Made by a program: the position numbers and the translations under genes
The notes under the pieces: model-generated
What the model saw: the letters and a program-made list of their open reading frames with translations, nothing else
The model's database searches: none
What the model was told of the DNA's origin: nothing
DNA from: Sphagnum magellanicum
Lineage: Eukaryota > Streptophyta > Sphagnopsida > Sphagnales > Sphagnaceae
Length of the DNA: 64,000 nt
Assembly (NCBI GenBank): GCA_021904315.1
Contig: CM038924.1
Coordinates: forward strand, 13,504,026 to 13,568,025
Reading direction: 5' to 3'
Shown: one piece after another, positions 1-64,000 of the stretch
How the letters are laid out: each line of letters starts with the position of its first letter
Numbering within the stretch: the stretch's first letter is position 1

Positions 1-3000
1 CATCTATATATAAAAAATTGTAACATATATACACCAAATATATAGTAATGAACTTTTGAAGTTGAAAAATATGGACTAGTTTATTATTTGTGCCTTTATA
101 TACATGCATTTTTTTGTATGAATTTTATGTGGGATATATATAGGGACTCAATATATGATATGTTTTATATATAAAAAAACACGTGCAAAAGAATTGCTAG
201 ACAAAAATTAAGCAAACAAAAGTTATGGACTTTTGAATAGCTTAAAGTGAGCCATATTTTCATGTCCATATCATAATCATTTTAGGGTGGATTTGAATTT
301 TATTTTTTTTAACACATACATTAAAGAATTTTTTAGAATGGTTTATTTTCATATAGGCTTTTTAATTCATTAACCACAATGTAATTCCCCAATAAACTAA
401 TGATATCAAAGTAAAGTACCATTTTAACACTATCATATGGACTTTTAGGGAGTGGAGCATCCGTTAAAAATGAGCCACCTTAAAGTGCATACACCCATGT
501 GAATGATATGATCACATGCATTAGTTCATAGATCACACCCATTCAATGTATTTTGGCACATTTGTTAAATGAATTCACATAACAACCTTATACATAGAAA
601 CACAAATTAAGGGGTGAGTTATGGAAATTGTTTACACCTATAGATGGACCTTTATGAAGTAAGGTTGTCAACAATTGTCATCATCCTCATATTTGTCATT
701 TAATAACACAATTCATTTCCATTTGGTAAAATCATGACATGTTTTACATGTAGGACATGGTGGGCCATTTCCAAAACAAAAGGGCTTCAATGAGTCGTAG
801 CCTTGAATCTAGTCCTCATTTTCAAAATGGCCCCATGAGTGGGCTTTACATAAAGCTTGATTTGAATCATAAATTAACCATTTTTTGACCATGAGGTGGT
901 GATGGAGGCATAGATTTCAAAGTGACCCAACTTTTAAGTGTGGAGACACCTTACACTTAACTAGAGGAGGCATTATTCATTGAAATAATGTGCCCCCCGA
1001 GTGAATTTTTTTGAAAAAGAAGGATAGCTTATAAGGATATGAACTTATATGTGACATTTGACACCATTTTAATGCTCTGTGTTTTTATTGAGTTTTTAAA
1101 AAAATGTGGTAGTTAAATTCAAGAAAGCAATGCATTTGTGAATTCTCATGTGATGGATTTTTTAAAACCATCATCAATAACATGGCTAGGTGTAGTTAAT
1201 GACACCAATTTCATAGGGTGTTTTGTGTGTTAAGTGGGACTTAGAATAAAAATGATTTGCAAAATAAATTGAAATGGTAATGTTGAATGGACTTTGTTGT
1301 GGGGATTTGGATGGGTTAGACCCCAAGTGGATTGGAGGTACAAAGTAATTTGAAGACAAATAAATATGGTGACATTCAAAGGTTGTCTAATGATTATAAA
1401 TTTCCAAGAAATAGAAAAAATAAATGTCAACATAAATGGCATTCTTTAATGTAGTCAAAAAAATAGTTACATTGTTGAATTGTGTTGGGGTGGTTTCAAT
1501 TGAATTTTAAGGAAATTCTAATTATGAAATATAAATTTTTTTTAATAAAATAATGTGTAAAATTTGAAGTTAAAAATGGATTATAAGCTCCAAAGAAGAC
1601 AGTGACAATTGACAACTAGAACTACTATACAACTTGGACTCCAATATATATGTAATTGAAATGGAGTCTACGCATTGTAAATTGTAAGAATCACATTTCA
1701 TTTTCAAATGCATGCAAAAAGCCACATGAACATTGCAAACATCTTCATCCAAAGACTACACATGAAAAAAAATTGCATTGAGAGGGAAAGAAAGAAAAAA
1801 CAAGTCCAAGATGCAAAAGATAACAATACCAACCATTTCAAATTGGAAAGTGAGAAAACAATTCAAATATTGTGTGGGAATCCAAATTTCAACATGAGTT
1901 GATATTTCAAGAGGCAACAAATGGGATGACTAATCATCTATGCATAAAAAACTATATGGTGACCATGTCATAACAATTGTCTCTAGCTTGAATCCAATCT
2001 CATAACCCTCGATACAACTTAGCTAGTGAAAGTCCAAAAACATGGTGGGAATTGATATTAATTAAATATTTGACCAAGTGGGTTGAAATGAAAATTAAAA
2101 TTTAACACAAATTGAAAAAATCATGGAGAAAAAATAATTGGAAAATTTACAAATGCATGGACAAGAAAAAATTATATCCAAAGATGTGAAGTGAATGATA
2201 AACAATTCAAGGCATTACATGTTGAAATATCAAGAAAAAATAATTTTATTTTATACTTGTGGTCACCCCTATGAAGAGCCTCAATAATATATAACAAAAG
2301 GCCTATGATGCAAATCACAAATTCCTATTTTTGGATTGTCAATTAAAGAGGAAATGTTTGAAACAAAATTGGTGATACCTTGTTACCTACTACAACGATA
2401 ACAATAGTCTTATGACCCAACAATCCTTGCCACCTCTAATAATTACAACAAATTATTGCCTTATTAACAAATTCATGGAACTTGGCAATAAATAAAATAT
2501 TTATTGAACTTGATCACTATTGATTTGAAACTTGATATCATAATATAATTACTCATTATACATCATGATGAAATGACATTTGTGACCAAAAGACCACATT
2601 TGTGATTTCATAAAACCACATTAAAGATAAAGGTTTAGTTAAAATGTCAATCAGCTGTTAAAAGAAAAGGGGAAATTCGACAAAAACAATTTGTTTTTTT
2701 AATAAGTTGTTGAACAAAATGAAAATCTAGATGGTGAATTATTTGATTTTGGAATGAAAGATTGATGGAAGTATAATGGCACTTTAATGGTCGCAGAATA
2801 TGGTTGTTGGACAAGAACAAATAAAAATAATTACAAAAAGAAGATTTTGTAGCCAAAAAGTTGATTTGCCAAATTCCACAAAAAATTATACTGTAACATA
2901 TTAGAGAAAAGAACAATAGTGACAAAACAATAGATGTTTATTGCAAAATATTTCTTACAATACTATGGTGTAAAGCAATAAAACCCATGTAGATATTAAT

Positions 3001-3680
3001 AATATTTAACTACCTTAAGGATATTTACAAAATAATGGAAAGTGAAATCATGTTGAGTCACCAACAAGCGAACCATGCGTATATATTTTAAGCCTAGTTA
3101 TCATGAGCTTCCATGCAATACTATTTAAACTAATCAAAAGAATAAAATGTGAACATGATTTGGACAACACTTTCCCTCTAACTTGAATTTATTTTAACTA
3201 TTGCATCTATATTTATATTCCTATGAAGAATATTAAGTAATTTTCTTTTGATTCAACATTGCATTGGATTTGTTCCTACTCAATGACAAGAATAAGAAAT
3301 CAATGAAGAGGAATAAGACCTAAAGATTACTAGAGCAACAAATTGATTCCTCAATTATTTGTAACTCAAGTAATGCCTAACTTTGCTTCACGAGCAAATT
3401 AGTTTATTTAGTGCCTATAGGCACAAAAGTAACCTCCAAATCTCTAGCTTGCACACACTATGTGATATGATAGCAATGAAATTTTGATATGATTCATTCT
3501 AGCATGAAATAGAATATTTACCACCAACTTGTTTATGCTTTGATTGTTGCATGTTGTGATTGTTGGTTTATTATATAGGAGATGTGATTTAAAAACTAAG
3601 GTTCGAAACCAAATTACTTATTTGGTTTTATCTATCAAAGAACAATATTATGCTTGAGGCTAGATACACAACAACAAATT
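1..3680. other. AT-rich intergenic DNA, no gene seen
   Basis: Very AT-rich sequence with poly-A/T runs and short (AT)n stretches. The open frames here are under 100 codons, lack convincing composition and match no family I recognise. I see no splice-bounded exon, tRNA-like fold or transposon terminus that I can defend. Confidence 0.6.
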
Positions 3681-3689
3681 ATGGGTTTT

Positions 3690-4660
3690 TTGACTGGTCA
3701 AAGAAACAACTATCGTCCTTTTCAAGCACAATTATAACTACTTGGTCATAAAAATCATTATGTAATTTACAAAGGCCATTGAGATCTCATGTGATATCAT
3801 GGTTTGTGACTATAATTAGTATGATGACTAGTGGATTTTTTGGGGTATATATATATATATTTGAAATTGTAATAATATGTTTTAAATAAATAAAAATTAG
3901 TTAATTAAAAATGCTCTAACTTTTTGCAACTAGAATAACAACTTCTAATCTCACAACATGATGATGTGGCATTCAATGTGGTAATAAAATATTTGACTAT
4001 TAGTCAACATGATGACTCATACAATACTTTGGATAAATGAAACATTTATTAGTTGGTCAATATGTTAGAGATGACATCCAATCTTTCAATGTAGCTCTTT
4101 GCATCAAAATGCAAGTCCAAAAATTTTACCCTCACTATAACAAATCATGTCCTTTGAATTGGACATAAAAATGACTATTGTTTTTTTCAACTACATTTAT
4201 AACTACTTGGTCATAACTTGATCATTAAGTAGTGGAAAAAAAACATCAACATGCCGCATGGCATCATGATATTGCAATTGTAGTTAATAGGACAACTTGT
4301 TGGTTTTTTGGTAAATTGTAATATTATTCTTCAATTTTTGTTCATTAGTAAGTTAGTTGCAAGAACCATCCACCTTTATGATTAATAACGACTCAATCTC
4401 CCATGATGATGACATGGTATGTTATATGCCAACAAGATGATGTGACTGTTCATCAACATCATGATTCATGTCATTGATTTGATGAATTAATGTCTTTCAT
4501 TAGTTAGTTGAAAACATTATTGTCCTTTGTGATTGATAACGACTTAGTCTTTCATGTGATGATGACATGGCATGCCATTTTACAACAATGTGTCACAAAT
4601 TTTCATGGCAATCCATGACTTTTTGTGACACCATAAGTTTTTGTGTGTTTTGAATTTAAG
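3690..4660. repeat. degenerate direct repeats
   Basis: Related blocks recur here. The phrase ataactacttggtcata occurs near 3734 and again near 4198. A block containing ataacgact followed by gatgatgacatgg occurs near 4384 and again near 4534, about 150 bp apart. The copies are diverged and carry no reading frame. They may be fragments of an old repeat family. Confidence 0.5.
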
Positions 4661-4799
4661 GCACCAATATTTATCATGCCATGAAGTTTTTGAAACCATG
4701 AATTCACATACATGTGTATGTGTACTAAATAATTTATTTTTAACTTGTAATTATGACTACAATATTAATAGTCATTTTGAAAAATGTGACACATAATTC

Positions 4800-6065
4800 C
4801 TTGACTATTTAACTATTTAGCACACTAACTTAGGTTAACATACCTATTAAATTAACCTATGTATGTAAGCTATTTAGTAAAAACCTACTCCATAATATAG
4901 ACTACCTTGTAAGTTACTCAATTCAATATAAAAATTTATTACATTTAATATGTTTAAATATACTTAGAATAAGTTACCTTACTAATAGGTCAACCTAGGT
5001 AGGCTCACCAAGGTTCTTAGTTTTAATTTCTTTGCCAAGTTGACTTGAGTAGCTTCATTACAAAATATTTTGTCAAGTTTACAACCACTTCAAGTTTGTG
5101 TGACTAGATGTAACCATGATATTAATTATTATGTATTAGGGTTATTTAATAGATAACCTTTAAATATTAAAGTAGGTTGTACTTTCCTACTAGATTACTT
5201 AAGTATATAGCCAATGGATATCTAGGTAAGTGCTTAAAATATGTATGAGGAACCTAGGCTCCTAGGAAATAGGTTAAGTACAATTGTATATAGTAGGTAA
5301 TAGTTATTCAACCATGTTTAGCATAGATCAGTCTACATCTAACCTAGATTTAGCCTAGCCTTAATTAGGTCTAGCCTAAATTAACCTAATAAAGTTTAGG
5401 TATAGCTTAGATTAACCTAGTTTAGTTGAGGTGTAATGTACAAATTAACCTAGTATAGCCTAGAGGTCTAACCTAGTTTAGACATAGTCTAGGTCTAGGT
5501 TAAATTAACTTAGCTCAATCTAGGTCTAACTTAGTTTAGTCTAGGTTTAGCATAAAGCCAAAGTAATATTAAAAGTTATATTAGGTTAATTTATTTTTTA
5601 GCCTAGGAATGCCTAGGTTAACCTAGGCTAGGTTAATAAATAGTATAAGTTGACATATTAGTTCATTTTAAGTCAACCGAGGGAGGTTTAACTCTAGGTT
5701 AGGCTATAGGTAGGTTAACTTAGGTCAACATAGGGCAGCCAAGGTTAATTCAAGTTTAAAACTTTTGAGCTTTATAACTTTGTATTAAATATAATTAATA
5801 TTTAAAAATGTGGTAGTGCAATAAATGAGGACTTGAACCCCAAAATGAAGGTGAGGGGTTCAAGTTTTCACTTTTGAAACCAATGATATTTAGGCCACTT
5901 AGTTTAGGTTAAGTAGTTTAGTCTAGGGTTATTGGGCTAAGAGTTTAACATTGTTTTTAATATAGGCCACCTAGCCTAGGTTAAGTAACATAGGTTTCTT
6001 AGCATAGGTAGCTAGCTTACTTAGGTTAAACTAGGTTAGGTTGACTTTTGGTTATGTTAACTACA
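4800..6065. repeat. array of degenerate CCTAGGTTAA-type words
   Basis: Short words such as aacctag, cctaggttaa and tttagtctagg recur irregularly on both strands across more than 1 kb, giving a palindrome-rich array without a clean period. Similar word arrays occur at 10.56-11.1 kb and 20.8-21.3 kb. No coding potential is seen. Confidence 0.6.
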
Positions 6066-6515
6066 TGGGCTAAATTAAGTTGATTTTTGGTCATGTGCAA
6101 TGACTCATAACATGTGTTTATAGATTTTTAACACATGTCATCCATCCATCAAGACATCTTTTGTAACACTTAGTTGAATAAAATGACCAAGTTGAGATGA
6201 CATGCACTTTACACATCATACCAAAGTTAATGATCACATGAAATTTCATTATTAAAAAATCTTAGTTATTTTGATGATTGGGCTTTGCAATTAAACATCC
6301 CTTGTGACTAAATGGGCGAATCAACATGGGTTTAGCAATTCATTAATCACTAGTTGCATGTCCTTCCTAACTAGTATATATGTAGTTGTAAAAGTTAGTT
6401 CCAAAACCCAATATGTGTTGTTGTGATAATATGATAGTGGGATAAAATTTACTAAACTAGATAATCAATGAAACTCCATGTTTGACAAGTATTCCAATGG
6501 AAAAAATTTAATTGT

Positions 6516-6990
6516 CTAAACCACAAGCCAATCAACATATATGTGGGTAGCCAAAACCATATCATTGTTTGTGGGTGTAGGATTATATACTCCAACCTTC
6601 ATTTGATGTGCCTTAAAGGCTACCAAGTGGTCTTGAAATGGGTTTATCATGGACTTGTCAAAAGCTCGTTCATAACATTCACAACAAAATTGTTGAACTA
6701 AATGTGGGTAGGAAGATGAAGCTTGAAGTACCATTTGTTGGTTAAAAAATTGGGTCAAATGTAATTTAACATCAACTTCATCCATTAGTTCAATGCCTTT
6801 CACCAAGGGAACTTAAAATGGATAGTAGTCTTTCAAGTCAAATGGGTCTAAAATGTTAATAACATATGTGCATTGAGACAAAACAATTCCTTCTACCACC
6901 TAAAAAATTTGAATAATGTTATGCAAGTAGAAAACCAAATCTGGACATTTCAAACTCAATAATGTTCTTAAATTTTATATTGTTGATGTA
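6516..6990 (-). pseudogene. Ty1/Copia reverse-transcriptase 3' remnant
   Basis: On the minus strand a broken frame reads FEMSRFGFLL, then in another frame VVEGIVLSQCTYV..NILDPFDLKDYYPF, a stop, VPLVKGIELM, QASSSYPHLVQQF, HLVAFKA and NNDMVL..YVDW. In that order these match the end of Copia-type reverse transcriptase: the FEM.DLG block, the G..LSQ.KY..++L..F..D block, the PL.KG block, the ASSS.PD block and the D.DW start of RNase H. At least one in-frame stop (TAA just before VPLVKG) and one frameshift show that it is dead. No LTRs or other Copia domains were found nearby, so this is an isolated fragment. Confidence 0.65.
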
Positions 6991-7680
6991 ATGGATATAA
7001 CATTTAATTTCCAACCTCAATACTCAAAATATATGGAGTCACAAACGATATACCTCACATTAACTAAAAATGTTTATCAAATCATTTTTAATACCATACC
7101 CTAAAAAATTTACTGAAAAATTGTTATATATATAATTTTTATTTTACTTCCCAAATTTCATTTTAAATGAATTTTCCAACCCTTTAAAAAAATAAGGGTC
7201 AAGTTTTTAATATCTAAAATCTCTTGCAATTGAAAAAGAACTCGCATAAAGTTTTTAACACTATGAGAAAATTGTGTCTTCGAAAATTGCATTACCCTAC
7301 AACTATGCATCTTATGTGCAACTATGTTGCAACTTATGTGTGCCTATGCAACCTATGTGCAACTTTGTTGCATCTTTTCCATTAAAATACGATGAATTTA
7401 TTTTTTTAAATGCCATTTCAAAATTTCATAAAGTAGTCACATATTAGATGTATGAAGTATACACCTATGATAAGAATATGTGTCATATATATAATTATAT
7501 AATCAATGTATTTTGACTTTTGTTCAAGTTACACATTAGTTGTTAGGTGTAACTACCTTGCATAGTTGTTTGATGTAATTACCTTACAACTGAAGTATGG
7601 ACTTAGGCGGTATGATCTTACCACCATGACATATTAAGTGCCATGTCATTTAAAAATGATTGCAAACATCATTGATGACC

Positions 7681-8171
7681 TTTATGAGTTGTTATGAACA
7701 AGTGATCATTGTGAAGAACTATGGTGCAACTAAATAACAACTTTGAATTTAAAATTTGAGAAATTAAAATTTGGGTAGGATATACAAAAACAAACAACAC
7801 ACGGAAGTAAGTTAGTAAATCTTTCCTTTACATCAGCGGCCCTTATGGGTTGTTGTGAACAAGTGATCATTATGAACAACTATTATGCAACTAGATTGCA
7901 ATTTGAAATTTGAAATTTGAGAAGTTAAAATTTGGGCAGGATATACAAAAGCAAGTGACACGTGGTAATAAGTCAATAAATTTATCCCTTCCATCAATAG
8001 CCCTTATGGGTCATTGTGAATAAGTGATCATTGTGAAAAATTATAATGCAACTACATTGAAAGTTGAAATGTGAAATTTGAAATATGAGAAATTAAAGTT
8101 TGGGTGGGATATGCAAAAACAAATAACATGTGACAATAAGTCAATAAATCTCCCCCTTTACATCAACAACC
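7681..8171. repeat. tandem repeat, three ~161-169-bp units
   Basis: Three consecutive units each begin with a variant of cttatgggttgttgtgaac, followed by aagtgatcat, an aaatttgagaa..ttaaaatttggg block, a gatatacaaaa block and a tcaataaat..tcc..acatca block. Starts are near 7681, 7842 and 8003, and a truncated fourth start is near 8172. Divergence between units is moderate and there is no conserved reading frame. Confidence 0.75.
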
Positions 8172-8332
8172 CTTGTGTGCTTATGGCTATTATTAAGAAA
8201 TTCAAGATGAACTATTAAGGAGAAAGTCCTTATTTCTTCAAACATTTTGTTTACTTTAGTCTCGATTTTTTGATGATATAATTGTGATTTTATATGCTAC
8301 ATTGTTTTGTTTAACTTTGTTTTCTTTGTTTT

Positions 8333-8484
8333 CACTACTAGAAATTTTGTCTTTTGCAACTTGTCTTATGCAACTAAAAAATGTCGCATGCAACTACACA
8401 TGTTGCATGCAACTCCAAAATAGTTGCATGTGAGACTTTTTAGTTGCATAAGACAAGTTGCAAAAGACAAAAAATTTAGTAGTG
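8333..8484. mobile_element. 152-bp CACTA-ended foldback MITE
   Basis: The segment opens with CACTACTAGAAA and closes with TTTAGTAGTG. The two arms are inverted copies of each other for about 48 bp, including a ttttgcaacttgtcttatgc block. It is flanked on both sides by ttt, consistent with the 3-bp target duplication of CACTA (En/Spm) elements. The arm shares the phrase gttgcataagacaagttg with the larger element at 17,936-21,522, so both may be mobilised by the same transposase. It encodes nothing. Confidence 0.8.
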
Positions 8485-8853
8485 TTTCTTTGTTTCAAAT
8501 TAAAACTAAAGATGAAAAAAAATGTTGTAAATCTTATTGTTCATTATAAAACATGAAAGCACCTTGAAGGTCCATAATTGTTATTTTGTTTGATTGTACA
8601 TTGAAAAAAATGGTGCGAAGACAACATCCATTTTGTTTGAACATACTTGCTTTGAAACTACATTTAGCAAAATAATCTATTTTTAATGGAAAAGAATATG
8701 TGATTTGATAGAATTTTGCTAGGTTATTGATTATTATATGCCATTAAACATTTTGTTGTTGTTTGTTATGTATTAAACCAAATCAAAAATATGAATGATA
8801 AAACAACTTGGTGAAGCAGAGTATTAAATGTGACGACATTTGACCTCCATATT

Positions 8854-8965
8854 CACTACAACAAAAGGTGTCCTTGTACGCCAAGTGATTTCATTGAATT
8901 TTGAGTGAATTCACTAGTTGTAGTGAACGGGGATTAGTGAACTGCACCCACATTTTGTAGTAGTG
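8854..8965. mobile_element. 112-bp CACTA-ended MITE
   Basis: The segment starts CACTACAACAAAA and ends TTTTGTAGTAGTG, which are inverted repeats of each other with small mismatches. It is flanked by a perfect ATT/ATT 3-bp target duplication. The interior contains further gtagtgaa/ttcacta inverted words, so the whole piece can fold back. It is too short to encode protein. The terminal CACTA and 3-bp duplication fit a non-autonomous CACTA-type element, different in sequence from the one at 8333. Confidence 0.8.
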
Positions 8966-8969
8966 ATTA

Positions 8970-9610
8970 TAATTATTTCATGCATCTATGATCTTGTTTT
9001 GCATTCACCACTGTGTAAAAATAAGGTTGTAATTTTTTTTGGTTTCAAGTCAGAATTTGATGTGTTATGTTGCATTTTATGTACATTGCTTGTTAGTTCA
9101 AAGTTAATAACATTGTAGTTGTAGATTAATTATATTTAAGTTGACAATATGGACGTCCAAATGTTTTTAGTTAATTGCAAAATTATTTACATGTTGGATT
9201 TCACATGTGATGTTAAATCACAGTATGGAAATTTTCAAAGTGGACAAGGTGGTCAAAGGAAGATGTGGCAATATATCAAATTACATGGTGAAACCTAACC
9301 TCAGTGCTTTTAGTATTTCATGCATCTTGTTTTGAAAATCATCATTGTGTGTAGTTTGGAGTTTAGATTGTACATAATTACCAATAATATCATTTGGGAA
9401 TTACACTTTCATGATATGTTAACTATGGAAATTCATGTATGTTGTAATTGTTAATGGAATTAATTGCTTTTTAGTTGCAAAACAATTTTAGTTGAATTGA
9501 TAGTATGGACATCTAAAATTATCTTTTATGTGTTATTAACATCATTTCACATGTGAAATTGAATATTAAGTTATTGCAGTTCCAAAAGTAGACAAGATGT
9601 AATGAAGAAA
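8970..9610. repeat. two diverged direct copies of a ~300-bp block
   Basis: Blocks near 8976-9250 and 9318-9600 share, in the same order, atttcatgcatct..cttgtttt, a tgaca/gatag..atatggac block, a ttcacatgtga block and a final ccaaaagtagacaag or ttcaaagtggacaagg block. Divergence is high. Nothing coding is seen. Confidence 0.45.
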
Positions 9611-10559
9611 TTGTGGGTTGTTCCATGGCAACAAAATAGGGGAAGGCATATCACAAAATGAAAATACAATTTTAAAGTTTTAGATGATAATATTTTATTT
9701 TTGATTATTGACCCTTTGTGTGGGAATAGGAGGACCTTGCTATAAGTAGTTAAATAATATTATAGCTTCATAGTCAAAATGTATTTCATTAGGAATGAGC
9801 ATCTTTCAAAATGTTCTTTAATGTATTTCCAACCTTGAATGTCATACAATTTCAAGTCAATTTCATGTTATTTTACATCAAATGTAATCCAATTTGGACA
9901 TGATGATGAAGAATAGTAACATGACATCACGATACCTACAAAGTTATTAATGAATATCATTTTAACTTTTCATAAGTTGCAATTTGCAAATAATATTATC
10001 ATTACCAATTATGTAATAAGTTGCAAAATAATACCATCATGCAATTGATAGTTGTTAAAAAAAATTCAATTTTTTTTCCAAATTAATAAACTTAGTTGCA
10101 AGAAAATATTTTATTAGTTCCATAATTATCCATTTCCTATCACTAATAATTGAAAATTAGTAGATCAATTTGATAAATCATTTTAATTATGTGCATGATT
10201 ATAGGCCATGCCAAATATTTTTCAACTATTTTATTTGTCTATTTTAATTAGTTAGTGTTACTCTAATAATTCATTTTGATTTATCTTGTAACATGAACCT
10301 TACATTTTGCTATTACATGTATATGTAAGCCTACATCAAGATCTATTATCTAAATAGTTGGAAAATATAAATCCAAATTCCATAAAAAAACATAAATAAA
10401 TCAATGACACCACAACCAAGTTTGTTGAAATTGCACAAACACACATGCATAGTTCCAAACGTTTGTTTATGTAAACCCAAACTTGACAAAATCTCCAAGT
10501 GCACATGCTTTTCTTCCAAAAAAATAAAGGATGATATACTCATTAATTTTAAATTATTA

Positions 10560-11125
10560 TACCCTAGGCCATTTTTGGTTATTATATATAGGTTATTCCA
10601 CCTTAGATTTTTTTAATTAATATACCTTAAGCTATTCTTAGATATTTTAAACTATTCCACCTTAGGTTATTTTAAATTATTCCACCCTAAAATATATTCT
10701 TAATTATTTAAAAATATTCCACTTTAAGTTATTTTAAATTATTCTACCCTAGGATATATTTTAAATTATTTTAAACTATTCCACTTTAAGTTATTTTAAA
10801 TTATTCTACTTTATGTTATTTTTAATTTTTAAAACTATTCCACTTTAGGTTATTTTATGTTGTGGTATTCTAGGTTATTCTTAATTATTTTGAATTATTC
10901 CACCTTCGATTATTTTTAACTATTTTAAATTGTTCTAGCTTAAGGTGTTCTAAGTTATTTTAATATGTTTTATTATAAACTATGTAACCTTAACTTATTA
11001 CAACCCTAGGGTACTCCTTAAGTTATTATAAGGTATATATATATAACTTATAATGTATAACTTATTTAACTTAAAATAACCTAGCGTATAATATTTTTAA
11101 ATAGTTTAAGGTATAATAACCTAGG
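10560..11125. repeat. degenerate short tandem repeat (ttattttaaa-ttattccacctt type)
   Basis: A loose unit of about 30-40 bp (attattttaaa, tattccactttagg) is repeated more than ten times, ending in the reverse-orientation words aacctag and aacttat near 11.04-11.12 kb. The array is very AT-rich and non-coding. It resembles the word arrays at 4.8-6.1 and 20.8-21.3 kb. Confidence 0.65.
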
Positions 11126-11129
11126 TTTA

Positions 11130-14100
11130 CTTAAATAAAAAAATTCAAAAAACTTGTTTATTGTAGTGAAATATCATAATTAATAATGAATTATGCCAAC
11201 TAGTAATGAAACATGATGATTACATAGTGACCCTATAATGACATAACTTTAAATAAGGTGAAATGATTAGGGTCAAGTGTTCACCTATTTCACTTTTAAG
11301 GTCCCATAGTGATTTAAGCTTATAAATTGCACATTACTTTTCGATTAGTGAAAAATGAAGATGTTGGATTTATATTATTCAAAAAATAAATTATAGGAGT
11401 ATGGTGAACTAAAAATGAATTATACCATACTTTGGAAGAAGTAAAAGATAATGGAAATGTAGAAAAATGGGTGGATAATTGGTGCAATTTAATATAAAAC
11501 ATGGTTGCAAAGGACCTAGATAACATTTTTACCAAACATCACGCAAATGAATGTTGTACTTGAGAAAGATCATGATCAAGGCATACAAGCAAATTTGTCC
11601 ATACTTTACATATCAAACTCTACTGCAAAGTCCATAGTACAAAGCAAATAGCCTAAAGTTAGAGGAGCAAGAAGCATGACCCATTGGAGAAGCACCAAAG
11701 CTTGAAGCACATACAATTCTAGTATTTTTAAACATGAGAGGAAAATGTGTACATACAAAAATAGTTGAGGAGGCAATGGATGCTTGCACTCAAGGAAAGA
11801 GATTGATTATAACAAAAGCACATGCACAACAACAACCATAGGACATCCATGCAATCTAAACATAAGAAAAAATTCAAACACATGAATTTGATGCATATGT
11901 TATTACATCCTAATCAATATTTTCAACATAAGAAGTGGAAAACAATGGATATACATAGATCCATATTATGTCTTTGGGTGAAAACACCCTAAGGGTCAAC
12001 CACTTTTCACCAAAAAAGGTGATGTATAACAAGTATCATAATATGTAATAAGCTAAAATATTGATGGCATCCTTTGACTATCCAAAACATAAACAAAATA
12101 ATTTAAAATTTACATGACAACATATTGGAGTTCAAATTTCACTTGGAATCAAAATTAATCTTGATCCAATCGTTAGATGAAGAAGAATGGATAAAAATAA
12201 TGTACATAGAGTATATAACTTATAGTTTTTTCACGACCATAAGGCCTCATGTTTGTGGTTCATGAAACATTACCAAACAAAAAAAATTGAAAAAATAATG
12301 CAATTCCCATTTATAAATCTCTTCATCTTTGATATGGTAGTGGTTTTTTCCTTTTAAAAAAATATTCTTATGCATTTATTGTTAAACAAATGCAAAATAA
12401 ACACTTTTTGAAAGGAATTTCATGCAATTTTTTTAAAATTTCTAAATTGTCCTAAATTTAATTGATGTATATGAATATCATACACCATAAAAAAAAACAC
12501 CCAATAATTCCATCCACAACCCTAGTTTTGAAATATATATACAAAATTTCAAATCCTATGATAATACGTATTATTTTGTCACAAATATACTCCATACACT
12601 CAAGTTCTTCAATGTTTGTTGGATTTTTTAAAATAATTGATTAGGTTAATTCTAAAGCTAATCAAATATATATAAAACAAACAAACGAAAATCCAAGATG
12701 TGACCATATGTTACCAAAAAAATTAATTGTAAAAAAATTAAACTTGTGACTACAATTTTGGGGGAGTTTAATGTGCTTTCACCCCTTAGGGATAACAAAA
12801 TGTGACTGTAGACCAATAATAGGAGGTACACTGATAATCATAAACCATTGCAAATTAACAATAAGCCCACGAAGTAGTTCCAAAATAGAGTATGTCGGGA
12901 TAGTTCATAATTCATAGCTTTTTGTACATTCATGGTTTGAGGATTTTTTAAGATGGAATCCAAAGTATAGGACACACCAATTGTAGTGGTAGTCATCAAT
13001 AGTAAAAATCTAACACTATGTTTTGAATTATGTTTTAGGCAGGAAGATTTTGAATGACTTCCTCTCCCATTATGTTTTTGGTACATTGTACATTGGAGGA
13101 ATTTAGAGCTTGGTCGAACTTCATGAAATATATGTGAATTTTGAAATGAATATAAAAAAATGTGGGATTTGTATTTTGCACATGTATTGTGAATATATGT
13201 GTGTAGAATTAGTTTTTGGAAGTACAAAGTTTGAGTTGATTTTTGTAGTTTATATATTAGTTTGTAGAATGTATTGGATGGAAGCACAATTTAGTTATGT
13301 AACTATATTATTTTCAAAATAAAATTTAGTATTTACTAGAACCTTTCCCTTTTATTCCTCCTTTTGATTCTTTTTGGTTCTTTCTTTCAAAACAAAATTC
13401 AAGTCATGTGTGAAATTACAAGTTCCCTCCTTAACAACAAAAGGATAAGAGTGAATGATGATTGGAGGTCCTTATCTTTTCCCCCATTTTTGGTGACAAA
13501 GTACTTCAAAGCACTCTACACTAATTGCTTAGGTCATGGCTTGTCACATGTTTTTTTTCAACATCACACATGAATTTAAAAATGTAACATAATTGATAAT
13601 TTTTTTGGAATGTTTTTAAATACCAATATGCATTATGTACATTCATGTAATATTATACTAATACTATTTATGTTGATACCAATACCTCACCAATTTGCAA
13701 TACATTTAATATATAAACCTTATTGATATTAAATTTGTAGTGATCCCCTTATACCAATTTTGTATTGGTATTGAATTTTTGGAGAAACCTTTGTACCAAG
13801 ATCAAGCTAGTATACCAAAAACATGATATCAAACCCCCATTGGATTAACAAGCTTACAATATAATTGATAACGAAACTCACCCATACATCTTATATGGTA
13901 TCTTTTTCTATTTGACATACAACCATCTCAAACTACACTTCACAAGGTGCATTGGTTTTACATTTTCCATAACTTTTTACATTCCTTAATCTCTTCCATT
14001 AATGTTCATTATCTTAAAAAATACCATTGATGTCCAATAACTTTGATAATAATCATTGGATCCATTAACTTGTCTATTATATGTAATGGAACAAATGATG

Positions 14101-14920
14101 GTGTATAATAAACCAATATTGGGTGGTTATTTAATTTAATGAAGAACTTTCAACTATAGTTCAAAAAATAAATAAAATTTGACTTGGTTTTAGTTCTAGT
14201 TCCACACATAAATGGAATCATGAATCAAAATTTGGGTCCAATTCTTGAAAATATTAATTCCAATTTTGGTTCTAAAAATCAAACTTGATTCCAATATTGT
14301 TTCAAGTGACTAACCCAAATTGGAACTAATGATTGATTACATGTTAACCTTGTTTAACCCCAATTTTAATCATGTATTTTAAAGACATGTATTCCAGTTC
14401 TAATGTTGCACAGTAATAGAAAGGTCCAATTATAGTGGTTTACACATAAACCAAATTACAACTCGTGGTTATGATTAGCCAAAGCAAGTATCTACCCAAC
14501 ACTATAATAAATATCAAAATAAGAAGTTTTTCAAAATAAAAAAATATGCAAACACTACTAGGAATTAGTTGACTAAAAACAAGAACAAAATATTTTTTAA
14601 CCATGTAAATTAATCATATATAACATACATACATATGAATATTTCATAATTGAATTGTTGGATAAGAGGAAATTCAAAAATCACCAAAATTGAAGAAGAA
14701 TGATTTCGCAAACCATTGTGTGATCTCTAGATTTATCTAAAGTCTATGGGTTCAAGCTATTCATGACATCATGACAATATCTTTTGCGCTTTAAAAATGA
14801 ATATTTCAAGCTAATTACCCGATTCCCTTTTCCTACCAACCTTACCACATTTATTTTATTTATATCACTATTTTTACTTTTACAATGTTTTTCAAATACC
14901 CTTTTAAAATATCCACCTCC
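11130..14920. other. AT-rich intergenic DNA, no gene seen
   Basis: Includes a 149-codon open frame on the minus strand (13,287-12,838). Its composition is rich in Ser, Thr, His and Asn, it has no motif I recognise, and it has no splice context, so I do not call it a gene. A stretch around 11.66-11.85 kb (+) reads like decayed coding sequence (a Gln/His-rich segment ending in several stops) but cannot be assigned. Confidence 0.5.
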
Positions 14921-14927
14921 TTCACCA

Positions 14928-15185
14928 TTATTTTTACCTCTTTTTCATATATGCTTTGAAAACTTCCCTTGCAAAGCTTTCAAAGGGAAGCTAAATGACC
15001 ATAAAACTAAAAATTAATTTAATTACATATTAAAATACATTCCATAAAACTCTAAAAATGATATACCTCTTTCTCACATGTGCTTTGAAAACTTCCCTTG
15101 CAAAGTGAAGTTAAATGATCATAAAATTAGAATTTAAAGATTAATTTAACTACTGGAGGACATTCCATTTAAAATTTTAAAATAA
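14928..15185. repeat. tandem duplication, ~129-bp period
   Basis: The phrase ctttgaaaacttcccttgca occurs at about 14,954 and 15,083. In both copies it is preceded by acctctttttca/acctctttctca and followed by aagctaaatgaccataaaa or a close variant. This gives two copies of a roughly 129-bp unit. Non-coding. Confidence 0.65.
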
Positions 15186-15902
15186 TTATATAATTTATCA
15201 ACATTAAACACTCTAGTAAGACTACTATTTACTTATAGAATTTATGATTTGACATTATAATTAATCCAAACTTTTAACCCCCAACCATGGGGTTTTTGGT
15301 AGTGTTTTTTCATTGGTGATTTATCACCAAGTGGTGACCTCCAAGAGGGTTGTGTGAACCCACCTTAGAAAATCTTGTAAAAAATCTAGTATTTTCGCCA
15401 TTCAAGTAAGGATAATAACGATCAAATTGCCAATTTAAGGGACAACAAAAAGTGGCATTTAAACACCCATCATCACCTTATGTGTGCACAATTGCTATTT
15501 CATTTGTTAAATAGGAGAGATGTAGCCATCTCCCATTTGCATTCGTGGTTAGGGAAGCCAACACCTCCCCTCTTATTTCAAACAATTTGCCATCATTGTG
15601 CTATTTTTATTTTGTCCTCCTTGCCACTCTAGTTCCTTCTTTATGTTCCTCTTTGCCATTGATCTCTTCTTCAATTCTTTGGTAGTCTAGTAACTTTCAC
15701 ATTGACAACAATCTTTCAAGTTATGGAAATTTGGGATACTGGTTTATGTGTGGGCTTCAAATGGATGCACTTTAAGCCTTTAAACAATTATGACGGACAG
15801 AAAGGGGGAGTCATTTTATGAAGGTTTAGGAGTTTAATGTGTGTTGGATTTGTGCACTTCAAGTCGCAAGCCTTAAAAAATTCATGAGGCCAAAATAATG
15901 GT

Positions 15903-16306
15903 GGCTTTGATAGAGTTGGTTGGCATCATAATGTGTGCAAGAAATCTAATGGGATTGTATTGTAACTTCTATTCCCATTTGGTAGCCCACAATAAAGTTC
16001 ATTACTTGAGCCTTAATTCCCACATTGTAATTGTGATGGAACTTTTGGATCATGAGACACTTCATTTTTTTGAGTATGTAAATTTTGAAGCTTTACACCT
16101 CAGTGGCTTTGATAGAGTAGGTTGGCATCATAATGTGTGCAAGAAATCTAACAGAGTTGTATTGTAACTTCTATTCCCATTTGGTAGCCCACAATAAAGT
16201 TCATTACTTGAGCCTTGATTCCCACGTTGTAATTGTGATGGAACTTTTGAGTCATGAGGCACTTCATTTTTTTGAGTATGTAAATTTTGAAGCTTTACAC
16301 CTTAGT
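15903..16306. repeat. perfect-looking 202-bp tandem duplication
   Basis: Two adjacent copies start with ggctttgatagagt at 15,903 and 16,105 and agree at nearly every base, so the duplication is young. The open frames inside are shadows: 202 is not a multiple of three, so the second copy is read in a different phase, which argues against a conserved protein repeat. Confidence 0.85.
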
Positions 16307-16666
16307 TCTAAAGTTTGAATTTCACCACTCATGTTGAAGTTTTGTTAATTCCCAAGTCTTGTGAGTTTTTACACTTGTGTGTTTTTTGAAGGTTTGGTTC
16401 TTATGCATTGTAATTTAGACCTCAAGATCTTTCTTTTGTGCTTTTCTTATTTCTACCCTCTAGGCTTTTCCTTATATACTTGTACCATCATGGCATCATT
16501 TATTTTGCTTTCCAATTTTAAATGGAAGTTAATTTTTGGTTGATTTGCTCCTTTTCATGTTATAACATCTAGCCACCACTTTATTATTGTGAAAATTGTT
16601 AAAGCCACACCTCCCTTTCTTCCACTTGAACCTTCCTAGCAAGAGAACTATACAAATAAATAAAAA

Positions 16667-17935
16667 ATGAGGTTAATAGGACCTTCCAAGACATTTGGGC
16701 TACAAAGTTCCCATGGGCAAAATGGCAAGTATAGAATGTGTAACCAAATAAAAAGGTGTGACAAATTTTTTTCACCTAAGTTCGATGGGTTGTATAAGCA
16801 TTGTGGTAGGAATAAGGCTTTGGTGGATACCTTTGGTTGTTGGCCTAAGGGCACAATTTATTTTGAGAATAACAACATCCACTAGAAAAAAAAAAAGTTG
16901 TTTGCCTTTTAATTTCAGACTTCATTCAATGAATGTCTTCCCATAGGTATGTGTTGGCATTGAAAGAGAGGAAAAATGCAAGAAAACCCAAATTACATCT
17001 TGCTTTCATGTTTTGAGTCAAGGTTGGGCCATGATAAAGTATGAAAGCTTGAAAGATTTGTTCATTTTTTTTGAGGTTAAAAAACAAACCCAAAAAGTAT
17101 TGAAATGATTTTTTTGTGTGGGAGATGGCTAGGATTTTGTGTGAGATTGTGGAGTGCAAAATGAGAAAGGTTTTAGGTGTTGCTAGGTACATCTCCATCT
17201 TTGTTGATGAAGTTTCTATAATTGACAACATTAGTTGGAGTGGGTTCCATGTTTATGTGCTTGAGAAATGGAAATGATTGCCCATTATATTCACCCTTGA
17301 AAAAGTGACAATAGGTGCAACTCCAACACATCTCACCCAAATGTTGTTATGTGCTATGTTGAGTTTTGGGGGTGTGAATGAAAAAGTTGTGGGTAGGAAA
17401 TTGGTGTCATTTGGGACTAATGGAGGTTTTGTGTTTACTTGTGTGTGCAATGGCATCACCACTTAGATCATTGAACATGATGTGGTTCCATTTTCTATGC
17501 CTATTCGTTGTCTTGCACACAAGACATACTTGGTTGTGAAAACTTTATTCACCTAGTCATTGGTGGACAACATTGAGAAACGCCTTGTTGGGGTATATTC
17601 TTACTTTTCTCAATTTGATAGTTTGAAATGTTGGCTTTTTGTTGGATGTGAAGGGTTTGAAGATCTTTCAAAATGTGAAGGCATAGTGGTTGTTAATGTT
17701 ATTTCATGTGAAAAGGATGTTGGTAGAATACAAGCCTTTCATTATGCAAATGTGGGCATATCGAAATGCATGTGATGTTGCAAATGTCAATATCATTACA
17801 TTGTTCGATGTTCAAATTTTTCTTGGCTTCCATTGTCTAATACCTTTGCTTGAGTTGTTGAATGGGCTTATAAAGATGGCTAAAGCTCGAGACATCACAA
17901 CTTCATCTATGTTAGAATGTGGGAACAAAAATAGG
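16667..17935 (+). pseudogene. decayed hAT-like (DUF4371-type) transposase, N-terminal part
   Basis: Broken plus-strand frames give, in order: a Cys/His finger block (YRMCNQIKRCDKFFSPKFDG, then LYKHCGRNKA), the RNase-H-like start ISIFVDEVSIIDNISW with HVYVLEKWK, LEKVTIGATPTHLTQMLL, SFGGVNEK, KLVSFGTNGG, NGITT, RCLAHKTYLVV, LVDNIEKRLVGVYSYFSQFD, and MWAYRNACDVANVN..LFDVQIFLGFHCLIPLLELLNGLIKMAKARDI. These match the transposase-like, hAT-related family with TTF/BED-type fingers that is abundant in non-flowering plants. Several stops and frameshifts make it non-functional. The frame is cut at 17,936 by another element and its C-terminus resumes at 21,523. Confidence 0.75.
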
Positions 17936-20900
17936 CATTAGAAAAAAATCGTCATTTTATAATTGTTGTATGCAATTGATTTTTAGTTACATGTGACACA
18001 TGTAATTATTAAACCCCATAGTTGCATAAGACAAGTTGTATATGATTAGCAGTTGCATGCAATAGTATGTACGTGGGCTATATATATGGTATAAATTTAT
18101 AATTTATACATTTGTATTACTCTATGGGGTTTTCCCATGGTGACACATGGCATTTGAACATTATATCAGTATTCATCATTATTAATAATTTAATAATATT
18201 TTGGCCATCGAATAAAATGTGAATCAAAATTTGACACATGTTCATTTCACCATGAAAAAAAAAGGTGTTTTGCAATTGACATTGCAACTTAATTTTTGAG
18301 TTGCACAAAACATTTGTAATTCATTGTATTTATACGTTGTGAATGCTAACATACAAGTTGCATGAATCGCAGAATTGCAATTCACTATATATATATGGTG
18401 CAACTCATTACAACTTAATTGTAACTCAATCAAAACAACTCATTTTCAACTATTATGCAACTTCATTATAACTACACCCATGATGTCATGCTGACATCAT
18501 TAATTGTCATCCACCTATTACAATTTGACATGTGGCACTATGAAGATTTTTGAACATAATTTTTTTTCAAAATATTAATCTCCATCATTCATTATGATTG
18601 TTAATGATGGACGGAGATTGTGACACATGGCATAATCAAAATTTACCACGTTACATATTAATTGTATTTTGGAAATTTAGAAAAAAAAAATTAGGTAAAT
18701 TGTACATAACCATAGGTAAAGTACATTGGTAGGATTTAAGACCTACATCTTTACATATTTACCTAGGACCTACCTACCAACCTACCTACATAGGTAGGTA
18801 AGTAGGAAAACACAAGATTAAGTGAATTAAAAAATAAAAATGAAAATTTATTTGTCTACTTAATGTTTTGCTTTTAGGTTAAACTTTTTTGAATTTGTCC
18901 TAAAATGGCACATGTATCTTAATTTGAGAACCTAAGAGAACAAATCTTCTTTATATAGTTTGTAACATGGGATTCGAAAACAAAACATATGGGTTAAATC
19001 TTTTATTTGTTCCTTAGTTGCAAATTGAATTATAATTGAGTTGCAATTATAACACTTAAATGTTAAAGGCATGTTGGATCCAAGGGGAAGGTTCCATTGT
19101 TTTTGGTCTCAAAAAAAAATTGAACCCCTCCTATTGGCACATTTGACACATTAAAAATCATTAAAATCATAATAAAAGTGAAAAAGTTGTGGCCCCCCAA
19201 AGTAGAAGGGGTCAAGAACTAAAAAAAAAACCACTTCACCATAAAGGCTAATTTTGAACATTCAAAAAATCCTTGTATATTGTTATGTTGATATTAAAGT
19301 TCAAAAAAGATTTGTAGAACTTTAGGTGGTGTTCCTATAACACTTTAAATCATTTAAAATGAATACGAAATAATAAATTATGAAGTTTGAAAATAGGAGG
19401 GGTCCAAAGAGAAAAAAGGAAAAAAAACATGTTTTGTAAGTTGGAAAACTTATTTATCTTATTTATAACTTTTTCATTGTTCTTTTTCCTTTGCATTTCA
19501 AAGATGATTCTTGGAGTTTGAGGTAAAGCTCCCATAACATTTTAAATCACTCAAAATGAAACACATATGATGAATATATAAATAATTGATGAATATATAT
19601 CCTTATTAAGTCAAAAGTAGTTATATTATAGTCATAACAAAGTTGAACATTAGTATTTTAGTAGTGGCACATTAATGGATGTATCGATTATATCAACGGG
19701 AATCATAATTGAAAACTAGTTGCAAATGTATCCCATAATGAGTGGTGGAAATGTGGACACATGGCACAATCACATGTATGTACATTATACATTAGTTGCA
19801 ACATAGTTGTTTCTTTAGTTGCACATTTACAACAATTTTAAAGTAGTTGCCACATGCAACTCCTTAAAAAGTCAAACATGGTTGATTACCAATGTATGTA
19901 CAATGTGTATAAATTATTGTATAGAAGACACATTTTCAATTAACTTGCAATTATAATACAACTAATTAATTTTTTGACGTGAAAATTTATTTATTAATAC
20001 ATCGTATTTCTAAGGGGATAATTGCATAATAGTTGTAATACCCAAAGCCTAGTTGCATAATAGTTATAATACCCACGGGATAGTTGCATATGAGTTGTTT
20101 TATGAATTTTAGTTGTAGGGTAGTGTGGTTTCAATGGACACAATTTCTCATATTGTTTGTGAAGGCCAATTATATGGTGATGTGTGGCATTTAAAAATTA
20201 TTTAAAAATTCATCATTATTAATAAATTAATAATATTTTAATCATCTAATCAAATGCAAATCAAATTTTGACACTTGTCCAATTTGTAAAAGTCAATTAT
20301 ATGGTGACATGTGGCAATTTTAAAAGCTCGTTAATTATTTATTTTTAATTAATTTGGGAGGCAGGATGGTAGGATTAGATTGATTATATAGGTTTTAAAT
20401 TATCCAATTTTGTGTTTGGGTTTAACTTTTAGGGTTGAATATCTTTCATTAGTTCATCCCAAATTTGGCATTTGGTACTTGGTATGTGAATAAGACAAAT
20501 GCACTTACTTATATAGTGTGCACACTTGGAATCTAGGGCAAAAGATATGGGATAAAAACTTAGTTGCAAATGCAACCAATGTAGTTGCAACTTACATGCA
20601 AATACTATATGTTACCTATGCCATGTACTAACCTAGTTTACCTACTAGTTAAAATACATATATTACAATTAATTTAAAAAAATAAAAAAATAATGAAAAT
20701 ATATTAATTGTTTGATAACTATATATGATTACCTATAAGATTAATAATATTATAATATAGTCACTTAACTTAGGCTGGGGAATTGGTATTTAAAGGCTAG
20801 GTAGTGTAACTTACTAACCATAAAAACGTTACTTTAATATTAACAATTAATTAGTTTAACCTTCTAGTTAATTTAACCATTTTTAATTCAACCAAATTTA

Positions 20901-21522
20901 GTTAGTTTAGTCATAGTTAGTTTAACCTCCTAAATAGTTTAGCATGATTAATTTAGCCTTCTAGTTAGTTTAACCTTCTAATTAATTTATCCTTGTAATT
21001 AGTTTAGCCATGGTTAGTTTAACTTGGGCTAATTTAAACACATTAATTTAGCCTCCTACTTGGTTTAACCATGATTAATTTACCTAAGGTTAATTTAGCC
21101 ATGTTTAGTTTAGTCAAGGTTAGTTTAAGCATCATTAATTTAACTTTCTAGTTAGTTTTTTTATCATTAACTTATTTTAGGTTAGTTTAGCCTAGGCTAC
21201 TTTATCCTAGGTTTAGTCGATGTTTAAACTTGATTAGCCTAAGTTTAACCTTAGTTAGCATAGATTTAATTTTAGTCCTAGAAGCATCATATTATAATAT
21301 ATAGCCTATGTATATATATTGGGTATATTAATTTAGGTATGTATTTGTTTAGGTTGCTAGTTTTATAACACATGTTCGCTTTGTACAACATTAATTATAT
21401 TGCTCAAAAATTATATAATATCAATTTTGTAATTGCAAGCATAACCAATCTAGTTACAAACAACAACTAGTTGCATACAATTGCATAATGATTGGTTGCA
21501 AACAATAAATTTTTTTCTAGTG
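17936..21522. mobile_element. 3.6-kb non-autonomous CACTA-like element nested in hAT relic
   Basis: The left end is CATTAGAAAAAAAT and the right end, read on the minus strand, is CACTAGAAAAAAAT, with a further tatgcaattg match at nearly the same distance inside both ends. These are imperfect terminal inverted repeats of about 45 bp. Both ends are followed by AGTTGCA-type subterminal words, as in CACTA elements, and near 18,023 it shares gttgcataagacaagttg with the MITE at 8333. No transposase is visible. Inside are repeated ggtgacatgtggcattt blocks (near 18,138 and 20,178) and a word array at 20.8-21.3 kb. No clear 3-bp target duplication is seen (agg versus tga), so the exact borders are uncertain. 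Confidence 0.55.
20815..21290. repeat. tandem words of the gttagtttaacc type
   Basis: The word ttagtttaacc/ttaatttagcc with a connecting catggttag or cttctagttag is repeated about fifteen to twenty times at 20-30-bp spacing. It lies within the CACTA-like element and is non-coding. Confidence 0.65.
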
Positions 21523-22141
21523 TGAAAACTATCGAGGAAAAATATTTTGAGGTGTTTTAACTTTCTTATGAAGTGTAACATTGATTCCTAGATTGTCAAC
21601 TCATGACAACTATGGGAATTGTGTACTCACACTATTAGGTGAAGCATGATGATGAAACAAATTTCAAATGTCACTTAAACATTTTAAGAAAACATTTTGC
21701 TTTGCCCAAGACTATTTGGTCCATAGAAAGATGGTGTGATGCTATGTTGGATGGCATGGCCTTGAACAATTAGGCACATATGTTCATTTAAACCATGAAA
21801 AATAATGTTGCACACATTAGAGAGATGGATAAGAAGGACTGCAAGCCCCTTCAGCAATTGTGGCTTCCATTTGGGGCTAGCGAGATTTTGACCTTGAAAA
21901 TGTTTGAGTGGTTTAAACTTGTTGAAATATGTATGGTTTAGGTTCTAGGGTTTGTAGAAGGTGAATGTTGTTTTAGCACATTTGCTTTTATGAAAAGCAA
22001 GGCTTGTAATCAATTTAACACACACATAGATTTGTGTGTTAGAATGTTTGAACATACTTTTTTTACTTTAGAGAACTTCACATATGATCAAGCCATTGTA
22101 GCTTGGAAGAAGAAAAAAGCCTTTAAAGTAGTTGAGGCCTA
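21523..22141 (+). pseudogene. decayed hAT-like transposase, C-terminal dimerisation part
   Basis: Read on the plus strand with stops and small frameshifts: MTTMGIVYSHY, MTMKNNVAH-like TMKNNVAHIREM, LQQLWLPFGASEILTLKMFE, FKLVEICMVQVLGFVEGECC, FSTFAFMKSKACNQFNTHID, LCVRMFEHTFFTLENFTYDQ and a final AIVAWKKKKAFKVVEA before TAG. The E.CFS..FMKSK..N...TH+ block and the following VRMF...F.LENF.YD..I..W block are the hAT C-terminal dimerisation region. Orientation and order fit the N-terminal part ending at 17,935. A stretch of the central domain is missing, so the interruption was accompanied or followed by a deletion. Confidence 0.75.
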
Positions 22142-22990
22142 GGGAATTAGGTATTTAATCCTAGTTTTATGTGTTGCTCATTCATCATGGTTCATGTTTT
22201 TTTGTTGCAAGGTTTGCAACTTGTTATTAAACATGAAATTTGGTAAAAAATTTGCATTATCTTGGAGTTGGATTCTAGGTGGGGCATTGAGGTTTATGCA
22301 TCTTTGAGGCTTTGGGTTTTTTTTGCCTTGGCTATCTATGACATTGCATTGTGTGTTACGTGTGTGTTTACAACACAAATGAAGCATGATAAACTTTTGG
22401 ATGGGTGGGCGTGGATTGACATGTTTCATTTGTGTGTCTAATGTGGGTATGTTTGTGTGTAGGCCATTTGCTTTGCAATGGGCAATGCCCTTATGGGTAG
22501 AAGTTCAAATCCCTAGGAAATGTTTGTGTGATGTTACGAGGTGCATGCAATGTACATAGCTAAAGCTTGAAAGTGGGTCTTTGAAGTTTAGTTGTGTGTG
22601 TATGGAGTTTGTGTGGTCTTTAGAATTTCTATCAATCCTCACACGTTTCAACTTTGCAACTTGGACTCCCGAATTTGTGAATTGTTTTAGCATAAAATTA
22701 CACAATGCCAAGTTGCAAGCTGGTGAAGCATGCCTAGTCAATTAGACTTTTAGCACCCCTTAAAATTTCAAAGTAGCCAAATAATACCCCCCTTAAAAAT
22801 TCCAAAGTAACCAAAAATTCCCACCTGGCAAAGTTTGAAGTGGCCAACAAAAAATGATAGCCAGAACTAACCTTCATTTTTTGACTAGTAGCCAATAAAA
22901 GCCACAATGGCAACCTTCATAAATAAATCATTACAAAAAAATCCCTGGTTCTAGGATTTAACTAATGCTGTAGAAATGGGCAGCAAACCC
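22142..22990. other. no gene seen between transposon relic and gene island
   Basis: Follows the hAT relic and may include its untranslated 3' flank. A minus-strand frame of 78 codons at 22,741-22,505 and one of 83 codons at 22,429-22,178 have no recognisable motif. At about 22,740-22,850 a ttccaaagtaacc/ttcaaagtagcc phrase is repeated about three times. Confidence 0.5.
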
Positions 22991-22999
22991 CCTGGTGGT

Positions 23000-23530
23000 T
23001 ATCACGACGGTTCTTTGATTTCATAACTACTGTTCCCTGGAAAATCAGAGAACCGGTTCTGATATTTACAACACCACCATCTAAAAGACCCCCCCCCCCC
23101 CCCAAAAAAAAAAACTCCTAATGAAAGGTCTTTGCCGGTTCTTTCATGAGAATCGTATGTCCTTTGAGCTTTTCTAAAAACCGGAACCAATGGTTCTTTA
23201 ATTTTGAGTTTTTGGGGGACCATGGCATGTCGAAAACTGGAACCGATGGTTCTTTGATTTCAGAATTTAAGGGAAAAAAAGGAGAGCCGATGGTTCTTTG
23301 ATTTTAGAATGTCCGAATAACCAAAACTGGCACTATTTTGGTGTTAGAATGTCAAGAAACTGAGACCGGCAGTTCTCTGATGGTAGAAATTAACCAGGAA
23401 CCGGAGGTTCTTTGATGATAACAATTTCAAAACCGGAACAGACGGTGCTTTGATGGCATACTTTCGAAATGGAACCGGAGGTTCTTTGATGGTAGAATTA
23501 AATAACCGGAACCGGGGGTTGTAAAACGGA
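23000..23530. repeat. AACCGGAACC..GGTTCTTTGATG minisatellite upstream of uL29c
   Basis: Eight to nine imperfect copies of a unit with core ggttctttgat (for example near 23,009, 23,193, 23,250, 23,294, 23,407 and 23,479). Most are preceded by an aaccggaacc-type word and followed by tagaa or tcagaat, at irregular 30-60-bp spacing. The aaccgg..ggttc halves are complementary, so each unit can form a small hairpin. The array ends about 265 bp before the uL29c start codon, so it lies in or next to the promoter. It also contains a run of C followed by a run of A near 23,087-23,112. Confidence 0.75.
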
Positions 23531-23690
23531 AGCAAATACCCGCACAGCACTGGCCTTCACTGTAATAGGGTAGTAGTGTATTTGGCTTCTGTCGCAACAC
23601 TAGAAAGCCGTCGAAATGAAGGGTGACCCCATACACAGCCTTATCCAGTCCCCAAGTCTGCCCACACACAGACGCGCGCGCACGCACGCA

Positions 23691-23719
23691 GAAGAAGAAG
23701 AAGAAGAAGAAGACGAAGA
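23691..23719 (+). repeat. (GAA)n microsatellite in uL29c leader
   Basis: About eight GAA/AAG triplets, preceded by alternating cgcgcgcgcacgcacg. It lies 75-100 bp upstream of the uL29c start codon, so it probably falls in the 5' untranslated leader or core promoter. Such purine-rich tracts are common in plant leaders. An upstream ATG at 23,616 opens a frame that runs through this tract. Confidence 0.7.
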
Positions 23720-23793
23720 GGCTCTCAGAGAAGAGCGCGAGTGTGCGCAGCTCCTTTGCACGATCTCGTCGTTTCTGGGGGCAACGAATAAGA

Positions 23794-25539
23794 ATGGCTA
23801 TGGCGTCGCTGGCTTCCAACCTCTCTTTCCTGGCCTCTTCTCTCAAACTGGTAGGCTTCTGTAAACACACAAGCCCCACAAATTTCTCTTTTCTTTTGCA
23901 GCTCCCCATCCCCCCTCGCTGTCCTTGTTGTAATTTGATACAATGGAGATCAGAAGAAAGATTGATAGGATGTATGCTCCCTGTTGTTTCTCAGAAATCC
24001 TAGGGTTGTGAATTGTCTCTGATTTTCTCTTCATCCAGAGAGCAGAACTCATTAGGTCTCATTTCAAGGGCAAACTGAAGAAATTTTGAAGAAAAGAAAG
24101 GAATCTGGGCGGTGCATTTCTGATATCATTGATTATATATTGTTGGCAGGTGGACAGTGTTGGCAGTCGCAGTAGCATGCACAATGGTGTCCAGACAGTG
24201 GCGATGACAGCAGGTAAACAACAAAGGTCTAGGGCAGGAGGTCCCATGAAGGTGGTCATGATGGCGAAACGTGAGCAAGAGCTTGTTGACATCAGAAAGA
24301 TGAGCCAGGAGGAGATTAACGAGACAGTGATTGATCTCAAAGGAGAATTGTTCTTGTTGCGCACCAAGAAGGCCACTAGGCAGGAGTACAAAAGCAGTGA
24401 GTTCCGTCGTATGCGCAAGCAGGTATGATGCCATCCTCTAGGGTTTAAGGCCCTTTTTTATGCACTTCTTTTTGCATTGTGGCTTCTTCAGTAAGACCTA
24501 GGGGTCATCCTGATTACTCTGCTTCTGTCATTGGACATATTGGAGAAGTAAATCAGTCTCAGTTCCAGGTCCTTCTGACCATGAAGATTATACATCTATC
24601 ATGAAATTCCAGCCTTTTTTCTTTTGTCATTTTATCAGTCTGTCTTTCATCTGTCATTCTTTGTTCTTCTTGTGGCAAGTGATTCAGTCCAAATTGCAGA
24701 ATGTTTGACGTCCAGGACACTAGTGTTTACTGAAATGCCATCCACATCTTGTCTGGGGTTTACTTTTTTTCCCTCAATAGTACTGAAGAGTAAGGGGGCA
24801 GATTGCAAGGATGCTGACAGTGGTGAAGTAAATCAATCTCAGTTCTAGGTCCTTCTGACCATGAAGTTTAGTTGTCTATCAGGAAATTCCAGCTGTTTTT
24901 CTTTTGTCATTTTGTCACTTTGTCTTTCATCTGTCATTCTTTGTTCTTCTTTTGGCACATGATTCAGTGCAAATTGCAGAATGTTGATGTCCAGGAACTA
25001 GTGTTTACTGAAATGCCAATTGCATCTTGTCCAGGTTTACTTTGTTTTCCTCAATAGTACTGAAGTATTTTCATCACCTTAAATGGGGCAGATTGCAAGG
25101 ATGCTGACAGGGGTGAAGTATATCAATCTCAGTTCTAGGTTGTTCTGCCCATGAAGATTACATGTCTATCACAAAATTCCAGCCTTTTTTCTTGTCATTT
25201 TATCAGTCTTGTCTTTCATCTGCTATTCTTTTTTCTTCTTGTGGCAAGTGATTCAGTCCAAATTGCAGGAATGTTTGATGTTCAGGAACTAGTGCTTACT
25301 GAAATACCATTTGCATCTTGTCTAGGGTTTGATTTGTTTTCCTCAAGAATACTGAAGAATGTGTCCATCTTAAATTGGGGCAGATTGCAAGGATGCTGAC
25401 AGTGCGACGAGAAAGAGAAATAGAGCAGGGAATCACAATGAGGGAGTCAAGGAAGCTGGATCGCAAATGGAAGAAGAGCATTGTACCTCGGCCACCTCCC
25501 TCTTATGCTGCCACTTTGGCTGAACAAGCGAAAAAGTGA
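23794..25539 (+). CDS. RPL29: plastid 50S ribosomal protein L29 (uL29c), nuclear gene, 3 exons
   Basis: Encodes the chloroplast large-subunit protein uL29, which binds 23S rRNA near the peptide exit tunnel. Exons by splice motif and phase: 23,794-23,850, 24,150-24,422 and 25,384-25,539, all joined in phase 0, giving 161 residues. Residues 1-19 plus the start of exon 2 form a Ser/Ala-rich, acid-poor transit peptide. The uL29 core follows: KREQELVDIRKMSQEEINE, LKGELFLLRTKKATRQEYKS and SEFRRMRKQIARMLTVRRER. The ending is basic and Pro-rich (VPRPPPSYAATLAEQAKK). Length and motifs agree with angiosperm plastid L29 (about 170 residues) and the frame is intact. The start is the first in-frame ATG of a MAMAS context. 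Intron 2 is unusual, with two extra copies of the exon-3 acceptor region (separate entry). Upstream lie a minisatellite and a GAA tract. Confidence 0.93.
24545..25383 (+). repeat. triplicated intron segment with decoy exon-3 starts in uL29c
   Basis: Within intron 2 of uL29c a unit of about 280-290 bp occurs three times. It starts at gaagtaaatc near 24,545, 24,825 and 25,115. The 3' end of each unit carries ggggcag followed by ATTGCAAGGATGCTGACAG, the acceptor and first 19 bases of exon 3. The first two are decoys (exon copy at 24,802-24,820 and 25,092-25,110) and the third at 25,384 is the true exon. Splicing to the first decoy would give IARMLTVVK and then a stop. Confidence 0.85.
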
Positions 25540-27530
25540 ACACTGCTGTTTTTTTCTAATTTGGATGCTTTGACAATTTCTTTGTAGTGCGCAAATTCCT
25601 TGAACTAGAAGGATTGGCACCATTACAATTTGTATGTGATGGTTTTGTGGGCAAGTGTTTGATGATATGGGAACCTCAGACCGATCACGCTTAGATTCAT
25701 ATGCCTCATAGCTTGAATGGGTTGTAGTGGGGTGAGAGGTCTTGCAAGGTTTCTATGTTTTTCATCATGTTCACTAACAGGTTTCAATCCTGTTTCTCAC
25801 TGGAAATCAAGAGTCTTATTCTAAGTTTCTCGATATGGTTGGTTATACTGTCAGTTCTTCTCATATGATTCACAACAGACATGCAAATTGGTTTGTTAAG
25901 CTTCTAGAAGCTCGAACCTGGCACTGTATGTGGCATGCTATGTAGTTCTATGCATTTGTCTGCTGTGTTACTGTGGAAGATTCTGCAACCTTCCTTGACC
26001 CTACATCTTATATACTTCACCTCAACTTCCTGATGTTCTTTTCATTCTGCAGATTTCATGTGCACTCCATCACATACTGAATGCTGCTGTCTAAGTCTTG
26101 CTACTCACCCATGGATGTTCGATGATGGATGGTTTTACCCTACTTGGTTGTTTTGTGAATGCCACTCCACATTTGGATGTTGTTGCCCAACATGTTGGTA
26201 AAATGACCAAATCCATTGGTTATGCTTTTCTTTTTTTCGGTCTTCTTTTCATCAATGTTGTGGAATGCCTTCTTGGCACATCCCATTGCCTTTCAACCTA
26301 CTTGATGCCTTTACCCGTGTGGTAAGGGTAGCCTACTAACGAGCCAACACCATGCTTACATTTCTTTGTTGACTCCTAGATTACTTATGTTTTCAAATTT
26401 TAAATTTTCTTTGGAAAACCATGCAACCTTAAGTCACCTATAGTCCAAACATGAATTAATCCTTTTTATTTTTCTTTTCCCCTTATACATTTTCTGGATT
26501 TGTGGTGTGTCTATTAATAAAGTTTTGCAGGGTTAACACACAAACATGGTTAACACAAAAACATGAATTGTAGCGAGATGTGAAAACAACCAAAATTTAT
26601 ATTTCTAATTTTATTTTATCTATATTTCTTGGTAATATCAAAAAAATCTTTGTAGCCCTTGGCAAATCCTGGAAATTCAGCATTTTGAACTAAAATATTG
26701 GTGGGTTTCTTGGATCATCCACATTTTCAGGATTCCCATAATAGTTTTTTAATTTTTTGAAATTGAACGAGCATTCCAAGATTTGTTCACAAAAAAGTTG
26801 TTTAAAACAAATATGTATAGCAGAAGGGAAAAACAGGATGCTCATGAATTTGTAAGGTCCCATGTGAGGTTACACATGAGAAGAGTTGAGAAAATACACT
26901 GTCAATTTCTTTTGATGGTTCTTTATGATCAGACTCAAACACATACTTGGAATGGGAATTTGAAAGACAAAAAACTTTCACCACCCACCACCCATTTGAT
27001 AAGCTTGTTGGGCATGTATTACTAGATCCCACAAAATCAATTCATTGAATTTGCTCCTCAAAGTCTAGTTGTTTTTGCATTTTCCATTAATCTCCTCTAG
27101 GTAGGAGCTAGTGTACTTTATCCAACATTCAAGTGTCAAGGCCTTCTGATGGAGAAAAGCCCATTTTCTATTGTAGTGTTACCATTGTCTAGTGGGAGGA
27201 ATCATATTCACTCAAGGTAGGTATAAGACAATTATAAGAGAATGTTAAAAATTGACAAAAAGAGGCTTATCCAATCTTGCTTCTATTCTGGTGGAGTAAG
27301 ATTAAAAGTACCTAAAACCATCATAATAAGAAGTTTGGCATGAACTACTTTTATTCTTCTTTTGCACCTTTTTTTTTTTGGGTAAAATACAAATAATTTT
27401 TTTTTTCACCAAGTGAAATTGTGAATTTTGGACCACAATAGGCCTCAATTTAGGGTACAAAGTGACACTATTGGGTGCTTCTAACTTTCATGGACAAACC
27501 ACAATTCCACTCAAAGATCAACCATGAAGC
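25540..27530. other. 3' flank of uL29c and intergenic DNA, no gene seen
   Basis: The first 300 bases are presumably the uL29c 3' untranslated region. The rest becomes AT-rich after 26.3 kb. Open frames at 26,098-26,325 and 26,783-27,025 (+) are under 85 codons and carry no recognisable motif or splice context. Confidence 0.5.
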
Positions 27531-27537
27531 TTTGAGC

Positions 27538-27632
27538 ACACTTGGAGTCAATTGCAAACCACATCAAATTGTAATTGTCACAACACTTGGAGTCAATTGC
27601 AAACCACATTGAATTGTAATTGTCACAACACT
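27538..27632. repeat. 45-bp tandem duplication
   Basis: Two adjacent copies of a unit beginning cacttggagtcaattgcaaa and ending attgtaattgtcacaa, differing at about two bases. Confidence 0.8.
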
Positions 27633-27959
27633 TGTACTATAACTTACACATAAAAAACCCAATAAACATACAAAAGGAGTGCACCATAATACACTATAGG
27701 TCTAAAGACACTCGACCAAATCCATGCACATAAACTCCGTGTCAACTCTACATTTCGAGCACAAACATCAGCAAGGACAAAAGAGCTTGCCTTCCCTTGC
27801 ACCCCAACCTTCTTCTCATTGTCAATATAACAACCTGACAGATCTTTTTTCCTTTGTATTTGCAGGTACTTTACAAAGCAAAATCTTGTTTGTAACCTCC
27901 AAAGGCTTCATACAAATCTATAGGGTATCCTCCAAGCTGGCAACTTCAAATTACATTGG

Positions 27960-28960
27960 TTTATTATATGTTGGGAAGGGCAGGTCACAGAGGTTATGTG
28001 TTCTTAGATGTGGGAACTTGAGCACTCGCCTTCATTCTCAGACCATTTTTTATATCTTGGGAAGGGTGGGTCACAGGGGTTATGTTGTTCTTAGACATAG
28101 GAACTTAAGCACCTACCCTCATTCTTATGCCATCAAACAAGCAGAAGGATTTTGAGAACATATCATGCCAATTTTCAAGGTTTTTTAAATTGCAAAAATC
28201 TTATGCAAGCTCACCTAGTTCTCATAAATAATTACATGTCCTTGTCAATGTCCATGATTTAACACAATTGTGAAACTATCCTTTTGGATGATCATAATTA
28301 AACATAATCATCAATGTTCTAAAACATAATGATCTGAAATCCTCTCCTCGTAGGAATGAACATGACCCTGATTATTGTAAGAAGTGGGTCGATTAGCTTG
28401 CCCATAAGGGGCTTACCTGCTGGCTTACTTTGCAAAGTAATCATGGGTTTTCCTGTTCTTTAATACGTAAAGCACTACCTGGATTTTTCCTTTGTATTTT
28501 CAGCTCCCTTACCTGCCTGAAGAAACCTGTTTTCAGCAAGTGGGATCTTCTGAGGTGGAAGGTACCAGCCAGGCTGTACTGGGATCTTCTAACCCACGGA
28601 AGGTACCAGCCAGCCTGTCACTATTTCTAAAAAATGAAAAAATCTCAACTCTGCTGTAGTAGGAAAAGGACCTGAGTACAGGCCCTTTCGTGATTTTCGA
28701 CCTGTTCCCTCGGCCTACCAGCCTTGGGCAAAGATCTCAAATCGTTACTCAGGCCTTTCTCCTATACATAGCCCTTTTCGACTTGCCCTTGTCACAAGAG
28801 TTAAGTTATTTTTAGCTATGGAAACTCAAGCTCCCACCATCGTTCTCATGCCATCAAACAACAAAACCCCTTTTGGATCTGTTGGTCTTGGACATGGGAA
28901 CTTCAGCTCCAGCCCTCTTTCTCATGTCATAAAACAATATAAACCTTTCTAGACTTGCCC
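27960..28960. repeat. local repeats (gggaacttgagc..ctcatgccatcaaac family)
   Basis: A block of about 100 bp with ttgggaagggcaggtcacag and ttcttagatgtgggaactt is duplicated at about 27,972 and 28,058. A shorter relative (gaaactcaagctcccacc..ctcatgccatcaaacaac) recurs near 28,820 and again near 28,895. Separately, gggatcttctgaggtggaag and ggtaccagccaggctgt are duplicated at 28,540-28,620. A 143-codon plus-strand frame at 27,724-28,155 runs through the first pair. It reflects repeat composition, and I do not call it a gene. Confidence 0.55.
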
Positions 28961-29109
28961 TTGCCTTGTACTTGATGATCCCCATATACACCAAAAAAAT
29001 TCTCCTAAAAATCGCCTTTTTTGCCTTGGCAAAGTAAGAAATAGAAAGTTGGAAAACGTAACGACCTGAGCCATTTTTTCTAATGTAATAGTGTTTCTCA
29101 ACCTGCATG

Positions 29110-29665
29110 GCAAGCGAGGATGCCATTGAGTTTTTATTGGGAATGGAAGCAATGCCCCCATTGCAAGGAGTGATGTCCTTGATATATTCTGGAATGAAAG
29201 CAATGCCCCCTTACAAGCAATGATGTCCGAGAAATTTTTTTTCCAAAGAAAGCAATCCCCCTTGCAAGCAATGATACGCATCCTTGAGTTTTTCTTGAAA
29301 GATAGCAACGTCATGCCATGCCCTTTGCAAGCAATGGATGGATGTCCTTGAATTTTTTCTTGGAAGAAAGCAATGCCCATTGCAAGCAAGCAAGCAAGCA
29401 AGCAAGCAATAAGGTCCTTCGAAATCTTTCATGGAAGAAAGCAACATCATGCCATGCCCTTTGCAAGCAATAGATGTCCGTGAAATTTTTCTTGGAAGAA
29501 AGCAATGCCCATTACACGCAAGCAAACAATTAATGTCGTTGAAAGTTTTGCTTGGAAACAGCAATGCTCATTGCAAGCAAGCAAGCAAGCAAGCAAGCAA
29601 TAAGGTCCTTGACTTTTCCTTGAAAGAAAGCAACTTGCCGATTGCAAGCAAGCAAGAAAGCAATG
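29110..29665. repeat. ~55-65-bp minisatellite with (AAGC)n tracts
   Basis: About eight imperfect units contain tggaagaaagcaatgcccat followed by tgcaagcaag, a variable number of extra aagc tetranucleotides (up to seven near 29,385-29,408 and again near 29,575-29,600) and aatggatgtccttgaaattt. Both strands stay open over long stretches because the repeat lacks stops, so the overlapping frames here are artefacts of the repeat. The array ends about 250 bp before the gene at 29,918. Confidence 0.8.
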
Positions 29666-29917
29666 GATGTCCTTGAAACTATTTGGAGTACTAAAATTTG
29701 GGCTTCATTTTGAATCGCAAGATCGGCATTTTGTATGCTTCAGTTGTCGTGTAGCACAGCGGCGATCGACTTGGTGCAACGAATTCAGAATCCGTAAGAA
29801 AGTTTTGGGTAGTGGTGAAAGAAATTGTTTGTTTGATTCTGTGGCATTTTATTGGAAAGGATTGAGGTTTGTTGTATTCCGAAGTTGGAAGAAGTCTTTT
29901 AGTGCAGCTGTAGGGAG

Positions 29918-30490
29918 ATGGATCAGCAGCAGGGCAAATCCAAGGAGGTGGATCAGCAGCAGGGGAAGTCCAAGGAGATGGATCAGCAGCAGCCGGGGGA
30001 GTCCAAGAAGATGGAGGTAGAAAAAAAGTTGGTGAAGTATGCGTCATTGAGCGTAAGGGCGGGGAAGAGTACGCCTAGCGAGGCGAAGATCCTGGTGGAA
30101 AGCAAAGCTAATAGCAGTCCACCGCGTGATGGACAGGAGGTGGTAGTGATGAACTCGGAGGCGGACTGGCAGTCGCTGTTTGAAGAGGCAGAAAAGCTGA
30201 GGCAAGAAGATCGAGCGGACGGCTTGGAGGTACAAAAGACGCTTAGGTTACGCATCCTGATGGCCGGGATCGTCAGTACTGTGGCCATTCTTGGAGGGGT
30301 TGCTATTGTGCCGCTGGTTGTCTACAACGTCGCAACGGCGACTCTTCTGCATACGGCATGGTTCGGATTTGGCGTGGGTGGACTTGTGAGCGTAACTGCC
30401 ATCGCCAGCGAGCTTACTGCCACCTTCAAGAGGGACGCCAGTGGAACTACGGCAGAACTGAAGACGCTGGAGAAGGAATTTGGAAACTGA
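29918..30490 (+). CDS. small two-helix membrane protein with N-terminal decapeptide repeats, unknown
   Basis: 190 codons, intronless, distinctly more GC-rich than its surroundings. I do not recognise the family. Residues 1-31 are three decapeptide repeats (MDQQQGKSKE, VDQQQGKSKE, MDQQQPGESKK). Residues 32-75 are basic, with Lys, Ser and Pro. Residues 80-110 are charged and probably helical (EADWQSLFEEAEKLRQEDRA). Residues about 112-136 and 143-165 are two hydrophobic segments rich in Gly, Ala and Val (LMAGIVSTVAILGGVAIVPL; WFGFGVGGLVSVTAIA), separated by a short polar turn, so a helical hairpin in a membrane is likely. The tail is charged. The start is the first ATG of the repeat, and no signal peptide is evident. 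It could be a lineage-specific stress-type protein, but function cannot be inferred. The frame is intact and composition supports a real gene. Confidence 0.7.
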   Translation: MDQQQGKSKEVDQQQGKSKEMDQQQPGESKKMEVEKKLVKYASLSVRAGKSTPSEAKILVESKANSSPPRDGQEVVVMNSEADWQSLFEEAEKLRQEDRADGLEVQKTLRLRILMAGIVSTVAILGGVAIVPLVVYNVATATLLHTAWFGFGVGGLVSVTAIASELTATFKRDASGTTAELKTLEKEFGN

Positions 30491-31075
30491 AAGGATCTGT
30501 GACATTGGGTTTGCTTGCCATCATAAAGTAGTCTCATCATTCTAACTGCATATGTAAGGACATCTTTCTATTAGGCTGTTGTGATCACAAGATTCTCTGT
30601 GTGAATCAGAGGAGCTTTCCAGCATGTTTTTTCAACTAGCTGTGTTGGCAGCCATCATCTCATAGCTCTACCAGTCAAGGATTGACCAATTGCAGGAGCT
30701 CTGAGAGCCGGGAGTCATACTGTGACTCACCATGCACTGACATCTGTTCTTTTTTCACATCTGTTCCTAGAGTTTCTAATATGATTAATTACATATTTTC
30801 AAAGCACTTTGTAGCTCTCTGATCGAAAGCAAGTCATGTCCCTGCAACAAGAAACAAGGCCCTATGTCAGTGGCTTTCCATCAGGCCACTCTGATCGGAG
30901 CACACTGTGTGTTAACTGTGATTACTAAAGTTGAAACTAACAATGATGTGAAGAGTATCATTGGTAACAGATCTCAGTAAGACAGAGATACTGGAGTGGG
31001 GCATAAGTGAATGGAGTGACAGGATACCCACTGTGACAAATTATGAATAAAATCGTTGTGAGTCCAAGGTCATGT
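30491..31075. other. 3' flank, nothing else seen
   Basis: Probably the 3' untranslated region of the gene ending at 30,490, followed by unassigned sequence of balanced composition. No open frame or repeat of note. Confidence 0.5.
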
Positions 31076-31079
31076 AGTT

Positions 31080-31865
31080 GCCTGGTTGACATGCTGTGAG
31101 ATGAGTTCGACAAGATACAAGTGGCTCTCTGGGAAGCTCAGAGAGAGTTCAATAAGATATGTGCCACACATGATGGGATATCTTGGACAACTATGCGTCT
31201 GGAACATGTAAACTATGAGGAAGGGTGTGACAGCATTTGAATCATTTTGAATGCAATGTGCACATGTAGAGATCATTCGAGGTGGCTGTTGAGTCTGATA
31301 GTTTTGTAGGCAGCAGCCTAGTTTGACGTGTATGCTAAATGTGTGAGCATTTTGGGAATGTTCCACAGGATGCCACATATTATTTGGTGTGTCCAAGTAT
31401 AAGTTTAGATAGGAAGAAGCTCTCGCACATTCTGAAAACAGATTTGTGAAGAAGGTGTATAGATAAATACCAGTCCTTTCAGTTGTCTTTTGTCCCATGT
31501 GTGGGCCTAGTGCACATGAAAAGGCCTGTGCTACTTCAATTCTATACAGGTTACAGTATCTCTGCAACATTGGAGCACAACACCTGTTAACTTTCTGGGC
31601 TACAATGGCCAGCTGCTGGAGACCTGTAGAGGATCTGTCATCAATAATTTGGAGCATTTTATGAACCAAGTGCCTACACGGAAAGGCTTTCTCAGTACTT
31701 CCAGAATTCTTTGTGCTGTGGAGATGGGAGAACATGTCATTAAACAAGTTCTCGGAGTGGAACCTGGAAATGCTGTGGGCTATATGCTATTAAAAAATAG
31801 TATCTTTGTCATGTATAATTCATGTGGCAATTGCACTAGTACAATGGAGTTGATTCTTGGGCAAG
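31080..31865 (+). pseudogene. PLS-class pentatricopeptide-repeat (PPR) pseudogene, C-terminal part
   Basis: Plus-strand frames broken by many stops read in the order of a plant PLS/E-class PPR protein: ATHDGISWTTMRLEHVNYEE, FDVYAKCVSILGMFHRMP, SPFSCLLSHVWA with KGLCYFNSI, VINNLEHFMNQVP, ILCAVEMGEHVIKQVLGVEP and GNAVGYMLLKNS. These correspond to the D.ISWT.M..G, MYAKCGSI..A..VF..MP, TFLC+LSACSHAG, Y.CMVDLLGRAG and G.VE+GE...+.+LE+EP.NA..Y+LLSNIY blocks of that family, which edits and processes organelle RNA. At least six stops and several frameshifts disable it. A long open frame on the opposite strand (31,747-31,070) is an antisense shadow. Confidence 0.75.
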
Positions 31866-33492
31866 TTCAAAATGTGTACTTGAAGGAACATGATTTGCCT
31901 TGTTTTGGAGTTCAGGATTTAATTCTGGATTCCACTTTTGACAACTTGTGTTTTCTGGAGCACAAGTGGAAAGGAGCTCTTTTGTTTTCTCATGGTGGGA
32001 AGTTGAACCTTGAACCATTTGTAACTTGGGTGTGCGACTTAACGAATAAGATGCTTGTTGCTAGATCTAGAACAACTACAAGAATAAATCTAGGAACAAG
32101 TTGGAAGTGAAGCAACTAAATGTTGTATTTGGTGATATACATTGTGGTTCCTAATTCCATTGGTGACTTTAAGTTTACAAGTTATTGACATGTTTTCAGT
32201 TAGTAGTGCAAATGAAAGTAGTTGATGGAGTAGGTTGGACATGGCATAATGCAAAATTATCATTGATTGTGGTTTATTTTTCTAAGAAACTCTAAATGCA
32301 CAAGATGCAAATTGTAGGCAATTCTCAAGTTTTCCATTTTGGCTAAATAGAATATGGAGAAATGTTGTGTCTTCATTTGGTAAAAGTGTTTTTCAAGAAA
32401 AAATGTTCATGAGATTTGCATGCATGTTTTTGAAACCCTATAAATGTATTTCTAAACTTGGATTAGAATATGTTTCCTTTTGACTTTCAAAATCAATAAG
32501 TATGATGAACATGGTTTAGTTTTCATTCAAAATTTATTCCTCAATAAGGAAAATGTGTGTCACAACCCAGACTACACAGACAACTTTCAACTAGACAGAC
32601 AAAAACCAAAACAATTGAAAATTCTGAATATTCCTCCTTTTTTTGTTCATTACTTGTTTTCACAACCATTTCCACAACAACCAAACACAAACATGTCCAT
32701 GTGCAAGGGAAGACCATACAGAGAGGATCACTAGTTTTTCCTATGTGTTGGAACTTGGGTCTCCCTTACTCATGTGTGTCCATCCACAGTTATTTTCAGC
32801 TATGGGCTTCAGAGATAGGTCCTGACATCATCCTTGCTGTTAACCCTAAACCCTAAACCCTCAATAAGGAAGGTGCAAGAAATATGCAGCTTACCCAGAG
32901 AAATGTTGTGCTGCTAGAGCAGGAGTGCAGTTTCAGGGCAAGTTCACATTGCAGCCAGAAAGAATCTGCAGAGTGGAACTGTGATTGGCCTTGAGACTTT
33001 TCTTCCCACTGGTGAGAGTGATTTTGATGTATCCTCAATGCCCCTTTCTCAGGATGCACACAAATTGTCTTGATGCATGGAGAAAATTGTTTGTGAGAGT
33101 GATTTTGATGTATCCACAATGATCCTTTCTTGAGACTCAAGCAGATGAGAGTCATGATGCATGGAGAAAATTTGTTTATTGAGCTTACCTGTGTACGTGT
33201 ACATGCATTAAACATGTTTCTGAAGTGTTGAATTCTTCATTCACATGAAGGACATGATGCACAACAGATACAGAACTGGAAGTAGATCACACAAAACACA
33301 TGTAGCCAGCCAGGTTTCCTGAGCATGATGCAAGCAGGAAAAAGAATACGTCTTTTCTGAACATACCATTGTCACAAATGCAACCCTCTTAACTGATCCT
33401 GCTTCCCTGTTGCATATCTCTTCAGCAAAATCAAGATATGCTGCATGCATCACCCATTCAAGAAACAACACAGGAAATGTGCAAGAAGCTTG
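31866..33492. other. intergenic and mTERF 3' region
   Basis: No gene seen. After the PPR relic the plus-strand frame stays open to 32,110 but without known motifs. A 20-base interstitial telomere-type stretch lies at 32,842-32,861. At 33,012-33,175 there is an ~81-bp tandem duplication (gtgagagtgattttgatgta at 33,012 and 33,093). The last few hundred bases are probably the 3' untranslated region of the mTERF gene on the minus strand. Confidence 0.5.
32842..32861. repeat. short plant telomere-type repeat (CCCTAAA)~3
   Basis: Nearly three units of the Arabidopsis-type CCCTAAA repeat in one block. It could be a telo-box promoter element or a tiny interstitial telomere scar. No neighbouring gene start makes one reading more likely. 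Confidence 0.8.
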
Positions 33493-36302
33493 TCAGCTTT
33501 TAACTTTGTTATTCACAGATTGTCTTTTAGGTACTACCCTTGGTATCCGCACCAGACTAGATTTGTGAGAAGAAGACTGGGTTAATAATCTTTGCACCTT
33601 TTTCTCAAACACCTCGTCACTACATCCGTACACGCTGCCCAATGACAAGGACCCAAAAAGCTCTCCAAGGCGATTGTGCCGTGGTATTATTCTCTTTGCC
33701 AGGCTGTAGCTGAAAAATTGAGGGAATTGGACAAGCTCAGCCCGTGAACGTTTCATTGAATCCACAAGGTATCTGTACTTGGGGTCTAGAACTGTTGTTA
33801 TACTAAACCCTAAAAGAGAGGGCAACCTCCTTATCATATCTGGTAATTCCTGCTTGGTGAAACCTAGATCCAGGAAATAACTAACTGTGGGCTTCAGATT
33901 CTTCTCCACGCTCAGTGTCAGTAACTGTGGGTGCCGTGTTACCAGCTTCCCAATATCCTCTGGCTGAATTTGAATGCTTTCAAGAAACTTCACATTTGGC
34001 TGAAGCTTACCCTCGACACTATAAGCTAAGATCATGGGCTTTGTCTTCAGGACCTTGAGAAGTGCAGGCCCTTTCACTCCCAGACTGCGCAGGAACTTGA
34101 CTGTCGGTACCATATTTTCTTCTACACTGAGACCTAAAAGCTGTGGAGCATTGTAGATTACCTTGCCAAGATCTTTCTGCTCAAGCCCCAAGTTCAAAAG
34201 GAACACTGTCTTCAACTCAAAATTATGGCGATTCTTCAGTAGCTGTGGGTGACGTCTGAAAAGTTTCCCCATTAAGCCTGGCTCAACTCCCAAACTCTCA
34301 AGATGCAATACTGTGGGTCGAAAGTCCTGTTCAAGATCATAGCAAAACAACCATGGGAATGATGTCACAATCTTGTCAATGTCATCTGTGCTAGCATTTA
34401 TGCTCTTGAGGTAATCACCAATTGGACCCAAATCCTTCTCCACATCACTGTCAAGTAAAACAGGTCTCCGTACCAGGAGGCTGCCAATGTGTTTTCTTTG
34501 GACTCCAATCTGTTGTAAGTATTCCACCAGGGGCCCAAGTTTCTTTTCTGCCTTGTCTGTGAAGAGAGTGGGATCCCTCACTACTAGCCTCTTTGCATCC
34601 TTGAGTGATATACCCAGATTTTCCAGGAGCATGATTGTTGGATGCAAATCCTTTGATACATCTTGACCTAAAATCTTTGGGTACTTCGTGACCAGCTTCC
34701 CAATTTCTTTCAATGTTAACCCGATGGAGGTCAAGTACTCAGCAACCAGAGCTAGCCTGTCACATTCGTAAGAAAGGAGCTGTGGCCAACTGGAGAGAAT
34801 GCCAGGAAGATGCTCATATCTGTTACAAAGAAGAAAAATAAAATTCATCCTCACTTCTTGAAGCATGATGGTAAATCTATTCAGCATCCTCTGTAAGAAG
34901 ATGATCCATCAGCAATCTGAGTTCTTTGGCATTTGCACAAAACAAAGTACCTTACTCCAATGCTGCGCAGGAATTCAACCTTTGCCATCACAACATCTAT
35001 CCGCCAACCAACAAAAGGGAGCAGCTTGGGGACATCAACAGCCTTCATGCTTATGAGCTGGAAGTAGAAGACCAGCCTTGCCAGTCCTTGCTGCTCTGCA
35101 CACATGGACACTCTTGCTGCAAGTGATGGGAAATCATCCTCATCATCAGCCCCTCCTCCTCCTGTTGATCCCTGTGCTGCCTGATCCCGCTCTGTCAACA
35201 CTCAACCCCCAACATCAAGCTGCAACTCTCAGCCTGATGTTCTGAAATGATTCACCTGTTGGGATGACTTTTCTTGTTGGTCTCTGAATGCTGCCGGCAT
35301 TCTCCAAGTTCTCTTCTGATGACAGATCGACGAGTGTGGCACAAACTGATTTCTGGGGTTTCTGGACTGTAGGGTTTTGTGATCCCTCTTTGAATGCTGT
35401 TGGAATTCAGAAATGGCAGACTAATTTTTTGGATTTCTGGGTGGTGCTACAAATGTGGATTGAATTTTCGTGCATGATCTTGCTGGAGTGGTGGTGATGG
35501 TGTTTTCAAGGTTTGTTGCTGCTACTAGGTCCGGATTTGCAGATGCATCATTGCTACAAAGGAGGAGATTAACAGAAGGAACAGGAGATAGAGGAGGTGG
35601 CGGCAGCTTACCAGGAGTCTGCTTTGCTTCGGCAATGAGGATATCAATGAGCTCGCCAGCATATCTGACAAACTCAAATGCATATCCTGGAGTGACTCCC
35701 TTCTGTTCCAAGAGATCCAGGAGCCCATTCACAGCTTCATTCCTTTCTCTTCTGGAGAAATTAGAGGAGCCTTCAAGAGCACGAGCTTCTCGCTCCAGGA
35801 GAGTGGGAAGTTCCCTAATTCCTCCTGCTGCTGCTGCTCCTACTGCTGCCGCCTTCTTGCTGCCTTTTGTTGTTGTTGCCACAGTTGGAGGCGACACGAT
35901 CAGGTCTTGAATGTCATCGAATTCATGCTTTTCTGTACTGCTGCTGCTGTTACTGCCCTGGTGCTGCTGCTGCTTCTTGTTGACAAGCTTCTTGTCTCGC
36001 GTTGTTGTTGTTGCTGCCGCCTGTGCTGCTCCTCCTACATCGTCCGCCACACTCAGAAGACACGCGAATTTGGAGCAGCTCCTCCTGGACCTCCCTGGAA
36101 CAACTCTTCTGCCATCCCAGTTTCCATATTTGAGAGCTCTCAAGCGCCGCACAGCACTGTGGTGCACAAACGACACTCTCCTGCTGCTGGCACTACTGAT
36201 TATGTTTCTGTGACCTCCTCGACAGGAAGAGAAGCTTGTTGCGATGGTACCAGCAGCAGCAGCAGCACCAGCCAGCCAGCGAGCTCGACAGTGGAGTGAC
36301 AT
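33493..36302 (-). CDS. organellar mTERF-family protein, 3 exons, 752 aa
   Basis: mTERF proteins are helical-repeat nucleic-acid binders in plastids or mitochondria that act in transcription termination, intron splicing and ribosome assembly. Exons on the minus strand: 36,302-35,612, 35,191-34,951 and 34,819-33,493; phases agree and the total is exactly 753 codons. Residues 1-60 are Ala/Arg/Ser-rich with no acidic residues, typical of an organelle transit peptide. Residues 75-160 are low complexity (Ala, Gln, Lys, Ser). A helical region (EREARALEGSSNFSRRERNE, LLDLLEQKG) precedes exon 2. From residue about 310 there are some ten mTERF motifs with the usual P-x-LL/IL end, such as LTLKEIGKLVTKYPKILG, VQRKHIGSLLVRRPVLL, LEQKDLGKVIYNAPQLLG, IQPEDIGKLVTRHPQLL and FTKQELPDMIRRLPSLLG. 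The C-terminus is basic. The frame is intact. Which mTERF subgroup it belongs to is not clear from motifs alone. It is divergent from the RRM/CCCH gene. Confidence 0.92.
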
Positions 36303-38622
36303 GGACTTGCGATGTCAAAGCATGGTCTCCTGCGTTTCCCTCGAATGCCGCGCAGCAAGTCCTAAACCAACAAGCTTCCCGAATCCCCCTTCCCCACCAC
36401 AAGCTTTTTCTGGAACGAAACTGCGATCACACACCCCCGGTCCTATTTCTCAGCGAAGAAGATGCTGCAATTCCAGAGCCAGAAAGAGGAGCTGCAATTC
36501 CAGACAACCTCGAAGCATAAAGCTCCAACAACATTTAGGGTTTGCGAGAATCACGAAGTCTCACGGAGTTTGGGCTTTGCTCTCCTCCTGAAACTCGCAG
36601 CAAAAGCTTTCGGTTTTGGGTGATTGGGTATGCAGCAGGAATCATCCAGCGGATTTGGCTGCAGCTTTTACGCAAAATTCCGAGCTAATTCCAACAATCC
36701 GACGCGAGAAGGACGACGAAGAAGTCGCTGACCCCATTCTTTCTTTCTTCCTCCCGTTTTGCACGCACATTGAGTGAGTGAAGAGCAGAGGAGGAGGAAC
36801 CCATTTCGTCATCTTCTCCAGTTCGTGTCTTCTGCACGCACAGTAGAGCTAGCTCCTGTCATGCACTACTACTACAAAGCAGCGTCTCACACCCTCTTCT
36901 TCTTCTTCTTCTCCTTCTGTGCTTGTGTCCGATCGTGGTGCTCCTTGTAAGAAGATTCTTCTGTTGTGTTTGGATTTGTGACGGACGGCTTTCCAGCAAA
37001 CGCGACTTCCTTTGCGCTGCTCATTCCGGAAACCTCTTCCTTGGACTGCAAGAAGAAAGAAACAGCGATACTTTGCCAGGTTCCAGATCTTTTCTGCATG
37101 CATTCTTGTAAGGCTCTGGAGTTCGCACTCTATGCTCTGTGTCTGTTTGTGTTTCAGTCACTGACTCCTCGTCTTGTTCCAGCTCCTAAAACTGGAGTTC
37201 TCTTTTGCTGCAAAATGTAAAACCCTTTTGGTGCATCGAGGAGTAGGTTTTTAGTCCTCTTCTTCCTAAATGCATTGTTGCATCTCCTCCCATCACACCT
37301 GATCTTCTAACTGTAAGAAGCATTACATGTTGGTTACCAACCAACATGATGATGCAAACATGCCACAATCTTTGCATAAGAGTACTTACCTAAAGCAGGT
37401 GAACAAACAAGAATGTAGGATCTCTTTTCTCCTCTCTGTTGTTGGGTTGAGCCTTGCTGGAGAGGGAAGAAAACTTGTTGGGTTTCCTGGGTGGTGCATG
37501 AGAAGAAAAAGGCCCTTGTAATTGTGCACTCCTTTGGATTGCTGCTGTCACTCTGTTTCCCTGAAACCCTATATCTCCAAATGAGGAGCAATCTCGAACT
37601 GCAGCTTCAAGCCAGGCCAAGTTTTGGGTTCTTCTTACACACAGTATTTAGTACTATTTGATGGCTATAACAAAGAGCTCCTCATTTGTAGACTGGGAAT
37701 TTTGTGTTGTTTTGCTTGACTCTAGAGGTACACTTTGAACAGAGAGGAATGAGATTTTGCCAAAAATGAATGCAGAGCTTTTGGCAGCTAGCTTAACAGC
37801 CAATGCTATAGGGGTGGTGTTTTTCTCAGATGGGTGTTGCAAGAATTTGTTTGAGACGTGGATTCCTTGTTACATTTGAATTTTGAGGAAGGCATCCTTT
37901 CTTCCAATTGTAGGAATGTAAGGACTTGCCATTGTTGGACATCCCTTCTTCCAATTGTTCGAATGCAAGGACTTGCCCATTATTGTCCTTTACATCAGTT
38001 CTAGCTTGTTACATGCCAGGCCATGGTGTTACTTTGTTCAAGTTTGTGTGCAAAGATTGGCTCAACAAATCCTAACATGTTGACAACATTCATGCAGTGA
38101 GCATGCTTGGGTATGTTGGCGACAGAGGCGTTTGAGCACAGGTTCATCATGTGCATTAAACATGCACTTAGCTTATGCACAAACCAAGACCTGTGGTGGT
38201 GGAATTGTTTGCGAGATAGTTGCTGTGGATACAGCTGGTGGAGCAGTATGCAGGTATACAGGTAGCAGTTGAGTGGATGCTTACATTCCTGGGTTTAGTG
38301 CATGACACTTCCCATGTGTAGGGCTGGCATGTATGCTGTGAATGAAGGTACCTGTGCATACAAGATGAGCTTGCTGAAAGGAGAAGAACACTCTTGTGTG
38401 GCCGTTGCCCTGCTAGTCTATCAAAGGGGAGTGGTGTATTAGTATTCTGGGTATAAGAGCAGTAGAAAATGAGGTAGGGATTGCACAGAATGAAAGCCGA
38501 CTACAAAGAGCGGTTGAAGATAGTGCTACAGGTGTTGCAGCCACTCCAGTTCTCCAAAGCACTGATCATACGCACTGTACGCAACCTTCTGAATGTGTGA
38601 TTTCTCTCCCTTTGGCCCCTAG
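36303..38622. promoter_or_regulatory. divergent intergenic region and probable 5' leader of the RRM/CCCH gene
   Basis: Lies between the mTERF start codon (36,302, minus) and the first supported coding exons of the plus-strand gene. The first 600 bases are comparatively GC-rich, and a CT-rich tract (cttcttcttcttctccttct near 36,897) resembles a plant leader, so a shared bidirectional promoter at about 36.35-36.9 kb is likely. A 34-codon reading frame starting at 36,630 (MQQESSSGFGC..) could be an upstream ORF or a first exon; nothing decides. At 38,463-38,655 another open stretch might be part of an upstream exon. At 38,623-38,655 an acceptor-like tttggcccctag precedes 11 codons (DCSAIIIFGYL) ending at a GTAAGC donor in the phase needed by the next exon. 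Confidence 0.45.
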
Positions 38623-38755
38623 GACTGCTCTGCAATCATTATCTTTGGCTACCTTGTAAGCATTTATAGACCTAATTTCCACTGTTTGTATGAATAAACT
38701 TTTGTATGCAACGGTGGTCATTGGGTCAACTGTTCATTGTGATTCTGCACCCTAG

Positions 38756-41700
38756 GGACTTCCAAGACCTGTAGGGAACAATATTGCTGGCTTACAAACA
38801 GTAGAATGTCCACTTCCATTCTGTGGGATTTATATTGACCATTGTAAGCTCTTGTGAACTCCATTATTTTGTTTTTTTTTTTAATGCAGTCCATGGCATG
38901 CTAAGAAGGTGCTGTTCTTGTGGGGCAGGTTTATGGAGTAGAAGCAGGGTGGTCCTATATTGAAGAAGATGAATACAAAAACGTTTTAAACTGCATTGTT
39001 GCAGAGCGGAATGAGAAGCGAGGACAAAAAGTAAGATCCTAAGATCCATATGCTCTTTTGTCTTATGCTTGTTTGATATGTTCTCAACACTATGAGTTCT
39101 CAGATTCGAACAGTTGTAGATGGGACAAAGCTGGGGTAAACTTGTTGCCCTTTCTTGAGGTCCCCAGCAGAGGCACCACATTCTGGATGACTTGGCGTAT
39201 ATGGATCAGTGAATATGGAGTGAATCATGAACCTCTGGCAAGGTGACTATGATGAGCTTAACACCATGAACTTGTATTTGTGATGTCTCACAAAATTACC
39301 TTCACTTCAACTTTCTGTAATGTGATCCCTTCATACTTGACTGGAAGTTTCTGTGCGAAGAGAAATATTTTCAGCAAGTCCAGCCTTCCCAACTCTTCAA
39401 GGAAGAGGGTGTTGCTCTAAGTCTTTTTGTTACAATAGTAGTTGGTGGCATTGACATGTCCTCTTGCTGTTTTGGATGAAACCAGATCTCACATGCTCCA
39501 ACACAGACTGAATCTGCTGGTGAGACCCAAGATGTGCATGAGTTTAACAGGAGGTTTGGCAAAACCACAGGCCCGACACAAGCTATACATGTCTCACCAG
39601 CTGCTGAAATGTCCACAGAAAATTGTGCTCCTTCGCATCATGAGGACCCAGATTCACCAGACATCCATCAGCACCAGAGGAGGCTATGGTCACAAAAGAT
39701 TGGTATACCTCCCCTTGCTTGCTTCCGAGAGACAAGCCCAGTTCTTGGTGCTGAAGAACCTGAAGTTTTGTTGGGAAGTCCTGGGAATGTTATCTTAGAC
39801 ACTGAGAAATCACATGAAGACAATGTGTGTTCAAATGATAAGCCAAATAGAGAAGTTCAGGATTCATGGGATACAGATGGCTCTAATTCCCCAAAACCAA
39901 ATAAAGGAAGATGTCGGATAAGGAAGGCTGGAAGATCTGGGGCTCTGCTAGAGCCAAGAGATGAAGCAGCCCTGGCCCAGGAGTTGACGGGTGTTAGTCC
40001 TGTATCAGATTTTGAAGATGAGGGTCAGAACCAGCAAGACTTATGTCAAGATGTCAGCAGATCTACTGAAAAGCTAAAGAATGACAAAGGTGGCATTGGA
40101 GAAGCAGATTGGACACCAAAGAGTTTGTTCCAGAAGGTTGTGAGTGACAGCAATCAAGCTCCAAGCAGTGGCCAATCACAGTCTTGTGAACAAGAAGGCA
40201 GAGTGGCAAATGATTCCCATGATGACATGGACATGAGAGGAAAACTGGGTGGTCAAATCAAAACAAGAGACCAATTGGATCATAGAGATCTTCCAACAGT
40301 CAAGCGCATTGTTGGTGTAAAAGGTAAGAGACCTGACCAGATTTTTCCAGTCAAAAAGGTCTCGAACAGTGAGAGTAATGACCTTGCTGCAACTCCATCA
40401 CCACCCAAGAAAGCAAGGCTTGGAGCCAATGCAGTTGACATTCAAAGTTGCCCCCCAGTTGTTGGTGGGAAGGTGCCCAAAGGTTCGGGTTGTGGACTGT
40501 TGTCAATGGATTCTGAGGAAAAGAAGATGGTACCTGGAAACAAGTCTTCAACCAAACTTCAAGGTGTAGCAACAAAAGCAAGGGGAGACCAGGCAGAGGG
40601 TGACTCCTTGTGCGGAATTCCAGGTGTAGCAACAGCACTTGTGATTACCCGAGATGGAACGGCTACAAAAGAAATAGATGTTGGGAGGACAACAGCTTTC
40701 AAACTTGGGGGAAAGAAGGGTAGTAGTAGTTTCCTTCAGAGGCAAAAGAGAAGTGTGACCATTGCTGAAGATTTTTCCAATAGGCACATTTCTCATGTTG
40801 ACACCTGGAGCCTGGAAGCTTGCTTGACAAGAGCCCCACCTCTGGGTTCTCCCCCATCTGGGCTGAGATCCAATGCAAAGGTCTCAGCAGTCACAAATTG
40901 TTCATCTGATCATGACCAGTTGTTGGTTGGCCAGGGCGCCAATGCTGGAGAGCTTGTGATAGATCCGACATATACAGTCACAAAGCCAGACACCCATGCA
41001 GTTTTTCCATTGAACAAAGTTCCCCAGCCTTCTTTGTCTGGTGAAGTCAGCAACCATGAAACTGCAAGAGCTGCTGGAACAGGCATAGCTGGTAGTAGCT
41101 CAAATAGACTGCTAGAGCTAGACAAGTATAATATGCAACTGCGATCCCCTTTATCTGTATCTGAACTTGATGAAGCTCCATCCCCTGAACTCCCACCAGG
41201 ATTTGCAAATCAGATTTCTCATAAGAGAGATTTGGCTGCTACAGTTGCTTTGCATCAATCTGGGTGCGCACTTTCAAATCTGCAAAAGCTCCAAGAGCAC
41301 AAGGATTTTCCAGAGAGAGCCATACCTGAGCATGTGTGGGGACCTGTGAGCCAAGTTAGACCCACAGCACCAATTCTCCTTGACAACTCTTGCACAGCTT
41401 CTGCTGCACCTTGCACGTCTGGTCCTCTACAACCTCAGTCCCCCTTGCTTGCACAGTCTTCTCCAATTAAAAATCCTTCGCTACCTCCAGGTCAAGTCTC
41501 CTTCCAGGCAATGTTCTGTAGATTTTTCATATTGAGGGGCAACTGTAATGCCCACTAGCCTAAGCTGGGCTGGCTGTAAAGGCACAAGGAAAAATCGGGG
41601 AAGAGTCAGATAGGTACAAGGAGGAGATCACACTGTAGTGTTGTCTGTTAAGACCATGACAAATGTCACATAGCAAGTCATCCTTGAATGTGGTTATTTG

Positions 41701-44700
41701 CTATATGCACTACATGAACTTTGGATGGTATCTGACATCCTTTGTACTGTAGCAGGTAAATTGGCTTCAGTTTTGAGGCCAATAAATACATCTGTAAAAT
41801 CTGAGTTGACCCCCCAAGGTCCAGGCTTCCAGCTTCAGAGCAGCATACCGCCATTCATGCCACCAAATCCAATGCCACCAAGACTACCTCCAAATCAATT
41901 TCCTTCAGTTGCAGGCATGGTTTCACCAGATTTGCCAGACTCATTACCACAAAGGCCTTTGCCATCTTTGCCTAGTGATGGGACACAGCTCAAACAAGAA
42001 TACTCTTTTGGGCCACTGCATCCTCCAGGTATGATATGTCCAATTCTGGGAACTCATCATGTTAATAAGTTGAAACTAGTTTGCAAGGAGACTCTTACAA
42101 AAAGCAAGACCAGTACCTTGGTTTCAACCACCAGGTATCTGCCTCATAAAGAATGTTATATTGCAGTGGTATCAATACACACTGTAATTGAGATTTTTCT
42201 GATACAAAAGACACTGCAGTCTCTCTCTGTTGTTCTTTGTGTGTAATTTGTATCTGGCTTCTTCTCATGTCCTGGTGGTTTTGCATGATGGTTGGTTGGT
42301 CCCTAATACTATGTGGATGGACGGACACTACTGCATCTGTCCCTCAGGGCCATCAAATGTCTTTCCACCAGAAGCTAGTTGTTTGTCCTCACTTCGATCA
42401 ACCTCTCCACACAGCAACAATGGAACCCAACAATCATCTTCAGCAATTCCATCTGGATGGCCTTCATCTGTCCCCTCTGTGCCACCTCCACAGTTGTTTC
42501 CTCCTGGAATGGAACCCGTGACCAGCATGACTGTAACAGGAACTCCACTTGGAAGCAGGCTGAGCTCCATTGCTCCCTCTCCTACTTCCCTCATCAGCAA
42601 CAGTTTTCCTCCTCCAATGGGTACCAATTCAGCAATCCCTTCAGTTGGGCACAAGGCATTTGATGCCAGACGTGATGCACGTGAGCATGCAAAGTCAATT
42701 TTTGTGGGGAATATTCCAGTGGGCTTGGTGAATACAGTCCTGGTAATACGAGAAGCTTTGGAGGCATATTTCAAGCCTCTAGAGTTTGTGCCTGCAAAGA
42801 GTGCAGAAATTCAGCACATTTCTCTCTACGAACGCAGCACTGGCAGCTATGCTTTTGCTCAATTTTCCTCAGAGGTGTTTGCACGCATTGTCCTTGATGC
42901 TTGCCAGGTGAAAAGTATGCCATTGCAAGTCAATGGAGTACAACTTTCGGTGGGAAGAAACTTGAAGGCAGAGATGGTGCCAGCAATGCCTAGAGAGAGG
43001 ATGTTCAAAGGAGATCGTGTCTTGGACCCAGCCAAGATGTTGTACGTAGGCAACCTCCCGGAACAATGGCGTAGTGAACAACTCCTCCAGAAACGGTTTT
43101 CCGAAATTCTTGGAGGTTCCAACCCAGGAGCCGATTCCAATTTTTTGTCTGCAATCTATATTCTTCCTGAGTGTGTGGATGTCTATCTAGAGCTTTCTTC
43201 AGATGTGGTGGCAGATGCTCTGGTTTACAAGTGCATTAAGGATTCCAAGTTGTTGGAAAGCATGGGTGACTCTGTTTTCATCTGCCGCCACCCTAAGTTT
43301 GTGCCTCTTTTTGCCTTGGCAAGCAAGTCTACATCATGCACTCTTGCAATTCCAAACCAAAATGTGGAAAAGCCTCTGCCCAAGGATTCAAAACTTGCAG
43401 CTGAGGAAGAGTCGGCAAGTCGGTGGCAAAGTACTCTGTATGTAGGGAATCTGCCCCTCACAGCAGAGGCATACAATGTTCATGACTTGCGAGAGGTTTT
43501 TGACAGAATGTTGTGCTGCACACTTGAAGACAAGCCGGTTGTGAGGTGGGTGAAGGCTGTGACATGGCCTCCAGGAAGGCACTATGCCCATGTGGAATTC
43601 AACTCAGAATTGGCTGCAAATGCCATTATGGATGCCTACATTGAGCAGACAGCTGAGTTTTGCCTAAATGATGCAGCCTTTTGCATGTTCCGGCACCAAA
43701 AATATGTGCGCCCAGGGGCAGTTTACAAGACAACCAATCATGGTGTATTGAATTTGAACTTGACAGTAGAGGTAAACCAAGAGAAGAAGAGTATCAAGAA
43801 TTTAAGCTTGGAATCCCAGAGCAGTGAACAATGTCTTGATGCTTTAGAACTAGATGGAGAGGAAGGAGATGAGAGCCTCGATGAAAGTGTGCAAGCTGTG
43901 CACATGGAATTGAAGCCAGATGAAATGGCTGCAGCAGTGCATGCAGTTCCTGCACTCATCAAAGGTGTCAATGAGGTTACAGAACAAGGCAATGTGGGTG
44001 GGTGGAGCACCCATCTTTATAAGACTAGGCTATGTAATAAGTTCAACAATGGAGGTTGTCCTTATGGTGCACGGTGTAGGTATGCACATGGAGTAGAAGA
44101 ACTCTTGCGGCCTGCTCCTCCACAGATGCCTCATGCTCAGGGGAGAAGATCAGCTGTGACTCCACCATTGGGATCCAGTAGTAGTACAGGTCTGACAACA
44201 GATTTCACAGGCAGGCAAGATACCACTGATACAGGTGACGAGTATGTGGATCCAAAGAGTGTTATCTGTGTGCGGGGAGTCGCAGGTGGTCTCACTTCAT
44301 TTTCACTCAAGGGAGCCATGAATGAACTTTTTGAGAGGACACTCAAGACCACCGGTGTACTAGAATTTGGAAAGCATGTTGTGCGCTACTCACAATTTAA
44401 GGATAACTCAAAGCAGGCCCTTGTCACCCTTCTCAATGTGGAGGCTGCCACTGCAATCCTCTCAGTTGTGGAGCCTTTGAAGATTGCAGGCCAGCCTCTT
44501 GTGATACTACCATGGTCAAATATGCAGCAGCAGAAACTGCAACCACTTCCCAAAGCGAATGCTGGTCAGCCTGGGTTCCAGCCTACTTTTAACTTAGGAG
44601 ATACTCATGACGTACTGAGTTCATCTCCTGGTAATAGCAGAGCACCTCATGGTTGGCTACCCCCTTCATGGTCAGGCCCAGAGCAGCCGTGGTCTGTACA

Positions 44701-45958
44701 TCCTCCAGGGCTGTCATCTGTTGAGTGTCCGCCGCATGTTGGTCAATTTGGTCCTCCTCCCCAGACTGGTATGGTTCCACTGCCATTCTTACCTACCCAA
44801 GGTCAGCCAGACTTTGGCAGACCTCCCCTGCCAAGTGGCCCCTTATGCCATCCAAGCTTTGGTCCTCACAATGGAATCAGGCCACCACCACCATGGACAC
44901 CAAGTCCTCCAATTCCATCTGCACACCATCTTCAGTCTCCTGGTGGAGATGGGTGGCCAGCACCACCCTCTGCCTGGGTTGAGCCTCATCATGGCCTGCA
45001 TCCTGGAAACTTTGGCTGGAGACACAATGAAGGTGTGTTGCATCCCGATTTAATTTCTCCACCACTTCAGCAACACAGAGATGGTGTCCATAGAATGCAC
45101 TTTTCACATGAGGATACCAAATTCAGGGCAGAATTACTATGTCAAAGCAGCAACAAAGTTGACAAGAACACAGGTGGGTGGTTGGAAGATGATGATGATG
45201 AGCCCGGAATGCCTGCATCCGAGCCTGCTACGGGTGATGGAGACAGAAGAGGAGTGGATCCGGAGGGGGGACGGATAATCTCTGAGGAGGCCAGTGCATC
45301 TAATGTTGATCCCTTTCAACATAAGCAGGTAGACAGTGGTGCAAAGGCCGAGCTTGCAACTAGCGTATCCGACCATATTCATCCAGCAACATCGTTGTCT
45401 GATGTTTCAAGATCCGGGAAACAAACCCCTGACATTGGAAATATTTCCTTTGCAGACCAAAATCCTATCTCCAGCCAAGAACCCATCTCCAGTAGGGATA
45501 GCCATTGGGTAGAGGATGGTGAGCTTAGGCGAGAAGGGAATAAAAGGAAGCGAGAGACTGATAGGAGCGGCATTGAGGCTAAGGGACACTCTAGTCATGA
45601 TAATCGCATGACAAAGCACAAGTTACACAAGGAGGCAGACTGGGATTTGGGGGATCGAGGCCATGAAGCAAAGGACCAAAGCAGGAAGTCCAGTAGAGAT
45701 CGAGAAGTAGGCCACTCCTCCATCAGGCAGAAACCGCATCATGATCGAAGGGATCCACCTCAAGAGTCAGATGGAAGAGATGCCAGCTGGCATAGACCAA
45801 GTCGAAGCTCAGGAAGGAGATGGGATGTAGAACCCCATGAAAAATCTGACCGGGAATCACGACGGAAGTCAGATTCAGGTAACCACAAAACCAACTCTAC
45901 AAGCAAACTTGACAGGGGGACCATAGATGATAGATCAAGGTCCCGACGGCATAATTGA
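38756..45958 (+). CDS. large RRM and CCCH zinc-finger RNA-binding protein, >=2,025 aa
   Basis: Probable nuclear RNA-processing protein. Exons by splice motif and phase: 38,756-38,843, 38,909-39,030, 39,507-41,490, 41,756-42,028 and 42,348-45,958; the true N-terminus may lie further upstream. Numbering from 38,756: residues 1-70 contain VECPLPFCGIYIDH and YGVEAGWSYIEEDEYKNVLN; 71-820 are a long low-complexity, Ser/Pro-rich region. RRM-like domains lie at about 930-1030 (SIFVGNIP, GSYAFAQF), 1050-1145 (MLYVGNLPEQW), 1180-1285 (STLYVGNLP, HYAHVEF) and 1455-1545 (VICVRGV). One C-x7-C-x5-C-x3-H finger (TRLCNKFNNGGCPYGARCRY then AH) sits at about 1380-1402. Residues 1560-1735 are Pro/Gly-rich and 1885-2025 are Arg/Ser/Asp/His-rich, like an RS domain. 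Combined RRM and CCCH domains resemble U2AF-, RBM26- or plant C3H41-like factors; I cannot pick one. An alternative donor at 41,545 is also in phase (see findings). If the upstream exons are wrong, translation could start at the ATG at 39,609. Confidence 0.85.
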
Positions 45959-48900
45959 TCAGACAGTGATCAGTTCCTTCTCTTCCAAATATATGACACA
46001 GGTCAGTCAGATCACATACAGTACAGTGGCTACAACGTGTACACATATGCTTTCTTGTTTTCTTTTTTTCAGGAAGATGAAATTTCTCTTCTTGGATTTT
46101 CTTCTCCATTCACATCATTTGCCTGGGTTACAGTTGTAATTTCATCCCATGTCTAATGAACCTTACCCAATAATCAGGCTACACAGTTTTTTGAGTTCAA
46201 TTTGATGTTCAGTCTATGATTTGGTTGATGCCATTGAACTCCCATTCATCTCAAAAATTAAGATCTTTCTCTTTCTTTCAGATTCATGATCCTCACACTT
46301 CACATAACACCAACGAAATCTTTTTTCTAGCTGTTTTACTTGTGCATGGGTGTCCAATTCAGTACCTGTATTTCACTTTCGCTCATCATTCAACTCGGCA
46401 ACAAGGCTTTGAAACATAGCAAGGTGACTTGCTTCAGAAAGTGGATGAACCTGCTTTCCTTCAGGCCTTTGAAAAACTAAATAACCAAATTTGTCAAAAG
46501 TCAGTTTATGCAGGGTGCAGCCTATTGTCGTGAGAGCATCTGCAAGAGCAAAGCTTGGCTCTCTAAAAGAGCAAAGCTTGGCCAAACGCTGAAGCTTTGT
46601 TTGAAATAACAAGTCTGATTCCCAAACAAAACCTTCCTTGCACTAGAAGACCTGAAGCCAGAGGTGATGAATGTGGATGATTGATGGTATCTTGGCATCA
46701 ACCAGTTGGGAGTTGAACTTGAATTTATGGGTATTTTGGGATGCCAGGGTAGAAATCCAGGACCATATGTATTGATAAGCCATTTGCACACTTCTGACAC
46801 ATAACTGGCACACAAAGGAATAACTTGTAATCAAACACAAATCTTGCATAATACAACAAGAAACATGCACATACATGTTTTACAATTAGACTTGCAAAGA
46901 TCAAGGATGGCAAGACCTATAGGGTTTTACTCAAATGCAGGATAGTTTGGAGGTTTAGAAGGACAATTGCATTCTCACAAGCCTATATCTAGAATCTGGT
47001 AAAGTAAAATAAAAGCCTTTTAAATTTTACCTATTTATTTTGCATCAACATAAACTTTCTTTATAGAATGAGCTAGCTAAAACCATTAATCATCTGGTTA
47101 ACTTGACAATATGTGTTTCACTTTTGTAATGTGGGAAGCTGCAATTGAACCTAGGTCATTACCATCATTTGGGATGCTCCTTAGGCCATCTCTTTACCTA
47201 GTTGTGGCACTCATCTCCCCATGGGCCATGACTACCCAATCACTTTGGATCCCCTTCATCAAAGTTTTCTCATGCCTCTCAATTGTGGCTTCTCATTATT
47301 CTAACAGTAGGGACACTTTTGGTATTATGAAACTCCAATCTCTAATGTATTGAGTTGATACCAGCCCTAGATGTATTCTTGCCTTGGCTGGTTGCATTTA
47401 GAATCCATTGCATTTATCCTACACACAACTAACAATCTTCAACAAAAGAACCCCATAATCAACCACTTGCATGATTGCAATGGCTAAGTTTGTCGGGGTA
47501 TTACTATTGGATTTCATCTTGTTGATTTTGATTATATGGGAATGGGGTGGACATTGCCACAACCACATTTGAAGTGTCCACATGTTCTTTACAAGTCATC
47601 CTTTGCTAAATGATTTATGTCAATAATGATGCAAATCCATGAAAGAAATGGGCAAGCTAGGAGTCTTTGAGACTCAAGTAAAATACAATCATCCATACCA
47701 CCAAAACATGAAATGATTAATGATTAATAATAGGCAAGCTTACTATGTTGCATAATATAACAAGAAAAAAACACATAACACATATATGCTCCACAAGTAT
47801 GTTTTGACATATTAAGGATGGCAAGAACTATGGGCTTAACTCAAATATAGGAAAAATTGGAGGTTCAAAAAACATTTTCATTATCACAAGCCTAAATCTA
47901 CAAATTAATAAATAGAAGCCTTCAAATTTCACCTATTTTTCCTACAACCAAGATCAACTTCTCTAACCTCAACATCCATGATTGAATGCAATTAAAAAAT
48001 CATAGTTTTTTTGCTTGTCAAAGCATTAGCAAGTGCCAAAAACTAGAGCAACAACTTGTCAATGCTCCAATTGGTTCCATAAATTCTTACAAGTCTTTAA
48101 TGTTGCAAGCACAACACAAATAGGAAAGAAAACCACAACAATAGGCAAGAGTTGCACTACCTCAACATCCAATATTTAGGATCACCTTTAGGATTTTATT
48201 TAGACATGGGAGGAAACATTTAGTTCCATTTAATTTTCATTTGCTTGGAAGTTGGCACAAACCTTAGGAGATTATTGACATGTTGTACCAAACATGATTG
48301 TACATATACATCATACAACCCATGTTCTTATTTTTTTGGTAATGCATTGCAACAACTCTTGTTCTTATTCACTTAAGTGACTACTTTTGAAGCTACCAAT
48401 CAAGTATGTTTCTTCTTATGTTTTTGCATTTATCTTCATGATCTACAAATAACAACATAAACATTTAATAACAACAAAAGGTCCACCATCCAACCAAATA
48501 TATTGGACAAGAAACCACATAGTAAGCATGCCTCTTAGCTACCAAATTAGAGGTTCCATTCCAAGTGACTATTGACACAAGTTGTACCCAAACCATACTT
48601 GTTACAAGCTCTATAAGGTGAAAATGGAAGGATAACAAAACCCATTTATACATGTAATAGACATAGAAAAGTAATGAGAAATAAATCTAAATTGTAAGTA
48701 TTTGTAGTGAATCAAATATTTTCTCATTTGTCCATGACACTTGTGCACACACATTTGATTATGTACCGACTTGCAATTGATGAGAAGCAATTCTAACTTT
48801 TACTTGTCCTAGTATGAAAATAAAGAGAAACTCAACATGTATTCTACCAAAATGCTATGCCCATCATTGCCACATGTATTTCTACTGCTTACCAACTCAA

Positions 48901-49351
48901 TGAGTTCTTAGGAAATATTGTTAATTACATCACACACATAAGACAATGACATTGATAGGGTTTTAGTACTCCTATAACTAGTCTTTCCTTTCCTCAAGTC
49001 CTAACACACTTTGGGGCCAAGTTCCACTACAAGTGCTCCCATGCTATTCCTCACACATCTCTCCTCTTTCATGTTCCTTCTTAGTTGACTTGAAATTGAT
49101 ATCACACCTTTATCTAGCACATTGATGATAGTCTCCACCTCCTACAAAAGTGGTAGCTCCACCCCCTTACCCTTCTAGACAATTCTTCCATTGATTTACC
49201 ATATCCAACCTTCAAGGACTAGATTAGTATTTCTTCTTTTACTCTATGAACTACTCGCAAGTACTTTTCATTCCTTATGTAACTAGTAAACAACTTCAAA
49301 TTACCAACATTCATAATTTATTACATAGAATTGACCATTTCTAATAAGAAA
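45959..49351. other. 3' flank and AT-rich intergenic DNA, no gene called
   Basis: The first 150 bases include a pyrimidine tract with AG (near 46,070) that could mark an intron in the 3' untranslated region of the preceding gene. At 46,373-46,900 the minus strand has overlapping open frames with fairly normal composition (for example SFALADALTTIGCTLHKLTF) and a 20-bp direct repeat (gagcaaagcttgg at 46,549 and 46,570). I cannot assign them. From 47 kb on it is AT-rich with no supported feature. Confidence 0.5.
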
Positions 49352-49666
49352 TTAGTGCCTTTGTTGTGAACACCAAAGCTTGAGGTTGAAAAGTGGGTCA
49401 CGTTTCATCAATTCCTCCAAAGCGTGTTCCAAAGCATGTTTACCTCCTCTACTAGTTACAATTGCCCAAAAACCATCTAGTACTGAAATAGCAGACATGG
49501 AATGGTCATGGTTGTGAAGATCATGGAGATCTTTTTCATTGTGGCAAGTATCACACAAATCAAAATTTGGACATACATCACAATGCCAACGATGTGTCAT
49601 GATGGGGACACAACCACAACCGTCACATTCGAATACCATATGCCGACCAGTTGTTGGGTTGAACAC
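49352..49666 (-). CDS. ZZ-type zinc-finger exon (C-terminal exon)
   Basis: A TTTCAG acceptor precedes a 104-codon frame ending in TAA at 49,352. Near its start it reads GRHMVFECDGCGCVPIMTHR, WHCDVCPNFDLCDTCHNEKD and HDLHNHDHSMSAISV. This gives the ZZ pattern C-x2-C, C-x2-C, C-x2-C and H-x-H with the usual W-HC-x2-C-x-DFDLC core, closest from memory to the ZZ finger of UBR4/BIG-type proteins. ZZ fingers bind peptides or modified N-termini. The tail (GGKHALEHALEELMKRDPLF) is helical. It is intact and is the last exon in the series on this strand. It might instead belong to a separate gene fragment, because the exon before it is disabled. Confidence 0.75.
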   Translation of the reverse strand: MFNPTTGRHMVFECDGCGCVPIMTHRWHCDVCPNFDLCDTCHNEKDLHDLHNHDHSMSAISVLDGFWAIVTSRGGKHALEHALEELMKRDPLFNLKLWCSQQRH

Positions 49667-50289
49667 CTGAAAGTGACAAAGTTTTCTAGATGTTAGATCA
49701 ATTGACTTTATATTACCCTAATCTATAGACCAATAAATTCTATCTTACATGAACATGGATTATGACATACCTAAAAATTTGCTTTGAATTCCATGGCTAA
49801 CCAACCTCAAGGTCACAAATTCTGGTATAATGAAGTTCTTTAATAACTTAAACAATTCCAACATTCCAAGTTGTTTTCAAGAGAGATACTAATGAACAAG
49901 AAATTAAAGTAAAATAAATTTTATACATACATCACATGTGACCTTATCAAAGTTCTGAATGGGTTTCCATAATTAATCTAGTGAATTCTTTATCCCATGT
50001 TAAAAGTAGTCATATCAAGTGCATATGTTCTCTAACATTAGGTGGCCAAGAACTTTTGGGAAAATCATTATTAATAAGTGGCAAAAAAAGAAAGAAAAGG
50101 AAAACATATAAAATTGATTAAATCACACATTAATTACATCTTAATTATTATGGTAGAGACAACAAATATTTTGAATAATGTCCACATATGTGATATGGAT
50201 GTGTAATCAAAAGTCATTGTTGTGGTATTAGGCATCTCAAATATTAGATATGGGTCTTACTCCTTTTGCTAGTGTTATGTAAATGTGTT

Positions 50290-50961
50290 TCAACTAGAGA
50301 AAGGAAAATTGAAAATTTGTAAAACATTATTTAGGATTGTAGTTGTACGCACCGGAACCCACTTCCATGTATCCCTTAGGATAGATTTTGGATTGTCAAC
50401 TAACAATGATGAAGTCAATTTTTCTTTTGTTCCTTGTGACTACACATCCACATTGGAGTCACCCTCAATTGTCCCATTTGCCACCACATGTATCTCCCCA
50501 AGCACTGAATACACCACACATATTGCCCTTTGATTCACGGTAATAGCCCATCTCTGGTACCTTGATCTTGCATACACACATATCTTGTCACCATGTTTCA
50601 AAGCATGCACAAATGGATGTTGCCTTCACAATGTGCAAAAATACACTTGGTCTTTGTCATCAGCTTCCCGCAATTTGAACAAATGACTAATGAAGACTTC
50701 TTCGTTGTTTCTAATAATGCGAGCTTCCATGGAGCACCAACCATGTTCGTACCGACCATGGTTCCGATCATAATCAGACCACCCTTGATCATGTGCCACA
50801 AAAGAGAAGATGACTGCAATGCATTCTTCTGGCTTTGTAACAGTGGCTTCCATGCAAATTTCATTTGCATCCTATTTTCCAATCACTTTTCTTCCCATGC
50901 CATTATTCACAAACCTCAAGTTGTCATCATAATAGCTAACCAATTGCAAGGTTGGTTCTTC
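50290..50961 (-). pseudogene. exon with HDQGWS-type module, three in-frame stops
   Basis: After a TTGCAG acceptor the phase-0 frame from 50,961 reads EEPTLQLVSYYDD, NNGMGRKVIGK, stop (50,874-50,872), DANEICMEATVTKPEECIAV, IFSFVAHDQGWSDYDRNHGR, YEHGWCSMEAR, VFISHLFKLREADDKDQVYF, CTL, stop (50,628-50,626), HALKHGDKICVYARSRYQRW, stop (50,442-50,440), and further open sequence with DTWKWVPVRTTT to near 50,290. Keeping one frame for about 220 codons around the stops shows former coding. The HDQGWS..HG.Y..GW..+E.. block followed by GD.I.++ARS+Y.GW is a pattern I have seen in uncharacterised, probably beta-sandwich, domains of fungal and plant proteins; I do not know a function. The downstream end of the exon is uncertain. 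Confidence 0.6.
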
Positions 50962-51476
50962 CTGCAACACATGAGTGTAGAGTCTTTAGCAATGTAAATG
51001 ATCAAGTGGAAGTGACCATATTTGAATAACCCATGTTGATCAAGAGTAGAACTTCAAAAGATTTGTCTCTTTATAGAATATACATATGTCTATTTTTATG
51101 TTAAAATACAACGAGTAATACATCTCTACATGCATATTGCACAACTTACTGAATGTCATGACTTTGACAAATGCTTAAATTGTTGCAAGAACAAAATTAT
51201 GAGCCATGTGCATGAACATTATTCATTTGAGTTTTGAACAACTAGACACTTGATTATAACTACTCATATGTGATGAATTATTAAATAGATAATGTAGAAT
51301 AAAAACCTACTCGTATTGAATTCAAAAAAACAATAAGAGGTCAGCAAAGGTACTTCCAAGAATTAAATTTAAATTGAAGACTAGTATAAAGATTTGACAA
51401 GTCATGCTTCTCATTATGTTCCAAAGTATGCAGATTTGCAAAAGCAATATAATTCAATCTCGAGTTTGAATCTTAC

Positions 51477-54400
51477 CTTCAACCAATCATTGTCAATTGG
51501 CATAGAAATGTAACTACCACTCAAGTAACATGCTCCCAAGGCTCCATTGTGGTTTAGATTTGGTACATTTTGCAACATGGTGCAACCTGATAAGTTCATT
51601 CTCTCTAAAGTAATCAAGGATTCTAGGTCTTGCAATTGTGTCAAGCTTGTGCAGTTGCATAATATCAAAGACTTTAACAAATACAAATTTCTCAATGATG
51701 GGATATCAATCAACTTGGGACAATCGCCTAAGCCTAGGGACTCCAAGCTCCATGGCAAACCTTGAACATCCACAAGGTTTGGACAATGATGCATCTCCAA
51801 GTAAACCAATGCTTGCAATTCTTTGAAACTCTCAGGAAGAGTGACCACCATATAATTGTACTGTAGTTGAAGTCGTGTGAGTGCACTAAGGCCCCCAAAA
51901 TCTGAAGGCAATCCCCCCTATTGAATTGAGTTGTTGCCAATATGAAGGTCAACAAGTGATTTAAGTCTTCCAAATCCTTCCGAGAGCATTTCCAACTTAG
52001 GATTGTCATTCATTCGGAGTCTTTGGAGTTGGAGGAAACCAAAACTTTGAGGAAGAGTTTGCAAGTTTTTGCACTCGTAAAGATGCAATTCAACAAGGTT
52101 TTGAAGGTGCCCAAAATCCTCTGGAAGTGTTTGCACTCCAATATGCCCCATGTGGAACAACTTCAACTTCACAAGCCCACTCATGGAGGGCAATTCTTGG
52201 ATCTTCTCACACTTGTGGAGATGCAAGTCTTCCAAGTTGGACAATTTTGAAAATGAATGTGGTAGTTTTGACAAGGAAGTTGCATCAGCCCAAAATTCAT
52301 CCAATCTTTGAAGTTTCCCAAATTCTTCTGGCAAAGATTTCAACTTGGTGCAATTAATCAACCATAATTTCTCGAGTTTCGACAAGAGACAAATGGTGTC
52401 AGGTAACCTCTCCAAAGTTGTGCAGTTTGATAAGTTCAATTGCCTAAGTTCCATTAATTCGCCCACAGAATCAGGTAAGGCCTTCAATGTTGAGCACCCT
52501 TGCACATCCAAATTCCTCAATCTTGATAGTTTCCCGATAGTTTGAGGAAGTTCTTCAAGAGCAGCACAATCCTTGAGTATCAACATTTGCAACTCCTTAC
52601 AAAGAAACTGTAATCCAACATTTTAAAAGCATGAAGTTTTGATTAAGATTTTGATTTAAAAGGGGGTTCACTCCATGACAAACCCCATCTGCTAATACCG
52701 TGTATCTTATTTTGGAATTAAAACCAAGAAAATTACTCACTTTTGAAAAAATTAATGTTGAGTAAAAATAATACAACAAAAACGAAAATTGGACAACAAA
52801 ATCCTAGATAACCAAATAAGCTATTGAATTGTTTCAACCATTTTGGATGTACAACATGAAAATAGAGGTAGGACCTTACCTTGTCATTGCAGGAAAAATG
52901 TTACGCCTTCATCTTTACCATATAAAACATATGAACAAGTTCCCATGACTAACATCCAAATAAAAGAAAAACCAATTGAAGGAGAGTATGCAAAACTAAT
53001 ATCTTAAGGTGTGAACTCATATGTTGAACAATTTCTAGCAATCAAAATTTGTGTTAACTAAGTTCAACAGTTGTGCATCTACTGGTTATGAAGATATATG
53101 ATTCTTAGTGCATCATTCGACCTATTTCTAGGGTTTGTACCTCATCATTGGAATTCTTGGGAGAAATTCGAGTCAAACTCTTGCTGCCAGTGAGGTCCAA
53201 CACTGATAAATTGAAAAGGAATCTTCCAAATCCTTCCGGGAGCATTTCCAACTTAGGATTGTCATTCATTTCAAGTGTTTGGAGTCGGAGGAAACCAAAA
53301 CTTTGAGGAAGAGTTTGCAAGTTTTTGCACTCGTAAAGATGCAAGTTAACAAGGTTTTGAAGGTGCCCAAAATCCTCTGGAAGTGTTTGCACTCCAATAT
53401 GCCCCATGTGGAACAACTTCAACTTCACAAGCCCACTCATGGAGGGCAATTCTTGGATCTTCTCACACTTGTGGAGATGCAAGTCTTCCAAGTTGGACAA
53501 TTTTGAAAATGAATGTGGTAGTTTTGACAAGGAAGTTGCATCAGCCCAAAATTCATCCAATCTTTGAAGTTTCCCAAATTCTTCTGGCAAAGATTTCAAC
53601 TTGGTGCAATTAATCAACCATAATTTCTCGAGTTTCGACAAGAGACAAATGGTGTCAGGTAACCTCTCCAAAGTTGTGCAGTTTGATAAGTTCAATTGCG
53701 TAAGTTCCACTAATTCGCCCACAGAATCAGGTAAGGCCTTCAATGTTGAGCACCCTCGCACATCCAAATTCTTCAATCTTGATAGTTTCCCGATAGTTTG
53801 AGGAAGCTCTTCAAGAGCAGTACAATCCTTGAGTATCAACATTTGCAACTCCTTACAAAGAAACTGTAATCCAACATTTTAAAAGCATGAAGTTTTGATT
53901 AAGATTTTGATTTAAAAAGGGGTTCACTCCATGATAAACCCCATCTACTAATACCGTGTATCCTATTTTGGAATTAAAACCAAGAAAATTATTCACTTTT
54001 GAAAAAATTAATGTTGAGTAAAAATAATACAACAAAAACGAAAATTGGACAACAAAATCCTAGATAACCAAATAAGCTATTGAATTGTTTCAACCATTTT
54101 GGATGTACAACATGAAAATAGAGGTAGGACCTTACCTTGTCATTGGAGGAAAAATGTTACGCCTTCATTTTTACTATATAAAACATATGAACAAGTTCCC
54201 ATGACTAACATCCAAATAAAAGAAAAACCAATTGACGGAGAGTATGCAAAACTAATATCTTAAGGTGTGAACTCATATGTTGAACAATTTCTAGCAATCA
54301 AAATTTGTGTTAACTAAGTTCAACAGTTGTGCATCTACTGGTTATGAAGATATATGATTCTTAGTGCATCATTCGACCTATTTCTAGGGTTTGTACCTCA

Positions 54401-56907
54401 TCATTGGAATTCTTGGGAGAAATTCGAGTCAAACTCTTGCTGCCAGTGAGGTCCAACACTGATAAATTGAAAAGGAATCTTCCAAATCCTTCCGGGAGCA
54501 TTTCCAACTTAGGATTGTCATTCATTTCGAGTGTTTGGAGTCGGAGGAAACCAAAACTTTGAGGAAGAGTTTGCAAGTTTTTGCACTCGTAAAGATGCAA
54601 GTTAACAAGGTTTTGAAGGTGCCCAAAATCCTCTGGAAGTGTTTGCACTCCAATATGCCCCATGTGGAACAACTTCAACTTCACAAGCCCACTCATGGAG
54701 GGCAATTCTTGGATCTTCTCACACTTGTGGAGATGCAAGTCTTCCAAGTTGGACAATTTTGAAAATGAATGTGGTAGTTTTGACAAGGAAGTTGCATCAG
54801 CCCAAAATTCATCCAATCTTTGAAGTTTCCCAAATTCTTCTGGCAAAGATTCCAACTTGGTGCAATTAATCAACCATAATTTCTCGAGTTTCGACAAGAG
54901 ACAAATGGTGTCAGGTAACCTCTCCAAAGTTGTGCAGTTTGATAAGTTCAATTGCGTAAGTTCCACTAATTCGCCCACAGAATCAGGTAAGGCCTTCAAT
55001 GTTGAGCACCCTCGCACATCCAAATTCTTCAATCTTGATAGTTTCCCGATAGTTTGAGGAAGCTCTTCAAGAGCAGTACAATCCTTGAGTATCAACATTT
55101 GCAACTCCTTACAAAGAAACTGTAATCCAACATTTTAAAAGCATGAAGTTTTGATTAAGATTTTGATTTAAAAAGGGGTTCACTCCATGATAAACCCCAT
55201 CTACTAATACCGTGTATCCTATTTTGGAATTAAAACCAAGAAAATTACTCACTTTTGAAAAAATTAATGTTGAGTAAAAATAATACAACAAAAACGAAAA
55301 TTGGACAACAAAATCCTAGATAACCAAATAAGCTATTGAATTGTTTCAACCATTTTGGATGTACAACATGAAAATAGACGTAGGTCCTTACCTTGTCATT
55401 GGAGGAAAAATGTTACGCCTTCATCTTTACTATATAAAACATATGAACAAGTTCCCATGACTAACATCCAAATAAAAGAAAAACCAATTGAAGGAGAGTA
55501 TGCAAAACTAATATCTTAAGGTGTGAACTCATATGTTGAACAATTTCTAGCAATCAAAATTTGTGTTAACTAAGTTCAACAGTTGTGCATCTACTGGTTA
55601 TGAAGATATATGATTCTTAGTGCATCATTCGACCTATTTCTAGGGTTTGTACCTCATCATTGGAATTCTTGGGAGAAATTCGAGTCAAACTCTTGCTGCC
55701 AGTGAGGTCCAACACTGATAAATTGAAAAGGAATCTTCCAAATCCTTCCGGGAGCATTTCCAACTTAGGATTGTCATTCATTTCGAGTGTTTGGAGTCGG
55801 AGGAAACCAAAACTTTGAGGAAGAGTTTGCAAGTTTTTGCACTCGTAAAGATGCAAGTTAACAAGGTTTTGAAGGTGCCCAAAATCCTCTGGAAGTGTTT
55901 GCACTCCAATATGCCCCATGTGGAACAACTTCAACTTCACAAGCCCACTCATGGAGGGCAATTCTTGGATCTTCTCACACTTGTGGAGATGCAAGTCTTC
56001 CAAGTTGGACAATTTTGAAAATGAATGTGGTAGTTTTGACAAGGAAGTTGCATCAGCCCAAAATTCATCCAATCTTTGAAGTTTCCCAAATTCTTCTGGC
56101 AAAGATTCCAACTTGGTGCAATTAATCAACCATAATTTCTCGAGTTTCGACAAGAGACAAATGGTGTCAGGTAACCTCTCCAAAGTTGTGCAGTTTGATA
56201 AGTTCAATTGCGTAAGTTCCACTAATTCGCCCACAGAATCAGGTAAGGCCTTCAATGTTGAGCACCCTCGCACATCCAAATTCTTCAATCTTGATAGTTT
56301 CCCGATAGTTTGAGGAAGCTCTTCAAGAGCAGTACAATCCTTGAGTATCAACATTCGCAACTCCTTACAAAGAAACTGTAATCCAACATTTTAAAAGCAT
56401 GAAATTTTGATTAAGATTTTGATTTAAAAAGGGGTTCACTCCATGAGAAACCCCATCTCCTAATATCGTGTATCTTATTTTGGAATTAAAACCAAGAAAA
56501 TTACTCACTTCTGAAAAAATTAATGTTGAGTAAAATAATACAGCAAAACGAAATTTGGACAACAAAATCCTAGATAACCAAATAAGCTATTGAATTGTTT
56601 CAACCATTTTGGATGTACAACATGAAAATAGACGTAGGTCCTTACCTTGTCATTGGAGGAAAAATGTTACGCCTTCATCTTTATTATATAAAACATATGA
56701 ACAAGTTCCCATGACTAACATCCAAATAAAAGAAAAACCAATTGAAGGAGAGTATGCAAAACTAATATCTTAAGGTGTGAACTCATATGTTGAACAATTT
56801 CTAGCAATCAAAATTTGTGTTAACTAAGTTCAACAGTTGTGCATCTACTGGTTATGAAGATATATGATTCTTAGTGCATCATTCGACCTATTTCTAGGGT
56901 TTGTACC
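51477..56907 (-). repeat. 1,256-bp tandem exon-intron duplication (about four units)
   Basis: Unit boundaries recur exactly every 1,256 bp: exon starts at 56,375, 55,119, 53,863 and 52,607, and exon ends at 55,653, 54,397 and 53,141 (plus 56,907, 1,254 bp away). Each unit holds an LRR exon and the following intron, including the conserved intronic aaaagcatgaagttttgatt and atttctagcaatcaaaattt stretches. Copies differ at only scattered positions. For example, codon 99-region TKLESLPEE occurs in L2 and L3 but TKLKSLPEE in L4 and L5. Confidence 0.95.
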
Positions 56908-57191
56908 TCATCATTGGAATTCTTGGGGGAAATTCGAGTCACAGTCCTGCTGCTAGTGAGGTCCATCACTGATAAATTGAGAAGGCCTCGCGTTGGAGGT
57001 AGCTCTGACAAGGGCAAAGACCACCATTGCAGCCGTCTCAATTCTTCAGACCAAGTAGAAAAGTCGCCCTTGACTTGACAATGATCCAATATGAGAAAGT
57101 GAAGTTCACTCATTCTGGTATATGTTTCAGCTTTCCAAGCTGCACCATCTTTTGCTCCTGCTATTAAAAGCCCTCGGACTGTATCTGTTCC
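51477..57191 (-). CDS. LRR region: one leader exon and four tandem LRR exons
   Basis: Exon L1 (57,191-56,907, 95 codons) reads GTDTVRGLLIAGAKDG, MSELHFLILDHCQVKGDF and LRRLQWWSLPLSELPPTRGL, the sequence that follows NB-ARC in plant resistance proteins, and ends SPKNSNDE before a GTACAA donor. L2, L3 and L4 (56,375-55,653; 55,119-54,397; 53,863-53,141) are 241 codons each and nearly identical, starting FLCKELQMLILKDCTALEEL, with about nine repeats of the C-x-x-L-x-x-LP type. L5 (52,607-51,477, 377 codons) shares the first ~215 codons and then continues with different repeats (GGLPSDFGGLSALTRLQLQY) to a GTAAGA donor after DNDWLK. All exons are phase 0. L5 has one in-frame TAG at 51,920-51,918. 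LRRs would form the ligand-sensing solenoid. Confidence 0.85.
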
Positions 57192-57720
57192 CTACAAAAG
57201 CCACAAAATCTCACAATTCAATTTTGCAATACTTCATGAATGTTACACCTAACGTTTGGAGTTTCATGCAAGCAAGGTATATAAGTTGAATATGATATGG
57301 GTACTTGGGAATTATTTGATTATATGCATGATGCACATGAAGATCATGTGGTAGGGTTGAGATTATAGAGACCAACAATTTGCAAAATGACATCTTTTGC
57401 ATGTCAATTCATCTATATGTTAGTGTAGAATTTTTTTTGTGCTAGTAGTTCAAATAGATGTTTTCCCCATTCCGTCCAAACTAAATTTACACATATCATC
57501 ATGTTGATGTCTCAAGCCAACTAGGCAATCTGTTAACCAAACAATTTGTGCATAAACATGAAGTCATAATGTCCTTCACATTATTTACAAGTTTTTCAAA
57601 TTTTCATCTATGTACATTAAATTATTTCATGCATTTCCAATTGAAAAACATGTTATAATTAAGAAATCAACTATAATAATAAAAAATAGTGTGAAAAAAA
57701 TTTCACCTCCATGGCACTAC

Positions 57721-59849
57721 CTGATTGTCTTCTTTGTGTGGTTCAACAAAATGAAAGTTTTGCATTTGGGTGATTGAAGAGACCTACATGAACCATCATT
57801 GTCATAAGTGAATTAATAGTACATTATCACATGGGTTCATGAGAAGCATCTTGACTTATGTATCATACTATTGTAGACAAGTCTCACTTGGATTATTTAA
57901 CTTACACTTCTAACACCACCCATTATGAAATCACAAGTCTACATAATACAATGTAAACTAAAGGAATGATTAAAAGAACTATGTTGTGACTTCATGCCAA
58001 ATATCTCTCTCATATTAGCACAAATAAAAGGACATCGGAAACATAGATCAAGTAGGCTTACAAGAAGCTCCCCATTTTTCCAAAAATTATCCAAATTTTT
58101 ATTTTTTTTATTAAGCAAAACTTTATTCCTCTATACAAAATCTTCAAAGGGTAGCTTTTATTCGTTAGAAGGAAAATAAAATTGACCATATGAGAAATTA
58201 AAAATCTTTAAACTTACAAAGTCTCAAAATCTTGTAAAATCGACTATTCATGATTCTCAACTTAGTAATAATAAAACTATTGGAATGAACATGAGGCATA
58301 TGAATCATGTCAATACCTACATACTTTTGTCGAGTATTATGAATTAAAAGTATCACAAGATAATACAAGCTTCACATATAGATCCAACAAATTACAAGAG
58401 AAGTTTTTAGAAATATAATTCAACCCACAAGATGTTTTTGGGAACATGTTATTTTACTAAACGAGACTTGGTCTAGGTACATACAAATTTCAAAATTAGA
58501 AAAATTAAGAACGAAAAGATCATCCACAAACCTATCAACAAGGGACAATTCATGAAGCACAAAAGGACAAGTGTTATTCTTTAAGAGATGCTTGAAAAAA
58601 TCAAACTCATAGGACAAAATATAGAAAATAGTTGAATAGACAACACCATTAGTATCCATGGGGATACCAATACATTGTCCATAAACACAATGACAAAAAC
58701 CAATAAACAAATTATCTAACTACAACAAATCCAACCAATAAATCAAATTTAAAGCCTCCACAACTTCAAACCTATGAAGATTTTCAAACAAATTTATTTC
58801 TTCTTTATTCTTTACCCACAAAACCTAAAGTTCAAACTTGTTCTTTGAACCCAAAAAAACTTAAAATGATGAAGTTTCAACATTCAATTAGACAATTTAT
58901 TAGTCAAAACATTCATATGAGCTTTTGGATCCATTAGCTCTATTTTAGTGTACACAATTTAAAAATCAAAAGATTATAGCAAGAGTGGAGCAACTTTATC
59001 ATTTTGTGATTTCAAAAGATTAAACAATTTTATTACATCCACTACTCATGTATAATCATTAAGAATACAATTACTAATACAAGGAACATTGGCTTTTTTG
59101 AATTTTGACACTCAAAGGTCGTTAATTGTATGAAATATAAGTTTGTAGAACTTTAGGCAAGTTGAGATTTGTTATTATCATTTGATCAATTTAATTTAAT
59201 TTTTAATGGTTGTTTGTTAATAGGGTTCATTAAGAACCATACATACTACATGTCCTCAAATCATAATGGAAGTCATTCGTTAAACCTAAGGTCATTAAAA
59301 AAGGATTATACATGGATATATGTTTGAATAGGCAACATGTGTAGATTTAGCATGATGTTTTTGAACATTAAAATGAACTATTTTAATTGGATAGTGTAGA
59401 ATTGCAATTGGGGGAAAAAAAATTGTCCAATAAAAGGTAGTTGATAAAACAAAACTCACCTCCATGGTCTTCGGCATGTTCAAAATGTTCTTTTCGTGCG
59501 ATTCAATAGATTGTTGCAAGTTGTCCACTTGAGTAACTAAAGAGGCCTACAATCCATTACTAAACACATGTGAATTCATGTGTACACACATAATTTGCAT
59601 AGTCAAAACTAAGCAACACAAATACATTACTATAACCATGAAAAAAAACATCGATTAAAAATCTTTTGATCTATTCTAGAAGTGAATGAATAGTTTCAAT
59701 TGAGAAAACATTGCACGAACACAAAAAAAAATTGAAAATATTGATTAACATGAAGCAAATGTCACCTCCATAGGTTTAGGTAGTTTTGAAATCTCCTCTT
59801 CCTGTGATACAACATTATACAAGTTTTTAATTTGAGTAGCCAAGGAGGT
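57721..59849 (-). CDS. three short related exons encoding a repeated coiled-coil-like motif
   Basis: Three minus-strand pieces of 84, 87 and 63 bases share the pattern S-(L/S)-x-T-Q-(I/V/M)-x-N-(L/F). They are 59,849-59,766 (SLATQIKNLYNVVSQEEE), 59,546-59,460 (ASLVTQVDNLQQSIESHEKN, ending PKTME) and 57,783-57,721 (VSSITQMQNFHFVEPHKEDN). The second has clean TAG/GTGAGT borders; the third has TAG and CAG/GTAGTG; the first has a good donor (GAG/GTGACA) but its acceptor AG appears mutated. All are in phase 0, so copies can be added or skipped without a frame change. Heptad-like spacing suggests a coiled coil between hydrolase and LRR. The last two are separated by the retroelement remnant at 58.1-58.8 kb. 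Confidence 0.55.
58060..58790 (-). mobile_element. Penelope-like element reverse-transcriptase remnant
   Basis: Minus-strand frames contain LVDNLFIGFCHCVYGQ-like text, then CIGIPMDTNGVVYS (GIPMGTN block), ILSYEFDFFKHLLKNNTCPF, the catalytic block RFVDDLFVLNF (R-[YF]-[IV]-DD), MYLDQVSF and, after stops, DMIHMPHVHSN, ITKLRIMNSRFYKILRLCKF and NKSYPLKILYRG. This order (GIPMGTN, RY+DD, then H.HSN and an ..Q+.R...+C block) is that of Penelope-like reverse transcriptases. No GIY-YIG endonuclease and no terminal repeats were found. Stops make it dead. It lies inside an intron-like gap of the hydrolase-LRR locus. Confidence 0.65.
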
Positions 59850-60098
59850 TAATGAATCATTTTTGAAAGAAACATGACAATATATAGAAAGTTATATCAT
59901 CACATTAATGCAATAAATATATAATATAAACCCATAAAACCTAAGGTCTTCCAAATATGACCTCCATTATCTTTCTTATTTGATAACCAATATATATGAT
60001 ATTGCATATGCGTTACACATCAAGTGTGTTATGACCTAATGTGTTTCAAATTACATGAACATATATGAAATCAAAAAAATTAGATTTGATGTTTTTAC

Positions 60099-62162
60099 CT
60101 GCATACATATTCTTAAACACTGTAACAATAAAGAATAGCTTGGATGAGCCTTGTTTGGTGGCTTGCAAATGGTCAAATGATCAGCATCCTCAATTTTATA
60201 ATGGTTGTTTGACAATTGAGTGGCTGAGACATATGGCACTAAAATTTCCTGCAAGTGCAAAAGATTAAGTTAATGGAACTCTTTGATTTGTTCGATCACT
60301 TATCCTTTTAGTTATAAACCAAATGGTGGTGGAAACTATAACTTAATAACTATTGATGTTTGAATAATAATGAAATATTGTGTACAAGTAATTTCCTTCA
60401 ACCCTTTGGCAAGCAATTTATATAGATACATAAAAAAGTTATTGGTTTTTAATCTCAGGAATCTTACATGTTTTAACGATGTTATGATTTTCTTTAAAAA
60501 TATTTATGTGGAATTGATTTGATGAAGGGAAATTTTAAACCTATTTCTTGATGTTTGAAATCAATCACATTTCATTTCCATCAATAGTAATTCATGAAAC
60601 AAAGTTCATCAAACACATGACCCATTCACCACATTAATATATTTAGAAGTGTTGAGTACATGATCCCACACAAGTTTTGACAATACAAAAAATGTTCGAC
60701 TAACGAACCAAGTTCGATAACTTTCAATGTGATATAATGAAAATCTTACCCAATTCTTGTCGACTGGTAATCCTTCGCCAAATTCATAAATGATGAGGTC
60801 ATGAACAATATCTTTAAACTCCTTTGAAAGGGACTCCATTTGTTGGTTGAAAGGTTCTAAATTTCTTGCAAAACCAAGTTGGGCAAAATGTTTGTTGGAT
60901 GTGTTGATTTGTTGACATTGCCATTTGAAATATTTTGATAAATTAGTAGCACCAGAATGTGGTACACCATAAAATATTACACCTTTGACATTGTTCAAAA
61001 ATGTTTTACAACATTTTTGTATTTTATCATCCAAACGATTTGTTAGCCTTTGATATAAACGTTTGTGAGCTTCAACCACCAAGCTTTTGAGTACAAGACC
61101 TCCAAAACTATAAGCAACTAATGTCACTGGTCCATCCCAAAGGGATTGATAACTACAAAACATTCAACAATGCACCAAAATTCCATTATCAACATTGTAT
61201 TAATATGTACAAATTCATCCTATTATACTTGGGGCAATTTTCCAATTCACGCATGACCTAAGCCATAAGTTCATAATTGATTTGCTTGTCCTACATCATT
61301 TTTCATTTATTGATTCCATTAATCTACCTAGAAAATGTGACAACCATGTTTTGGTAAAGCAATTATTATGCACAAGTATGTAAATGTGTACATTCTTTTA
61401 CAACTCATCTTTTATGTGTTACGTTGGAAATATAGTTGAAAATTTAAAATTATATATGTATATATGTTTTTAAATAAGTTTTTTCGCAATGAAATGGATG
61501 AAAATTATCTACACATGTATCAATTTAATTCAATTGCATTACCAAAGATAAAACTTCAAAAAACATGAACTAAAAATTGCCATAAAAACCAAACTAGTTG
61601 TACCATGAATTTAAAATATGAACATAGACTTTACTATTATCCTCAAACAAGAACATTTGCATTTAAGCCCCATTTTATGTTCTCCTACATGAATCTAACA
61701 ATTCAAGTAAATTGAAACTTGTTGGTGTGTATTGCAATACTAATACACATGAACAATTAACTCGTGCAAAACATGTAAGAAATTCTAAAGATGTAAAAAA
61801 ATAGCTTTAATGTACACAAGGAATAGTAGTTAATGTGTTCATAAATAGAGGAGATTTTCACACCTTGAATTTGCAATCAAACTTTGAATGAGGTTTTTTC
61901 CAATTTCAGTCACATCATCATGAACACTTGCCACAATGTGAGAATCATAGGACAATGATAAAATTCGAACATTGTTGTTCAAGTCTTCAGGTAACCACTT
62001 TTCTGGCCAACATATGCATTCTTCTCTATCATTGGTGGGACGTGTTGTCCATGTTTCCTTCCATGCATCATTCGTGCCAAAAACAATCCCATGAAAAAAA
62101 ATGATGGTGAAGTTTGGATTATTGGAATTGCAAGTGGGATTTAAATCATGCACTAGATATTT
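60099..62162 (-). CDS. SERAC1-like alpha/beta-hydrolase module, three exons
   Basis: Exons 62,162-61,864, 61,152-60,750 and 60,248-60,099 join in phase to 284 open codons. Exon one has the first strand and oxyanion region (NPNFTIIFFHGIVFGTNDAW, CWPEKWLPEDL, VRILSLSYDS). Exon two has the nucleophile elbow AYSFGGLV (G/A-x-S-x-G type, with Ala for the first Gly), LKSLVVEAHKR, VKGVIFYGVPHSGATNLSKY and IYEFGEGLPVDKNW. Exon three has VPYVSATQL, the candidate catalytic His in EDADHLTICKP, and HPSYSLLLQCL. These follow the order of SERAC1/PGAP1-like lipases and of the N-terminal domain of bryophyte HNL receptors. This part is uninterrupted. The residues before KYLVHDLNP would need an upstream exon, which I could not identify. 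Confidence 0.8.
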
Positions 62163-64000
62163 CTGCAAAGAAAATGAAAACGAGTCAACACAATTCTTCA
62201 TACCTTTCTTGGAAATTATTAGACTACACATGAAATAAAAAAAATGCAATATACAAATTATAGTAGTTAAACAAAGACAATAATTAGTCGAAAAGATTAA
62301 GTTTAACAAGATGACAATAATAGATGAATCAAAGAATACCAAATCTAGCTTGTATGACTAACAAATGAAGATCATTCACTTGTCATAGACCTCAAATTTT
62401 GAAAACATAGTTCAATAAGCAAACGTTGTTACATAGTAGGTGGAATGCATGCCAAATAATAAAGGTTAATGATCCGGATTGGATTCTTTCAAGTTTGGGT
62501 TGATTAACTAAGCCATCTAGTATGGTTCACTTGTATTTCATGACATCTTCCCCCAACAATTAGGCCTCTAAGATCTTTGATGGCTAAGGAATTGCGACAC
62601 AAACCCAATAAGAATGTCCAAGAACATTGTCCATCCATTATACATATGTTCTTTATGTGAAGAATTAACATTATTCAATAAATAAATTGAAAAGTGAAAA
62701 TATCTAATCATACAATTGGAAACTTGAATGTGCACCTTGTCTATTGAAAGACATATATGTCATTTTCATTAGTAGCAAATGTTTACCTCTTTGATTATGT
62801 CCACAATTTGATGATTTTTTTTAATAATGCTAGTGCATTTATTCATCATGGAGTTCCCCATGATGATAGAATGCCTATGCAACAAGTAGAAATGTGTATG
62901 AAAACAAATAAATTTATGGTTGAAAAAATGCCTCCTTGGTTGTTTTGGAGATGTAAATGCCCCACCTTTCGAAAGCAATTTGTCAATTCTATGTGGCTAT
63001 ATGAATTTGGACATATTGTATATATGCTTTGTAGCAAGGTGCAATGTAGACATATCAATAATGTAAATATCTGTCTCCACGACGTTTAGTATGTTAGAAC
63101 ACATAGGTATTGTGTGTGAATGAATCTTCTCATGCTTTTGTCATTAATTTGCCTTCAACCATTGGACGATCACCTTAAATTACTAGTTTAACATTCTTAC
63201 TTCACCTAAACTATTGAACTTCCTTCCATTTATCAAGGAACAAACATGGATTGTGTCAACAAGTAAACATTATCAAATGACAATTTTTTCATATTATTTA
63301 AAATTAAATGAAATTGACAGATTTCACTACCTAAAATCATAATGTGAAATGCTTTTGTAAGTAAAAGGTAAAGATTTGATGAGTAATGCTTATTCAACCA
63401 AGCCTATTCAAGCAAATGACTATATGATTATATGAACAAGTTCCATTAACAATATTCATTTAAAAACTCAAATTAAAACAAGTCTAAAACTTACAACTAA
63501 TGCCATAAACTAACTTGAATGCCCAATGTTCCTTAAAACTAAAACCCTCAAATGATCACATTGGTTTATGGTGGCCAATTCACTTTCTAACTTTGATTGT
63601 TGTTAGATGGGTGTACAATATGTATCAAGTTGCATCTAACCTAGTGATAAATTGCATCCTCAACCAGGTTTAATGTGGCCATGGATCCAAACCACTTTAT
63701 TTGCTAAGGTGACACAATAATTACTATTAAATAATCCTACCATGGATGGCTTTTGAAATACTTACACAATGGGAAAACATGATTCAACTCCATAAAATTA
63801 AAGATTTCCAATTTTAAACATATGCAATTTTCACCCACACTTTTCATTGTTCCACAATTATGAAATTGAAAGCGTTGAAAACACCCCCCACAACCACATT
63901 CAACTATTTTTTCTTGGAATATTGCATGAAGTTTTCTAAAAATTCTACCACCTCCCTTGTCAACATCGTTCAATTATAGAAACCATTCTTGGACCATGTT
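62163..64000. other. AT-rich flank of the hydrolase-LRR locus
   Basis: The missing first exon of the minus-strand gene should lie here or beyond the window, but no ATG-led, splice-bounded exon was identified. A 78-codon minus frame at 63,973-63,737 has several Cys (VECGCGGCFQRF) but no known pattern. Confidence 0.5.
62820..63030 (+). pseudogene. possible decayed hydrolase-module copy on the opposite strand
   Basis: The plus-strand frame reads FFNNASAFIHHGVPHDD, then QQVEMCMKTNKFM and FRKQFVNSMWLYEFGH. Compared with the hydrolase exon at 61,152-60,750 (FLNNVKGVIFYGVPHSG ... FKDIVHDLIIYEFGE) it keeps F-NN, I, GVPH and YEFG at similar spacing. Similarity is weak and flanking parts are not recognisable. 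If real, it marks an inverted relic of the same gene family next to the locus. Confidence 0.35.

Follow-up and report, generated by a model that had tools for sequence, protein, structure and literature searches.

Our data show that the 64,000-nucleotide stretch of Sphagnum magellanicum DNA analysed here (the window) carries on its minus strand what is probably, at a rough probability of 0.7, a recently shuffled mosaic of three NLR gene families that keeps an open reading frame and has no NB-ARC domain. Sequence comparison points to sharp switches of homology among the three families. Each family has its NB-ARC directly beyond the piece that was used, so the domain appears to have been left out by recombination and not deleted from one gene. 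The original prediction, a relic of NB-ARC deletion or else a new architecture, was thus not quite right in either half: a three-family mosaic fits better, in which NB-ARC was bypassed by recombination.

Mosaic segments and switch points

The segments are as follows.

62808..63600, minus strand: segment A, 5' flank, C1-type NLR family (93-94% like five loci; the comparison reached 63600)
62629..62807, minus strand: about 180 bp without C1-type or HNL matches (query gap 793 to 973)
59967..62628, minus strand: segment B, hydrolase cassette of hydrolase-NLR (HNL) origin
57535..59966, minus strand: segment C, linker region of C1-type NLR origin, containing small exons and a retroelement remnant
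58420..58719, minus strand: the reverse-transcriptase-like retroelement remnant
49352..57536, minus strand: segment D, L1-LRR-ZZ from TIR-NB-ARC-LRR-ZZ (TNL-ZZ) genes

In the DNA search four loci (C1:3773504, C1:3671418, C1:3716265 and C2:22551964) match segment A over query positions 92-793 and a fifth (C1:7090346) over 105-793; all five stop at 62808, and query 1-94 is matched by the same five as a separate piece. A sixth, weaker locus (C1:5008658) shows 87% identity over part of the segment. At the upstream edge of the hydrolase cassette, eight of nine HNL loci stop at 62628 and remain similar to one another beyond it, L020 stops at 62480, and all 31 HNL matches of the upstream search start at 62628-62623. 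At the other end, homology to the nine HNL loci L020-L028 (87-94% DNA identity) is lost at 59966-59973 in every case.

Segment C is 93-95% like five C1-type loci over 58700-59960 and 87-93% like them from 58420 onward, with 58421-58699 compared by protein only and 59961-59966 outside the comparison; 57535 is reached in four of the five, in three of these after an additional 0.5 kb. Its retroelement remnant, which we take to be Penelope-like, had no Pfam match at E 0.1; four C1-type genes also have it between CC2 and NB-ARC, and at C2:22.55 Mb it adjoins CC2. The eight genome matches of CC2 itself are the three mosaic copies and the five C1-type loci.

Matches to TNL-ZZ genes begin at 57536 in 12 of 12 cases (94-98%), and the same 12 have an NB-ARC match 0.6-0.7 kb 5' of this edge, which is identical in all five fetched loci (L032, L034, L038, L043 and L047). 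In two members of C6 that are more distant, L045 and L046, the match is confined to 56948-57206, at 72%, and L040 matches no further than 57021. C1-type matches stop at query 886 and TNL-ZZ matches start at 885; a 7-base microhomology considered at this second junction was dropped, as the matches overlap by two bases only. The switch at 59967 is located to about a dozen bases and that at 57536 to two. All four (62808, 62628, 59967 and 57536) lie outside modelled exons and exon phases fit, so that the reading frame was preserved and none of the sources contributed its NB-ARC.

Gene model and reading frame

The modelled features are listed from the 5' end; the hydrolase, linker, L1, LRR and ZZ exons have GT/AG sites.

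62199..62201, minus strand: candidate start codon ATG (MKNCVDSFSFSLQ...), placed by sequence, with an equivalent codon in the frame of HNL locus L021
61864..62162, minus strand: hydrolase exon H1 (acceptor and donor hexamers identical in 11/11 other aligned loci)
60750..61152, minus strand: hydrolase exon H2, containing A-Y-S-F-G (AYSFGG by eye), presumably a nucleophile-like motif
60099..60248, minus strand: hydrolase exon H3, ending in phase 0
59766..59801, minus strand: linker exon CC1
59460..59546, minus strand: linker exon CC2, heptad-like by eye
57721..57783, minus strand: linker exon CC3, whose donor GTAGTG maintains phase 0
56907..57191, minus strand: exon L1 (GTDTVRGL...), with an acceptor at its start; the first exon 3' of NB-ARC in the TNL-ZZ family
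55653..56375, minus strand: LRR unit 1
54397..55119, minus strand: LRR unit 2
53141..53863, minus strand: LRR unit 3
51918..52607, minus strand: last LRR exon, to the in-frame TAG (51920-51918)
51414..51917, minus strand: LRR end, past the stop
50629..50871, minus strand: open, exon-like stretch separating LRR from ZZ, past the stop (no Pfam match at E 0.1)
49352..49717, minus strand: ZZ zinc-finger exon, past the stop (PF00569, E 2.1e-11)

The three hydrolase exons, three small linker exons, GT-x-VRGL exon (L1), LRR exons and ZZ exon predicted on one strand are all present. Splicing of the modelled exons from the candidate ATG at 62201 to the TAG yields a single open frame of 1,406 codons in the order hydrolase, coiled-coil-like linker, LRR; the H1 acceptor is as modelled, and the frame from the ATG runs through it. 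The donor of CC3 looks weak. The LRR exon forms a tandem array of 1,256 bp units whose copies are 97-99% identical. The spliced hydrolase scores 23.2 bits against PF05057 (cut-off 20.3), that is, it has the N-terminal alpha/beta-hydrolase of HNL genes, and a phase-0 intron follows it as in those genes. A PDB search with the hydrolase returned four matches, the best at E 0.5 (an ATPase), which we regard as chance ATPase matches only. No TIR was found by Pfam scans of H1, H2, the spliced hydrolase, the CC2 frame, L1, LRR and ZZ.

The TAG is common to the window and the sister copy L035, in contrast to the TNL relative L043, which has CAG there, and to L047, which has glutamine at the equivalent position. 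Since the LRR end, the open stretch and ZZ lie past this stop, hydrolase, LRR and ZZ do not make one reading frame: the predicted phase compatibility and domain order hold from hydrolase through linker to LRR, but compatibility was not confirmed as far as ZZ, which lies past the stop in both copies checked.

Absence of NB-ARC

When the 2,694 frames of the entire window were scored with a local profile built from 13 NB-ARC exons, the best E was 2.2, which bears out the prediction that no NB-ARC lies between hydrolase and LRR; the gap at 57.2-60.1 kb, where a search had been proposed, gave no match. On frames of L021, L032 and L043 the profile gives E < 1e-100, although those NB-ARCs belong to its training set. 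No NB-ARC match falls at the locus among the candidates scored in three genome searches (125/380, 114/331 and 141/361).

For 131 of 150 scored H3 exons (of 296 candidates) an NB-ARC is listed no more than 7 kb downstream, and for the three mosaic copies none is; this count draws on 142 listed NB-ARC matches, 11 hand-picked ones and one hydrolase match that has no effect on it, and the remaining NB-ARC matches from two other searches were compared by eye, only with the 19 exceptions. In the fetched HNL loci NB-ARC lies directly 3' of H3 in 9/9, in the stretches of L032, L034, L038, L043, L045, L046 and L047 it lies 5' of L1, and in four C1-type loci the common segment stops 90-99 bp 5' of the NB-ARC match. 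A P-loop-like frame just past the 57536 junction was considered as a candidate NB-ARC relic; it has 15 matches, at the equivalent intron place in TNL-ZZ and mosaic loci and none in NB-ARC exons.

Copies, constraint and possible decay

The proposed search for paralogs was productive: the mosaic exists in three copies on contig 18, at 1-4% divergence, with the same junctions and with the arrangement kept to 57100. All three are unbroken across the four switches, which are thus not a one-off assembly join. Non-coding DNA between copies is about 1.1% apart (45/3,947 sites).

The hydrolase seems to be under some purifying constraint between copies. Its 284-286 codons contain no stop and no frameshift in any of the three, both length changes being whole codons, and 7 synonymous and 5 non-synonymous changes were counted (P 0.004-0.026). 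By pairs, synonymous and non-synonymous changes are 5 and 1 (window and L018), 3 and 4 (window and L019) and 6 and 5 (L018 and L019). The signal is strong only in window versus L018, and gene conversion among copies could mimic constraint. Against HNL hydrolases the window gives dN/dS of 0.33-0.87 (L020, with a third exon out of frame by one base, was left out of the counts), so constraint is uneven across the wider family. No purifying signal was seen when LRR exons were compared between copies: the 229 codons of the last exon hold 3 differences of synonymous type and 16 of non-synonymous type, and L1 has 2 synonymous and 5 non-synonymous. The sister copy has a further stop inside its ZZ exon. 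The TAG in two copies together with this stop is compatible with a pseudogene.

Alternative explanations

The most serious alternative accepts the same recombinant origin and takes the copies as non-functional relics, the open hydrolase frame reflecting only their youth. We give it a considerable chance, somewhat short of even. A TAG before the LRR end in both copies checked, the sister's second stop, LRRs without constraint and the small non-coding distance between copies all speak for it; the intact hydrolase codons with whole-codon length changes, the synonymous excess and the 1,406-codon frame over modelled exons speak against. Two neighbouring genes, one for hydrolase or hydrolase-linker that stops before 57.5 kb and a truncated LRR gene with a start of its own, are an unlikely reading. 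The joining of H3 to L1 is a predicted one, and one may speculate that a terminator lies in the retroelement remnant of the 2.4 kb linker segment. However, phase-0 sites on both sides yield one frame, L1 starts with an acceptor and the arrangement to 57100 is preserved in three copies.

Loss of the NB-ARC exon from one HNL gene would explain why the domain, which lies right 3' of H3 in HNL genes, is absent here. This simple deletion was rejected on the three-family homology switches and we consider it very improbable: near the junction, likeness of the LRR-ZZ half to TNL-ZZ genes is 94-98%, the linker is 87-95% like C1-type genes with edges between them, and none of nine fetched HNL loci matches beyond 59966. 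NLR clusters are difficult to assemble, and a false join of unrelated NLR genes might be suspected, but the same junctions in three separate contig 18 copies at 1-4% divergence largely exclude it.

Proposed origin and possible product

Under the recombinant mosaic that we favour, an HNL hydrolase cassette would have come to lie in C1-type sequence, with the 5' flank of that family on one side and its coiled-coil-like linker on the other. This front half would have been joined to a TNL-ZZ gene from the cluster on contig 18, the join falling in the intron that follows NB-ARC and precedes the first LRR exon. The segments themselves are observed; the order of recombination events is what we infer from them.

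If expressed, the gene would be predicted to yield a protein some 1,406 residues long, with hydrolase, linker and LRR, ending before the LRR end and ZZ. As it has no nucleotide switch, canonical NLR action is not possible. Its likeliest role, if any, might be that of a hydrolase on a linker-LRR arm, an enzyme either constitutively active or controlled by a partner, or else a decoy, with the tail (LRR end and ZZ) presumably decaying meanwhile. That the gene encodes an expressed NB-ARC-free immune protein, receptor or decoy, in which an LRR sensor leads to enzymatic output and whose three copies are kept by selection on the hydrolase, is a doubtful though possible extension.

The locus would be a recent worked example of plant immune receptor reshuffling without the nucleotide-binding switch. 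The case is young: close relatives of every source are in the same genome, the switches are closely located, NB-ARC is out and the frame is kept. It fits the independent gain of N-termini suggested for Sphagnum hydrolase-NLRs (PMC11218826). The product, if made, would show whether an enzyme fused to LRRs, here a hydrolase, is able to work in the absence of a nucleotide switch.

Comparison with known systems

Hydrolase-NBS-LRR (HNL or Hyd-NLR) genes are known from bryophytes (PMC3352924, PMC11218826), and a phase-0 intron after the hydrolase is given as one of their features (PMC3352924). The window gene is like them in its alpha/beta-hydrolase N-terminus (three exons here) and this intron, and unlike them in having no NB-ARC and in taking linker and LRR from other families, the LRR being placed by its TNL-ZZ likeness. 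With the TNL-ZZ genes L032, L034, L038, L043 and L047 (TIR Pfam-confirmed in L043 only) it shares L1, LRR exons and the ZZ exon, at 94-98% around the junction; unlike them, it has TIR and NB-ARC replaced, a TAG before the LRR end and an amplified LRR exon.

C1-type NLR genes (C1:3.67-3.78 Mb, C1:7.09 Mb and C2:22.55 Mb) resemble it in 5' flank, CC2 and retroelement remnant, and the stretch between their counterparts of segments A and C is about 1.7 kb. They differ in the NB-ARC match downstream of the linker in four C1 loci; C2:22.55 Mb has none among the matches listed (125/380 candidates scored). No hydrolase match lies near the five C1-type loci among scored candidates (150/345 and 150/296).

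Such a gene is not described in the titles and abstract openings covered, which are part of the literature. Truncated or domain-shuffled plant NLRs of chimeric origin that have no core domain do occur. The window gene is like these in its missing core domain and chimeric origin, and differs in that all three source families could be traced within one genome, the NB-ARC of each being bypassed.

Exon structure and reading frame

The exons of the original prediction (hydrolase exons H1-H3, three small linker exons, the GTDTVRGL exon L1, LRR exons and a ZZ zinc-finger exon; PF00569, E 2.1e-11) are all present on the minus strand of the window, and the AG acceptors and GT donors of H1-H3 lie at positions identical in 11/11 other aligned loci. 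The proposal that they form one phase-compatible gene holds as far as the LRRs but not through to ZZ: spliced together, the exons can be read without interruption for 1,406 codons, starting at a candidate ATG (62201) and ending at a TAG (51920-51918). This codon is CAG in L043, one of the related TIR-NB-ARC-LRR-ZZ (TNL-ZZ) genes, and likewise glutamine in another, L047; the closest copy, L035 (C18:13.907-13.917 Mb), has the same TAG and an additional stop inside its ZZ exon. An exon-like open stretch with FVAHDQGWSDYDRNHGRYEHGWCSMEA sequence between LRR and ZZ (50629-50871) matched no Pfam family at E 0.1. The window also carries an mTERF-family gene frame in a GC-richer part (33493-34908; PF02536, E 3.1e-82) and a long 1,251-aa open frame that includes a CCCH zinc finger (42203-45958).

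A mosaic of three families

Along the locus the homology partner switches at sharp points. Two of the segments so delimited are:

62628-59967, minus strand, segment B, hydrolase DNA of hydrolase-NLR (HNL) genes
59966-57535, minus strand, segment C, the linker region, resembling a second NLR family (C1-type) at five loci

Homology of segment B to HNL loci ends at 59966-59973 in 9/9 on the inner side; upstream, eight of the nine end at 62628, though alike one another further out, and the remaining one (L020) at 62480. All 31 HNL matches listed in the 5'-flank search begin at 62628-62623. Segment C is 93-95% identical to the five C1-type loci (C1:3.67, 3.72, 3.78 and 7.09 Mb and C2:22.55 Mb) over 58700-59960 and 87-93% from 58420 on; four of them reach 57535, three after an additional 0.5 kb. 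Those four, all on C1, carry NB-ARC matches (C1:3676848, 3721710, 3778460 and 7084809), and the shared segment stops 90-99 bp ahead of them. The same five loci also match the 5' flank, to 62808. In these genes the match ends ∼1.7 kb ahead of the linker segment, and the hydrolase cassette sits at the position that this ∼1.7 kb stretch has in C1-type genes. Since the retroelement remnant of segment C lies at the same spot in C1-type genes, it arrived with the segment and is no proof that a retroelement made the join.

From 57536 on, the L1-LRR-ZZ part matches TNL-ZZ genes (12/12 rows, 94-98%), and in each of these 12 places an NB-ARC match lies 0.6-0.7 kb before the equivalent point. In L043 the front half contains TIR (PF01582, E 5.6e-24) and NB-ARC (E 3.1e-30) by Pfam, and L032, L034 and L047 have similar frames; the more distant C6 relatives L045 and L046 matched only 56948-57206, at 72%. 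The intron before L1 contains a P-loop-like frame (CLVGLRHQHDDMCKFSLDGMGKTSI, 57453-57527), which is 88-100% conserved at 15 matched places, all TNL-ZZ or mosaic loci. An LRR exon with its intron is tandemly amplified at 51966-56390 (1,256-bp period, copies 97-99% alike), and LRR units have multiplied separately in the TNL-ZZ neighbour L032 (three complete ones spaced 1,318 bp apart, plus a partial one), which makes expansion of LRR exons look like a repeated event in the cluster. This TIR-NB-ARC-LRR-ZZ cluster spans C18:12.4-14.4 Mb and has a stop inside 7/14 ZZ matches.

Copies, age and selection

The window covers 13,504,026-13,568,025 of contig 18 in a genome of 439 Mb and 31 contigs. Three copies of the arrangement lie on that contig (13.56, 13.87 and 13.91 Mb), and they are continuous across 62808, 62628, 59967 and 57536. 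The 13.87 Mb copy was compared as far as 57100, and the genome ZZ search gave no match within 20 kb downstream of it. Ahead of the last LRR exon there are three LRR units in the window copy and one in the 13.91 Mb sister (L035/L036), from which the window differs at 45/3,947 non-coding sites. The nearest relatives are at 5-7% (HNL), 5-13% (C1-type) and 2-6% (TNL-ZZ). These distances would place the origin of the mosaic before that of its copies and, probably, after its divergence from these relatives.

The hydrolases of the three copies show 7 synonymous and 5 non-synonymous changes; against a neutral expectation of 20-28% synonymous this gives P 0.004 to 0.026, by the transition rate assumed, on small numbers from related copies in which conversion is possible. 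Pairwise synonymous and non-synonymous changes are 5 and 1 (window and L018), 3 and 4 (window and L019) and 6 and 5 (L018 and L019, the other two hydrolases), and two whole-codon deletions are common to the window and L018. Neither L1 (2 synonymous, 5 non-synonymous) nor the final LRR exon, with 3 and 16 in 229 codons, shows constraint.

Absence of NB-ARC

The noted lack of NB-ARC between hydrolase and L1 was borne out by the searches made. A profile of 13 NB-ARC exons from the same genome found none in 2,694 window frames (best E 2.2); frames of L021, L032 and L043 scored <1e-100, which, as these belong to the training set, controls the procedure rather than sensitivity. Whole-genome searches with TNL-ZZ and HNL NB-ARC proteins gave none at 13.50-13.57 or 13.86-13.92 Mb among the 114 and 142 matches listed. 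NB-ARC follows H3 directly in 9/9 HNL loci fetched and precedes L1 in ZZ-family stretches L032, L034, L038, L043 and L045-L047. Two more of the ZZ places fetched appear disrupted: at L039/L040 (14.06 Mb) there is LRR sequence with part of L1 but no NB-ARC, and at L041/L042 (13.80-13.82 Mb) just ZZ and the end of an LRR. Among 150 H3 exons scored, 131 have, among the matches listed, an NB-ARC no more than 7 kb downstream (for 129 of them no more than 2.5 kb); the other 19 are the three mosaic copies and 16 more. These 16, including C8:23004970, C6:684571 and C3:4825652, are possible further NB-ARC-free hydrolase loci, the matches listed being incomplete.

Possible function and relation to known NLRs

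The product, if made, would tie a hydrolase to LRRs through a short linker. As the usual nucleotide-driven switch is missing with NB-ARC, it might act as a decoy, as a subunit that depends on a partner, or as an enzyme that the LRR arm holds; about as likely as these, the locus is dead. N-terminal hydrolases of NLRs from non-flowering plants, when expressed, are reported to contribute to immune-related responses (PMC11218826), and exon shuffling via introns between domains has been proposed for bryophyte NLR classes (PMC3352924). HNLs were at first considered liverwort-specific, but Sphagnum hydrolase-NLRs have been recorded (PMC11218826). What is new here is a mosaic of three families that bypasses NB-ARC.
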